Source of the DNA: Elusimicrobiota bacterium
GTDB lineage: Bacteria; Elusimicrobiota; Elusimicrobia; UBA1565; UBA9628
Direction: 5' to 3'
Assembly (NCBI GenBank): GCA_003151975.1
Contig: PLZD01000035.1
Coordinates: forward strand, 1-48,288
DNA: 48,288 nt
A program made the translations under genes and the position numbers. The notes under the pieces were generated by a model. That model was not told where the DNA came from and made no database searches. It saw only the letters and a program-made list of their open reading frames with translations. Position 1 is the stretch's first letter. Each line of letters opens with the position of its first letter. Of this stretch, positions 1 to 48,288 are shown piece by piece.

Positions 1-2751
1 GGGCTTGAGGTCGCGGTGCGCCACGCCCTTGGAATGCGCGAAGGACAAAGCCTGGCACATGAAGTAGAGGCGGGAAGCGAGCTCTTCGGCGGCCACCGGC
101 CCCTCGTCGAGCCTGCGGTCGAGGGTCTGGCCGTCGACGTACTCGAAAACGAGGTAGAGGTCGCGCTTCTGATCAACCACGTCGAAGATGTCGACGATGC
201 AGGGGTGGTGCAAAGAAGCGGAGGTCCTGGCTTCCTTCAGGAAGCGGTCTTTATCGCGGCGGTTGAGCTTGAGGTCGGTGCGCATCTTCTTGATCGCGAC
301 GAAGCGCCCAAGCTTGAGGTCGCGGCCCGCGTACACCATGCCCATGCCGCCCTCGCCGATCAAGTGGTCGATCTCGTAGCGGTTGCCGATAAGCTTTTCG
401 CTGGCCGATGGGGCCCGGGCTTGCTCGGGCTTGGCCGGCGTCGCGACGGACTGGGCCGTCGCCGGCGCGGTCCGTCGCGGCCGAACGCTCCGGACACAGA
501 CCCAGAACGTCAGTGACGAAGCCGCCAACATGGCCAAACCAGGGAGAGCTCCGGGCGCGCCATTTGAATCCGAGAACGAAGCCCCGATGAGGACGAAGCC
601 GAAGAAGGTGATCACAATGCTCACCACTCCGATAAAAGTCAGGAAGACTCTGCCCGCCGCCAGGACACCTTGAGGCAGGCTCGCCGCGATGGAATCGATG
701 AACGCGTCCAGACCCTTCGCGGAAACATGCTTCCAAAGCCATAGCAGGAGGATGGGCGCGCTCAGGATCGTTGCTATGGCGGCATAGATTGCGGATAGAT
801 TCACTTTCGCGTCCACATCTCCCAGGGCGGCCGTTCTCTGGTAATATCTGAAGGCATCCCAGCTGGGGCCTCGGGAGGCCATGGCGGCTGCGTGCTGATC
901 GCCGCCGGGTTGCGCGGGCGCTGCACTTGCGGCGGCTGCATCGTTGTCATGCGGCAGTACCTGGTCGCAAATTAGTCCCTGGGTCGCTGCCTTGCGGGAC
1001 CACCCGAGGGCCTGTTCATGATCCCTCGGCGACCCGGAACCGCCAGTCTCAAGCCGCTGCCACATTAGACATTGGGCGTAGGCGTCTTTGATCTCGTGGG
1101 CCTTTCGGTCCCACTCGGCAGCCGCCTGGGGGTTCCACCGGACTCCCCGTCCGGTCCTATAAATCGAACTCATCTCCGACTGCGCTTCGGGATTGCCGGC
1201 TTCGGCGGCGGCACGATACCAGTGCAGGGCAATTTTTTGATCCGCCGCCACGCCCTTGCCGTTGCTATACAGGTACCCGAGACGCATTTGAGCCAATACG
1301 TAACCTTGTTCGGCGGAGGCGCGGATTGAGTCGAGCGCCTCGCTATTATTCGCCGCGACCGCCCCGGTTCCGAAGACCAAGAGGTAGCCCAACTCGTCCT
1401 GCGCCGGCGCATAGCCCGAGGCCGCAGCTTTCCGCCACCAGACGATTTCGGCTGGACCGTTCGGCACCCATTTGTCGTGCGTGAGCCAGGCCATCACGAC
1501 GCACGCTCTCGCGTCTCCGTGTTCGGCCGCGATGTTCGCCGCCGCCAGGGCTTTCGCGCCCCAAGCTTGGGATGCCGGCTGATCCTGCGGCGTCACTCGA
1601 CCTCCATACAGAGCGGGCGCAAAGTAAAGTTTGTCGAGCATGTACATCGCGACGACATCGCCGCGCTCAGCCCCTTGCTTCGCCAGAGCGAAAGCGCGGC
1701 TCGGGAAGCCCTGCTCTTCTGCTGCGAGGGCCTTGTCTCCGTCCGTTTTCACCCAGGCGGGTTCGCCGGTCCGCGCGCCCGCGGCGCCGACCTCCGCCGA
1801 GCGGCTGCCTCCGAGGATATCACCCGCCGGGTGCTGAACACGTGACAGGCGCTCTGCGCAACGGATTCCCTGAGCGGCCGCCTTGCCGTACCACTCGCGA
1901 GCCTGGTTCTCGTCCGGCATAACCCCGTTGCCGCCGAGTTCGTACCGTTGTCCCATGACGCACTGATCGTACGCGTCCTTCACTTCACCGGCCTTCTTTT
2001 TCCAAGAATCCGCCTGGGCCTGATCCTTCGGCACCCCCAGCCCCTCCGAAAACATCTGCGCCAAATACGCTTGCGCATAGGGACTGCCGGCCTGGGCCGC
2101 TCGGGTATACCAGCGAAGAGCTTCTTTGTAGTCTTGCTTCACGCCTCGCCCGGCCATAAATAAGAACCCGAGATTCACTTGAGCCGGGATGCAATCCGCA
2201 TCGGCGGCGCGGCGAAGCAAACTGACCGCCTCGGGCGCGAGATTATTGCTATCGCGCTTTTCTACGTCCAACAAAATGATGCCCAACTCGGTTTCGGCGG
2301 GAGCGTAGCCGTAAGCGGCGGCCTTGCGCAGCCAGGGGACATCGCGCCCAGGATCCCAATCCCTCTTTCCCTCGATGGTCTCGCCCAGGCTTCCAAGAAC
2401 AAAGAGCGCGCCCGGGAGTTCGCCGTGGCCGTCATCGGCCTTGCCGAGATGGCCCTGCTGGGTGGTGCTCACCGCCGCCGCACGGGCTTTTTGGAGCCAA
2501 GCGTCGGCCTCCAGGTCGTCTTGCGGCGTCCCTCGACCTTCCCGATAAAGCCGGCCCAACTTCCACATCGCGACGGCGTCTCCACGCTTGGCGGCCGGCA
2601 GGGCCAGCGCGAACGCGCGGCTGGGAAAGCCCAAATCGTCAGCGGCCAGAGCCTTGTCCCCGGCCGTTTTGGCCCAGGCGGGCATGTTCGTCTGGGCGCG
2701 CGCGGAGCCGGCAAACAGCGCGCATAAGAGCAAGCTCAAGCGCAAAGTCAT
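1..2751 (-). CDS. Sel1-repeat, three-TM Ser/Thr protein kinase (C-terminus beyond left edge)
   Basis: The frame is open from ATG 2751 to base 1, giving 917 residues with no stop, so the C-terminal half of the kinase domain lies outside the window. Order of parts: signal peptide (residues 1-20), a long run of Sel1-type TPR repeats (about 24-640, e.g. GRGVKQD..EALRWYTRAA), three hydrophobic segments (about 656-676, 702-724, 738-755), then a Hanks-type kinase starting near 790 with glycine loop GEGGMGMVY (799 on), Lys821 in VAIKK and catalytic loop HRDLKP (912-917) at the very edge. Three TM segments after a cleaved signal would put Sel1 repeats outside and the kinase in the cytoplasm, a receptor-kinase layout. 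The Sel1 region is an internal duplication: residues from 24 (PAWAKTAGDKAL) recur from 331 (PAWVKTDGDKAL). Its ATG overlaps the stop of the cyclase-like gene, so it is probably the last gene of the operon promoted at 4515-4543. Confidence 0.9.
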   Translation of the reverse strand, partial: MTLRLSLLLCALFAGSARAQTNMPAWAKTAGDKALAADDLGFPSRAFALALPAAKRGDAVAMWKLGRLYREGRGTPQDDLEADAWLQKARAAAVSTTQQGHLGKADDGHGELPGALFVLGSLGETIEGKRDWDPGRDVPWLRKAAAYGYAPAETELGIILLDVEKRDSNNLAPEAVSLLRRAADADCIPAQVNLGFLFMAGRGVKQDYKEALRWYTRAAQAGSPYAQAYLAQMFSEGLGVPKDQAQADSWKKKAGEVKDAYDQCVMGQRYELGGNGVMPDENQAREWYGKAAAQGIRCAERLSRVQHPAGDILGGSRSAEVGAAGARTGEPAWVKTDGDKALAAEEQGFPSRAFALAKQGAERGDVVAMYMLDKLYFAPALYGGRVTPQDQPASQAWGAKALAAANIAAEHGDARACVVMAWLTHDKWVPNGPAEIVWWRKAAASGYAPAQDELGYLLVFGTGAVAANNSEALDSIRASAEQGYVLAQMRLGYLYSNGKGVAADQKIALHWYRAAAEAGNPEAQSEMSSIYRTGRGVRWNPQAAAEWDRKAHEIKDAYAQCLMWQRLETGGSGSPRDHEQALGWSRKAATQGLICDQVLPHDNDAAAASAAPAQPGGDQHAAAMASRGPSWDAFRYYQRTAALGDVDAKVNLSAIYAAIATILSAPILLLWLWKHVSAKGLDAFIDSIAASLPQGVLAAGRVFLTFIGVVSIVITFFGFVLIGASFSDSNGAPGALPGLAMLAASSLTFWVCVRSVRPRRTAPATAQSVATPAKPEQARAPSASEKLIGNRYEIDHLIGEGGMGMVYAGRDLKLGRFVAIKKMRTDLKLNRRDKDRFLKEARTSASLHHPCIVDIFDVVDQKRDLYLVFEYVDGQTLDRRLDEGPVAAEELASRLYFMCQALSFAHSKGVAHRDLKP

Positions 2752-3236
2752 GCGGCGGGCACGACCTCGTAGACTTCGACCGGCTCCGGCGCGCAATCGA
2801 AGAGCTCCTTGCCCAGGCCGATGAAGGCGCAGCCCGCCCGCCCCAAAGCGGGCGAAACGGCGGAGCCCGAGGCGAAGACGCGGCCCGCCGGCGTGACCTC
2901 AAGCAGGCGCGCGCTGAGCTCGGCGGCGGCGCCCTTGAGGTCGTCTTCGACCACTTCGGCTTCGCCCGAATGCACCGCGATGCGCGGCGACACGCGCCGG
3001 CCGCTCTCGAGGGCGCGGTTGCTCTCGGTGAAATGCCGGATGGCGGCCACCGCGCACTCCAGGGCCTGCTCGGGCCGGTCGAAGACGACGACGACGTCCT
3101 TGCGCGCGCCCATGACGATCCCGCCGCGCTCTTTGGCCAGCGCGGCAAGGCTGGTTTTCGCCGTGGATGCGTCGCCCGCCTTGTTCTTGCCCAGGCGCGC
3201 GCGCATGATCGCCATCCTTTGCGAGACCGGGCTCAT
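2748..3236 (-). CDS. Degenerate class III nucleotidyl cyclase-like domain protein
   Basis: 162 residues, starting at the ATG (3236) that overlaps the TGA of the upstream kinase by 4 nt, and ending in an ATGA overlap with the Sel1-kinase gene. The fold signature is the C-terminal half of a class III adenylate/guanylate cyclase: the strand-turn IAVHSGEAEVV matches the family RIGIHTGEV segment, followed by SARLLEVTPAGRVFAS where active cyclases have VNxAaRl. The metal-binding Asp strand is absent, GARKD stands where the family has K..GD, and the VN pair is missing, so catalysis is unlikely. Being between two protein kinases, it probably acts as a regulatory or nucleotide-sensing partner or scaffold (inference). 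No signal peptide or membrane segment. Confidence 0.75.
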   Translation of the reverse strand: MSPVSQRMAIMRARLGKNKAGDASTAKTSLAALAKERGGIVMGARKDVVVVFDRPEQALECAVAAIRHFTESNRALESGRRVSPRIAVHSGEAEVVEDDLKGAAAELSARLLEVTPAGRVFASGSAVSPALGRAGCAFIGLGKELFDCAPEPVEVYEVVPAA

Positions 3237-4507
3237 GCCGCCTCCGGGAGGCCGCCGGCCCGCGCGAACTCCTCGACGGTCTCGAAGCGCTCCGCGGGAT
3301 CGAATCTCATGCAGCGCTCCACCGCCTCGGCCAGCTCGCGCGGAGCATCGGGCGCGCATTGCGAGAGGGGAATCCAGTCCATGAGCTTTTTTTGCTCGAA
3401 GAAATCCGGGCCGTAGAAAGGAAGCTCGCCCGTCAGCATCTGGTAGGCGGTGACGCCCAACGAGTAAATGTCCGAGCGCGCGCTGAAGCGGCCGAGCTCC
3501 TGTTCCGGGGCCATGTAAGGCATGGTGCCGGAGATCTCGGCCGTGTGCAGGCGCGAGATCGTGTCCTTGATCGCTCGCGCGATGCCGAAGTCCATGACCT
3601 TGGCGTGTCCGTGCGGGGTGAGCATGATGTTGGAGGGTTTCAGGTCGCGGTGCGCGTAGCGCTGGGAGTGGGCGTGGCCAAGTGCCGCGCAGACGTCCTT
3701 GAGCGCCCAACTCACCTCCTTGGGGTCCATGCAGCCTTTGCGCTCCAGGACCTCGGCGATGGTCTCTCCTTCCACGAACTCGAAAACGAGGAAGACGTCG
3801 CGCCCCGGCGTTTCGACGATCTCGTAGATGTCGACGATAAAAGGATGGTGCAGCGCCGCCGAGGTCCTCGCTTCCTTTAAGAAGCTCGCGCGGTCGCGCT
3901 CATTGAGATTGAACTCCGGGCGCATCCGCTTGATGGCGACGGGGCGGTCGAGTTGGCGGTCCTTGCCCTTGAAGACGAGCCCCATGCCCCCTTCGCCGAT
4001 CCGACGGCCTAGCTCGTAACGGCCTCCGACCAAGCCCTCGACGTCGACGGGTTGGGGCACGGGCACAAAGGCCGTCGGCGCGGGGTCGGGCAGCGTCGCC
4101 TCGACGCTCCTGGCGCCTTCCAAGGCCTCGCGCCAACGCTCGAGCTCCGCGGCGCGCTGCGGCTCGCCTAGATGCCAACCCGGGTCCCGAAAGCGAATGG
4201 TCAGCCGCGACGGCGAGTCTCGCTGCGCTCGCAGCTCCAGCGTGAGCGAAGGCTCGGACGCGGTCAGATCCGAGCCTACGCTTGCGATGAGCCGCAGGGG
4301 CATGTCATGCAGGATATGCGCGGGGCCTTCCCGCTCGCGGCCGTTGAGGACGTCATAGAACTCTTCGCAAAGGATGAGCCGCCTGTCGGTCAGAGCAGCG
4401 GAGCAGAGCTTGCCGGCGACGCCCTTGCCTGGCGTCACGACGTGGCAGGCCGAGGCTTCCAGGACGACCCTTTCACCGGCGAGGATGGCGAACGCCGTCT
4501 CGGCCAT
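3233..4507 (-). CDS. Cytoplasmic Ser/Thr protein kinase with N-terminal PH/GRAM-like region
   Basis: 424 residues from ATG 4507; a TTG at 4543 in the same frame lies inside the -35 box and is rejected. The kinase domain spans about 163-420 with glycine loop GEGGMGLVF (171 on), Lys193 in VAIKRM, catalytic HRDLKPSN (Asp288), DFG (Asp307) and APE (MAPEQE). Residues 1-150 are not a kinase; a pattern of strands with a WREALEGA helix around 125 resembles a PH/GRAM-like module, an uncertain reading. No TM segment is visible, so it should be soluble. First gene of a three-gene operon with the cyclase-like protein and the Sel1 kinase, joined by ATGA overlaps. A near-consensus promoter sits so close that the mRNA would start at or next to the ATG. 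Confidence 0.92.
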   Translation of the reverse strand: MAETAFAILAGERVVLEASACHVVTPGKGVAGKLCSAALTDRRLILCEEFYDVLNGREREGPAHILHDMPLRLIASVGSDLTASEPSLTLELRAQRDSPSRLTIRFRDPGWHLGEPQRAAELERWREALEGARSVEATLPDPAPTAFVPVPQPVDVEGLVGGRYELGRRIGEGGMGLVFKGKDRQLDRPVAIKRMRPEFNLNERDRASFLKEARTSAALHHPFIVDIYEIVETPGRDVFLVFEFVEGETIAEVLERKGCMDPKEVSWALKDVCAALGHAHSQRYAHRDLKPSNIMLTPHGHAKVMDFGIARAIKDTISRLHTAEISGTMPYMAPEQELGRFSARSDIYSLGVTAYQMLTGELPFYGPDFFEQKKLMDWIPLSQCAPDAPRELAEAVERCMRFDPAERFETVEEFARAGGLPEAA

Positions 4508-4514
4508 GATTTGG

Positions 4515-4543
4515 AGTATAGCCCTGGTCCTGGAGGCTGTCAA
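4515..4543 (-). promoter_or_regulatory. Near-consensus sigma70 promoter for the kinase operon, leaderless
   Basis: On the minus strand TTGACA (4538-4543), 17-nt spacer, TATACT (4515-4520). Only 7 nt separate the -10 box from ATG 4507, so the predicted +1 falls at or next to the start codon and no Shine-Dalgarno fits. Confidence 0.85.
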
Positions 4544-4567
4544 GCAGAGCTGCGGTTGCGAATCGAC

Positions 4568-5266
4568 CTAGGCAGGCTTGAAGGCGTATCCGCGCCCGGT
4601 GATGCGGACGAGCCATCGGCCGGAGGCTAGGCCGAGCTTGAAGCGTATTCGTTGGAGGTGAACGTCGATCGTCTTCAGGCTGCCCTTCGAGGGCGGCGGG
4701 TTGCCCCAAAGGCGCTCGTAAAGCTCGACGCGGGAATAGGGACGGGGCTGGTTGGCGGCCAACTCATAGAGGACCTCGAACTCCCGCGGAGTGAGGCCGG
4801 GATAGTCCTTGCCGCCGAGCGAAACGCTTTTCCCCGCGTAGTCCAGGATCATTTTCCCAAATCGAAGCACGGGGGGCGGGGGCTTCTCTCGGCCGGAGCG
4901 TCGCAAGAGCGCCCGGCAGCGCGCCGACAGCACGTCGAGATCGACGGGCTTGGTCAGGTAATCGTCCGCGCCGGTGTCCAAGGCGGTGATCTGTTGGCCT
5001 TCTTTGTCGCTGCCGGTCAAGAGGATGACGGGCAATCCTGCCGTCCGTCCGCTCGCCTTCAGACGCTTGCAAAACTCCAGCCCGTTCATCTTCGGCATGA
5101 CCAGATCCGTGATGACGAGTTCCGGCATATTTTTGGAAAGCAGGTCCAAGGCTTCCTTGGCGTTGGCAGCCGTCGAGATCGCGAAGCCCTCGTTGGCCAG
5201 CGCATCGGCGGCCATCGCGAGGAAGCTCTTGTCGTCGTCGACGAGCAGCAGCGCGTGCTTCTCCAT
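4568..5266 (-). CDS. OmpR/PhoB-family response regulator
   Basis: 232 residues from ATG 5266, which lies 2 nt after the histidine kinase stop. The receiver domain (1-120) has the acidic pocket VDDD (residues 9-12), phosphoacceptor Asp54 in ITDLVMPKMNG, and Lys106 in LTKP. The C-terminal half (about 135-232) is a winged-helix trans-activation domain: LTPREFEVLYELA, the RVELYERLWG recognition region and KTIDVHLQRIRFKLG. It should bind DNA as a dimer when phosphorylated by the adjacent kinase. Its target genes cannot be read from the sequence. A longer in-frame upstream reading only reflects the overlapping kinase gene. Confidence 0.93.
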   Translation of the reverse strand: MEKHALLLVDDDKSFLAMAADALANEGFAISTAANAKEALDLLSKNMPELVITDLVMPKMNGLEFCKRLKASGRTAGLPVILLTGSDKEGQQITALDTGADDYLTKPVDLDVLSARCRALLRRSGREKPPPPVLRFGKMILDYAGKSVSLGGKDYPGLTPREFEVLYELAANQPRPYSRVELYERLWGNPPPSKGSLKTIDVHLQRIRFKLGLASGRWLVRITGRGYAFKPA

Positions 5267-5268
5267 GT

Positions 5269-6033
5269 CTAGGCAGCCGGCAAAGAGATGCGGAAGGTGG
5301 TGCCGCGGCCCGGCGCGGACTCGACCGTGATGCGGCCCTTGTGGGCCGAGACGATGCGAGAGACGACCCAAAGGCCCAACCCGGTCCCCTTCTTTCCCTT
5401 GGTCGTAAAAAAGGGCTCGAAGATCTTGTCGCTGATCTCGCGCGGCATTCCCGGGCCCGTGTCGGCCACCTCGGCGACCGCACCGAAGCCGTCGGGGCTC
5501 GGACTCACAGAAAGCTTGATCGTGCCGCCGCCCTGGCCCTCCATCGCCTGCACGGCGTTGCCGATCAGGTTGATGAAGACCTGCTTCAAGGTGTTGAAGT
5601 TGCCGTTGAGCATCGGCGCTTTCCGGTCGAGCGACTTCACGATCTCGATCCCGCGGGAACGCGTCTCGAAGTCGGTGAGCTCGAGCGCCGACTCGACCAA
5701 GGAGCACAGGTCCACGCGCACAATCGTCGTCAGGCTCACGCGAGAGAAGCCCAGGAGATTCTCGACCAAGCTCTTAATCCGTTTCCCGGCTTCCTCGATG
5801 CGAGCCAGACTCTCCTTGGCCGCAGCCGGCAATGCGGGATTGCGCTGGAGGCTTTGGGTCGAGCCGAGTATGGTGCCAAGAGGGCCGCGAACCTCGTGCG
5901 AGAGTCCCGCCACCAGCCGTCCCATTGCGGCGAGCTTTTCCATCTGCAGAAGGTCCTCGCGGGCCAGCGAGGCTGAGAGGCCCAACAGACTTTGGGCGTC
6001 GGCGTTCGAGCGTCTTTTGGGCTTGGGAGGCAT
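5269..6033 (-). CDS. Soluble sensor histidine kinase
   Basis: 254 residues from ATG 6033 (an in-frame TTG at 6072 is possible but lies within a TATACT -10-like element). HisKA domain with H46 in GLSHEVRGPLG; HATPase_c domain with N-box NLIGNAVQAM, G1 DTGPGMP, F-box EPFFTTK and G2 GTGLGLWVV. No transmembrane or periplasmic sensor region is present and the N-terminus before the H-box is only about 35 residues, so the signal must be cytoplasmic or come from a partner protein. Forms a two-gene operon with the response regulator, with a 2-nt gap. Confidence 0.93.
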   Translation of the reverse strand: MPPKPKRRSNADAQSLLGLSASLAREDLLQMEKLAAMGRLVAGLSHEVRGPLGTILGSTQSLQRNPALPAAAKESLARIEEAGKRIKSLVENLLGFSRVSLTTIVRVDLCSLVESALELTDFETRSRGIEIVKSLDRKAPMLNGNFNTLKQVFINLIGNAVQAMEGQGGGTIKLSVSPSPDGFGAVAEVADTGPGMPREISDKIFEPFFTTKGKKGTGLGLWVVSRIVSAHKGRITVESAPGRGTTFRISLPAA

Positions 6034-6128
6034 TCTTCGATGGAGAGCGCCGATCTCCCGGCCAGTATACAAAAATGGGCGGCAATTCCCGGTTCATCTT
6101 CGGCCGCCATCGTTTACCTATCGTTTCA

Positions 6129-6157
6129 TTGCCGCAGCGGAGAACGCGGGCTATGCT
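6129..6157 (+). promoter_or_regulatory. Predicted sigma70 promoter, first copy
   Basis: TTGCCG (6129-6134), 17-nt spacer, TATGCT (6152-6157), upstream of the gene at 6196. It lies in a stretch of about 90 bp that is nearly identical to the one upstream of the next gene (7641-7725). Confidence 0.6.
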
Positions 6158-6195
6158 GAACTTGAAGGCGGCGTGGTCGCAAGGAGGTTCCTCCG

Positions 6196-7605
6196 ATGAA
6201 AAACTGGCAAGGCGGGTTGGTCGCGATGCTGCTCGCCGGCACGGCGTTCGGGGGCGGAATCCGGGTCGCGGCGCCCGTTCATCTGATCGGTCACCCGGCG
6301 GTCCCCACGTCCGGGCCTCAACCGTCGGTTCCGTCCCCGGCCGGCATCACCGTGCCGCCAGCCGCGGCGCTCGGCGCCAAAGTCCAAAACAATTGCTCCA
6401 CCGCATACGACTTCCTGCGCGGCTGCCGCGAGGCGCTCGATCACCCGTTGGTCCCCGCGCCCGGGCCTCGACCGGCGGCGGCAGCCTCGACGCCCCCGGC
6501 TGCGGTTCCTCCCCCGGTTCGCATCGTCGCGCGGCCCGTTGATACTCTTGGCGACAAATTCCATGGCGACATTCCCAGAAGTCTCCGAGATCATCAATTC
6601 GGCTTCCTGCCGGGCCGCCGCGAGGCGCGCGATGCCTCGTCTTTTCCCATTATCGGGCGGCCTCAACCGGCGGGAGCAGCGCTTGGGCGCCTGGCTGCAA
6701 CCCCATCCCCGATTCGCACCGGCGCGGCGGCCCTTCAGGCGCGCGGCGACAAAGTCCAAAGAAATTGCTCCAACGAAATCGGGTTGTTTTGTTCTGGGAA
6801 AGCGGCTGGCGACACTTCCAGATGTCTCCGAGATCATCGAGACGACGTTCTGCCCGGCTGCCGCGAGGCGCTCGATAACCGGTCGGCCCCCACGCCCGCG
6901 TCTCAACCGGCGGGAGCAGCCCCGACGCCCCAGGCTCCGGCCCCGTCCCCGTCCCCGTCTCCGGATCGGAGCTCCGCGCCGTCCAGCGCGGATGTCAATG
7001 GAGACAGTCAGGACCGTTCCGCGAACAACGGTCAGGAGCAAAACGCGGGCGCGCCGGAGTCCGAGGCAGTCCGCATGAACTTCGAAGGGGTCGACGCAGC
7101 CGCCGCCCCGGTCCCCGCGGAGTCCTACCTAAAGCAGCACGGAATCGAGGTTCAAGGCCTGCCCTCGAACGGGGACCTCTACATCGTGGATTATCACTCC
7201 ATCTATCCCGACCAGCTGCCTGTGCGTCCTTCCTCGCCTCCCAACGTCCTCTACCCCTTGTTCAAGCCGTCCAGCCCGGCGCAAGGGGGCTACATTGTGT
7301 GGAGCTACACGCTGAAGTTCCAACAGACCTATTCCTGCGTGCGCTTCACTCGGCCCGGGCTCATCGCCGGGACCGGGATCACCTATCCCCAGTGGTCGGC
7401 GCACGCACTTGACAAGAAAGGAAGCGAGGTGGCCGTGGCCGGGGAGAGCCTGCTGAGCAGTTCCACCGACGTTCCTGCCGCCACGTTCGAGCTCAAAGGC
7501 AAGGACATCGCGTCCGTGCATTTCTCATCGGATAATCAAAATTTCGCGGCGTTCGGCTCGGTCCACGTGGACGATCTGGAGCTGCTCGCGTCCTGCGATA
7601 AGTAG
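6196..7605 (+). CDS. Secreted Cys-rich-repeat protein, paralogue 1
   Basis: 469 residues; ATG preceded by a perfect AAGGAGGT (6181-6188). Signal peptide (about 1-25), then a Pro/Ala-rich region holding three copies of a short cysteine repeat resembling the GLG1/Cys_rich_FGFR pattern: copy 1 near 62-80 (truncated), copy 2 near 115-145, copy 3 near 182-222 (NCSNEIGLFCSGK..CLRDH..GCREAL). In copy 2 Cys codons are replaced (RSLRD for RCLRD, PGRRE for PGCRE). The C-terminal 175 residues (from about 293) form a separate domain shared with paralogue 2, with invariant segments VDYHSIYP, RFTRPGLIAGTGITYPQWSAH and FGSVHVDDLELL; this looks like a beta-sandwich but I do not recognise the family. Probably periplasmic or extracellular. 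Function unknown. Confidence 0.85.
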   Translation: MKNWQGGLVAMLLAGTAFGGGIRVAAPVHLIGHPAVPTSGPQPSVPSPAGITVPPAAALGAKVQNNCSTAYDFLRGCREALDHPLVPAPGPRPAAAASTPPAAVPPPVRIVARPVDTLGDKFHGDIPRSLRDHQFGFLPGRREARDASSFPIIGRPQPAGAALGRLAATPSPIRTGAAALQARGDKVQRNCSNEIGLFCSGKAAGDTSRCLRDHRDDVLPGCREALDNRSAPTPASQPAGAAPTPQAPAPSPSPSPDRSSAPSSADVNGDSQDRSANNGQEQNAGAPESEAVRMNFEGVDAAAAPVPAESYLKQHGIEVQGLPSNGDLYIVDYHSIYPDQLPVRPSSPPNVLYPLFKPSSPAQGGYIVWSYTLKFQQTYSCVRFTRPGLIAGTGITYPQWSAHALDKKGSEVAVAGESLLSSSTDVPAATFELKGKDIASVHFSSDNQNFAAFGSVHVDDLELLASCDK

Positions 7606-7658
7606 AGTTGAGCTTCAGGGCCGTGCGGCGGATCGCGAATCGTTTACCTATCGTTTCA

Positions 7659-7687
7659 TTGCCGCAACGCAGAACGCGGGCTATGCT
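7659..7687 (+). promoter_or_regulatory. Predicted sigma70 promoter, second copy
   Basis: TTGCCG (7659-7664), 17-nt spacer, TATGCT (7682-7687); duplicate of the element at 6129-6157, showing that the gene at 7726 was duplicated with its own promoter. Confidence 0.6.
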
Positions 7688-7725
7688 GAAGTTGAAGGCG
7701 GCGTGGTCGCAAGGAGGTCTCTCTA

Positions 7726-8700
7726 ATGAAAAACTGGCAAGGCGGGTTGGTCGGGATGCTGATCGCCGGCACGGCGTTTGGGAGCGAGATTCGAGCTGCG
7801 GCTCCCGTTCGGGAGCCCAATGCTAATGTCCAGTATTTTTGCACGTCCGAGATCGGGCTGCTTTGTTCCGGCAAAGCGGTGCGCGACGTCCCCGGATGTC
7901 TCCAGCAACATGAATCCGACCTCCTCTCCCAATGCCGCGATGCGTTGAATCCTCCGTCGCCCACCGCGCCCGCGCCCAAACCGGTCGGCGCAGCCCCGAA
8001 CCCCCCGGTTCCGGTCAAGGCTCCGGAAAAGACGCCGATCCCCGTCCCCGTGAAGCCCCTGCCGCCTGCTCCGGATCCCGTGGGAAAGAATCCCCAGGGC
8101 GGGGATTCGGGCTCGAAGGATGATCAGAAGCAATGCAGCGAAACTCGGAGCGGGCTCAAGGAAGTCCGCATGAGCTTCGACGAGGTCAACGCCGTCTCCG
8201 CCCCGGTTCCCGCCGAGTGCTACCTTAAGGATCACGGGATCGATGTGGAAGGCTTGCCCTCGAGCGGGGATCTCTTCATCGTGGATTATCACTCCATCTA
8301 TCCCGGCCAGCTGCCGGTGCGCCCTTCCTCGGGTTCCAACGTGCTCTACCCGCTGTTCAAGCCCAACGGCCCCGTGCATGGCGGCTACATCATTTGGGCC
8401 TACACGCTGAAGTTCAAGGAGACTTATTCCTGCGTGCGCTTCACTCGGCCCGGGCTCATCGCCGGGACCGGGATTACCTATCCCCAGTGGTCGGCGCACG
8501 CCTTTGACCGCTCGGGAAAGGAAGTCGCCGTGGTCGCGGAGACGCTCCGGAGCAGCTTCGTCAACGTTCCGGCCGCTTCCTTTCAGCTTGAAGGCAAGGA
8601 CATCGCCTCGGTGCATTTCGTCTCGGACAATCATAACTTCGCCGCGTTCGGCTCGGTGCACGTAGACGATCTGGAGCTTCTCCAGTCCTGCGGGCGCTAG
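7726..8700 (+). CDS. Secreted Cys-rich-repeat protein, paralogue 2
   Basis: 324 residues; ATG preceded by AAGGAGGT (7711-7718). The first 20 residues match paralogue 1 almost exactly (MKNWQGGLVGMLIAGTAFG), so the signal peptide region is duplicated too. It has one intact cysteine repeat (about 35-75: FCTSEIGLLCSGK..GCLQQH..QCRDAL), a Pro/Lys-rich linker, and the same C-terminal domain (about 146-324). The shorter, regular architecture suggests it is closer to the ancestral form, while paralogue 1 gained repeats. Likely exported with disulfides in the Cys repeat. Function unknown. The gene is followed by a strong hairpin at 8714-8754. Confidence 0.87.
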   Translation: MKNWQGGLVGMLIAGTAFGSEIRAAAPVREPNANVQYFCTSEIGLLCSGKAVRDVPGCLQQHESDLLSQCRDALNPPSPTAPAPKPVGAAPNPPVPVKAPEKTPIPVPVKPLPPAPDPVGKNPQGGDSGSKDDQKQCSETRSGLKEVRMSFDEVNAVSAPVPAECYLKDHGIDVEGLPSSGDLFIVDYHSIYPGQLPVRPSSGSNVLYPLFKPNGPVHGGYIIWAYTLKFKETYSCVRFTRPGLIAGTGITYPQWSAHAFDRSGKEVAVVAETLRSSFVNVPAASFQLEGKDIASVHFVSDNHNFAAFGSVHVDDLELLQSCGR

Positions 8701-8713
8701 AGAGAAGAGGAGC

Positions 8714-8754
8714 CCGCCGGGGAATCGGCCGCTTCGGTGGCCGGTCCCCGGCGG
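8714..8754 (+). terminator. Strong GC hairpin after paralogue 2
   Basis: A 10-bp perfect stem (8714-8723 with 8745-8754) encloses a second 5-bp stem (CGGCC 8726-8730 with GGCCG 8739-8743). There is no T-tract, so this is a hairpin terminator or mRNA 3' end stabiliser rather than a canonical intrinsic terminator. Confidence 0.5.
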
Positions 8755-8779
8755 ATCGCGTGGCGGGCGCCGGGCGCCC

Positions 8780-8808
8780 TTGACGCGCGGCGGTTTGGGG
8801 GGCAAACT
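8780..8808 (+). promoter_or_regulatory. Predicted promoter with GTTTG/CAAAC dyad, copy 1
   Basis: TTGACG (8780-8785), 17-nt spacer, CAAACT (8803-8808). The spacer end and -10 form a dyad GTTTG-N5-CAAAC. The surrounding 45 bp recur at 11281-11326 upstream of the HEAT-repeat gene. It lies about 37 nt before ATG 8845, which has a good Shine-Dalgarno. Confidence 0.5.
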
Positions 8809-8844
8809 TCGGGGTGTGCAAGGCGCGAGCGAAAAGGAGATGGA

Positions 8845-10314
8845 ATGCTTAACAAACTCAGTGTGCTCGGTCTGGCGGCGGGCTTGACGGTCATCATCGG
8901 ATGCGGCCCGGCGGTCGTAAATCTTCGTTATCAGCCGACCGCCGCCGCGCCGCAGTTCGAGCCCGATCGGAACGTGAAATTGTTCTGCAAGGCCGACAAC
9001 AGAAACGCCGGAATAACTTCGTTCCAGAACAAAGGGACCAGGCCGCTTAAATTCGAGCCTCCGCTTCCCGAAGCGCTCATGGACGCGGTAAAAACGGAGA
9101 TGGCCAGATTAGGCATGCCGTGCGTCGACAACAGGAAGGACGCCGATGCGATCGCCCAAGTCGCGCTCCTGAACGCGAACACTGGACAGGAAGAGGGGAG
9201 TGGTTCTTACATCGCCAATTTCTCTTTCGAATTGGACCTCTTCACAATGAGTGAGCAGCCGCTCTGGCATGGAGTGGTCAACGGGAAGGGGCGACCGACG
9301 GGCGCGTTCGGATATTCGGCCTACAACCCCGCTCTTGCGGACGCGATCCAGAAAATCGGACCGCTCTTTCATTCCGAGGGTTTGGTGGACAAGATATTCA
9401 CGCCGCGCTCAACAGGCGCAGCGGCGATCGACAAGGAAGAGCTTTCCCGAATCGCCAGAAGCGCCGCAGCCGAGGCTGTCGCGGCCCTCCAACATCCCGC
9501 CGCTCCCGCCGTGGAGAATAGCGGGCGGCGCGGTTCCGATGTGGACGCTCCTAGATACACTGTGCGCATGGACCCCAACAAGTTCGCTCTCGTGGTCGGC
9601 ATCTCTAAATATCGCGATCTCCCGGAGGCAAGTTTCGCCGAACAAGACGCCCGGGCCGTCAAGCGGCATCTCCTTGCTTTAGGCTATCCGGAGCAAAATA
9701 TCGTTCTGCTGGCGGGCGATCACGCCACGAAAAGCAGCCTGGAGGAAAAACTCGAGCGCTGGCTGCCGATGAACATCGGCGACAAATCCACGGTTTTCGT
9801 TTATTACTCCGGCCACGGAGCTCCGGATGCCGAGTCCAGGGAAGCCTATCTCGTTCCCTGGGACGGCGACCCCGAGTCCCTCGCGCAGACCGCTTTCCCT
9901 CTCTCCCGCTTCTACAAGGATTTGAACAAACTTCCAGCTGCGCGGGTTCTAGTGGCGCTGGACTCGTGCTTCTCCGGGGCGGGAGGTCGGTCGGTGTTGG
10001 CCAAGGGGATCAAGCCGCTCATCACGAATATCGACACATCGGTGCCGCAGGGCGGCAAGCTCGTCGTGTTTACCGCTTCGGGCGCCAACCAAGTCAGCGG
10101 GACATCGGAAAACCAGGGGCACGGAACCTTCACGTATTACTTTCTCAAGGGCCTCAACGGCGATGCTGCGGCGTCCACCGGCCATGTGACGGTCAATTCT
10201 CTCTACGACTACGTCTCAGGGCAAGTCAATGCCGCCGCGCATCGCCAGGAGCGAGAACAGAACCCGCAATTGCTGCCTCCCGGCATGAGGAACTCGCCCC
10301 TCGAAATTCGATAG
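8845..10314 (+). CDS. Lipoprotein with C-terminal caspase (peptidase C14) domain
   Basis: 489 residues from ATG 8845, preceded by AAAAGGAG at 8832-8839; a more upstream in-frame ATG (8737) lies inside the hairpin region and is rejected. Lipobox ends at Cys20 (TVIIGC). The middle part (30-200) is a lipoprotein domain of unknown identity, DUF4136-like in general shape. The caspase-like domain (about 245-480) begins FALVVGISKYRDLP and carries His324 in YYSGHGAP and Cys375 in LDSCFSG, the catalytic dyad. It shares most of this domain with the ankyrin-caspase protein at 15999. Expected to be an envelope-anchored, Arg/Lys-specific or regulated protease; substrate unknown. Confidence 0.9.
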   Translation: MLNKLSVLGLAAGLTVIIGCGPAVVNLRYQPTAAAPQFEPDRNVKLFCKADNRNAGITSFQNKGTRPLKFEPPLPEALMDAVKTEMARLGMPCVDNRKDADAIAQVALLNANTGQEEGSGSYIANFSFELDLFTMSEQPLWHGVVNGKGRPTGAFGYSAYNPALADAIQKIGPLFHSEGLVDKIFTPRSTGAAAIDKEELSRIARSAAAEAVAALQHPAAPAVENSGRRGSDVDAPRYTVRMDPNKFALVVGISKYRDLPEASFAEQDARAVKRHLLALGYPEQNIVLLAGDHATKSSLEEKLERWLPMNIGDKSTVFVYYSGHGAPDAESREAYLVPWDGDPESLAQTAFPLSRFYKDLNKLPAARVLVALDSCFSGAGGRSVLAKGIKPLITNIDTSVPQGGKLVVFTASGANQVSGTSENQGHGTFTYYFLKGLNGDAAASTGHVTVNSLYDYVSGQVNAAAHRQEREQNPQLLPPGMRNSPLEIR

Positions 10315-10363
10315 CCCTTTTCCGTCAAAGGACGGGGCAATCCGAGGAGGAAAACCCAAGGGT

Positions 10364-11239
10364 ATGGACACGATTGCGGGCTTCACGGCGATCATTTTCT
10401 GGAGCTGCACGGCCGCGTTCTCCCGCTCATTGACGGAGCAGCTGGGAACTTTCACCGCCGCGTTTGCGGTTTACCTCGGGGCCGGTCTGTTGTCTTTGCT
10501 TTCGTGCGCCGCGAGGCCGGGGAAGTTCCGCGCCATGTTCAAACTGCCCCGCCCGTACCTTTGGGGCTGCGGCGCGCTGTTTTCTTTCTATATGGCGGCT
10601 TTCTATGCCGCACTGGGCTGGGCTTCGGACCGTCAGGCGGCCGTGGCGGCGACCATCATCAATTATCTCTGGCCGGCGCTAACGCTGGCGTTTTCCATCC
10701 CGATCTTGAAGCAGCGCGCGCGCTGGACGCTTTGGCCCGGCATTTTGCTGGCGCTGGGGGGCATCGCGGTCGCGCTGTGGCAGCCCGGGGGCCAGGCCGG
10801 GTCGCTGGAGCATTTGCGGGCGAACTGGCTCTCGTATCTCTGCGCGGCGCTGGCCGCCGTGTCCTGGGCGCTTTACTCCAACCTGAGCAAGCGCTACGGC
10901 GGCTCCGAGGGCGGCGCGGTGCCGCTCTTCATGCTGAGCGCCGGGCTCCTTCTCGGGGTGATCCGGCTCTGCGTGAGCGAGCAAAGCCATTGGAGCGCGT
11001 CGGCGGCGTGGACGCTGGCGGTGGTGGTCGTGTTCCCCGCGACGTTGGGCTACACCTTGTGGGACCGCGGCGTGCGCGGCGGGAACCTGGTCTTGCTCGC
11101 CGTGGCCTCATACTTCATTCCGCTCGCTGCCACCCTCATCATCGGTGTCTGGCTGAGCGTCCCCATCGGCGCCGAAGTGTGGCTCGGATGCGCCTTGGTG
11201 ACGGCGGGCGCGCTGGCGTGCAAGTATTCCTTGGATTGA
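10364..11239 (+). CDS. DMT-superfamily exporter, YddG-like
   Basis: 291 residues with about ten hydrophobic segments, as expected for an EamA/DMT exporter. The N-terminus (AIIFWSCTAAFSRSLTEQLG) and the mid segment AVSWALYSNLSKRYGG recall E. coli YddG, an aromatic amino acid exporter; the substrate is therefore only a suggestion. ATG is preceded by GAGGAGG (10344-10350 region). Sits 49 nt after the caspase lipoprotein gene, with a small CCGTC-AAAG-GACGG hairpin (10322-10335) between, so it may be read through or separately initiated. Located in the inner membrane. Confidence 0.85.
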   Translation: MDTIAGFTAIIFWSCTAAFSRSLTEQLGTFTAAFAVYLGAGLLSLLSCAARPGKFRAMFKLPRPYLWGCGALFSFYMAAFYAALGWASDRQAAVAATIINYLWPALTLAFSIPILKQRARWTLWPGILLALGGIAVALWQPGGQAGSLEHLRANWLSYLCAALAAVSWALYSNLSKRYGGSEGGAVPLFMLSAGLLLGVIRLCVSEQSHWSASAAWTLAVVVVFPATLGYTLWDRGVRGGNLVLLAVASYFIPLAATLIIGVWLSVPIGAEVWLGCALVTAGALACKYSLD

Positions 11240-11284
11240 TCCTCTGGGGAGCAACTCACGGCGGACTCCTTCCGGCTGCTGCCC

Positions 11285-11313
11285 TTGACACCCGACGGTT
11301 TTGGGGGGAAACT
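11285..11313 (+). promoter_or_regulatory. Predicted promoter with GTTT/AAAC dyad, copy 2
   Basis: TTGACA (11285-11290), 17-nt spacer, GAAACT (11308-11313). It is the second copy of the 45-bp element found at 8776-8823 and lies 117 nt upstream of ATG 11430. Confidence 0.5.
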
Positions 11314-11429
11314 GGGGTGTGGAACGCTCGGACGAACAGAAGCGGGCTAGAATTTCTACGGAGTGGCGACCAAGGATCGAGCACCGAGGGCGTCGCTTCG
11401 TGCGGAGCTTTTTTAAAAGGAGACAGCAT

Positions 11430-12773
11430 ATGCCAGACGCTGATCAGACCATGCCTCAAACAACTCCTCCTCAGAAACCTATTGTAGGCATCTTTTTTGG
11501 GGCGGTGCTGTTGTTGGTCGGTATCGCTGTTCCATCACATTCCACCACTCCCTATGTGCTAAAGAAAACGTGCGAATGCCCGCGTCTATCCAACGACCCG
11601 GCATGCGGCAGGATACTTGATAAATGCAAAGAACTAGGGTTCGTTTTCGGCGGTTCAGGCATGGGTATTGGCCTCTTAAACCAGTGCTTTGATCCAGTTG
11701 TATGTGGCTGTGACCCGACTGTAGGAAAAACTGGCCCCACTCTGCATGGTAGACCCATAGCTGTTCCGGTCAGCCAGGCAGACATTAATGCTTGCGGGGC
11801 ATCCGCAGAGCAACCGCAAAATGCTTCGACTTCAGATCGCATAAATACTGCGGCGGAAGTCTCGGCACAGGTCAGCATCCTACATGGCGGCGACGAAGAA
11901 TTAGCCTGGGCGGCAAGAGCGCGCCTCGCTTCCCCCGATCCATCCGCGCGCGATGCGTTGCATGATTCCTATCTTCTCCTCCTTGATGACCCGGACCTGA
12001 ATGTAAAGGAATCCGCGATTCTGGCCTGCGGGGAACTCCACCTATCAGAAGGAGTGCTGAAGATTCGCGGAATTTTTAAATCGATGCCAGATGGCAGATC
12101 TCTTGCTAACAATGATAGCCATTTAGGTAACGAATACCGCGACGTTGTTAATGCAGCAGCAGATACACTTGCCGCTCTGGGCGATACCGAATCTATGCCC
12201 GAGCTTCTCGATCGGAGGAAGTTTGGCGCCATGAAGAAATTTGGGCATATCGCGTTACCGTATTTGATCACGCAGGCGCGTTCCAGTGACCGAAGTAAGA
12301 GGCGGAACGCATTAGAGGCCATTTCGAGGATGGAAGACGATGCTTCGACTCCGGATCTCATCCTGCTCCTAAAGGATTCGGATCCGAAAATAAAAGACAG
12401 CGCAGTCAGTGCTCTCGTCAGGAAGAAAGATGACAAAAGACTATCAGCAGTTGAAGCCGTCTACAATGAACTTGACAGTTGGGGGCAGATCGATTTCGTT
12501 TCTGCAGCTTGCGGGCAGAAAGGTTCCGCATATGCCATACCATTGGCCAAGGAGTTCATAAAGAACTCTCACGACGCTGACCGCAGAGCCCATATGGTCA
12601 GCGCGGTGGCATGCAAAGGAGACCCCGCCACAATTCAATTCCTCGAAGATTCATTGAAACACGGCGACGCTAAGACTCGCGACGAAGCCGCGTGCCAACT
12701 CACGGGATTTACCCACAAGGCTTACCCTCATTCACGATTCCGCATCAATTGGTGCGGCTTTAAAATGTTTTAA
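11430..12773 (+). CDS. Membrane-anchored Cys-rich HEAT-repeat protein, low GC
   Basis: 447 residues; start chosen at ATG 11430 because AAAAGGAG precedes it at 11415-11422, whereas the upstream in-frame reading lacks a signal. A single hydrophobic segment (about 18-38) acts as signal anchor. Residues 45-100 hold several cysteines (CECP, ACGR, DKC, QC, VCGC), followed by HEAT/PBS-lyase-like helical repeats (about 155-420, e.g. DLNVKESAILACGELH, DPKIKDSAVSALVRKKD). HEAT repeats are protein-binding scaffolds; no catalytic motif is seen. Base composition is near 50% GC with AT-ending codons, unlike neighbours, suggesting recent transfer. It ends only 2 nt before a truncated pilin fragment. Confidence 0.8.
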   Translation: MPDADQTMPQTTPPQKPIVGIFFGAVLLLVGIAVPSHSTTPYVLKKTCECPRLSNDPACGRILDKCKELGFVFGGSGMGIGLLNQCFDPVVCGCDPTVGKTGPTLHGRPIAVPVSQADINACGASAEQPQNASTSDRINTAAEVSAQVSILHGGDEELAWAARARLASPDPSARDALHDSYLLLLDDPDLNVKESAILACGELHLSEGVLKIRGIFKSMPDGRSLANNDSHLGNEYRDVVNAAADTLAALGDTESMPELLDRRKFGAMKKFGHIALPYLITQARSSDRSKRRNALEAISRMEDDASTPDLILLLKDSDPKIKDSAVSALVRKKDDKRLSAVEAVYNELDSWGQIDFVSAACGQKGSAYAIPLAKEFIKNSHDADRRAHMVSAVACKGDPATIQFLEDSLKHGDAKTRDEAACQLTGFTHKAYPHSRFRINWCGFKMF

Positions 12774-12775
12774 CC

Positions 12776-13078
12776 AAAGAGGAGACCCGTCACAACCTCA
12801 ATATCCTGCGTGCCAGGATCGCGGCCTACCGCCGGAGGGCGGGCCGCGCCCCGGACTTTCTCGATGCCGAGCTCATGCGGGGCGGTTACGGCTTCAGGAT
12901 CATGGCGGTGCCGCCTGAGCATATGAACGCCTCGGCAGAAGTCCGCTACTCGACGGCCGCCGACGATTCGGGAGGCTGGCTTTATGACGCGACGCGCGGC
13001 GACAAAGACTTCGGCCGGGTCTCGGTCAACTGCACACATGCAGACAAGGGCAGCAGAACACCCTGGTCCACCTACTGA
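12776..13078 (+). pseudogene. 5'-truncated type IV pilin/pseudopilin-like remnant
   Basis: Reading from 12776 to the stop at 13076-13078 gives about 100 residues beginning KEETRHNLNILRARIAAYRR and ending RTPWSTY. The helix KxxxTxxNLxxLRxxIxxY, the VRYSTAADDSGGWLYD strand region, and the terminal TPWSTY match the post-helix region of type IV pilin/pseudopilins. The prepilin leader, cleavage Gly and most of the N-terminal hydrophobic helix are missing; the HEAT gene stop (12773) sits directly before. The only ATG (12875) would give a 67-residue fragment. Probably non-functional. The region 13079-13113 beyond it holds nothing recognisable. Confidence 0.7.
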
Positions 13079-13113
13079 CCCCGGGTCCTCCTATGACTTC
13101 ATCATTCGTCGGT

Positions 13114-13752
13114 CTATAAGAGAGGGACCCAGGACTTCGCGCCGTAGATGTGCTCGACCGTGCCGAACACGCACATGCCGATCGCGGCTCCCATGAGAAG
13201 ATGCCGCTTCCAGCCATGGCGCTTCTCGGCCTTCTTGTGCAAGAACATGGCTGCCGCCGTGACGATTGCGTGGCCTGCGGCCAGCGAGCCTACGACGCCC
13301 AGCACGTTCTTGTTTCCAAACCGCGTGTAAAGCTTGTCGGCCTCGAAGCCCAAGCCGTGGCTGATGCCCCAGCCGGTCATAAAAGTGTCGACGGCCCAGC
13401 TGACGTGGTAGGCCCAGAAGGAGCCTTTGTAAAGGCGCTCCTCGAATCGCTCGAGCTTGCTCTGAGGTTTGCCGTCCGGCGCCGGCTTTGGAACGGCAGG
13501 CTCGCGCTCCTTTTGCGCCAGCGCCGCGGCCTTGGCCAGCGGTTTCTCCTCGCCGCCGCCCTCGCCCTCCGCGACGGCTTCCGCCGCGCCGCCGGCCTTG
13601 GGAACGACGGATCCGTCGAAAGCATGGCGGTCCTGGGCCGCTGACATGGTCAGCTGGTCTTCGAGGACGATGGCCGAGTTTGCGCGGGGCACGGCGTAAA
13701 GCAGGCACAGCAGGGCCGCTAGAAGCGCTCGGGCCGGTCTTTTTCCGTTCAT
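13114..13752 (-). CDS. Membrane protein of unknown function
   Basis: 212 residues from ATG 13752 (an adjacent upstream GTG at 13755 is equally in frame). N-terminal signal peptide (1-25, ALLAALLCLLYAVPRANS), a Gly/Glu/Lys/Pro-rich disordered part (40-100), a KLERFEERLYKGSFWAYHVSWAVDTFMTGWG stretch read as amphipathic, then two hydrophobic segments (about 145-165 and 185-200). I do not recognise the family. A TATCCT box lies 7 nt before the ATG, fitting the leaderless pattern of this window. Convergent with nothing; diverges from the DoxX-like gene across a region with an inverted repeat (13756-13827). Confidence 0.7.
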   Translation of the reverse strand: MNGKRPARALLAALLCLLYAVPRANSAIVLEDQLTMSAAQDRHAFDGSVVPKAGGAAEAVAEGEGGGEEKPLAKAAALAQKEREPAVPKPAPDGKPQSKLERFEERLYKGSFWAYHVSWAVDTFMTGWGISHGLGFEADKLYTRFGNKNVLGVVGSLAAGHAIVTAAAMFLHKKAEKRHGWKRHLLMGAAIGMCVFGTVEHIYGAKSWVPLL

Positions 13753-13755
13753 CAC

Positions 13756-13827
13756 AAGTAGGATAGCCGGCGGCCCGCTGGCGGGCCAGAGTCTTTTGGC
13801 TTTTGGGGCGGCCCAAAAGTCCTACTT
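13756..13827. repeat. Long inverted repeat between divergent genes
   Basis: AAGTAGGA (13756-13763) is repeated inverted as TCCTACTT (13820-13827), with inner pairing of CTTTTGG and CCAAAAG. It also carries the motif TAGGACTTTTGGGCC on the minus strand (13808-13824 region), a variant of which recurs at about 18390-18446 and 24974-25040. Confidence 0.55.
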
Positions 13828-13872
13828 GGCTAGCCTCCTTTTATATCGCACAATCCCCACATAGAATCCTTA

Positions 13873-14214
13873 TTGCTAGCAGCCTTCTTTGCGACCGCCG
13901 GGACGATGCATTTCGTCAAGCCGGCCTTTTACTTGGCGATCATGCCGCCGCGGATCCCGCGTCCGCGCTTTTGGGTGGCCTTCACCGGGCTTTGTGAGAT
14001 CTGCGGAGGCGTCGGCGTCCTTCCTGAGCGGACGCGCGTCGCGGCGGGCTGGGGGCTCATCGCGCTTCTGGTCGCCGTTTTCCCCGCCAACGTCTACATG
14101 CTGGTGCGGGATTGGCCTGGAGCTACGGGACCGGTGCGCGCCATGCTCGTCGCGCGTCTGCCGATGCAGCTGCCGCTGATTTACTGGGTCTACGCCGTCG
14201 CGCTTCGTCGCTGA
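13873..14214 (+). CDS. DoxX/DUF417-like small membrane protein
   Basis: 113 residues with four hydrophobic segments; FFATAGTMHFVKPAFYLAIMPPRIP matches the DoxX-like family signature (AGxxHFxxPxFYxxIMPP). The family is short inner-membrane proteins of uncertain role, some linked to quinone or sulfur redox. The start is uncertain: the visible start is TTG 13873 with a TAGAAT box 5 nt before, and the in-frame stop at 13831-13833 limits any upstream extension to about 13 codons. Confidence 0.75.
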   Translation: MLAAFFATAGTMHFVKPAFYLAIMPPRIPRPRFWVAFTGLCEICGGVGVLPERTRVAAGWGLIALLVAVFPANVYMLVRDWPGATGPVRAMLVARLPMQLPLIYWVYAVALRR

Positions 14215-14235
14215 TTTGTGTTTTAATAGAGGGCG

Positions 14236-14640
14236 ATGATTTCCTCCGACAAATTAGCCGCTCTCGAGGCCCGGCTGGCCCGGCTTGGCGTGCGCGCCGG
14301 CGACATCACCGAGACTTTCACGCGCTCGGGCGGCAGCGGGGGCCAGAACGTCAACAAGGTCGAGACGGCCGTGACGCTCGTGCATACTCCGACCGGTCTC
14401 TCGGTGCGCTGTCAGGACGAGCGCTCGCAGGCGCTCAACCGCTATCTTGCGCGCGCACGGATGGCCGACAAGCTCGAGGCGCGCGCGGCTGAGGCCATAG
14501 CGCGGCGCCGGCACGAGATCGAGCGCGAGCGCCGCCGCAAGCGCGGCCGCTCGAAGGCTTCCAAGGCGCGCATGCTCGAAAACAAGCGGCATCGCTCCTC
14601 CGTCAAGAAGCATCGCGGCGCCGTGCGGGGGGAGGAGTGA
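14236..14640 (+). CDS. Peptide chain release factor-like protein (GGQ domain only)
   Basis: 134 residues, containing a release-factor catalytic domain without a codon-recognition domain: [13 protein letters not shown] is the GGQ peptidyl-tRNA hydrolase motif, followed by a Lys/Arg-rich C-terminal tail ([16 protein letters not shown]). This layout matches RF-like rescue factors (ArfB/YaeJ or C12orf65-type), which free stalled ribosomes. A TTTAAT box 8 nt before the ATG and lack of Shine-Dalgarno suggest a leaderless start. First of three genes (RF-like, engB, Cys-motif protein), the last two joined by overlap or 1-nt gap. Confidence 0.85.
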
Positions 14641-15227
14641 AGCCGGCCTCTCTAGATTCCGTGGAATTTCTCTTGAGCGAGACCGATCCCGCCCGGCTCG
14701 GAGAGAGTTCCGCCGAGGTCGCCTTCGTCGGCCGATCCAACGTCGGAAAGAGCTCTCTGCTCAACGCCGTTTGCGGCGGAAAAATCTTGGCGAGGGTCTC
14801 GGGCACGCCAGGGCGTACGCGCACGATCAACGTGTTCCAAGCGGGCCTCGGCCGCTGGATCGTGGACTTGCCGGGCTACGGCTTCGCCTTCGGCGACCGC
14901 AAAGAGATCGAAGGTTGGCAAGCCATGCTTGAGAGCTACCTCACCGGCCGCGCCTCGCTGCGCATGATCTTCGTCTTGATCGACGCCAAGGTGGGGCCGA
15001 CCAAGCTTGATCATACGATGCTGGATTGGCTCGAATCCCAGCGCCTGCCGTGGCGCGCCGTCGCGGTCAAGGCCGACCAAGTCAAATCCTCGCAGCAATC
15101 AAAGCAAAGAAACGAGGTCGCGCGCGTCGTCGGGATTGCCCCGGCGGAGATGGCCTGGCTCAGCGCGAAGGAAGGCCTCGGCATTCGGGAGTTCCGCGGC
15201 GCGGTCGCGGCTTTGCTCGAAATCTGA
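14637..15227 (+). CDS. engB: Ribosome biogenesis GTPase EngB/YsxC
   Basis: 196 residues, normal for EngB. Starts at GTG 14637, overlapping the TGA of the upstream gene (GTGA). G1 [10 protein letters not shown]3 DLPGYGFA, and G5 SAKEGLG are clear; the G4 site reads VKADQV, a variation of the usual (T/K)KxD. EngB assists late assembly of the large ribosomal subunit. It pairs logically with the upstream ribosome-rescue factor. EngB is usually essential. Confidence 0.95.
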
Positions 15228-15228
15228 C

Positions 15229-15948
15229 ATGCAGCCCAAGATCAAGACGATCACGTACAAGTTCCGGCTCGAGAACGGGACGGAAAAGGAGTTCAGCGTC
15301 AGGCTCTCTACGCCGGGGCTGCGCCAGGAGATCGACGTCCGCGCCGTGGCGCCCGCCTGGACCAAACTCGAGCATCAGCAATGCCCCAACTGCCCGCTCA
15401 AGCCGGCCGACTCGCCGCGCTGCCCGGTCGCCGTCAGCTTGATCGATGTCGTGGAGTTCTTTAAAGACCATCCCTCGTACGAGGTCGTGCAGGTGAAGAT
15501 CGACAGCGAGGTGCGGGAGTTCAGCGGGACCAAAAGCCTGCAGGCCGTGCTCAGCTCTCTGATGGGCCTGCACATGGCCACCAGCGGCTGTCCCGTGCTC
15601 GACGCGCTGCGTCCGATGGTCTTCACGCATCTTCCCTTCTCGACGATGGAAGAGACGCTCTTTCGCGTCATGTCGATGTACCTGGTCGCCCAGTTCCTGC
15701 GCGCGCGCCGCGGCCAAGCGCCGGATTGGGAACTCAAAAACCTCGTGCGCATGTACGAGGACATCTACGCCGTCAACGTCGCCTTCATCCGCCGCATCCA
15801 GAGCATCAATCCGAAGGATGCCAGCCTCAACGCCGTCGCCAACCTGGACTGCTTCGGCGCGTTCACGCGGTTTTCTCTCGAGAAAAAATCCCTCGAGCAG
15901 CTCGAAGCCCTCTACGAGGCTTATCTCAAGGACGACGCCGCGGCGTGA
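15229..15948 (+). CDS. DUF6901-like protein with CPxCPL cysteine motif
   Basis: 239 residues starting at ATG 15229, 1 nt after the engB stop. Predicted soluble. Conserved-looking segments are ITYKFRLENGTEKEFSVRL at the N-terminus, a cysteine motif QCPNCPL..CPV (about residues 49-63), LSSLMGLHMATSGCPVLDALRP in the middle, and DWELKNLVRMYEDIYAVN in the C-terminal helical part. From memory it resembles DUF6901, a family without known function; the name should be checked. A second, more diverged member is at 33973-34743 on the minus strand. Cysteine motif may bind a metal. Confidence 0.75.
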   Translation: MQPKIKTITYKFRLENGTEKEFSVRLSTPGLRQEIDVRAVAPAWTKLEHQQCPNCPLKPADSPRCPVAVSLIDVVEFFKDHPSYEVVQVKIDSEVREFSGTKSLQAVLSSLMGLHMATSGCPVLDALRPMVFTHLPFSTMEETLFRVMSMYLVAQFLRARRGQAPDWELKNLVRMYEDIYAVNVAFIRRIQSINPKDASLNAVANLDCFGAFTRFSLEKKSLEQLEALYEAYLKDDAAA

Positions 15949-15960
15949 CTGAAATCCGTC

Positions 15961-15989
15961 TTGACGCGCCCGAAGAGCGCCGTTATACT
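15961..15989 (+). promoter_or_regulatory. Near-consensus promoter for the ankyrin-caspase gene
   Basis: TTGACG (15961-15966), 17-nt spacer, TATACT (15984-15989). Nine nt separate it from ATG 15999, so the transcript has almost no leader and no Shine-Dalgarno. Confidence 0.8.
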
Positions 15990-15998
15990 CTAGGGCCG

Positions 15999-17540
15999 AT
16001 GAGATCGCGCTGGATCGTCGTCCTTTTCCTCCTCGCTTCCTGCAGCCCGGCGGGCCAGGCCTACGGCCGCCGCCGTCGCGTCGTCGCGCGAACGGCCCCT
16101 GTCGACGCGACCTTGGTCTGCGAGGGCTCGGGCTACACGATGCTGACCTGCACCGCCGCGCAGGGCCGCGTCCGCATCGTCAGAAACCTGCTCAACACCG
16201 GGAGCCCCATCAACGAGCGCGACGCGATGGGCGCAACGGCCTTGCACTGGGCGTCCCGCAACCGCCGCGACGACGTCGTGCAGGTGCTGCTCAACCGGCA
16301 CGCCGACGTCAACGCCAAGAACCGGCTCGGCGGCACGCCGCTGCATTGGGCCGCCAAGCAAGGCGACGCGCAGACGGCGCAGCTGCTGCTTTCGCACGGA
16401 GCCGCGATAAACGCCGTCAACAACACGAACTGGACCCCGCTGATGATCGCGGCCAATACGGGAGATTCCACCGTCGCAAAAGTTCTGATCGATCACGGCG
16501 CCCAGGTCGGCGTGAAGGGCAGCAAAGGCGAGACGGCTTGGGACCTGGCCATCGCCAATGGGCACCGGGACATCGCCGCCATGATTTTGCGGGCGAGCCG
16601 GACTCAGCTGGCGCCGGTCCCAGCTTCCGGAAGCATCGTATCGGCGCCCGCGCCCAAACCTCAAGCTGATAGTGTCGACAAAGCCGAGGTCGAGAAGATG
16701 ATCGCTGACGCGGTCAAAAAGGCGCAAGCCAACGGCGCCGGCGCTCCGCCTCCGCTCAAGGCCTCGGATGTCGACAAGCCGACGTACGCGTCGAAAGAGA
16801 ACGCCGACAATTTCGCCTTGGTCATCGGCATCGAGAAATACTCGGACATCCCCGAAGCCGAGTACGCCGAGCGCGACGCCGCCGCCGTACGCGACCACCT
16901 CGTAGCGCTGGGCTATCCGGAGCGCAACATCGTCTCGCTGCTGGGCTCCAAGGCGACCAAGACCGGCATCGTCAAGAATATCGAAACCTGGCTGCCCAAC
17001 AACGTCACGGACAAGTCGACGGTGTTCGTCTATTACTCCGGGCACGGCGCGCCCGACGTCAAGACCGGGCAGTCCTACCTGGTCCCGTGGGACGGAGACC
17101 CCGAGTTCCTGGACGACACGGCGTACCCGACCAAGCGTCTCTATGAGAAGCTCAACGAACTCAAGGCCAAGCGCGTCATCGTGGCGTTGGACTCCTGCTT
17201 CTCGGGCGCGGGCGGGCGCTCCGTGCTCGCCAAAGGAGTGCGGCCGCTGGTCAACAAGATCGAAGCAGACGCCGTCGAAGGTAAAACGATCGCGTTGAGC
17301 GCCGCCGGCGGAGACCAAGTCTCTCGGGCTTATCAGGAACAAGGCCACGGCCTCTTCACCTATTACCTTTTGCGCGGGCTCAACGGCGAAGCCAAGAACC
17401 GTTCGGGAGAGGTGACGGTGGGCTCTTTGTACGGCTACCTGCGCACTCATGTCGCCGACGCGGCGCGCCGCGCCAACGGCGATCAAACTCCGCAGCTCCT
17501 TCCGGCGGGAGCCGAGAAGGAGCCCGTGCGGCTGCGCTAG
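15999..17540 (+). CDS. Ankyrin-repeat caspase (C14) lipoprotein
   Basis: 513 residues from ATG 15999, chosen because the longer upstream reading is only overlap with the previous gene and the promoter sits just before. Lipobox LLASC (Cys15) suggests a lipoprotein. Ankyrin repeats run about 45-200 (GATALHWASRNRRDDVVQVLLNRHADVNAKN and following), then a helical linker (225-265), then a caspase-like domain (about 270-500) with His349 in YYSGHGAP and Cys400 in LDSCFSG. The caspase half is strongly similar to the lipoprotein at 8845, with different N-terminal sensor modules. The ankyrin part probably presents a binding surface that controls the protease (inference). Located in the envelope. Confidence 0.9.
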   Translation: MRSRWIVVLFLLASCSPAGQAYGRRRRVVARTAPVDATLVCEGSGYTMLTCTAAQGRVRIVRNLLNTGSPINERDAMGATALHWASRNRRDDVVQVLLNRHADVNAKNRLGGTPLHWAAKQGDAQTAQLLLSHGAAINAVNNTNWTPLMIAANTGDSTVAKVLIDHGAQVGVKGSKGETAWDLAIANGHRDIAAMILRASRTQLAPVPASGSIVSAPAPKPQADSVDKAEVEKMIADAVKKAQANGAGAPPPLKASDVDKPTYASKENADNFALVIGIEKYSDIPEAEYAERDAAAVRDHLVALGYPERNIVSLLGSKATKTGIVKNIETWLPNNVTDKSTVFVYYSGHGAPDVKTGQSYLVPWDGDPEFLDDTAYPTKRLYEKLNELKAKRVIVALDSCFSGAGGRSVLAKGVRPLVNKIEADAVEGKTIALSAAGGDQVSRAYQEQGHGLFTYYLLRGLNGEAKNRSGEVTVGSLYGYLRTHVADAARRANGDQTPQLLPAGAEKEPVRLR

Positions 17541-17554
17541 CCCGCACGGGCTCC
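17519..17554. terminator. 13-bp hairpin spanning the stop codon, between convergent genes
   Basis: GGAGCCCGTGCGG (17519-17531) pairs perfectly with CCGCACGGGCTCC (17542-17554) around a 10-nt loop that contains the TAG stop of the ankyrin-caspase gene. It lies between converging genes and lacks a T-tract. Confidence 0.55.
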
Positions 17555-17579
17555 GTGCGCCCCTCTGCTTGCCCCGGGG

Positions 17580-18179
17580 CTAGAGACCCATCTGGGCGGC
17601 TTGGATCGGGTGAGCCGTCTTGAACCAAGCGTAGATCTGCTTGACCGCGTCGGCCTGCGAGAGCGTCCCAGCCTTCATTTGAAGGTAGAGCTCGAGCTCT
17701 AGGTGGTCCTTGCCGGCGTTCCCTTGGTTCTGGCTGTTGGGCTCGGGCCAGAGATTGTCGACGTGGCTGTCGCCCCCGATGGCCAGCGGGATCAAGTGGT
17801 CGAACTCGTAGTTGCTCCACTCGCTCTGAGGCACTCCGTAATGCGCGGCGACCTGCTGCTTCATTTGCTGGGTCACGTTGCGATTGCAGTACGGGATGTG
17901 CTCGGCGTACCGGTATTCCTTGAAGTCCGGATCCGTCGCCGTGCAGAGGCGGCCCGGAGTGAAGGCCCAGTCGGGCTCCGTGTAAGCGGCGGCGGTGACC
18001 CCGCCAGCGGGCGCGACGGGCGCGGCCTGAACCGGCGCCAGCGGCGGCGCGTCGACGGCAGGGGCGCCCGAGAAGAAGCGAGCCTTGAGGGCGTTCGCGT
18101 CCGGCAGACTAGCTGCCGTAGCGAGCGTGGCGGCGAGCGACATTACGGCGGCCAACGACATCAGGCGGATCCGTTCCAT
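17580..18179 (-). CDS. Secreted HNH-type nuclease
   Basis: 199 residues; ATG 18179 preceded by CGGAGGA. Signal peptide (1-23, AAVMSLAATLATAAS), Pro/Ala-rich linker (35-65), then a domain with an HNH signature: EFDHLIPLAIGGDSHVDNLWPEPNSQN (H and N residues 125-150), plus a Cys pair (LCTAT..YCNRNV). Family precedent is extracellular or periplasmic nucleases that nick DNA in a metal-dependent way. Not adjacent to an immunity-like gene, so a toxin role is not supported. It has an unusual 5' region of about 250 nt with stacked hairpins (18201-18340). Confidence 0.82.
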   Translation of the reverse strand: MERIRLMSLAAVMSLAATLATAASLPDANALKARFFSGAPAVDAPPLAPVQAAPVAPAGGVTAAAYTEPDWAFTPGRLCTATDPDFKEYRYAEHIPYCNRNVTQQMKQQVAAHYGVPQSEWSNYEFDHLIPLAIGGDSHVDNLWPEPNSQNQGNAGKDHLELELYLQMKAGTLSQADAVKQIYAWFKTAHPIQAAQMGL

Positions 18180-18200
18180 TGGGCAATCCTCCGTTCATTT

Positions 18201-18340
18201 CCCGCGTCGGCTGGTTCCCACGTCGGCCTTTGCGGGTACGTTTCCCCAGGAACGAACTTTGCTGATCTCTCCAGAAAGAAGCCAGGAGAGGCGGCTAACG
18301 CTAGCCGTTTCCCCTGGCGAATCCGGGATCAGGCCCGGAT
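18201..18340 (-). other. Stacked hairpins in the leader of the HNH gene, candidate structured RNA
   Basis: Three separate stems: CCCGC/GCGGG (18201-18205 with 18232-18236); GCCAGG/CCTGGC (18281-18286 with 18313-18318) enclosing CGGCTA/TAGCCG (18292-18297 with 18302-18307); and ATCCGGG/CCCGGAT (18321-18327 with 18334-18340). It precedes ATG 18179. Identity unknown. The remaining 18341-18438 has no gene; it holds a palindromic ATTATAAT (18383-18390) and repeated AAGGCCTAG elements (18418-18426, 18442-18450). Confidence 0.45.
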
Positions 18341-18438
18341 GTGGATGCTCCCCGACCAATCTCAGGGATTACAGGTATCTTGATTATAATCCAAAGGGCC
18401 CAAACCGCCAGGACCTTAAGGCCTAGACCGCAATAGGA

Positions 18439-19107
18439 CTAAAGGCCTAGAGCGCGAATCGCGTCGTATTGATGAACCGCGACGCCGGGGGCGCCTTCAA
18501 GCGCCGCGCGGACCATCGCCTTGGCGACGACGGCGGCGGGGATGGACCGGTAGACGCGGGCGGGGCCGAGGAAGAGCGGGTCGAGAAAAGGAATGATCTT
18601 CAGAAAAATTTTCTCCGCGGGACGCTTCTCGTCGCGATCTCCGAGCAGAAAGGAAGGCCGGAAGATGTGCACGGCTTCGAAAGGAAGCGCTGATGCCGCC
18701 TCCTCCAATTCGCCTTTGAGGCGCGTGTAGAAGACCGACGACTTGGCGTCGGCGCCGACCGAGGTGACCAGGAGCAGCCGTGAAGCCCCGCGCTCCAGCG
18801 CCGCGCGGGCGACGGCCAGCGGGATGTCGAAATCGACGCGCCTGTAGTCCTGTCTCGAAGGCGTCCTGGCGGTGGTGGTGCCAAGGCACGAGAATACGTC
18901 GTCGCAGCGCAGGCCCGAGTAGGACTCCGGTCGCGAGAAGTCGACGACGACCTCGCGCAGCTTGTCGTGCGAGAGCCCCAAAGGCCGGCGGACCAGCGCG
19001 ATGACGCCCCCGTAGCGGTCTTCCTTTAATAGCTCGTCAAGGCAAAGGCCGCCGATGAGGCCGGTGGCGCCGAGCAAGAGGGCCGTTCGTCTTCTTTCGC
19101 TTGACAT
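18439..19107 (-). CDS. NAD(P)-binding Rossmann protein, HTATIP2/YwnB-like
   Basis: 222 residues from ATG 19107. N-terminal LLLGATGLIGGLCLDELL is a Rossmann GxxGxxG dinucleotide loop; VFSCLGTTTARTPSRQDYRRVDFD matches atypical SDR proteins of the TIP30/HTATIP2 type. LLLVTSVGADAKSSVFYTRLKGELE carries a Tyr-x3-Lys (YTRLK), the SDR catalytic pair in position. Substrate unknown, likely an NADP(H)-dependent reductase or an NmrA-like regulator. Its start codon overlaps the -35 box of the divergent promoter at 19101. Confidence 0.85.
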   Translation of the reverse strand: MSSERRRTALLLGATGLIGGLCLDELLKEDRYGGVIALVRRPLGLSHDKLREVVVDFSRPESYSGLRCDDVFSCLGTTTARTPSRQDYRRVDFDIPLAVARAALERGASRLLLVTSVGADAKSSVFYTRLKGELEEAASALPFEAVHIFRPSFLLGDRDEKRPAEKIFLKIIPFLDPLFLGPARVYRSIPAAVVAKAMVRAALEGAPGVAVHQYDAIRALGL

Positions 19108-19129
19108 CGGGTCGGGGACATGCTATAAT
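19101..19129 (+). promoter_or_regulatory. Perfect consensus sigma70 promoter
   Basis: TTGACA (19101-19106), 17-nt spacer, TATAAT (19124-19129): both hexamers and the spacing equal the consensus. Predicted +1 near 19136. The -35 overlaps the start of the opposite gene, so the two transcription units may interfere. Confidence 0.88.
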
Positions 19130-19135
19130 ATTTCT

Positions 19136-19208
19136 GTAGTACACGATTCGAACCTGTAACCAGAAATGTCAGGACCAGCCCGCCAAGAAAAGGCGGGTTT
19201 TGTGTTTT
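19136..19208 (+). ncRNA. Putative short structured RNA or attenuator leader
   Basis: Between the consensus promoter and the ORF at 19219 lies about 70 nt ending in an intrinsic terminator. Within it TACA/TGTA (19140-19143 with 19155-19158) forms a hairpin, flanked in the DNA by TTTCTG/CAGAAA (19131-19136 with 19161-19166). Either an sRNA of about 70 nt or a leader that can be antiterminated to express the tiny Cys protein and cupin. No family recognised. Confidence 0.55.
19179..19208 (+). terminator. Intrinsic terminator before the small Cys-rich gene
   Basis: CCCGCC (19179-19184), 7-nt loop, GGCGGG (19192-19197), then TTTTGTGTTTT (19198-19208). The 6-bp all-GC stem and U-rich tract fit a factor-independent terminator lying upstream, not downstream, of the ORF at 19219. 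Confidence 0.8.
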
Positions 19209-19218
19209 AGGGGTTCCA

Positions 19219-19407
19219 ATGCCCGCCACGAAGAAGAAATCCCAGAGTTCCGGCGGAACCTACGTCTACGACGCCGAGCTCTGCAAGGTCGTCAAGGTGT
19301 CCGATCGGGTCCCGAAGGTCGCCTCGAAGTCCTCTCGCCGCGCGCCCTCCGTGGGACCTTGCGGCCGGTCGGTCTGCGGCGGCGGACGGTGCGCGGGGGG
19401 AAATTAG
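19219..19407 (+). CDS. Small Cys/Gly-rich protein, 62 residues
   Basis: Starts at ATG 19219. The first half is Lys/Ser-rich then TYVYDAELCKVVKVSDRVPKV; the C-terminal tail holds CGRSVCGGGRC, with a Cys pattern that could coordinate a metal. No family is recognised with certainty. There is no clear Shine-Dalgarno (the preceding sequence is TTTTAGGGGTTCC; AGGGG is a weak candidate). It ends 3 nt before the cupin start, so the two form an operon downstream of the attenuator. Confidence 0.6.
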   Translation: MPATKKKSQSSGGTYVYDAELCKVVKVSDRVPKVASKSSRRAPSVGPCGRSVCGGGRCAGGN

Positions 19408-19410
19408 CTC

Positions 19411-19902
19411 GTGGGAAAATACGACCCCGCCGCCCAAGACCCACATCCCGCGACCGAAAAGCGCGATGCCTGCATCGCCAACGTCGATGAGATAACCCCC
19501 GAATCCTACGATCGTCCGGGCATCGCGGGAAAATCTTGGGACCTCGGCGCCGCGACCGGCGCGCGCCTCATCGGCATCGATGTGACGGAAATCCCTCCGG
19601 GAAAGAACTCGTCGCACTTTCACTCGCACAGCCACAAGGAAGAATTCTTCTATGTCCTTTCGGGCCGCTGCCGGCTTCGCCTGGGCGACAAGACGCACGA
19701 ACTTCGTCCCGGCGACGCGGTCAGCCGGCCCGCGGGCACGGGCGTGGGCCATCAATTCACGAATCCTTACGAGGAGCCCTGCCGCGTCATGATGCTCGGC
19801 GTTCAGGCGGGGCAAGGCGTCGAGGATACCGTGGAGTGGCCCGAGCTCGGCCGGGCGTTCACCATGGACGCCGAAGGCAACCGCAAGATCGTTAAGCGCT
19901 AG
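19411..19902 (+). CDS. Cupin-domain protein
   Basis: 163 residues from GTG 19411, 3 nt after the preceding stop. Cupin motif 1 is HFHSHSHKEEFFYVLSGRCRLRLG, with the His-x-His-x4-Glu metal ligands; motif 2 includes PGDAVSRPAGTGVGHQF with the second His. Small single-domain cupins bind Fe, Mn or Zn and act as isomerases, dioxygenases or sensors; substrate unknown. Soluble. Its stop codon (19900-19902) shares CTAG with the stop of the convergent RND gene (19899-19901). Confidence 0.87.
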   Translation: MGKYDPAAQDPHPATEKRDACIANVDEITPESYDRPGIAGKSWDLGAATGARLIGIDVTEIPPGKNSSHFHSHSHKEEFFYVLSGRCRLRLGDKTHELRPGDAVSRPAGTGVGHQFTNPYEEPCRVMMLGVQAGQGVEDTVEWPELGRAFTMDAEGNRKIVKR

Positions 19903-22900
19903 GCGACGGGAAGCTCGCCGAGCTCGCGCAAGGCCTCGCGCAGGCGCGCGTCGTGGCTGTGGCTCTCGAGCCGCGACATCAGGCTGTAAGCGCAGGGCAC
20001 GACGAAGAGCGTCAGCACCGTCGAGACCATCACGCCCCCGATGATGACCAGCGCCATCGGCACGCGCGTCTCGGCCCCCGGCCCGAGTGCCAGCGCGGGC
20101 GGTATGGCGGCGGCGATGGTGGCGACCGAGGTCATCACGATGGGCCGCAGACGCACGGGGCAGGCCTCGATCAACGCCTCGTCGGCCGATTTGCCGTCCT
20201 TGCGCCGGTCATTGGTGAAATCAACAAGGAGAATCGAGTTCTTCTTGACGATGCCCATCAGCAGGACGAGGCCGATCATGCTGAACATGTTGAGAGTCTG
20301 ATGGCCGATGACCAGCGCGAGCACGGCGCCGGTCAGGCTGAAGGGCAGCGCGAGCAGGACCAGGGCCGGATGGATGAAGCTGTTGAACTGCGCGCCGAGG
20401 ATCATGTACGCCACGACCACGCCGAGGACCAAGGCGATGAAAAGGCCGAAGAAGGCTTCCTTGAACGTCTCGGCCGTGCCGGAATAAGCGATCCGGACGC
20501 CTTCGGGCAGGATGTCCTTGCCGATCTTGTCGACGGCATCCAACGCCTCGGCCTGCGACTTGCCGGGCGCGACGTTGGCGTAGAGCGTGATCGCGCGCGA
20601 GCGGTCCTTGCGCGTGATGCTGAGCAAAGTCTTCTTTTCCTCGACGGTGACCACGCTCTTGAGCGGCACGACTTGGCCGTGGCTGTTGCGGACCCAGATC
20701 TTGTCGACGTCGGCGGCGCCCCGCCGGTCCTTGGCGCGAAAGCGCGTGCGGATGTCATAGCGGTGGCCGCCGCGCGTGTACTTGCCGGCGCGCACCCCGC
20801 CCAAGGTGGCGTTGACGGCGTTGCCGATCGAGGCGACGCTGACGCCGCGCACGGCGGCCTGCATGCGGTCGGGCTTGATCTGAATCTCCGGCATGCCGAG
20901 CTTGTAGTTCGAGTTGACGTCGACCATGAGGCCGGTCGCCTTCATCTTTTGGGAAAAGGTCTCGCTCAAGCTCGCAAGCTGGTCCCAGTCGGAGCCCTGG
21001 ATCGTGAACTCGATCGGGAAGCCGCTCTCGGCCCCGCCGCCGCCCGTCGAGAGGTCGAGCAGGATCGCTTTCGAGACGCCCGTCATCGAGTTCAAGTCGG
21101 CGCGAAAGTACGGCATGAGCTCCTGCTGGGAGTAGGGCTTGGAGCGGCCCGGCGGAGTCGGCCGCTCTTTCGGCGATTTGAGCGTGATGAAGATGTTGCC
21201 CGTGTTGATCTCGCCGCCTTCCCAGCCGCCCACCGCCGTGTAGTAGCGCTCCACCTCGCCGCGCGACATGATGTAGTCCTCGGCTTTTTTGAAGACGCCG
21301 TCGGTGAACTCGAGCGACGAGCCGACGGGCGTCTCGAGCTGGACGAGCAGCATGTTCTGGTCCTGGGGAGGCATGAGCTCCTTCTTGACGACGCGGAACA
21401 AAGACAGCGAGACGACGAAGATCGCCATCGAAATGAGGACGACGGTCCAGCGGCGCCGCAGGCAGGCGGAAAGCCAGGCGCGGTAGCGCTCGGTGGCTCG
21501 GTCCATGACGCCGTCGACCCAGCCCGTGAGGCCGCCGTGGCGTCCGACTTGGAGGAATTGGGAACAGCGCATCGGCGCGATCGTCAGGGCTTCCAGCAGC
21601 GAAAGCATGACCGCAGCCGAGATCGTCATGCCGAACTGCAGGAAGTACTTGCCCATCACGCCCTTGACGAAGAGCACGGGCACGAAGATCGCGAGGATGG
21701 CCACCGAGGCCGACATCGCCGCGAAATAGATTTCGCGAGCGCCGACCAGCGCCGCCTTGACCTGGGATTCTCCGGCCTCGCGGTGGCGCACGATGTTCTC
21801 GAGCACCATGATCGCGTCGTCGACGACGATGCCGACGACCAAGGTCAGCCCGAGCAAAGTGAAGGTGTTCTGCGTGTAGCCCAGCAGGTAGAGCACGATG
21901 AAGGCGCCGAGAATGGAGGTCGGAATGGCGAGCATGATGTTCACGGCCGAGCTCCACGAGCCGAGGAACAGCCAGCAGATCAGCGACGTCAAGGTCGCCG
22001 CCAGGATCAGGTTGAAGTTGAGCTCGTGCGTCGCCTGCTTGGTGAACTCGCTGCCGTCGAAGTTGACCTCGAGCGACGTCCCTTGCGGCAGTAGTTTTTG
22101 GATCTCGGCGACCTTCTTCTTGACGAGCTCGGCGACCTCGACCTGGTTGGCGTTGCGCTGCTTGAGTATGCCCAAACCCACGGCCGGCTTTCCGCCGACG
22201 CGCGAGATGGCGCGCGGGTCGGAAAGGCCGTCCTCGATCTCCGCGACGTCCTTGAGCCGGATCTGGCGGTAAATGGGCTGGCCCGCGCGGCCCGCGATCG
22301 CCAGGTTCTCGAGCTCGGGCACGGACTGCGCCTCGCCGGTGACGCGCAGGTTCCACTCCTTGGTCTCGGTCGATAGGTTGCCGGCCGGGACCTCGGAGTG
22401 CTCGTTGCGGATCGCGGACAGGACGTCGTCGACGGTGATCTCGTGGGCGCGCATTTTGTCTGGATCGAGCCAGACGCGCACCGCGGGTTCCACGTAGCCG
22501 CCGAGGAAGACGTCGCCGACGCCCGGGATCGAGGTGAAGTGCGCCTTGAGGTCGTCCTTGACGTAGCGCATGATCTCGCGCGGCGGGCGGTTGCCGGAGA
22601 GCGAGAGCCACATGAAGGGCTGGTCGTCGGGGTTGAACTTGCTGATGATCGGCGGGTCGATGTCCTTGGGCAGCTTCATCTGCGCCTGCGAGATCTTGCT
22701 CTGGACCTCTTGGAGCGCGACGTTGATGTCGGTTTTGAGGTCGAACTCGACGGTGACCAGGGCCTGGCCTTGGCGCGTGGAGGAGCTGATGTGCTTAACG
22801 CCCTTGACCGACGTGAGCGCGTCTTCGAGGGCGTCGACGACCTCGGCTTCCATGATCTCCGGCGAGGCGCCTTCCCAGGTGGTCGAGACGGTCAGCACGG

Positions 22901-23027
22901 GGAAGTCGACGTCGGGCAGCTGGCTTTGGCCGATTTGCGTGAAGCCGATGGCGCCGAACAGGATCATGCCCGCCATCAGCATCCAGGCGAAGACGGGGTT
23001 CTTGATCGAGAGGTCGGAGAGAGTCAC
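19899..23027 (-). CDS. RND-family (AcrB/MdtB-type) efflux pump subunit
   Basis: 1042 residues, the usual size of HAE1 pumps. Starts at GTG 23027, with TAAAAT 7 nt upstream. Expected features: N-terminal TM1 (about 12-32), porter loop with QLPDVDFPVL, six-TM block including GIVVDDAIMVLEN (the paired Asp of the proton relay), second periplasmic loop, and GIVKKNSILLVDF with the relay Lys in TM10. It exports hydrophobic drugs or metabolites through an outer membrane channel. No adaptor (MFP) or TolC-like gene is next to it, unlike typical operons. Its stop overlaps that of the convergent cupin. Confidence 0.95.
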   Translation of the reverse strand: MTLSDLSIKNPVFAWMLMAGMILFGAIGFTQIGQSQLPDVDFPVLTVSTTWEGASPEIMEAEVVDALEDALTSVKGVKHISSSTRQGQALVTVEFDLKTDINVALQEVQSKISQAQMKLPKDIDPPIISKFNPDDQPFMWLSLSGNRPPREIMRYVKDDLKAHFTSIPGVGDVFLGGYVEPAVRVWLDPDKMRAHEITVDDVLSAIRNEHSEVPAGNLSTETKEWNLRVTGEAQSVPELENLAIAGRAGQPIYRQIRLKDVAEIEDGLSDPRAISRVGGKPAVGLGILKQRNANQVEVAELVKKKVAEIQKLLPQGTSLEVNFDGSEFTKQATHELNFNLILAATLTSLICWLFLGSWSSAVNIMLAIPTSILGAFIVLYLLGYTQNTFTLLGLTLVVGIVVDDAIMVLENIVRHREAGESQVKAALVGAREIYFAAMSASVAILAIFVPVLFVKGVMGKYFLQFGMTISAAVMLSLLEALTIAPMRCSQFLQVGRHGGLTGWVDGVMDRATERYRAWLSACLRRRWTVVLISMAIFVVSLSLFRVVKKELMPPQDQNMLLVQLETPVGSSLEFTDGVFKKAEDYIMSRGEVERYYTAVGGWEGGEINTGNIFITLKSPKERPTPPGRSKPYSQQELMPYFRADLNSMTGVSKAILLDLSTGGGGAESGFPIEFTIQGSDWDQLASLSETFSQKMKATGLMVDVNSNYKLGMPEIQIKPDRMQAAVRGVSVASIGNAVNATLGGVRAGKYTRGGHRYDIRTRFRAKDRRGAADVDKIWVRNSHGQVVPLKSVVTVEEKKTLLSITRKDRSRAITLYANVAPGKSQAEALDAVDKIGKDILPEGVRIAYSGTAETFKEAFFGLFIALVLGVVVAYMILGAQFNSFIHPALVLLALPFSLTGAVLALVIGHQTLNMFSMIGLVLLMGIVKKNSILLVDFTNDRRKDGKSADEALIEACPVRLRPIVMTSVATIAAAIPPALALGPGAETRVPMALVIIGGVMVSTVLTLFVVPCAYSLMSRLESHSHDARLREALRELGELPVA

Positions 23028-23065
23028 GACAAGGATTTTACAAAATTGCCGTGAATGAGAATCGG

Positions 23066-24136
23066 CTATTGTCCGTCGGAATTCTTAAGCTCGGTGTCGG
23101 CCGGCACCAAGTGAGGTTCCTGGGACGGCGGAGGCGGAGTCTCCTGGTTCGGAATGAGCTCGGGGCTCACCGGATGCGGCTTGACGGGTGGGATGCGCGG
23201 CTTATCGTCGGCCGAACGGATCCAAGTGCCTTCGACGCGCCAGAGCCGCCCCGCGTCCTGCACCAGGAAGTCGACCTCGAGTGAGTGGTGCTGATCCTTG
23301 TCGACGAATTGCAAGGTGGCTTGATAGAAGCCGGCGCCGAGGTCCTCGATCTTTTCGACGCGGAGCGGATGACCGATCAGGTCCCAGCGCTTGTTCATGA
23401 CGGGATCGTAAAGCTGAAAGAGCCTCTCCGAATTAGAGCGGGACGCGATGTGCTGCTCGAGCGCGCTTTTCACGGCCGCATCCGTGTCGATGGGCTGCGC
23501 CGGCGGCGGAGCCTTCGGGGGTGGGGGCGCATCTTTGACTTTGAGGTCGATGCTGGCCAGCCTCCAGTAAGCGTCGGAGAAATCTCCCGTGATCTCCGCT
23601 GGAACATCAGTATGTCGTAGAGCGTCGTGGAAAATCGCGTTGGCCTTGAACATCCCGGATTTCTTCGGGTCTTCGTGGATCGAACCCATGTCAATGCTCT
23701 TTAAAGAGAGCGCCCGCAGACGTTTGGCCAGCTGGGCGTCTCCGTCGGCGTAGGCCGTCTCCGCGAACTGGGACAGGGAATTGCCGACGACCGTGCTCAA
23801 GTTGTTGCGCACGGTCTCTTCCGATGGATGCCCGGTTTCGGGTTCTGAAAAAACATTTCCGAAGTCGCCGTAGCGCGAATTGTTCGACTCCTGTCCGTGG
23901 TTGCCGTAACGCGGATTGATCGACTCGGGGTCCCGCGTTCCGTGTGCCGGCGCCATGGCGGGGTTGAAATAAGCCGCGGCTATCTGGTCGAGTTTGAGAT
24001 TCGCGTCGTCGATCGCAGCGTTCGCGTTCGCGAAAGCCTTGGTGAGCCTTTCGTCGACGATGCTTGTCACGCTCTTGGCTCCGGCCGCGTCCGCCCAGAG
24101 CAGGAGCAGCAGCAACGCCGCGAACTTTCGTTCCAT
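23066..24136 (-). CDS. Secreted protein with NTF2-like C-terminal region
   Basis: 356 residues from ATG 24136 (an in-frame TTG at 24154 overlaps the -10 box). Signal peptide (1-20, FAALLLLLLWADAAGA), a mid-region with Asn/Ser/Tyr-rich repeated RYGNHGQ/RYGDFGN patches, then ATRYxxx-like helices, a Pro-rich linker and a C-terminal domain (about 230-310) with the strand layout DLIGHPLRVEKIEDLGAGFYQATLQF that resembles an NTF2-like or SnoaL-like fold. The tail is Pro-rich. TATAAT lies 6 nt before the ATG, predicting a leaderless mRNA. Family not recognised. Confidence 0.68.
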   Translation of the reverse strand: MERKFAALLLLLLWADAAGAKSVTSIVDERLTKAFANANAAIDDANLKLDQIAAAYFNPAMAPAHGTRDPESINPRYGNHGQESNNSRYGDFGNVFSEPETGHPSEETVRNNLSTVVGNSLSQFAETAYADGDAQLAKRLRALSLKSIDMGSIHEDPKKSGMFKANAIFHDALRHTDVPAEITGDFSDAYWRLASIDLKVKDAPPPPKAPPPAQPIDTDAAVKSALEQHIASRSNSERLFQLYDPVMNKRWDLIGHPLRVEKIEDLGAGFYQATLQFVDKDQHHSLEVDFLVQDAGRLWRVEGTWIRSADDKPRIPPVKPHPVSPELIPNQETPPPPSQEPHLVPADTELKNSDGQ

Positions 24137-24166
24137 GGAGAAATTATAGATCAAATGGGGGGCGGC

Positions 24167-24964
24167 TTAGCGAAGGGCCGCGAGCATGGCGCCGGAGGGG
24201 CGCTCGAGGCCGGCCAGCAACTCGGGCGTGCCGTTGAAGACATCGAGGTCGACTTCGCCGTCGATGCCGGACGCCTTGCCGTGCCAGTCGTATTGCCAGA
24301 AGGCCCAGGGCTGGCCGTCGGGCATCTGCGGGCTCTTGTGGTTGGGGTCGGCGATCCACAGCTTGTAGCCGTCGCCGGCCTCGAGGTATTGGGTGTAGAT
24401 GCTCGCGTTGATATAAAGGATGGGCTTGAGGCCGTAGCGGGCGGTGACCTTCGTCACGAAAGCGGCCAGGTCCTTGCGGAAGGCGTCGCGCGCGGGCATT
24501 TTCTTGCAGAGAGCATTCTGCTCGAGGTCGATGACCATCGGCAAGAGGCCGGCTTCCTGCGGCACCGTCTTGATGAAGAAATCAGCTTGGGCCGCGCCGC
24601 CTTTGCAGAAGTCGTAGAAGTGATAGGCGCTGCGCTGCAGGCCCGTTTTGGCCGAGCCCTTCCAGTTGTTCTCGAATTCCCAGTCCACGAAGGAGAGCCC
24701 GTGCGTCGCTTGGACGAAGACGAACGAGAGGCCGGATTTGTCGAGCTTGCCCCAGTCGATGGTCTTCTCGTAGCGCGAGACGTCGAGGCCGCGCACGGAA
24801 TATTTCGAGACATCAGGCTTTTCTTTGGGCGCCGTCGACTCCGTCTGAAATTCTTGACGCGAGAACTTGAGCCCGCCGAGATTCTCGGCAAGCCCGGGGA
24901 CATCGACGAATTGCGCGCACGCGGGAGCGGCGGCGAGGAGCGCCAGCAGAGCGAGCTTGAGCAT
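24167..24964 (-). CDS. Secreted GH25 lysozyme (muramidase)
   Basis: 265 residues, ATG 24964. Signal peptide (1-17, LALLALLAAAPACA). The catalytic barrel begins VRGLDVSRYEKTIDWGKL (Asp61), and the DxE motif is VIDLEQN (Asp146, Glu148). The AFWQYDWHGK and VDLDVFNGT segments near the C-terminus are also typical. GH25 enzymes cleave the beta-1,4 bond of peptidoglycan glycan strands; here it may serve cell wall turnover or attack on other bacteria. TATAAT lies 8 nt before ATG, again leaderless-like. The 72-nt gap to the next gene holds GGGCCCAAAGGCCTA and TAGGACTTTAGACC elements (see findings). Confidence 0.92.
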   Translation of the reverse strand: MLKLALLALLAAAPACAQFVDVPGLAENLGGLKFSRQEFQTESTAPKEKPDVSKYSVRGLDVSRYEKTIDWGKLDKSGLSFVFVQATHGLSFVDWEFENNWKGSAKTGLQRSAYHFYDFCKGGAAQADFFIKTVPQEAGLLPMVIDLEQNALCKKMPARDAFRKDLAAFVTKVTARYGLKPILYINASIYTQYLEAGDGYKLWIADPNHKSPQMPDGQPWAFWQYDWHGKASGIDGEVDLDVFNGTPELLAGLERPSGAMLAALR

Positions 24965-25035
24965 ACGGGTAGATTATAGGACTTTAGACCCGCCGCCATG
25001 CAACCATGGGCCCAGTTCCGGCTGGGCCCAAAGGC

Positions 25036-25872
25036 CTATGGCGAGACGCGCCCGGGCGTGACGGAGGGGACCGAGGTGTTCTCGAATTGCGGCTCGAGCG
25101 CGGCTTTGGGGGGATGTTTGTAGATCATCGCGAGAAAGTATTTGAGCGCCGCCGTCGCGTTGAAGCCCTCATCGCAGTAAGCCGAGGGCTTCGGGAAATC
25201 CCATTCTTGTCCCAGCCACTGCTGCGCGGCCTTGGCGCAATCGCCGGCGGTCATCGCCGCGAAGTCGTTGCGTCCTTCGGGATAGTAGCGGCCCTTTTTC
25301 GTGTAAAGCTTTTGCGCGGTGAAGTGAGAGCGCTCGTAGTAGAAAAAACCGCAGCGGGGCTCCGCGCGGATCGCCGCCGAAAGATGCGTAAGCGCCCGGT
25401 CGCAGTCGGCGACGGTTCCCCAGACGAACTGCGGCTGGGGGGAAGCGTCGACAAAATGACCGAGACAGCCGCTGGCGGCGGCCTGGCCCCATTTCGCGAA
25501 GCCGAGGGTGGGATCGAGCTTTTCGGCCCGCGCGAAAGTCTGCTGGGCCGCAGCGCTCACCGCCGGGCTCGGATCGACGATGAGCTGAGCGATGCCGTAC
25601 TTGACCAGCAGGACGGCCTTCTTGCGGCTCGAAAATTTATCGGGGTTCTTGTCGGCGATCGCGGCGGCTCCTTTGTAGAGTCCCGCGATTTCGTCGATGT
25701 TCCAATAAGTGCCCATGACCGCCAGGTCGGCCTTGGCTTCCGGATCGGAGACGGCCGCGCTCGGCGCGGGCTGATTATTCTGGACTTGCGTCGACTCGGG
25801 CACGATCATGAGCCCGCTGTCGCCGGCGCTCGCCGCGCAGGCCAGCAAGAGACAAAGCGCGAGGCTCTTCAC
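25036..25872 (-). CDS. Secreted TPR-like protein, unknown function
   Basis: 278 residues from GTG 25872, which overlaps the TGA of the upstream cyclase (GTGA). Signal peptide [16 protein letters not shown]. The body is alpha-helical ([52 protein letters not shown]), reminiscent of TPR or Sel1 repeats, with paired cysteines (SGCLGH, ADCDRA, RCGFF, GDCAKA, AYCDEG) that could form disulfides outside the cytoplasm. Presumed partner of the adenylate cyclase, translated from the same mRNA. Confidence 0.68.
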
Positions 25873-27098
25873 GCGGCCGCCGCGGGGGAGAACGTCGCCA
25901 CCAGTTCCTTCTTGCCCTTGACCGGCATGGGCGGTGCGTTTGTCCATTTGAAATGCGGGGCCGTGCGGTCGCGTGTCGTTTGGGACACGAGAACGGTGAC
26001 CCCGTGGACTTTCGTGAGCCCTTCGATGCGCGAGGCGAGGTTGACCGCGTCGCCGATGACGGTGTATTCCAGGCGCCGCTCCGGTGAGCCGATGTCTCCG
26101 ACGACGACGCTGCCCGTGTGCACGCCGATGCCGATCTTGAGCGGGGGCTCGCCGCGTTTGGAGCGAGTGCCGTTGAGGGTCTCGAGCTCGGAGGCCATCT
26201 CGAGCGCGCAGGAGACCGCTTGGCGCGCATGGTCGGCGCCGGCGATCGGAGCGCCGAAATAGCCCACGAGACCGTCGCCCATGAATTTGTCCAGCGTGCC
26301 GCCGTGGCGAAACAGGACCTCAACCATCTTGCCGTGGTATTCGTTGAGCAGGGCCACGACCTTCTCCGGCGCGAGGTTCTCGGAAAGGGCGGTGAAGTCG
26401 CGGATGTCGGAGAAGAGCAAGGTGACCTCGCAAGCCTCGGGGCCGCCGAGCGTCGCCTTCAGGTCCTGCAGCTTCGCCGCGACGGCCGGCGAAAAATAGC
26501 GGCCCAATTTGACGCGCTTGACCTCTTCCTCCGCGAAGGCGGCGACTAGCGCGTGGATTCGAGAGACGAGCTGCCAGGCCCCGGCCGCCACCACGCCGAG
26601 GATCACGAGCCCGGCGGCCTGGGCGCCGGCCGGCACGCCCGCCTGCCGCATCAAGACCAGCTCGAGCGCGCCGCCCACGCCTGCCACTCCGACGGCGACG
26701 CGGCGCTCGAGCGAGAGCGCGGCCAGCGCCGCGAACGCGCAGAAGATCGCCAGAGTGAAAGACGCCGTGCCCGGAGGCGAGGGGGAGGCCCAGAGAGACC
26801 TGTACTGTATCGAGAAGACCATCGGGATGTCGATGAAGACCAGCGCGGCGCCGGCCGCGCGCGCCGCATTTCGCTTCCGCCAGACGATGGCGCCGATCGC
26901 GGCGCTTTCGAGAAAATAGAAGAGAAATGATGGAATGATCGCCCGCCAGTCGGCGAAATGTTTTACGACGCCTTGGAAAATCGCGAGGCCGAGCATCGCG
27001 GACACGCCGGCCAGGCGAATCGCCGCGACGCGGCGTCCGTTTCGCGCGCGTTCTTTCAGCAGCGCGCGTTCGATGAGCTCGCTCGTCTTGTCGGCCAT
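25869..27098 (-). CDS. Membrane class III adenylate/guanylate cyclase
   Basis: 409 residues. N-terminal half has about six hydrophobic segments (residues 25-175), then a coiled linker ([15 protein letters not shown]) and a class III cyclase domain (about 215-400). Both metal Asp are present ([15 protein letters not shown]), with Lys before MGD, and the [12 protein letters not shown] segment with Asp, Asn and Arg, so it should be active. The membrane part probably senses a signal; product cAMP or cGMP cannot be decided by eye. It overlaps the next gene by 4 nt and follows the other cyclase-domain gene by 4 nt, suggesting an operon of 27103-28185, 25869-27098 and 25036-25872. Confidence 0.92.
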
Positions 27099-27102
27099 TT
27101 GG

Positions 27103-28185
27103 CTATGGTAGCTGCAACGGTATGGCGCGCGGGAAGTAAGCTCGGCGCTTGCGGTTGAGTTCTTCGCGGGTAAAAACGATCTCCAGCGGGCACGGCAACA
27201 GTATGTGTTCGATGACAGGTTGCGTACAGAACCGATTCCAGCCTTTGTCGAACTTGGTGCCGCGGGGTATTTTGCGGTCGCGCAGATCGCGGCAGGCTTC
27301 TTCGTAAATCTCCCATTCGTTGTCAGTCGTCGGGTCGTCCCTGTTCGTGCAGATCGATCCGACGAGTTGTGCGATTCTGACGATACCGATACGGAATTTG
27401 CTGTTCGGGTTCGGGGCGCGCTTGGCCGCAGGAACCTTGGGCGCGGGCACGGAAGCGGGCGCTCCCGCGTTTGGTTGAGCCGTCGCGGGCGCGTCGTATG
27501 TCACTTGGACCGGCGGAGCTTGGGTCGTGGGAGGTGTTGAGGATCCGGGTTCCGGCCTCAGAGAGAAGAAGGCGAGACCACTAAAGACCAGAATGATAAC
27601 GGCGACAAGGGCGTAGAAAACGATTCCGGAATGTTCCGGGTCGTAGGCGGGTTCCTGAACAGGCGCGGGCTGGATCGCGACCTTCCAAGCGCGCACCTTT
27701 TCCGGAATGCCTTTAAATTTATGGAAGCCGGCCGGGACGCAGCGCACTTCGGATTTATTCATCGCCAGATGGACCGCGTCCGTGAGCCAGATTTCGCCGG
27801 CTAGAGCGACGGTCTCGAGGCGCGCGGTGATGTTGACGGGCTCTCCGAAGACATCGCCCTCGACGAGGTTGACCTCGCCCTGATTGATCACGACGCGGAC
27901 CTCGATGCGGTGCTCCGGGGCCGCGGCGCCGTTATGAGCGGACAAAGCCGCCTGGACCGCGACCCCCGCGAGGACGGCGTCGGTGGGGCTCTCGAAGGTC
28001 ATCAAGAACGCGTCGCCCATCGTCTTGATGAGGGTCCCGCCCTTTTCCAGCAGGATCGGCAGCACGATATCCTTGTGCTTCTTGAGGAGAGCCGAGATCG
28101 CGTCGCGGCTTCGCGACGAGGTCTTGCCGGTGAAGTCCTTGATGTCCGTCATCAGGATCGTGAGATTGCGCGTCGCCGGGGCCAT
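27103..28185 (-). CDS. Class III cyclase-domain protein with C-terminal TM and unknown domain
   Basis: 360 residues. Start chosen at ATG 28185: TACAAT is 7 nt upstream (leaderless pattern); an upstream ATG at 28209 is possible. Cyclase domain (1-190) has [11 protein letters not shown] (Asp14, Asp17), [19 protein letters not shown] with GEP in place of the usual GD, so activity is plausible but altered. A TM segment follows (about 205-225, [19 protein letters not shown]), a Pro/Ala-rich stretch, then a C-terminal domain with five cysteines (ICTNRDD, ACRDLR, FCTQ, PCPLE) that should be extracytoplasmic. Unknown function for that part. Confidence 0.82.
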
Positions 28186-28228
28186 TAAATCGATTGTAGC
28201 AATCTTCATAGTTGCTATAATCAGCCCG

Positions 28229-29284
28229 ATGTCCGCCACGAAAGCCCGCATCGCGTTGGTCGTCCTTTCCTGCTTCATCAGCGCGGTCACGGGCGTGGTC
28301 CTTTCGCGAGGTTCCGGCGAGTCCAAGGCCGCGGGTAAAGGCAAAGTCCTCATCGGCCTCTCGATGGACACGCTAAAGGAAGAACGCTGGCAGAATGATA
28401 AAGACCTTTTCGTGCAGAAGATCGGCGAGCTCGGCGCCGAAGTTCTCGTCCAGGCGGCCAACTCCGACGACACGCGCCAAATCCAGGACATCCAGGCGCT
28501 GATCTCGCGCAAGGTCGATCTTCTGCTGATCGTGCCGCACAACGGCGCCGCCATGGCCAAGGGCGTGGCGCTCGCGCACGAGGCCGGCATTCCGGTGATC
28601 GCCTACGACCGGCTCATCACGGGCGAGCCCGTCGATCTCTACATTTCGTTTGATCCCGTGCGCGTGGGAGAGCAGCAGGCGCAATTTCTCGTCGACACGT
28701 TCAAAGGCAAGGGCAAGAAGAAGATCGTGCGCATACTCGGCGCCAAAACCGACAACAACGCGGTGCTCATGAAGACCGGCCAGGACCGCATACTCGCTCC
28801 CTTTATTAAGAGCGGAGAGTTCACGATCGTACACGAGGACTGGGCCGAGAACTGGAAGCCCGAGAACGCCAAAAAAATCACGCAGGCGGCGATCGCCAGA
28901 GTGGGGTCCTTTGACGCCGTACTCGCGGCCAACGACGGCACCGCCGGTGGCGCGATCCAGGCGTTGTCGGAGGAAGGCCTCGCCGGCAAGGTCGTCGTCA
29001 CGGGCCAGGATGCCGAACTCTCCGCCTGCCAGCGCGTCGCCGCCGGCACGCAGGCGATGACGATTTACAAGCCGCTCAAGGCGCTCGCGTCACTGGCGGC
29101 CGAGACGGCCGTCAAGATGGCGCGCGGCAAGCCCGTCGTGGCCCGCGGCGAGCTCGACAACGGCGCGGGCATGGTGCCCTCGATCCTCATGGACGTCTAC
29201 ACCGTCACGAAGGCCAACATGGACGCGACCGTCATCAAGGACGGCTTTCACACTCGCGAAGAAGTCTATCGCGGCCTCAAATGA
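28229..29284 (+). CDS. xylF: D-xylose-binding periplasmic protein XylF
   Basis: 351 residues from ATG 28229; TATAAT (28216-28221) lies 7 nt before, no Shine-Dalgarno, a leaderless start. N-terminal signal or lipid-type hydrophobic segment. Strong match to XylF in order: LKEERWQNDKDLFVQK, VQAANSDDTRQIQDIQALISRKVDLLLIVPHN, IAYDRLI, ISFDPVRVGEQQAQ, ANDGTAGGAIQAL, TGQDAELSACQRVAAGTQAMTIYKP and VIKDGFHT. It would deliver xylose to XylGH, encoded directly downstream with a 4-nt overlap. Confidence 0.93.
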   Translation: MSATKARIALVVLSCFISAVTGVVLSRGSGESKAAGKGKVLIGLSMDTLKEERWQNDKDLFVQKIGELGAEVLVQAANSDDTRQIQDIQALISRKVDLLLIVPHNGAAMAKGVALAHEAGIPVIAYDRLITGEPVDLYISFDPVRVGEQQAQFLVDTFKGKGKKKIVRILGAKTDNNAVLMKTGQDRILAPFIKSGEFTIVHEDWAENWKPENAKKITQAAIARVGSFDAVLAANDGTAGGAIQALSEEGLAGKVVVTGQDAELSACQRVAAGTQAMTIYKPLKALASLAAETAVKMARGKPVVARGELDNGAGMVPSILMDVYTVTKANMDATVIKDGFHTREEVYRGLK

Positions 29285-30789
29285 GCGAGCCGGTCCTGCG
29301 CGCCCGGGACATCGTCAAGCGCTTTCCCGGCGTCGTCGCGCTCAACCGCGTGAGCTTCGACCTGCGGCCCGGCGAGATCCACGCGCTCTGCGGCGAGAAC
29401 GGCGCGGGCAAGTCGACGCTGATCAAACTGCTTTCCGGAATCTACGGTCACGGGACTTATGAAGGGACGCTCGAGGTCGGAGGGCGCGAGGCGCGCTTTG
29501 CCTCCATCTCCGACGCGGAGCGTGCCGGCATCGCGGTCATATACCAGGAGCTCGCCCTCGTCCCCGAAATGACCGCCGCCGAGAATCTTTTCCTGGGCCG
29601 CGAGCCCAAACGCTACGGGCTCATCGATTGGAAGCTCATGCTGAAGGAATCCAGGAGGCTGCTGAAGGAATTTGGCCTCGACATCGATCCCGCGATCCCG
29701 ACGATGCGTCTCGGCGTCGGCCAGCGCCAGCTTCTGGAAATCTTGAAGGCGATGCGCAAGGAGCCCAAGATCCTCATTCTCGACGAGCCGACCGCTGCGC
29801 TATCCGACACGGAAGTCGACATCCTGCTCTCCAAGGTCAAGGAACTGCGCGCGCGGGGCCTGAGCTGCGTCTACATCTCGCACCGGCTGGAAGAAGTCTT
29901 CGCGATCTCGGATCGCATCACGGTCCTGCGCGACGGCGCTTCCGTCACGACGCTGGACGCCGCGAAGACGAATTCGAACGACGTCATCCGCCACATGGTC
30001 GGCCGCGAGATCAAGGACCTTTACCCGAGAAACGCCGGCAAGACGGGAGAGGCGCTGCTTTCCGTGAAAGGCCTATCGGTCGCCGACGCCTCGGGCGCGC
30101 CGTATCTCGAGGACATCTCTTTTGAAGTCCGCGCCGGCGAGGTTCTCGGCATCGGCGGTCTGATGGGCGCGGGGCGCTCGGAACTTTTGATGCACCTCTT
30201 CGGCGCGTGGGGCAGGCGCATTTCCGGCGAGGTGCGCCTGGACGGCGGCGTGCTCAAGCCCTCGGACCCGACCGAGTCCATTCGCCGCGGCCTCGTGCTG
30301 GTCAGCGAGGATCGGCGGCGCTATGGCCTCGTGATCGACAAAAGTGTGGGCTTCAATATGTCGCTCTCGTCGCTGAAAAAATTCTGCCGCAGGCTTTTCA
30401 TCGACCGCCACGCCGAGGCCGTCGAGAATCAGGGTTTCTCCAAAGCGTTGCGCGTCAAGGCTCCCAGCCTCGAAGCCGTCGTCGGCGGTCTCTCGGGCGG
30501 CAACCAGCAGAAGGTCGTCATCGGCAAGGCGCTGATGACGGCGCCGAAGGTGGTCCTGCTCGACGAGCCGACGCGCGGCATCGATGTCGGCGCCAAGCAG
30601 GAGGTCTACGGCATCGTCAACGACCTGACCGCCCAGGGCAAAGCCGTCATTCTCGTTTCCAGCGAACTGCCCGAGCTCATGGGCATGTCCGACCGCATTC
30701 TCATGATGCATGAAGGGCGGATCAGAGGCCAATTCTCGCGGGGGACCTCCGCTGAGACGCTTCTGGCGGCGGCGCTGGGGAAATCATGA
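29281..30789 (+). CDS. xylG: Xylose ABC transporter ATPase XylG
   Basis: 502 residues, ATG overlaps the xylF stop (ATGA). Tandem ABC domains: first with Walker A GENGAGKST, signature VGQRQLLEI and Walker B ILILDEPTAAL; second with LSGGNQQKVVIGKAL signature and VVLLDEPTRGIDVGAKQE Walker B. This double-domain form is typical for the sugar CUT2 family. In the second domain the P-loop is degenerate (GLMGAGRSELL), as in the family. Drives xylose uptake with XylF and XylH. Confidence 0.95.
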   Translation: MSEPVLRARDIVKRFPGVVALNRVSFDLRPGEIHALCGENGAGKSTLIKLLSGIYGHGTYEGTLEVGGREARFASISDAERAGIAVIYQELALVPEMTAAENLFLGREPKRYGLIDWKLMLKESRRLLKEFGLDIDPAIPTMRLGVGQRQLLEILKAMRKEPKILILDEPTAALSDTEVDILLSKVKELRARGLSCVYISHRLEEVFAISDRITVLRDGASVTTLDAAKTNSNDVIRHMVGREIKDLYPRNAGKTGEALLSVKGLSVADASGAPYLEDISFEVRAGEVLGIGGLMGAGRSELLMHLFGAWGRRISGEVRLDGGVLKPSDPTESIRRGLVLVSEDRRRYGLVIDKSVGFNMSLSSLKKFCRRLFIDRHAEAVENQGFSKALRVKAPSLEAVVGGLSGGNQQKVVIGKALMTAPKVVLLDEPTRGIDVGAKQEVYGIVNDLTAQGKAVILVSSELPELMGMSDRILMMHEGRIRGQFSRGTSAETLLAAALGKS

Positions 30790-31910
30790 AGAAACACGCG
30801 GCCTTGCGCGATTTCTCGATGGTTATCGCGCTCGCGCTCATCGTGGGCTTCTTCGCGCTGAATTCTCCGCAATTCCTGGGCCCGCGCAACCTCTCGATGC
30901 TCGCCATCGAGCTCTCGATCACCGCGACTTTGGCTCTCGGCATGCTGCTCGTCATCCTGCCGGGCCAGATCGATCTTTCGGCGGGCTCGGGCGTGGGGCT
31001 GCTCGGAGGCATCGCTTCCGTTCTGGTGTTCTATCACGGCTGGCCCGCGCCGCTTGCGATGGCCGCGAGCCTCGTGCTCGGGATCGCCGTATGGCTTGCC
31101 ATGGGCACGGTCGTCGTGCGCGAGCGCATGCCGTCCTTCATCATCACGCTGGGCGGCTTGCTCGTTTTTAAGGGTTTGTTCTGGCTCGTGATCAACAACC
31201 GCACGGTGCCGGTGACGGCCGGAGCGGGTGCGAATCTCTATTCCTTGCTGACCACTTACTATCTTCCCAAGCCCTTGGGCTATGCGCTGGCGCTGGCCGT
31301 CGCCGCGGGCTGGGGGTGGATCAGCTTCTACGACCGCCGCGAGAGAATCGCCAACGGCCTCGAAGCCGAGGACGGCGAGATGACTTTTCTCAAAGCCTTC
31401 GTCGCGGCGCAGTTCATTCTGTTGTTTGCGGTCGTCACGAACCAATTCCGGGGCATCCCTCTGCCCTTCGTGATCCTCGGCGTGGTCGCCGCCGCGGTCA
31501 CCGCGCTGACCGAGCACACGCCCTTCGGCCGCCACCTGTACGCCATCGGCGGCAACGAGGAGGCCGCCGTCGTCTCGGGCATCGCGGTCGAGCGCACGGT
31601 GATCACGGCGTTTGCGATCATGGGCGCGATCGTCGCGATCACGGGCTTCATGCAGACGGCCTACGCGGGCGCATCCACCACGACGGTCGGCGATTTGATG
31701 GAGCTCGACGCCGTGGCCGCCTGCGTCATCGGCGGAACATCCCTCAAGGGCGGGCGGGGCTCCGCCTTCGGCGTGCTGTTCGGCGCTTTGATCATGGCGA
31801 CCTTGCTCAACGGGATGACCTTGCTCGCGGTCGCGCCCGAATTCAAATACATCGCGCGCGGCGCCGTGCTCGCGCTCGCGGTCTGGATGGATGTCCGCCT
31901 TTCGCGCTAG
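30786..31910 (+). CDS. xylH: Xylose ABC transporter permease XylH
   Basis: 374 residues, ATG overlaps the xylG stop. About ten hydrophobic segments; ALGMLLVILPGQIDLSAGSGVGLLGGIASVL and TLGGLLVFKGLFWLVIN are typical CUT2/BPD permease sequences, and GGNEEAAVVSGIAVERTVITAFAIMGA matches the family ATPase-contact region. Completes the XylFGH importer in the inner membrane. Its last 20 nt overlap the start of the next gene. Confidence 0.94.
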   Translation: MKKHAALRDFSMVIALALIVGFFALNSPQFLGPRNLSMLAIELSITATLALGMLLVILPGQIDLSAGSGVGLLGGIASVLVFYHGWPAPLAMAASLVLGIAVWLAMGTVVVRERMPSFIITLGGLLVFKGLFWLVINNRTVPVTAGAGANLYSLLTTYYLPKPLGYALALAVAAGWGWISFYDRRERIANGLEAEDGEMTFLKAFVAAQFILLFAVVTNQFRGIPLPFVILGVVAAAVTALTEHTPFGRHLYAIGGNEEAAVVSGIAVERTVITAFAIMGAIVAITGFMQTAYAGASTTTVGDLMELDAVAACVIGGTSLKGGRGSAFGVLFGALIMATLLNGMTLLAVAPEFKYIARGAVLALAVWMDVRLSR

Positions 31911-33045
31911 CCTTGTTTTGCTTCTGCTCGCGGCCTCCGCTCGCGCGGAGCATAGGGCTCTGCTCGGCGCCAGCGTCTACGGCGGCATGACGGGCTTCAA
32001 GGATGACCAGCTCGTGCAGCTCTCGGGCGCGGGCTTTAAGCTCGTCTCGTTCGTGCCGACGTATCCGTACATCGATCTCAACCGCATCGATTTTGCGGGC
32101 GGCCCTTCGTGGAAGAACCTCGAGGATGCGACGACGCTTGCGCTTTATTCTGGTTTTACGGTCGTCCTCAAGCCCCACCTCGATCCGGCTTCCTACATCA
32201 CCGGCTACACGCCGCCCGAAGAAGTCGCGCACAGCTGGCGCATGGACTGCGGCTGGCGCGGCTACTTCGACGTCGATCCGATGACGAAGGACTACCGCGA
32301 GGGGCTCGTGCTGAAATCCCTTGAGACGCTCAAGCGCGCGCTTGAGCGCCAAAAAGGGCCCGTGCCGCCGATCCGTCTCGAGCTTGGCGCCGAGCTCATG
32401 AACTCGACGGTCTATTTCCCGCAAAGCTGGGCGGCGCTTGTCGATTACGCCAAGAAGGAGCGCCAGCGCCTCGGCCTCGACGGCAAGGTTTTGCTCTCGC
32501 ACAATTTCGAGCACCACATCGAGATGCCATCAGACGAGCTCTCGCGCATGACGCCGGAGGGGCGCAAGTTTTTGGCGCAGTACATCAAGGGCTTGGACGA
32601 GCTGGCGCTTTCACAGTACATGGACCTGACCGTCGCCGTGCCCGAGGAAGAGCGCGGCAGCCGCCTGCCGACGGCAGGCGAAGTGGCCAAGGCCTTCGCG
32701 ATCCACGAGAAGAATTTCCGCGAAAAAGTCCTCGAGGGACTCTTGGGGCTGAAGCCTTCGGAGATTCCGCCGATCCAGATCGGCGAGTTCGGCGTGGGAA
32801 CCGGCGGCTTGAAAGCGCCGAACCTTTGGGCGGGGGAGCTCGACGCCGAGAAGGAGAAAGCGCTCGACGAGCAGATCGCGCTGGGCCACGCGGGGCTCGT
32901 GAAATATCTCGAGTCCGGGAAGGGCCCGGGCACGGCCTCGCTCTGGACGATCGGCAAGCACTACGATGTTTTCGGCTGGGGCAATCCCGCCTACGCGATC
33001 CCCGCCGCGGCCGACGCCGACCGCGCCTATCTCAAGGCGCCGTAA
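31891..33045 (+). CDS. Secreted TIM-barrel glycoside hydrolase (GH113-like)
   Basis: 384 residues; ATG 31891 lies inside the xylH gene (20-nt overlap), so translation is coupled. Signal peptide (SLVLLLLAASARA). The barrel has RLELGAELMNS (Glu168, acid/base in clan A style) and IQIGEFGVGTGG (Glu299, nucleophile). FVPTYPYIDLNRID and VVLKPHLDPAS are typical early barrel strands. Closest to GH113/GH5-like beta-mannanases or related glycosidases; exact specificity unknown. With XylFGH and the esterase, it points to hemicellulose use. Convergent with the esterase, stops overlapping by 14 nt. Confidence 0.82.
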   Translation: MSAFRASLVLLLLAASARAEHRALLGASVYGGMTGFKDDQLVQLSGAGFKLVSFVPTYPYIDLNRIDFAGGPSWKNLEDATTLALYSGFTVVLKPHLDPASYITGYTPPEEVAHSWRMDCGWRGYFDVDPMTKDYREGLVLKSLETLKRALERQKGPVPPIRLELGAELMNSTVYFPQSWAALVDYAKKERQRLGLDGKVLLSHNFEHHIEMPSDELSRMTPEGRKFLAQYIKGLDELALSQYMDLTVAVPEEERGSRLPTAGEVAKAFAIHEKNFREKVLEGLLGLKPSEIPPIQIGEFGVGTGGLKAPNLWAGELDAEKEKALDEQIALGHAGLVKYLESGKGPGTASLWTIGKHYDVFGWGNPAYAIPAAADADRAYLKAP

Positions 33046-33970
33046 GAGTTTTGATCACCCACGCCGTCATCGAATCCCAGCGCGCGGCGTTCTCGTTGTT
33101 GTGGTCCGCGTTCGGATACTCCTTGAGCCGCTTCTTCTTGCTGGCGATGCGCGCGTAGACCTTCTTGATTCCCTCGGGCGGGCAGGTGCGGTCCTTGAGG
33201 CCGACCTGCACGAGCGTCGGGACCTTGATGCCTCCGGCGGCATTGAGCGTGTCGAAGTACGAGAGCGTCTTCAGCACCATCTTGCGCCGCTCCGGATGTT
33301 CGGCGAGGTATTTTCCGACCTCGGCGTAAGGCGCGTTGGGCGCGCTCAGCGAACGTTCCCAATCGCTGAGGAAGGGGAAATCCGCCGCGACGGCGCTGAC
33401 GCGCGGGTCGAGGCCGGCGACGAGCAAAGACAGGCCGCCGCCTTGGCTCGCTCCCATGACCGCGATGCGGTTCGAATCAACTTCGGGACGGCCGGCCAGG
33501 AAGTCGATGCCGCGGAAAGAATGCGAGACGAATTCGCGATAAACATAGTCCTGCGGGTCGAGTATGCCGGAAAGGACATACCAATAGTTCTCCTGTGGGT
33601 AGGAGGACTGATCGACCTCGAAGCCTCGGCCTTGATAGGCGAGCGCCGCGACGCCCGCGCGCGCCAGGGCCATCGGCGGCTCGACTCTGTCCTGCGCGTA
33701 CCAGGGGCTGATGAGCGCCGCGGGGAATTTGCCGACACCCGTCGGGCGGCAGTACCAGGCGCGGATCGCCGTGCGAATGCTGTTATAGCTGACCTTGAAG
33801 CACGACACCTTGTCGTCGGTGTGCGCCGCGTCGGGCACAAGCTTCGTGCCCGGCGCAATCGTCGCGAGTTCGCTCTTCGTCGTGTCCCAGAAAGCGTCGA
33901 AATCGCTGGGCTGGGCGAATGAGGGCGAGGCGAGAAAGAGAAGCCAAACCGCCGCAAGGACGCGGCGCAT
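33032..33970 (-). CDS. Secreted acetyl(xylan) esterase, CE7/AXE1-like
   Basis: 312 residues from ATG 33970, 2 nt after the stop of the previous gene. Signal peptide (1-19). Alpha/beta hydrolase: nucleophile Ser175 in GASQGGG, acid Asp260 in VGLKDRTCPP, His290 in NADHNN. AWYCRPTGVGKFPAALISPWY and YQGRG are in the CE7/AXE1 style. It would remove acetyl groups from xylo- or mannooligosaccharides, letting the GH barrel act and yielding sugars for XylFGH (inference). Start codon upstream of ATG is not supported since a longer reading overlaps the neighbouring gene. Confidence 0.87.
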   Translation of the reverse strand: MRRVLAAVWLLFLASPSFAQPSDFDAFWDTTKSELATIAPGTKLVPDAAHTDDKVSCFKVSYNSIRTAIRAWYCRPTGVGKFPAALISPWYAQDRVEPPMALARAGVAALAYQGRGFEVDQSSYPQENYWYVLSGILDPQDYVYREFVSHSFRGIDFLAGRPEVDSNRIAVMGASQGGGLSLLVAGLDPRVSAVAADFPFLSDWERSLSAPNAPYAEVGKYLAEHPERRKMVLKTLSYFDTLNAAGGIKVPTLVQVGLKDRTCPPEGIKKVYARIASKKKRLKEYPNADHNNENAARWDSMTAWVIKTLTAP

Positions 33971-33972
33971 CG

Positions 33973-34743
33973 TTACTTCGAGCCGAAAAGCTTCGACCAG
34001 AATCCCGGCTTGTCGTCGCCGGGCTTGTCGACGGGCCGCGGCATCGGCGTCGGCGTGCCGAGCTGGCTTGCCATCTGGTCGTCGAGCTTGTTGGCCTGGA
34101 AGGACATGATCTGGGTCAGCGTGTCGACGTGCACGATCGAATTCGGGATGGCGTCTTGGCTCGCGCTCTCGTCTCCGCGCAGGCGCAGCAGCAGATGCTC
34201 GAAGACCTGGCGCAGGGGCTCGATGATTTCGCGAATTTCCTGGCGCGCGCCCTCGATCTGGCCGCCTTGCGTTCCCAGCACGCTGCGCATGACGTGCTTG
34301 AGCAAGCCGTCGGACGGCGTGAAAGGGGGAAGCCCTTTGAGGTACGGCTTGATCTTTCGCCCGACGGGGCAGTCGCTCGAGAAAACCGCGAGTTGGACCA
34401 TGATCGAGCCGACCATCTGCAGCGGCCAAGAGACGGTCTGCTTGTTTCCCTGGTCGTCGATCGCGGTCGCCTTGACCGTCTCCGTCGAGGTGCGGTGGCG
34501 CAGGCGGTCGAGCGTCGTTTGCATGGAGAGCGCCGCGGGGCAGGCGCCGAGCTCTCCTGGCAGCGGACAGCAGGGGCATTTGTAGTAGCCGAGCTTTGTC
34601 CACGGCGCGGGCCGGACCAGCGGGATGTGCGTGCCCGTCGGCTTGCGCTCGATGATCATGTGCGAGCTGGTGCCGTCAGAGAACTCGAGGTTGAGCTCGC
34701 GGTACCAGCCGATGGGCCTCGAAATTTCCTCTTCGCCGGGCAT
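33973..34743 (-). CDS. DUF6901-like protein with CPxCPL motif, second copy
   Basis: 256 residues from ATG 34743; TATATT is 7 nt upstream (leaderless). N-terminus EISRPIGWYRELNLEFSDGTSSHMIIE and motif WTKLGYYKCPCCPL..ACPAA align with WTKLEHQQCPNCPL..CPVA of the protein at 15229. The middle part has SSDCPVGRKIKPYLKGLPPFTPSDGLLKHVMRSVLGTQGG, equivalent to the TSGCPVLDALRP/HLPFSTMEETLFRV segment there. The C-terminal part has a Lys/Pro-rich tail. Function unknown. Next to the esterase, but the connection is not clear. Confidence 0.72.
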   Translation of the reverse strand: MPGEEEISRPIGWYRELNLEFSDGTSSHMIIERKPTGTHIPLVRPAPWTKLGYYKCPCCPLPGELGACPAALSMQTTLDRLRHRTSTETVKATAIDDQGNKQTVSWPLQMVGSIMVQLAVFSSDCPVGRKIKPYLKGLPPFTPSDGLLKHVMRSVLGTQGGQIEGARQEIREIIEPLRQVFEHLLLRLRGDESASQDAIPNSIVHVDTLTQIMSFQANKLDDQMASQLGTPTPMPRPVDKPGDDKPGFWSKLFGSK

Positions 34744-34758
34744 CAGGGACAATATAGA

Positions 34759-35196
34759 TTATTTCGAGGCGGTTCGCGCCGCGAAGACGCAGGCCGCCGT
34801 GAGCACGGCGCACCAAGCCGCCAATCCGAGAATGATCGGCAGCGCTATTTTTCTTTGCGGCACGCGCGCGTAGCGCATGAGCGCCATGACGAGCCACGGC
34901 CCGATCAGCGGCGAGATCAATAGCGTCGGCCAGAAAGCGCCCTCGGAGCTCAGCAGTTTCTCCACGAGGACGCTGCGCTTTTTCTCGAGCTGCGTCCGAA
35001 AGAAATGCCAGCGGCAGAGCGTGTCCCAACATAGATCGACGACCGGGACTTGAACGTACGCCAGCGGAAAGGCGGCGGCCCAAGTCAGCCAGGGGGAATA
35101 CTTGAGCTCGAAGATCGCCAGCGGAATGGAGATCAGCGCGCCGCCGATCGGGTTGATCGACAGAATGATGAAGCTGAGCGCGCCCGCGAGCGTCAA
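34759..35196 (-). CDS. Small membrane protein, COG2426-like putative small multidrug exporter
   Basis: 145 residues with four hydrophobic segments; SINPIGGALISIPLAIFELKYSP and WDTLCRWHFFRTQLEKKRS resemble COG2426-like small export proteins, from memory. Starts with a TTG (35196) overlapping the TGA stop of the upstream oxidoreductase (TTGA), with no Shine-Dalgarno, so it is probably expressed by translational coupling. Function uncertain. Confidence 0.65.
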   Translation of the reverse strand: MTLAGALSFIILSINPIGGALISIPLAIFELKYSPWLTWAAAFPLAYVQVPVVDLCWDTLCRWHFFRTQLEKKRSVLVEKLLSSEGAFWPTLLISPLIGPWLVMALMRYARVPQRKIALPIILGLAAWCAVLTAACVFAARTASK

Positions 35197-36155
35197 GGGA
35201 TGAGCACGATCTTGCCGCGCGCGCCGGGCTCCATGACGGCGGCGTGGGCCTTCGGCGCCTCGGTCAGCGGAAATTTCCGCCCGACGATCGGCCGCAGCGT
35301 CCCGGCGTCGAAGCCCTTGACGAGATCGCCGTAGATCTCGGAGAGCTCCTCGGCGGAGGAATTCATCAGCGACATGCCGAGAATCGCCGAGTCCTTGGTC
35401 ATCGTCGCGCGCGGGTCAATCTCGATGGCGCCGCGGCTGCCGATGACGACGACGCGGCCGCGCGGCGCGAGCAGATCGAGATCGCGGCGCAGATTGACGT
35501 TGGCCAGCATCTCGAGGATCACGTTGACGCCCCGGCCGCCGGAGAGTTCCGCGATTTTCTTCTCATAATCGGGCTCGCGGTGGTTGAGCGCGTGATGGGC
35601 GCCTTCTTTCAAAACAAGAGCGAGCCCCTCATCGGTCCCCGCGGTTCCGATGACGGTAAAGCCCCCGGCGCGCGCGAGCTGCACGGCCGCGGTTCCGACG
35701 CCGCCGCTGGCGCCGTGGACGAGGACGGTCTCGCCGCGCACGCCCTTGGCGCGGCCGTAGAGCGAACGGTGCGCGGCGCCGTAAGGCACGCCGATGGAAG
35801 CACCCTGGGCGAAAGTCAGCTTGTCGGACAAGCGGTGGACTTGATGCTCCTCGCAAAGGACGAGCTCGGCGTAGGCACCGCTGACGGTGCGCGCCGTGTA
35901 GACGCGGTCGCCGGGCTTGTATGATTTGACGCCCGATCCTACGGCCTTCACGACGCCGCCCGCGTCGTAGCCCGGCGTCCACGGCATGTCGGGCTTGCGG
36001 TACGAGATTCCGGCGCGGATGTAGGTGTCGACGGGGTTGACGCCCGCGGCCTCGACCTTGACGACGACTTGACCCGGGCCCGGTTTGGGGTCGGGCACGG
36101 TCTCGAGCTTCATGACCTCGGGGCCGCCGGTATCTCGAACGAGGATCGCTTTCAT
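35193..36155 (-). CDS. Zinc-independent quinone oxidoreductase (QOR/zeta-crystallin-like)
   Basis: 320 residues. Medium-chain dehydrogenase/reductase with N-terminal barrel (AAGVNPVDTYIRAG, TPGYDAGGVV) and Rossmann half with the loop VLVHGASGGVGTAAVQLA. No catalytic or structural zinc cysteines are seen, typical of NADPH:quinone reductases. VLSRDLD..APRGRVVVIGSRG follows. It would reduce quinones or enones with NADPH. A TAAACT box (36162-36167, minus) 6 nt before ATG predicts a leaderless transcript, divergent from the glucoamylase operon. Confidence 0.92.
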   Translation of the reverse strand: MKAILVRDTGGPEVMKLETVPDPKPGPGQVVVKVEAAGVNPVDTYIRAGISYRKPDMPWTPGYDAGGVVKAVGSGVKSYKPGDRVYTARTVSGAYAELVLCEEHQVHRLSDKLTFAQGASIGVPYGAAHRSLYGRAKGVRGETVLVHGASGGVGTAAVQLARAGGFTVIGTAGTDEGLALVLKEGAHHALNHREPDYEKKIAELSGGRGVNVILEMLANVNLRRDLDLLAPRGRVVVIGSRGAIEIDPRATMTKDSAILGMSLMNSSAEELSEIYGDLVKGFDAGTLRPIVGRKFPLTEAPKAHAAVMEPGARGKIVLIP

Positions 36156-36178
36156 GAGGTTAGTTTACACTAGCGGCG

Positions 36179-36207
36179 TTGCAATCGTCCAGGACAAGAA
36201 CTAGAAT
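36179..36207 (+). promoter_or_regulatory. Promoter for the glucoamylase/PPP operon
   Basis: TTGCAA (36179-36184), 17-nt spacer, TAGAAT (36202-36207), followed by AGGAGA (36215-36220 region) before ATG 36223. The intergenic 67 nt also holds the divergent start of the oxidoreductase. Confidence 0.65.
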
Positions 36208-36222
36208 CGAGACAGGAGAACC

Positions 36223-38688
36223 ATGGCTTGGAATTACGAAGGAGAAGAGGCGTTCGGTAGGCCCGGCATCGAGCCGCGCTGGGCCCACAGCGCCAAGGAG
36301 GCCGTCGGCACCGCTTACAGCACCTCGAGCCGCGTCTGGTACACGATCTCGCACGGCACGCTCACCGAGGTTTATTGGCCGACGGCCGACTCGCCTCAGA
36401 CGCGCGACCTTCAGTACCTCATCAGCGACGGCGAGACCTTCGTCCACGAGGAGCGGCGCGACCTTTTCTCGGAGATACAGAAGCTCGACGAATCCTCGCT
36501 AGGCTACCGCATCGTCAGCCGCGACCGGGACGACCACTATCGCATCATTAAAGAGATCGTGGCCGATCCGCATCTCTCCTGCGTCCTCCTTCGGACGAAG
36601 CTCGAGGGCGACGAGGCACTTCTTAAGAAACTGCATTTGTACGTCCTGCTGGCGCCGCATCTGGAGAGCCGAGGCTGGGGCAACACCGCTGCGCGCATGT
36701 CGTTCGCGGGACGCACCGTGCTGGTCGCCCGGCGCGGCTATCATCACTTGGCGCTGGGCGCGAGTGTTCCGTTCCTGAAGACTTCGTGCGGTTTCGTCGG
36801 AGCCAGCGACGGCTGGACCGATCTGGATCGCCACAAGAAAATGGAATGGCAGTTCGGCCACGCGCGCGACGGGAACGTCGCCTTGACCGCGGAGTTCGAC
36901 CTCTCCGGATGCCGCGAGTTCACCGTGGCCTTGGCCTTCGGCTCGCGCCTGCACGGCGCGGTCACGACCTTAATGGAGTCGCTGGGCCTTCCATTCGGAG
37001 GACAGCGCCAACGGTTCCAGGAGCAATGGCACCGCGCCTGCAGCGGCGGCCATGACATGGAGAAAGTCTCGCAGGACGGCGGCCGGCTGTATCGCACGAG
37101 CCACAGCCTGCTGTTGGCCCACGAGGACAAGACTTATCCCGGCGCCATGATCGCGGCGATGAGCATACCCTGGGGGCAGGCGCACGGAGACGAGGATGGG
37201 CTCGGCGGCTATCACTTGGTCTGGACGCGCGATCTGTGCCAAAGCGCCGGGGGCCTCCTGGCCTGCGGCAACCATACCACGCCGCTGCGGGCCCTGATTT
37301 ATCTTGCCGCCTCCCAACTTCCCCACGGCGGCTTCTACCAGAACTTCTGGATCAACGGCGATCCCTTTTGGACGGGCATCCAGCTCGACGAGACGGCTTT
37401 CCCGGTCATCCTCGCGTGGCGGCTGATGGAGCACGGCGCGCTGAAGGAGTTCGACCCGGTCGCCATGGTCTTGAAAGCGGCCGGCCATTTGATCCGCCAA
37501 GGCCCCGTCACGCCGCAGGAACGCTGGGAAGAAAATAGCGGCTATTCTCCTTCGACGCTCGCGGCCGTGATCGCCGCGTTGATCTGCGCCGCGGATTTCT
37601 CCCGTCGAAGCAACGACGAGGCGACCGCGGTCTTCATCGAGGAATACGCCGATTTTCTCGAGTCGCATCTGGAGGATTGGACCGTTACGGCGAAGGGAAG
37701 CCTGCTGCCCGCCGTGCCGCGCCATTACATCCGCTTGCTGCCCGTCGAGCCCGATGACGCCTCGCCGGAGGAGAATCCCGACACGGGCTTACTCGCTCTG
37801 AAAAATCAGCCGCCGGGCGCGCCGTGGGAGTACCCCGCCAAGGACGTCGTCGACGCCGGTTTTCTCGAGCTTGTGCGCTACGGCATCCGCCGCGCGGGCG
37901 ATCCTCTCATCGAGGACTCATTGAAAGTCGTCGATGCGGTCCTCAAGGTGGAAACGCCTTCGGGGCCGTGCTGGCGGCGCTACAATCACGACGGCTACGG
38001 CCAGCGGCCCGACGGCGGGCCGTTCATGGGCTGGGGCAAGGGACGCGCCTGGCCGATCCTGACGGGCGAGCGCGCCCATTACGAGCTGGCCGCGGGCCGC
38101 GCCGCCGCGCCGTACATCAAGGCCATGGAGAAATTCGCTTCGCGCGGCGGAATGCTGCCGGAGCAAAGCTGGGACGAGCGCGATATGCCCGAACATCGGC
38201 TGTTCCTCGGGCGCCCGACGGGCGCCGCGATGCCGCTGTTGTGGGCGCACGCCGAGTACGTCAAGCTCCTGCGTTCCGTCACCGACGGGAAAGTCTTCGA
38301 CCGCATCGAGCCGGTCGCCGCGCGGTATCTCGAGGGGAAAGGGCGCAAGGATCTCGAGGTCTGGAAGTTCAACCGTCAGCCGCGCAAGATCTTGGCGGGG
38401 ATGACTTTGCGGGTCATCGCGCATGCGGCTTTCCGGCTGCGCTGGACCGCCGACGAATGGACTCGGACCGCGGAGACCGCGAGTCGCCTGACGGCGTTGG
38501 GCCTGCACTTCGCGGATGTCGCCGTGTCCGACGCTCAAAGAGCTCCGCTCAAATTCACTTTCTACTGGCCCGACGCGCGGCGTTGGGAAGGCCGTGATTT
38601 CGAGGTGACCTGCGATGCAGATGGGAATGGTCGGGCTGGGACGCATGGGCGCAAACATGGCAAGGCGCCTGTTGCGCGACAAGCATGA
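36223..38688 (+). CDS. Glucoamylase (GH15, glucan 1,4-alpha-glucosidase)
   Basis: 821 residues, no signal peptide, so cytoplasmic. N-terminal beta-sandwich (about 1-270) precedes an alpha/alpha barrel. In the barrel, HLVWTRDLCQSAGG, QLPHGGFYQNFWINGDPFW and ERWEENSGYSPSTLA hold the general acid Glu (436), and LPEQSWDE the base Glu647; WEY and PFMGWGKGRAWPILTGE are also family-like. It releases glucose from the non-reducing ends of alpha-glucans such as glycogen. The coding frame overlaps the start of gnd by 74 nt, so both are on one mRNA. Confidence 0.94.
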   Translation: MAWNYEGEEAFGRPGIEPRWAHSAKEAVGTAYSTSSRVWYTISHGTLTEVYWPTADSPQTRDLQYLISDGETFVHEERRDLFSEIQKLDESSLGYRIVSRDRDDHYRIIKEIVADPHLSCVLLRTKLEGDEALLKKLHLYVLLAPHLESRGWGNTAARMSFAGRTVLVARRGYHHLALGASVPFLKTSCGFVGASDGWTDLDRHKKMEWQFGHARDGNVALTAEFDLSGCREFTVALAFGSRLHGAVTTLMESLGLPFGGQRQRFQEQWHRACSGGHDMEKVSQDGGRLYRTSHSLLLAHEDKTYPGAMIAAMSIPWGQAHGDEDGLGGYHLVWTRDLCQSAGGLLACGNHTTPLRALIYLAASQLPHGGFYQNFWINGDPFWTGIQLDETAFPVILAWRLMEHGALKEFDPVAMVLKAAGHLIRQGPVTPQERWEENSGYSPSTLAAVIAALICAADFSRRSNDEATAVFIEEYADFLESHLEDWTVTAKGSLLPAVPRHYIRLLPVEPDDASPEENPDTGLLALKNQPPGAPWEYPAKDVVDAGFLELVRYGIRRAGDPLIEDSLKVVDAVLKVETPSGPCWRRYNHDGYGQRPDGGPFMGWGKGRAWPILTGERAHYELAAGRAAAPYIKAMEKFASRGGMLPEQSWDERDMPEHRLFLGRPTGAAMPLLWAHAEYVKLLRSVTDGKVFDRIEPVAARYLEGKGRKDLEVWKFNRQPRKILAGMTLRVIAHAAFRLRWTADEWTRTAETASRLTALGLHFADVAVSDAQRAPLKFTFYWPDARRWEGRDFEVTCDADGNGRAGTHGRKHGKAPVARQA

Positions 38689-39514
38689 TATCGCCGCTTT
38701 CGACCCGAATCCTGCGGCCGTAAAGGAAATTCAAAAAGAAGGCGCGAAGGGCGCGGGCTCTCTCGAGGAGCTCGTCAAAACGCTCAAGGCGCCGCGCGTC
38801 GTCTGGTTGATGATCCCGGCGGGCAAGCCCGTCGACGACGCGGTTGCGACGCTGGCGCGCATACTCGAGAAGGGCGACCTCGTGATCGACGGCGGCAACA
38901 GCTACTACAAGGACGACATTCGCCATGCCGAGGAGCTGTCGAAGAAAGGTATTCAATACATGGATGCGGGAGTCTCGGGCGGCATCTGGGGCCTGCAGAT
39001 CGGCTACTGCTTGATGGCGGGAGGGGACAAAAAGGATTTCGATCGCGTCGAGCCTCTGCTGAAAAGCCTCGCGCCCAAAGAGGGCTACCTTTACACCGGA
39101 GCCGTCGGTTCCGGTCATTTCGTCAAGATGGTTCACAACGGCATCGAGTACGGCATGATGCAGGCCTACGCCGAGGGCTTCGAGATCATCGAGGCCTCGC
39201 CGTACAAGCAGGACATGGCCAAGCTCGCGCATCTTTGGAACCAGGGCAGCGTCGTGCGGTCCTGGCTGCTGGAACTTGCCGAGGGCGCCTTCGTCGCCGA
39301 CGCGGAGCTCAAGGACATCAAGGGCTTCGTCGAGGACTCCGGCGAGGGGCGCTGGACCGTGCACCAAGCCGTCGACACCGGAGTCGCCGCGCCGGTCATC
39401 ACGCTCTCGCTCTACAACCGCTTCCTGTCACGGCAAACGAACTCTTTCACGAACAGAGTCTTGGCGGCCCTGCGCCATCAATTCGGCGGCCATGCGGTGG
39501 TGAAGTCGAAATGA
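38615..39514 (+). CDS. gnd: 6-phosphogluconate dehydrogenase, decarboxylating (short NAD-type)
   Basis: 299 residues, the short GndA/YqeC-like form rather than the 470-residue enzyme. Rossmann loop GMVGLGRMGANMARRL; substrate motif DGGNSYYKDD and GSGHFVKMVHNGIEYGMMQ with catalytic Lys. Produces ribulose-5-phosphate, CO2 and NAD(P)H. Start ATG 38615 lies inside the glucoamylase gene; an alternative ATG at 38621 exists. Joined to zwf by an ATGA overlap. Confidence 0.94.
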   Translation: MQMGMVGLGRMGANMARRLLRDKHDIAAFDPNPAAVKEIQKEGAKGAGSLEELVKTLKAPRVVWLMIPAGKPVDDAVATLARILEKGDLVIDGGNSYYKDDIRHAEELSKKGIQYMDAGVSGGIWGLQIGYCLMAGGDKKDFDRVEPLLKSLAPKEGYLYTGAVGSGHFVKMVHNGIEYGMMQAYAEGFEIIEASPYKQDMAKLAHLWNQGSVVRSWLLELAEGAFVADAELKDIKGFVEDSGEGRWTVHQAVDTGVAAPVITLSLYNRFLSRQTNSFTNRVLAALRHQFGGHAVVKSK

Positions 39515-40995
39515 AAGCCCCGCGGCACGGCATCTCGGCCTCTCGCCTCATTTCGAAGGACGCGCTCTGCCGCATGGAGCGCGCGCCCGACCCGTGCGTC
39601 ATGGTGCTGTTCGGAGCTTCGGGCGATCTTGCGGCCCGCAAACTGCTGCCTTCGCTCGCGCAGCTAGCCGCCGAGAAGATTCTGCCCAAGGGCTTCCGTC
39701 TGCTGGGCGTCTCGCGCACGCCCAAGACCACGGAGTCGTACCGCCGCGAGATCGCGGCCGCGCTGAAGGAGGCCGGCGTCAAGGAATCGGGCCTGCTGAA
39801 GCAATGCGACTATCTCGCCGGTGATGGGGGAGACCCGGGATTCTATCGCGCCTTGAATCAAAAGCTCGCGGGCCTCGGAGGACGGCGGCTGTTCTATCTC
39901 TCGACCGCGCCGTCTTTGTTTCCGGTCATCGCCCAACGCCTTCACGAAGCGAAGCTCTCGCGCCCTCCTGCGGGAGGCTGGACGCGCCTGGTCATCGAGA
40001 AGCCCTTCGGACGGGATTTGTCGTCGGCGGAGAAACTCAACAGCGTCCTCCAGGGGTCCGGGTTTCGCGAGGACCAGGTATACCGGATCGATCATTATCT
40101 GGGCAAGGAGACGGTGCAGAACATCTTGATGCTGCGCTTCGCGAACGTCCTGTTCGAGCCCGCCTGGAACAGCCACTACGTGGATCACGTGCAGATCACC
40201 AACGCCGAAACCTTGGGCGTCGAGCATCGCGCCGCCTATTACGATCAGTCCGGCGTCGTGCGCGACATGTTCCAGAACCACCTCATGCAGCTCTTGTCGC
40301 TCATCGCGATGGAGCCGCCCTCGGGCTTCGGCGCGGACGGCGTCCGCGACCGCAAGCTCGACGTCTTTCGCGCGATCAAGCCTCTCGGCACGAAGGACTC
40401 GGTCGTGGCGCAATATGCGAGTTATAGAAGAGAACCGGGAGTGAGCCGCGATTCGGTTACTCCGACCTACGCGGCGCTGCGGCTCGAGCTCGACGATTGG
40501 CGTTGGCACGGCGTGCCGTTCTATCTGCGCTCGGGAAAGTGCCTGGCCGAGCGCGTGACCGAGATCGCGGTGGTGTTCAGGCACGTTCCTGTCTCGATAT
40601 TCAAACCTCTCCTCGCGGATCATCTCTCGCCCAACGTGATCCGCCTGCGCATCCAGCCGGACGAAGGCGTATCAGTGCGCTTCGAGGCCAAGCACCCGGG
40701 ACCCAAGCTCTGCATGAGCTCGGTCAACTTGGACTTCTCTTACGAGAGGACTTTCGGCGCCAAGCCGCCCGAGGCCTACGCCCGCCTGCTTTTGGACGCG
40801 ATGAACGGGGACCAGACTCTCTTCGCGCGCAGCGACGCCGTCGAACAATGCTGGCGCGTCTTCGATCCGGTCGTTCGGCAGTGGGAGCGAGCGACCAAGC
40901 CCCTGCCGTCCTACTCCGCCGGAAGCTGGGGCCCGGATGAGGCCGAGGCTCTGCTCGCGCGCGACGGCCGGCGCTGGGATCTTCCCTACGCGTGA
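39511..40995 (+). CDS. zwf: Glucose-6-phosphate dehydrogenase
   Basis: 494 residues from ATG 39511, overlapping the gnd stop. Dinucleotide loop VLFGASGDLAARKLLPSL (35-49) and active-site RIDHYLGKETVQN (Asp194, His195, Lys199). EKPFGRD and FRVMAxxx-type C-terminal parts (VLFEPAWNSHYVDHVQITNAE) follow. Oxidises glucose-6-phosphate to 6-phosphogluconolactone, giving NADPH; together with pgl and gnd it completes the oxidative branch. A longer upstream in-frame reading (from 39235) is rejected as overlap. Confidence 0.95.
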   Translation: MKAPRHGISASRLISKDALCRMERAPDPCVMVLFGASGDLAARKLLPSLAQLAAEKILPKGFRLLGVSRTPKTTESYRREIAAALKEAGVKESGLLKQCDYLAGDGGDPGFYRALNQKLAGLGGRRLFYLSTAPSLFPVIAQRLHEAKLSRPPAGGWTRLVIEKPFGRDLSSAEKLNSVLQGSGFREDQVYRIDHYLGKETVQNILMLRFANVLFEPAWNSHYVDHVQITNAETLGVEHRAAYYDQSGVVRDMFQNHLMQLLSLIAMEPPSGFGADGVRDRKLDVFRAIKPLGTKDSVVAQYASYRREPGVSRDSVTPTYAALRLELDDWRWHGVPFYLRSGKCLAERVTEIAVVFRHVPVSIFKPLLADHLSPNVIRLRIQPDEGVSVRFEAKHPGPKLCMSSVNLDFSYERTFGAKPPEAYARLLLDAMNGDQTLFARSDAVEQCWRVFDPVVRQWERATKPLPSYSAGSWGPDEAEALLARDGRRWDLPYA

Positions 40996-41681
40996 AGCAC
41001 GATCTTCATCCGTATCCCGATCCGGAATCCATGAGCCGAAGCGCGGCTCAGTTCGTCTGTGAAGCGGCCGCGGCGGCGATCTCCGAGCGCGGGCGCTTCA
41101 TGCTGGCGCTGTCGGGAGGCCGCACGCCGCGCCGGGTCTACGAGATTCTCTCGGGAGCGGCGATGCCGTGGCAGGACGTCCATCTTTTTTGGGGCGACGA
41201 GCGCTGCGTGCCGGCGACCGATCCTTCCAGCAACTACCGCATGGCGGAAGAGGTCCTGCTCTCGAAGATCCCGGTGCCGCCGGAAAACGTCCACGCGATG
41301 CCCGTCGAGGGCGGTTCTCCCGACGCCGCGGCGCAGTCCTATGAGGACATGCTGCGCGGTTTTTTCCCCGGGGCCGTCACCTTCGACTTGATCCTGCTCG
41401 GCGTCGGCCCCGACGGCCACACGGCTTCGCTTTTTCCTGGAAGCTCCGCGTTGTCGGAGAGGAAGCGCTGGGTCGTCGCGGTGGACGGCAAGGAGGGAAA
41501 TCCTCCGGTCCCGCGGCTGACCTTGACCTTGCCCGCGATCAACGCCAGCCGCCGCGCGGCGTTTCTCGCGGCCGGTCTCGACAAGAAAGAGATCCACGAC
41601 AAGATTTCCACCGGAGCCGACTTGCCCGCCGCGCGCGTCGCTCCCCGCGAGCGTCTGCTGTGGTTTCTCTCGGAGACCTGA
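40992..41681 (+). CDS. pgl: 6-phosphogluconolactonase (DevB type)
   Basis: 229 residues from GTG 40992, overlapping the zwf stop (GTGA). LALSGGRTPRRVYEIL, FWGDERCVPATDPSSNYRMA and LLGVGPDGHTASLFPGS are hallmarks of the NagB/DevB fold and active site. Hydrolyses the lactone made by Zwf. Last gene of the operon; the next gene is on the opposite strand only 8 nt away. Confidence 0.94.
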   Translation: MKHDLHPYPDPESMSRSAAQFVCEAAAAAISERGRFMLALSGGRTPRRVYEILSGAAMPWQDVHLFWGDERCVPATDPSSNYRMAEEVLLSKIPVPPENVHAMPVEGGSPDAAAQSYEDMLRGFFPGAVTFDLILLGVGPDGHTASLFPGSSALSERKRWVVAVDGKEGNPPVPRLTLTLPAINASRRAAFLAAGLDKKEIHDKISTGADLPAARVAPRERLLWFLSET

Positions 41682-41688
41682 GACCGGG

Positions 41689-42234
41689 CTAGCGCGGGCG
41701 AAGCAGGGACGGCGACAGGACGAGTTTTTTCGCGATGAGGTCGAACTCGGGCAGGGCCTGCTCGAACGACCGCCCGACGCCCGCCAGCCGCAGGACGTAA
41801 TACGAGCCGTCGGAAGCGGCCGGCATGACGATGTAGACCTCGCGGCGCGGTCCGGCCAGTTTCTGGCCGTATTCCCCTTTGAGCTCCGCCGTGACCTCAA
41901 GCGCGATGCGCCTTGATGCGCGGCCGGCCACGGTCGTTTCTTGGTCCGACAGGACCTTCTTGATCGTGTCCTCTTTGAGCCCGGCGATGAACGCCGCGGG
42001 CGTCTTCGGCGAGTCCTTGCCGAAGGGGTAGCGCTCGAGCGCCACGCCGGTGCCGACGCCGGCGCGCCCTGGCGGACGCAGCGAGACCGCCTGCAGCCCC
42101 AGCGAGCGCTTCCAGTCGGAAGGGTAATCGAGGGCGTAGTCGCCTTTGGGATGGGCGAAGTGCGTGTAGGAGATCGCCGCCCGGGCGGAGGCGGTGCAGA
42201 GCGCTGCGGCCAGCACGGCGAACGCGGTTCTCAT
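41689..42234 (-). CDS. Secreted PsbP/DcrB-like protein
   Basis: 181 residues, ATG 42234 overlapping the upstream stop (ATGA). Signal peptide (1-20, MRTAFAVLAAALCTASARAA). The mature part has YALDYPSDWKRSLG at the beginning, typical of the PsbP/DUF1795 fold, and strands VALERYPFG, VYIVMPAASDGSYYVLRLAG at the end. Family members are small extracytoplasmic proteins of uncertain role. Partner of the HExxH protein upstream on the same mRNA. Confidence 0.75.
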   Translation of the reverse strand: MRTAFAVLAAALCTASARAAISYTHFAHPKGDYALDYPSDWKRSLGLQAVSLRPPGRAGVGTGVALERYPFGKDSPKTPAAFIAGLKEDTIKKVLSDQETTVAGRASRRIALEVTAELKGEYGQKLAGPRREVYIVMPAASDGSYYVLRLAGVGRSFEQALPEFDLIAKKLVLSPSLLRPR

Positions 42235-43814
42235 GGTAGGGCGTACTTCTTGTCGACGGGCAGATTGAGGTCGTACGGATCGCCGGAGGCGCCCTTGGAG
42301 CGCGCGTCGAGCCACTTGGCCTCCGACTGCATCCGGCGCAGGCGCAGTTCCTTGACGGTCGTCTCTTGGTCCCAGCGGCCGAACTGCTCGCGCGCGGAAG
42401 AGAGGTCCTTGGTCACGGCCTCCAACTGGTGATCGAGGTCTCGCGAGGGAGTCTTGTCCCGCGCGGCTCGAATGGAGGCTTGCTGCTTCTCGAGATCATT
42501 GACCTGGGCTTGGGCCTTCTCGCGGCGGCCTCGGGCCATCGCCAAATCCCCGACGGCGCTGGACTCGAAGTCCGGGTTCACGGTCTCGCGCAGCGACATT
42601 CGGCCTGAGAAAACGCCTTCCTCGCGGTTCGTGTAGCGCGCCGCGACCGCGTCGCGGAACTTCTGAGGACTCGCGTGGTAATCGGCCGTATAGTCCTCGA
42701 CGTCCCGCAAGACTTCGCGCGTCGAGTCGTTGAGGTTATCCTTGAGCTCGTTGTACTTGGCCGGGTTTTCCTTCTTGAGGACCTCGAAGTAGAGCACGGC
42801 GGTCTTGAAGCCCCGCATCTCGGAGTCGAGCGTGTAGTATCGGCCGGTGTACATGTCGTAGATGTGCTGGAACTCGTGCGCCAAGGTCTTGCCCACGACG
42901 ATGGGATCGGCTCCGATCACGGCGGGAGTCACCACGACTTCTTCGGGCCGGTCGTAAGGGCCCGGTTTGGCCATGCCGTAGGCTCCGGCCGGGCCTTCGG
43001 GGTCGAAATGGACCTTCTTGCCGTCCAAGAGCAGGCGCACGGTGGTCGGCAGGATGTGCTGGAGTTCCGCTTTCTGATCTCCTTTGGCGGAACTCAGGAC
43101 CTGGTACATCGCGCTCATTCCCGGCAGCGCCTCTTCCGAGACGCCGTGAGACTTCAAGAACTTCTCGTAGGACGCCTGCGTCGCCAGGGCGTTCTGGACC
43201 TCCTTGGTGTTGAGCGAGTCGAGGAAATCCTGCCGGCTCTTAACGGCCAAATAGTCGTCCGGCCTCTTAGTTTCTTCGACGATGGAGAAATCCTCTTTGC
43301 CGGACTTTCCGCCGTCGAAGATTTTCTGCCAGTCGCCGCCGATGCCGCCGATTTTCTTGGCGGTCGCGGCCAAGGCTTTTTGCGCCGCATCGATCTGGCT
43401 CTTCTGGCCGTTCTTCTGCGCGGTTTGGGCGGTCTTCAGGGCGGCGAGCACATCCTTGCCCCAGACGGCCTCGATCAGCGCTGCATCTTCCGGCGAGAGG
43501 TAGGTCTGGGTCATGACTTCCGTGAGCTTCTTCTTGAGAAAGTCCTCGTCGTCGGCCGCCCGCTTGTTGCGCGCGTCCTGGGTCAGCGCGGCCCAACTCT
43601 TCTCGGTCTCGCCTTTGAGGCCGATCTTGACCAGGTACCTTTGATAATTGAAGAAGAGCTTGTGCTGCGGATCGTCCCAGCGGACCGGTCCGGAGGCGAT
43701 CTTTTTCGGGCCGGACTCCGCCGCGGTGCCGCCGTCGGGCAAGCCGGGACTATCTTCAGCCGACGCGGCAAAGGAGAGCAACAGCAACGGGATGAGGAAA
43801 AGGTATCGGGACAT
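42231..43814 (-). CDS. Secreted protein with HExxH metallopeptidase motif and coiled coil
   Basis: 527 residues, signal peptide (1-19). ATG 43814 preceded by AGAGAGAGGT (Shine-Dalgarno-like). TLAHEFQHIYDMYTGRYYTLDSEMRG holds HExxH (His313, Glu314, His317), and Glu/Asp downstream could be third zinc ligand. C-terminal 400-490 is a coiled coil (QAQVNDLEKQQASIRAARDK). A DWQKIFDGGKSGKEDF and helical region precedes. Likely a periplasmic zinc protease or structural relative; family name not recognised. Promoter at 43838-43866. Confidence 0.8.
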   Translation of the reverse strand: MSRYLFLIPLLLLSFAASAEDSPGLPDGGTAAESGPKKIASGPVRWDDPQHKLFFNYQRYLVKIGLKGETEKSWAALTQDARNKRAADDEDFLKKKLTEVMTQTYLSPEDAALIEAVWGKDVLAALKTAQTAQKNGQKSQIDAAQKALAATAKKIGGIGGDWQKIFDGGKSGKEDFSIVEETKRPDDYLAVKSRQDFLDSLNTKEVQNALATQASYEKFLKSHGVSEEALPGMSAMYQVLSSAKGDQKAELQHILPTTVRLLLDGKKVHFDPEGPAGAYGMAKPGPYDRPEEVVVTPAVIGADPIVVGKTLAHEFQHIYDMYTGRYYTLDSEMRGFKTAVLYFEVLKKENPAKYNELKDNLNDSTREVLRDVEDYTADYHASPQKFRDAVAARYTNREEGVFSGRMSLRETVNPDFESSAVGDLAMARGRREKAQAQVNDLEKQQASIRAARDKTPSRDLDHQLEAVTKDLSSAREQFGRWDQETTVKELRLRRMQSEAKWLDARSKGASGDPYDLNLPVDKKYALP

Positions 43815-43837
43815 GGGGGGTTACCTCTCTCTAGAGG

Positions 43838-43866
43838 AGTGTAAGCCCGAGGCCGTCTTTTGTCAA
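43838..43866 (-). promoter_or_regulatory. Near-consensus promoter for the HExxH gene
   Basis: On the minus strand TTGACA (43861-43866), 17-nt spacer, TACACT (43838-43843); a short leader with AGAGAGAGGT leads to ATG 43814. It overlaps the 3' end of the YggU-like gene. Confidence 0.8.
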
Positions 43867-44096
43867 GAGGAACCGAGCAGACTGACGATCTTGCCGGGAC
43901 TCGTCGCGCCTTTGACGATGCGCAGGCGCTTGGCCGGAACGCCGAGCTCGCGCGCGAGGAGCGCCAGGATCGCCGCGTTGGCTTGGCCGTTCTCGGGCTT
44001 GGCGCGCACCCAGGCCTCGTAGGAATCCGGTCCGCGCTTTTCCAGCCGGTCCTCGCGGGCTTTGGGATGCGCTTTGACCCTGAAGAGCGCGGGCAT
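43863..44096 (-). CDS. YggU/DUF167 family protein
   Basis: 77 residues from ATG 44096; upstream in-frame extension exists (to about 44120, MGFMVECAM) and is not excluded. VKAHPKAREDRLEK and WVRAKPENGQANAAILALLARELGVPAKRLRIVKGATSPGKIVSL match the YggU/DUF167 domain (small alpha/beta protein). Family members have no established function. The ORF lies between the HExxH gene and the divergent ankyrin gene. Confidence 0.87.
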   Translation of the reverse strand: MPALFRVKAHPKAREDRLEKRGPDSYEAWVRAKPENGQANAAILALLARELGVPAKRLRIVKGATSPGKIVSLLGSS

Positions 44097-44145
44097 AGCG
44101 CACTCTACCATAAACCCCATTTTGGTAACATGTGAACCGCATCCG

Positions 44146-46449
44146 ATGAAAAGGAACAGGCTCGTTCTCGCCGTCTTCGTCGTCGCCGGCGTCGCGATTT
44201 TCGTCCATCGCGTCATCGGCCCCGTGAGAAAAGGCGGCGCGCCGCGGCTGAGCGCGCGGGAACTGCGCCAGCAGAGTCTCGTCCAAGCCGCCGCCCAAGG
44301 CGACACTCAAGGGATCGAAGAATCCTTGTCTCACGGCGCGACGCTCGACGGCCCGGATGTTTCCGGACGCACCGCGTTGGTCGCCGCGGCGGAAGCGGGG
44401 AAGAAGGAGATTCTAAACCTTCTCATTAAGAAAGGCGCCAAGATCGACGCGCCGGACGCCAAGGGCGGCACGCCCTTGGCCGCCGCGGCCGCTGCGGGGC
44501 AGACCGATGCCGTCAACGTCTTGATCGCCGCGGGAGCCGATCTCACGACCGTCGATCTCGAGCAGCGCACCGTTCTCTTCCGCGCCGCCGAGGCCGGGCA
44601 TGCCGACATCGTCAAGCTGCTCCTTAATAAAGGCGCCAAGCTCGCCACTCCCGACGCCAAAGGCGTCACGCCCCTTGCCGCCGCCGCGGCGGCTGGACAA
44701 ATCGACGCGGTGAAGACACTCATCGCGGCGGGCGCCGAGCTGAAAGCGGTAGACCTCGAGCAGCGCACGGTTTTGTTTCGCGCCGCCGAAGGCGGGAACG
44801 CGGAGATCGTCAAGCTGCTGGTCGCGAGGGGCGGAAAGCTCGAGACGGCCGACTCGCACGGCCGCACGCCGCTGGCCGCCGCCGCCGCCGCGGGCCAGAC
44901 CGAGGCCGTCAAGGCGTTGATCAAGGCGGGCGCCAAGATCGAGGCGAAAGACGAAAAGGGCTGGACGCCGCTCATGATCACCTCCGCCGACGGCCACACC
45001 ACCACGGCGCTCGAGCTCATCGCCCACGGCGCGAAGGTCGACGCGAAGGACGACAACGGCTACACTCCGCTGATGATCGCCGGCGAGAGCGGCAAGACCG
45101 AGACCGCGCTGGCCCTGATTTCAAAAGGCGCGAACATCCGCGCGACCGATAGAAAAGGCGACGACGTCCTAAAGGTCATCGAGCTCAAGGGCCAAGCCGA
45201 CACCGCGCGCGCTTTGAAGGCCGCGGGCCCGCAGGGCTCTCAGAACGAAGGCCCGATCACGCCGAAGCCCGGCGAGATGGGCCTTCCGCGCCGCGACGAG
45301 CCCGAGCTTCTGGCCGCCGCCGCGCGCGGCGACACCGACCGGGTCAAGACGCTGCTCGCCAAGGGCGCCAGCTCCGAGCAGACCAACTCGCTGGGCCAGA
45401 CCGCCTTGATCGCGGCCGCCGAGAACGGCCGGCTCGAGACGATGCGCGCTCTCATGGAGTACGGCGCCAAGCTCGAGGCCGGCACCCAGCGCGGCGGCGC
45501 CGCTCTCATGGGCATGCCGATCGTCGAAAAGCCGCAGGAAGCACCCGTCAATGAAGCGCCGCCGCCGGAACCCGTCAACGCCAAGGGCCAGACCGCCTTG
45601 ATGGCGGCGGCCGCCGCGGGCAAGCAGGACGCGGTCAAGCTTCTGCTCGCGCAGGGCGCGAAGCTTGAGGCCGCCGACGATGCGGGGCAGACGCCTTTAA
45701 TGTATGCCGCCGCCAACGACCGCGCCTTGGTGCTGGCCGACCTGCTGGCCGCCGGCGCCAAGGCCGACGCGCCGGAGTCTCACGGCTGGACGGCCCTGAT
45801 GCTGGCCAGCGCGAGGGGAGGCGTCGACGCCGCGCAAGCCTTGTTGTCGAAGGGCGCCGCCGTCGACGCGGTCAATGCGACGGGTCAGACGGCCTTGATG
45901 CTTTCCGCCGCGATGGGCGGTACGAAGGCGATCGAGGCTTTGCTCGCCAGAGGCGCCTGGATCGAGGCCCGCGATCAGAACGGGCAGACCGCGCTCATGT
46001 ACGCGGTCGCCAACGGCCGCACGGAGTCGGTGAAGGCCTTGATCGCGCACGAGGCGCACCTCGAGGCGCGCTCGACTCAAGGCCTGACCGTGCTGATGGC
46101 CGCATCCCAGGCGGGGCAGACCGACGTCGTGCAGGCGCTGCTGCAAAGCAAGCGGACCAACCTGGAAGCCAAGAACTCCGACGGCGTGACCGCGCTGATG
46201 TACGCGGCGGCCGGAGGTCATGTCGATACGATCAAGGCCTTGCTCGACCACGGCGCCAAGCTCGAGACCAAAGAGCAAAACGGCTGGACCGCGCTGATGA
46301 TCGCGGGGGCCAAAGGCCAGGCCGAGGCGGTCAAGGCCTTGCTGGCGCGCGGCGCCGACGCCAAGGCGGCCGGTGAGGACGGCAAGACCGCCGCCGATTT
46401 GGCGACCGCCTCGGGCCATCCCGAGATCGCGAAGCTGCTCTCTCCTTAA
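44146..46449 (+). CDS. Large ankyrin-repeat protein with N-terminal TM
   Basis: 767 residues from ATG 44146. Hydrophobic N-terminal segment (about 7-25, LVLAVFVVAGVAIFVHRVI) could be a signal anchor. Then about 18-20 ankyrin repeats in two blocks (50-370 and 410-765), broken by a Pro-rich linker around 375-405 and another near 465-485. Typical units: GRTALVAAAEAGKKEILNLLIKKGAKIDAPD. Several repeats are nearly identical to each other (TPLAAAAAAGQ, QRTVLFRAAE), showing recent internal duplication. Likely a periplasmic or inner-membrane protein-binding scaffold; its stop overlaps the stop of the convergent zinc-ribbon gene (TTAA). Confidence 0.9.
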   Translation: MKRNRLVLAVFVVAGVAIFVHRVIGPVRKGGAPRLSARELRQQSLVQAAAQGDTQGIEESLSHGATLDGPDVSGRTALVAAAEAGKKEILNLLIKKGAKIDAPDAKGGTPLAAAAAAGQTDAVNVLIAAGADLTTVDLEQRTVLFRAAEAGHADIVKLLLNKGAKLATPDAKGVTPLAAAAAAGQIDAVKTLIAAGAELKAVDLEQRTVLFRAAEGGNAEIVKLLVARGGKLETADSHGRTPLAAAAAAGQTEAVKALIKAGAKIEAKDEKGWTPLMITSADGHTTTALELIAHGAKVDAKDDNGYTPLMIAGESGKTETALALISKGANIRATDRKGDDVLKVIELKGQADTARALKAAGPQGSQNEGPITPKPGEMGLPRRDEPELLAAAARGDTDRVKTLLAKGASSEQTNSLGQTALIAAAENGRLETMRALMEYGAKLEAGTQRGGAALMGMPIVEKPQEAPVNEAPPPEPVNAKGQTALMAAAAAGKQDAVKLLLAQGAKLEAADDAGQTPLMYAAANDRALVLADLLAAGAKADAPESHGWTALMLASARGGVDAAQALLSKGAAVDAVNATGQTALMLSAAMGGTKAIEALLARGAWIEARDQNGQTALMYAVANGRTESVKALIAHEAHLEARSTQGLTVLMAASQAGQTDVVQALLQSKRTNLEAKNSDGVTALMYAAAGGHVDTIKALLDHGAKLETKEQNGWTALMIAGAKGQAEAVKALLARGADAKAAGEDGKTAADLATASGHPEIAKLLSP

Positions 46450-46946
46450 TATCCGCGGTGCGGCTGTTGGTACATCATGAAAATGATGTAGCCGACGGCG
46501 ATCAGCAGGACCAGGAAGAAACCCGCGCGCTGGCGCATCCGCGCTTCCGGGGTCATCACGCGCAGACCGCATTTTTGGCAGACGCCGCGGTCGGGGGTCA
46601 CCTCGCGGATCGGGCCGCGGCAGGCCGGGCAAACTCCGTCGGCCGGGCGCTCGGGCTCCTCGGGCGGCATGGATTGCGCGGGCTTCGCGTCGGCCAGCGC
46701 CGCTCCGCACTGGTCGCAAAAACGGCTGTCTCCGTCCTTCTCCACTACGGCGCCGCATTTCGGGCAGACGACGGACGGCGCCGCGTCATCGGCGATGGAA
46801 GCGCTCGCGGGAGACATTCCCGGAGGCATGTAGCCGCAGCCTTGGCACTCGGCCTGATTGGCCGAAAATCCGATGATCCAGCCGCCGCATTGGGGGCAGC
46901 GCTCGGCGTCGGGCTTGGGCTCAGGGTCTTGTTCTACCGGTTCCAT
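46446..46946 (-). CDS. Multi-zinc-ribbon protein with C-terminal TM
   Basis: 166 residues from ATG 46946. Four CxxC-type knuckle pairs: CPQCGG..CQGCGY, CPKCGA..CDQCGA, CPACRG..CQKCGL, i.e. three zinc ribbons built of six CxxC pairs. A C-terminal TM (about 140-158, AGFFLVLLIAVGYIIFMMY) makes it tail-anchored, with zinc ribbons in the cytoplasm. Leaderless-like promoter with -10 TATTCT at 46955-46960 (8 nt before ATG). Function unknown; may act as adaptor. Confidence 0.85.
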   Translation of the reverse strand: MEPVEQDPEPKPDAERCPQCGGWIIGFSANQAECQGCGYMPPGMSPASASIADDAAPSVVCPKCGAVVEKDGDSRFCDQCGAALADAKPAQSMPPEEPERPADGVCPACRGPIREVTPDRGVCQKCGLRVMTPEARMRQRAGFFLVLLIAVGYIIFMMYQQPHRGY

Positions 46947-46954
46947 GCCCTCAG

Positions 46955-46983
46955 AGAATAGCCCGTGCGGTCCCGGGCGTCAA
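46955..46983 (-). promoter_or_regulatory. Near-consensus promoter for the zinc-ribbon gene, leaderless
   Basis: Minus strand TTGACG (46978-46983), 17-nt spacer, TATTCT (46955-46960), 8 nt before ATG. The -35 box lies next to the region preceding the IS91-like transposase. Confidence 0.75.
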
Positions 46984-46984
46984 G

Positions 46985-47036
46985 CCCGTGGAACATCTCT
47001 CGTCAGAGAGTGGAACAAAATGGGGTTCTCGATCGT
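46985..47036 (+). other. Possible IS91-like left-end region with hairpin and GTGGAAC direct repeats
   Basis: GTGGAAC occurs at 46988-46994 and 47010-47016, flanking CTCTC-GTCA-GAGAG (46997-47010). GAAC is a reported target tetranucleotide of IS91. Exact element end cannot be fixed without the right end. Confidence 0.35.
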
Positions 47037-48288
47037 ATGCTCTTCATGGGAGCTTCGGTCGAGGCGGTCTGTAAGGCTTACGAGCCGCGCCGCGCGCGGG
47101 AGAGCCCGCTTTACCGGCTGGTCATCGATGAGCTGGAGAGCTGGGTCTCGGAGTCCCGCCGCGCGGAGCAAAGACCCGAGCTTTGCTCCGAGGATTCGCT
47201 AAGAGCCTTCCTGGAGTGCGGCATCCATCGCTTCGGCATGGTTCGCTTCGGCTGCAAGAAGTGCAAGATAGATCTCTTCGTGCCGTACTCGTGTAAACGC
47301 AGATTGTCGTGCCCCTCGTGCGATTTCAAACGCGCGGTCGTGGAAAGTTCTCGTGCGGCCGAGGCTCTTTTGCCGGAAGTCCCGTATCGGCAATGGGTGC
47401 TCGTGATTCCGAAACGGCTGCGCTACTTCGTGCACCGCGACAAGCGCTTGTCTTGCGAAATGAGCCGCATCTTGGGCGAACAGTTGACGAAATTCTATCA
47501 GGAGAGGACGGAATCAACGGATGATGCGGCTCCCGCGCAGACGCATGTGATCCAACGCTTCGGCTCGAAGGTCAACCTCCATGTCCATGTCCACGCGGTC
47601 GTGTCGGACGGCGTCTTCAGTTCGGAGAATGGGGAACTGAGATTTATCCCCGCACCGGTTCTTGGCCCGGAAGAGATCGCGAAGCTGAGCCGATTGATTC
47701 GGCGGAAGATTCTGTTGAGAATGCGAAGAATGCGGGCGATCCCGATCGAGGCCTTCGAAGAATTAGCGGCGAGGCCGTTGGGCGGATTTTCGTTGGACGC
47801 CTCCGTGCGCATTGAGCACGACGATCGTGCGGCGCTAGAAAGATTGCTGCGCTATGTCTTGAGACCTGCCTTATCCATCAAGAGAATGGTGTATCGCGCC
47901 GACATCCAGAAGGTCAGATATTATTTCAAGAAGGGCTGGCCTCTGCCCGGCGAGGACGGCGAGCAGATGACGCTGGAATGGACGCCGGCTGAATTCCTAG
48001 CCAAGTTCGCGCGGCTCATTCCGCCCGCGCGGATTCACTTGGTGCGCTACTTCGGGGCGTTGGCGCCGCGCTCGCCGCTCCGGCGCGCGGTGACTCTCGC
48101 CGCGCGAGAGAAGACTAATTTTCCAGAATTGTGCGGCGGCTTGGCGGTCACCGGCGTTCTTTCGGCTGAAGAAGGCGTTCTGCGGCCCGAGCGCAAGGCG
48201 GGCGGCGGGGCGAAGTCGTGGGCGGCGTGCATGCGCCGCGTGTTCGAGATCAACCCAATTTCCTGTCCATCCTGCGGCGGGACGATGA
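47037..48288 (+). mobile_element. IS91-family HUH transposase, C-terminus beyond right edge
   Basis: Open frame from ATG 47037 to the window end (417 codons, no stop). N-terminal zinc domain (CKKCKIDLFVPYSCKRRLSCPSC), then PEVPYRQWVLVIPKRLRYFVHRD, IQRFGSKVNLHVHVHAVVSDGVF with HUH His residues (HVHVH, 182-186), LGGFSLDASV and RLLRYVLRPALS, which holds the likely catalytic Tyr. Ends in a Cys motif SCPSCGGTM at the edge. Such proteins move by rolling-circle transposition. Only one Tyr is seen in the RYVLRP segment. The remaining residues are probably short. Confidence 0.9.

Follow-up and report, generated by a model that had tools for sequence, protein, structure and literature searches.

A candidate multicopy small RNA of Elusimicrobiota with copies behind the initiator tRNA gene

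Described systems and the Elusimicrobiota locus

Transcription attenuators and riboswitches with terminators are built from a promoter, a short structured leader and a terminator, and the locus described here, which lies in a window (the whole stretch of DNA analyzed) of 48,288 nt from an Elusimicrobiota bacterium, has these same parts and a gene close downstream. Unlike such leaders, the RNA predicted from this locus has no consistent downstream gene, and behind many of its copies no gene runs in the same direction. In CsrB/RsmX-Z protein sponges, structured RNAs present in several copies, a loop motif is repeated; the Elusimicrobiota RNA is likewise multicopy and structured, but it lacks repeated GGA loops, and CsrA is absent from nearly all genomes of the class.

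Multicopy sibling sRNAs include the LhrC family of Listeria and NgncR_162/163 of Neisseria, the latter of which bind Hfq (PMC9973317). These families and the Elusimicrobiota RNA have in common several near-identical short RNAs per genome, shared conserved segments, and some copies with a different promoter architecture. The Elusimicrobiota RNA differs from the Neisseria siblings in belonging to a class without Hfq, and from both families in having no Rfam match and in the linkage of some copies to tRNA-fMet. The 3′ETS-leuZ RNA of E. coli is a sponge RNA derived from a tRNA trailer (Lalaouna et al., 2015, as discussed in PMC6191717). The Elusimicrobiota RNA, at its tRNA site, resembles it in being part of a tRNA 3′ trailer that ends at an intrinsic terminator. 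Here, however, the trailer is that of the initiator tRNA-fMet, several families share it, and copies of it have left the tRNA and stand under promoters of their own.

A full-text literature search returned no dedicated small-RNA study for the phylum Elusimicrobiota. A multicopy RNA kept across several families would offer a handle on post-transcriptional control in a class that lacks Hfq, and its home behind the initiator tRNA, together with movement alongside integrative elements that target tRNA-fMet, would illustrate one route from a tRNA trailer to an independent RNA gene. We put the probability at roughly 0.75 that the feature is a free-standing, Hfq-independent, multicopy sibling small RNA of about 65-75 nt that acts in trans via a conserved loop. 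Within that explanation, the best reading of the sequence comparisons is an undescribed, multicopy family confined to part of the Elusimicrobiota.

Promoter, conserved core and terminator

The initial annotation described a perfect promoter, about 70 nt with nested pairing, and an intrinsic terminator ahead of a small Cys-rich gene; the promoter, the length and the terminator stand, and the nested pairs do not. Both promoter boxes (TTGACA 19101-19106 and TATAAT 19124-19129, separated by 17 nt) match the consensus in full. A scan of the whole 48-kb window found no other perfect promoter, and this was also the sole promoter-like site within the 3.5 kb scanned. Comparison of copies indicates that the leader following the predicted start is not kept in relatives, and that conservation begins with the core, a 62-nt unit that recurs as 90 distinct copies in related genomes, placing the feature beyond chance. 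Own promoter and intrinsic terminator frame a predicted short RNA with compensatory changes in both of its hairpins, as in a free-standing sRNA gene.

Table 1. Positions of the predicted RNA, its parts and the neighboring genes in the window.
Feature	Position	Strand	Evidence
Sigma-70 promoter, TTGACA-17-TATAAT with extended TG	19101-19129	+	12/12 consensus matches
Predicted start of the transcript, with a short leader that is not conserved and contains TACA	19136-19146	+	Start placed from the -10 element
Predicted small-RNA core, consensus UUCGAACCYGnnACnAGnAAUGUCRGGACC, then terminator and UUYGUGUUU	19147-19208	+	Conserved copies; without Rfam match
Tentative long-range pairing P0, CGAA 19149-19152 with UUUG 19199-19202 in the tail	19149-19202	+	Pairing possible in 98.9% of cells
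Hairpin P1, CCUG 19153-19156 with CAGG 19170-19173, 13-nt loop	19153-19173	+	99.7% of cells paired
Hairpin P2, intrinsic terminator stem AGCCCGCC/GGCGGGUU	19177-19199	+	99.5% paired; five pairs with two-sided changes
Conserved 3′ tail UUGUGUUUU past the terminator stem	19200-19208	+	G and GUGUUU kept in nearly all copies
Cys-rich 62-aa gene, outside the RNA family	19219-19407	+	Relatives carry the gene without the RNA; no Pfam match
Cupin gene, outside the RNA family	19411-19902	+	Pfam Cupin_2, E 1e-19

The core contains two hairpins. At one pair of P1 (CCYG/CRGG) the partners change together, being U-A in 56 and C-G in 34 of the 90 copies, and the loop combines the conserved ACnAGnAAU with interspersed variable positions. 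The terminator, whose stem arms lie at 19177-19184 and 19192-19199 and are followed by a U-rich tail, is confirmed, has two-sided changes at five of its pairs and is present in the aligned copies. Covariation of P1 and P2 exceeds that of each of the 500 shuffles and of every slid control in the 90-copy alignment, which was fitted to the structure of the covariance model and so favors the pair counts. The tail UUYGUGUUU is under tighter constraint across the 90 copies than a plain U-tract requires. A long-range pairing P0 between CGAA and UUYG is a tentative possibility: its counts include G-U 47, G-C 41 and A-U 1, two-sided changes number zero among the 90 copies, and folding does not favor it (mean probability 0.08).

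Two further candidates were set aside. An inner extension of P1 (A-U and C-G closing a GNAA tetraloop) is broken at two of its pairs in 9 and 18 of the 90 copies without compensation. The stretch ACGAGA..GGACC of the core, which we took to resemble the 23S sarcin-ricin loop, is variable at one key position, and the likeness is regarded as coincidence.

The pairings originally proposed do not survive this comparison. The TTTCTG of the TTTCTG/CAGAAA pair (19131-19136) lies before the predicted start and is therefore unable to pair in the RNA. The TACA/TGTA pair (19140-19143 with 19155-19158) falls partly in the non-conserved leader, with its 3′ half over variable positions, and the covariance check once suggested for these pairs picks out P1 instead, a hairpin that had been missed. 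Folding agrees, in that the complete RNA is more stable than its shuffles (z -2.3) and the segment without the terminator folds no better than shuffles (z +0.7), leaving the earlier pairings without energetic support.

Distribution and genomic settings

The small-RNA core has no match at or above gathering score in Rfam 15. A DNA search of 37 genomes, the window's own and its relatives, delimited the conserved unit as 19147-19208 and found matches in many genomes, several in each. With a covariance model, 64 of 341 genomes of the phylum carry the RNA at E <= 1e-6, in one to five copies; 35 of these belong to the window's own family, 10 to two other families of the order, one to family f8 and 18 to family f10. 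Copies within a genome are near-identical and sit at different loci, as expected of multicopy sibling sRNAs, and the window's own genome has two. Only matches at E <= 1e-6 were counted, because several of the weak matches (25-31 bits) inspected in f9 and other families overlap tRNA genes, where the T-arm TTCGAACC is joined by a terminator. Some genomes of family f1 lack the RNA in this search, so it is not essential across that family, and its absence from some relatives shows that the RNA is not universal. Most of the genomes are MAGs, and gene calls in the relatives come from a simple script.

A pattern scan of 84,980 species recovered Elusimicrobia MAGs, one chance match and one contig labeled Bacteroidetes. 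The chance match, in Novosphingobium (L084), has neither terminator nor tail. The match in 'Bacteroidetes WAS_Bin_9' (L109) is a full copy 3′ of a tRNA remnant, on a contig that is probably mis-binned. The 90 distinct copies gathered are essentially all from Elusimicrobiota, and the RNA was not found in phage, plasmid and viral-contig collections.

By upstream setting, the 90 copies divide into 29 directly preceded by tRNA-fMet sequence with its anticodon region, 8 preceded by a shorter 3′ remnant of a tRNA, and 53 preceded by neither. The window copy is not in a tRNA trailer, the position that defines a tRNA 3′ETS and is occupied by the 29. In family f10 the copy lies at most about 20 nt from the end of tRNA-fMet in most carrier genomes, which suggests the initiator tRNA trailer as the likely older site of the RNA. 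The 53 copies without preceding tRNA sequence mostly have strong promoters of their own: 24 of 48 are preceded by a sigma-70-like site that scores at least 9/12, compared with 1.4 expected from shuffles, and in many the -10 element lies exactly 12 nt 5′ of the core.

The tRNA-fMet gene is also an integration site in many Elusimicrobiota genomes. A tyrosine recombinase gene (PF00589) lies immediately 3′ of it in many relatives and likewise in the window's genome (G000:C40), and where this is so the RNA is found behind a tRNA 3′ fragment (G000:C61) or tens of kilobases away (G222). G192 has two near-identical copies separated by 16 kb; the complete tRNA precedes the first, and CCCCCGCAACCA precedes the second. 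This arrangement suggests that integrative elements enter between tRNA-fMet and the RNA, and that they sometimes duplicate the RNA. At L185 (G000:C40:66320-66396) and at L163-L192, the tRNA-fMet is directly followed by a gene for a tyrosine recombinase of about 322 aa, and a trailer hairpin, a terminator and a leader are conserved with it.

These settings bear on an unlikely alternative, that the unit is a module of DNA or a terminator only, the usual terminator and flanking sequence of tRNA-fMet, moved around by integrative elements for which the tRNA is the attachment site, with no function as RNA. The many copies behind tRNA-fMet or its 3′ fragments, the recombinase genes directly after it and the duplicated copy of G192 would all fit such a module. 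It does not explain the 53 copies that lack a preceding tRNA sequence, most of which have strong promoters of their own, many at a fixed distance from the core. Nor does it account for the P1 pairing and loop residues, whose conservation upstream of the terminator is stricter than termination would require.

A cis-acting attenuator, as in the initial proposal that the terminator controls the Cys-rich and cupin genes in possible response to metal, is comparably improbable. Under it, the 70-nt leader would sense a signal such as metal and open the terminator, letting transcription proceed into the two genes. In both the window and G002 the Cys-rich gene follows directly after the terminator, too closely for another promoter to fit between, and a same-direction gene lies immediately 3′ of some other copies; the next gene starts right after the terminator in the window, G002, G007, G009 and G015. 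However, the genes behind the copies are unrelated, of differing kinds and often in the opposite direction (14 same and 14 opposite for tRNA-linked copies; 32 same and 19 opposite, a mild same-direction excess, for own-promoter copies), and the consistent downstream gene or pathway of a cis attenuator or riboswitch was not seen among the copies compared. Among the copies examined, those of the window and G002 alone are followed by the Cys-rich gene; relatives hold this gene elsewhere, where the RNA is absent, and other copies of the RNA have no Cys-rich gene. No conserved antiterminator pairing was found, the tentative CGAA/UUYG aside, and nothing points to metal. Varied downstream genes and adjacency to the Cys-rich gene in two genomes leave a general attenuator role unsupported. 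Because the Cys-rich gene starts about 11 nt past the U-tract, local read-through control of it is a possibility in the window and G002. The free-standing small RNA that the initial annotation had offered as its other reading is the one favored by copies standing before unrelated genes in either direction. With one to five copies per genome, often behind the initiator tRNA gene, the comparisons make it very probable that the window feature is a stand-alone RNA rather than a switch controlling the adjoining Cys-rich gene.

The product of 19219-19407 belongs to a small protein family (GTYVYD-ELGKVVKVS-RVPKVAS...GPCGRSxCxGGxC) that is conserved in Elusimicrobiota and has no Pfam match. A subtype of the RNA (L078, L082, L111, L123 and L134), in which the core starts A-[AC]-CGAACCCGAGACCAG, has in all five copies a common upstream palindrome, TGACG-N4-CGTCA (also as TGACGCG-nn-CGwCA), at a fixed distance about 30 nt 5′ of a weak -10, a position that would correspond to a class II activator site. 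In four of these five copies the gene that follows is the same one, of about 327 aa and unknown family, and a CspA gene lies near some of them.

Proposed mode of action and possible partners

The free-standing sibling RNA probably originated as the 3′ trailer of initiator tRNA-fMet; further copies would have acquired strong promoters, and some would have been duplicated, or parted from the tRNA, through integrative elements targeting its 3′ end. It would be transcribed from its own promoter or cut out of the tRNA-fMet precursor, would end at its own terminator, and would fold into P1, with its ACnAGnAAU loop, followed by the terminator hairpin. We infer action in trans through the loop and its flanks, which would contact a protein or pair with a target RNA, the copies being additive in dose. 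Long antisense matches to the RNA in its own genome are limited to the RNA copies themselves.

The usual partners do not account for the family, since they are mostly or wholly missing. Hfq was found in 0 of 235 genomes of the class Elusimicrobia, with control genomes positive; CsrA is missing in 231 of the 235, the window's own included, and found in four; and ProQ occurs in 1 of 37 genomes searched. Titration of CsrA, in the manner of CsrB/RsmZ, would suit several copies per genome with one nearly invariant loop and a logic of dosage, but it is very improbable given how rarely CsrA occurs and that each RNA has a single GGA, on the 3′ arm of P1 and outside the loop. Titration of a protein other than CsrA is possible and forms part of the main explanation.

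A bolder and rather doubtful extension of this explanation is that the RNA is a global, Hfq-independent regulator in Elusimicrobiota, coupled to the initiator tRNA, with the ribosome or some conserved protein as its binding partner and its own amount tied to that of tRNA-fMet. Extra copies would then let other signals raise the dose, for example through the palindrome-bearing promoters, and the RNA would be both spread and displaced by integrative elements that have tRNA-fMet as their attachment site.

The RNA was also considered as a stand-in for SRP or 6S RNA. Rfam models for small and large bacterial SRP RNA and for 6S RNA had no match in 18 relatives, absences that are unsafe because the large-SRP model is also silent in B. 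subtilis; the idea was rejected, the RNA itself being missing in some relatives. A small-peptide gene (AUGUCAGGACC..., encoding M-S-G-P-...), whose frame in the window runs to a stop in the tail, can be dismissed almost entirely, as indels of one or two nucleotides break the sole shared frame, early TAA or TGA stops occur and the AUG is lost in several copies.

Elsewhere in the window, a 199-aa ORF (18179-17580, minus strand), without Pfam match, resembles by eye a secreted HNH-type nuclease, and 5′ of it lies a 2dG-II (2′-deoxyguanosine) riboswitch (RF03165, 64.5 bits; 18309-18379, minus strand).
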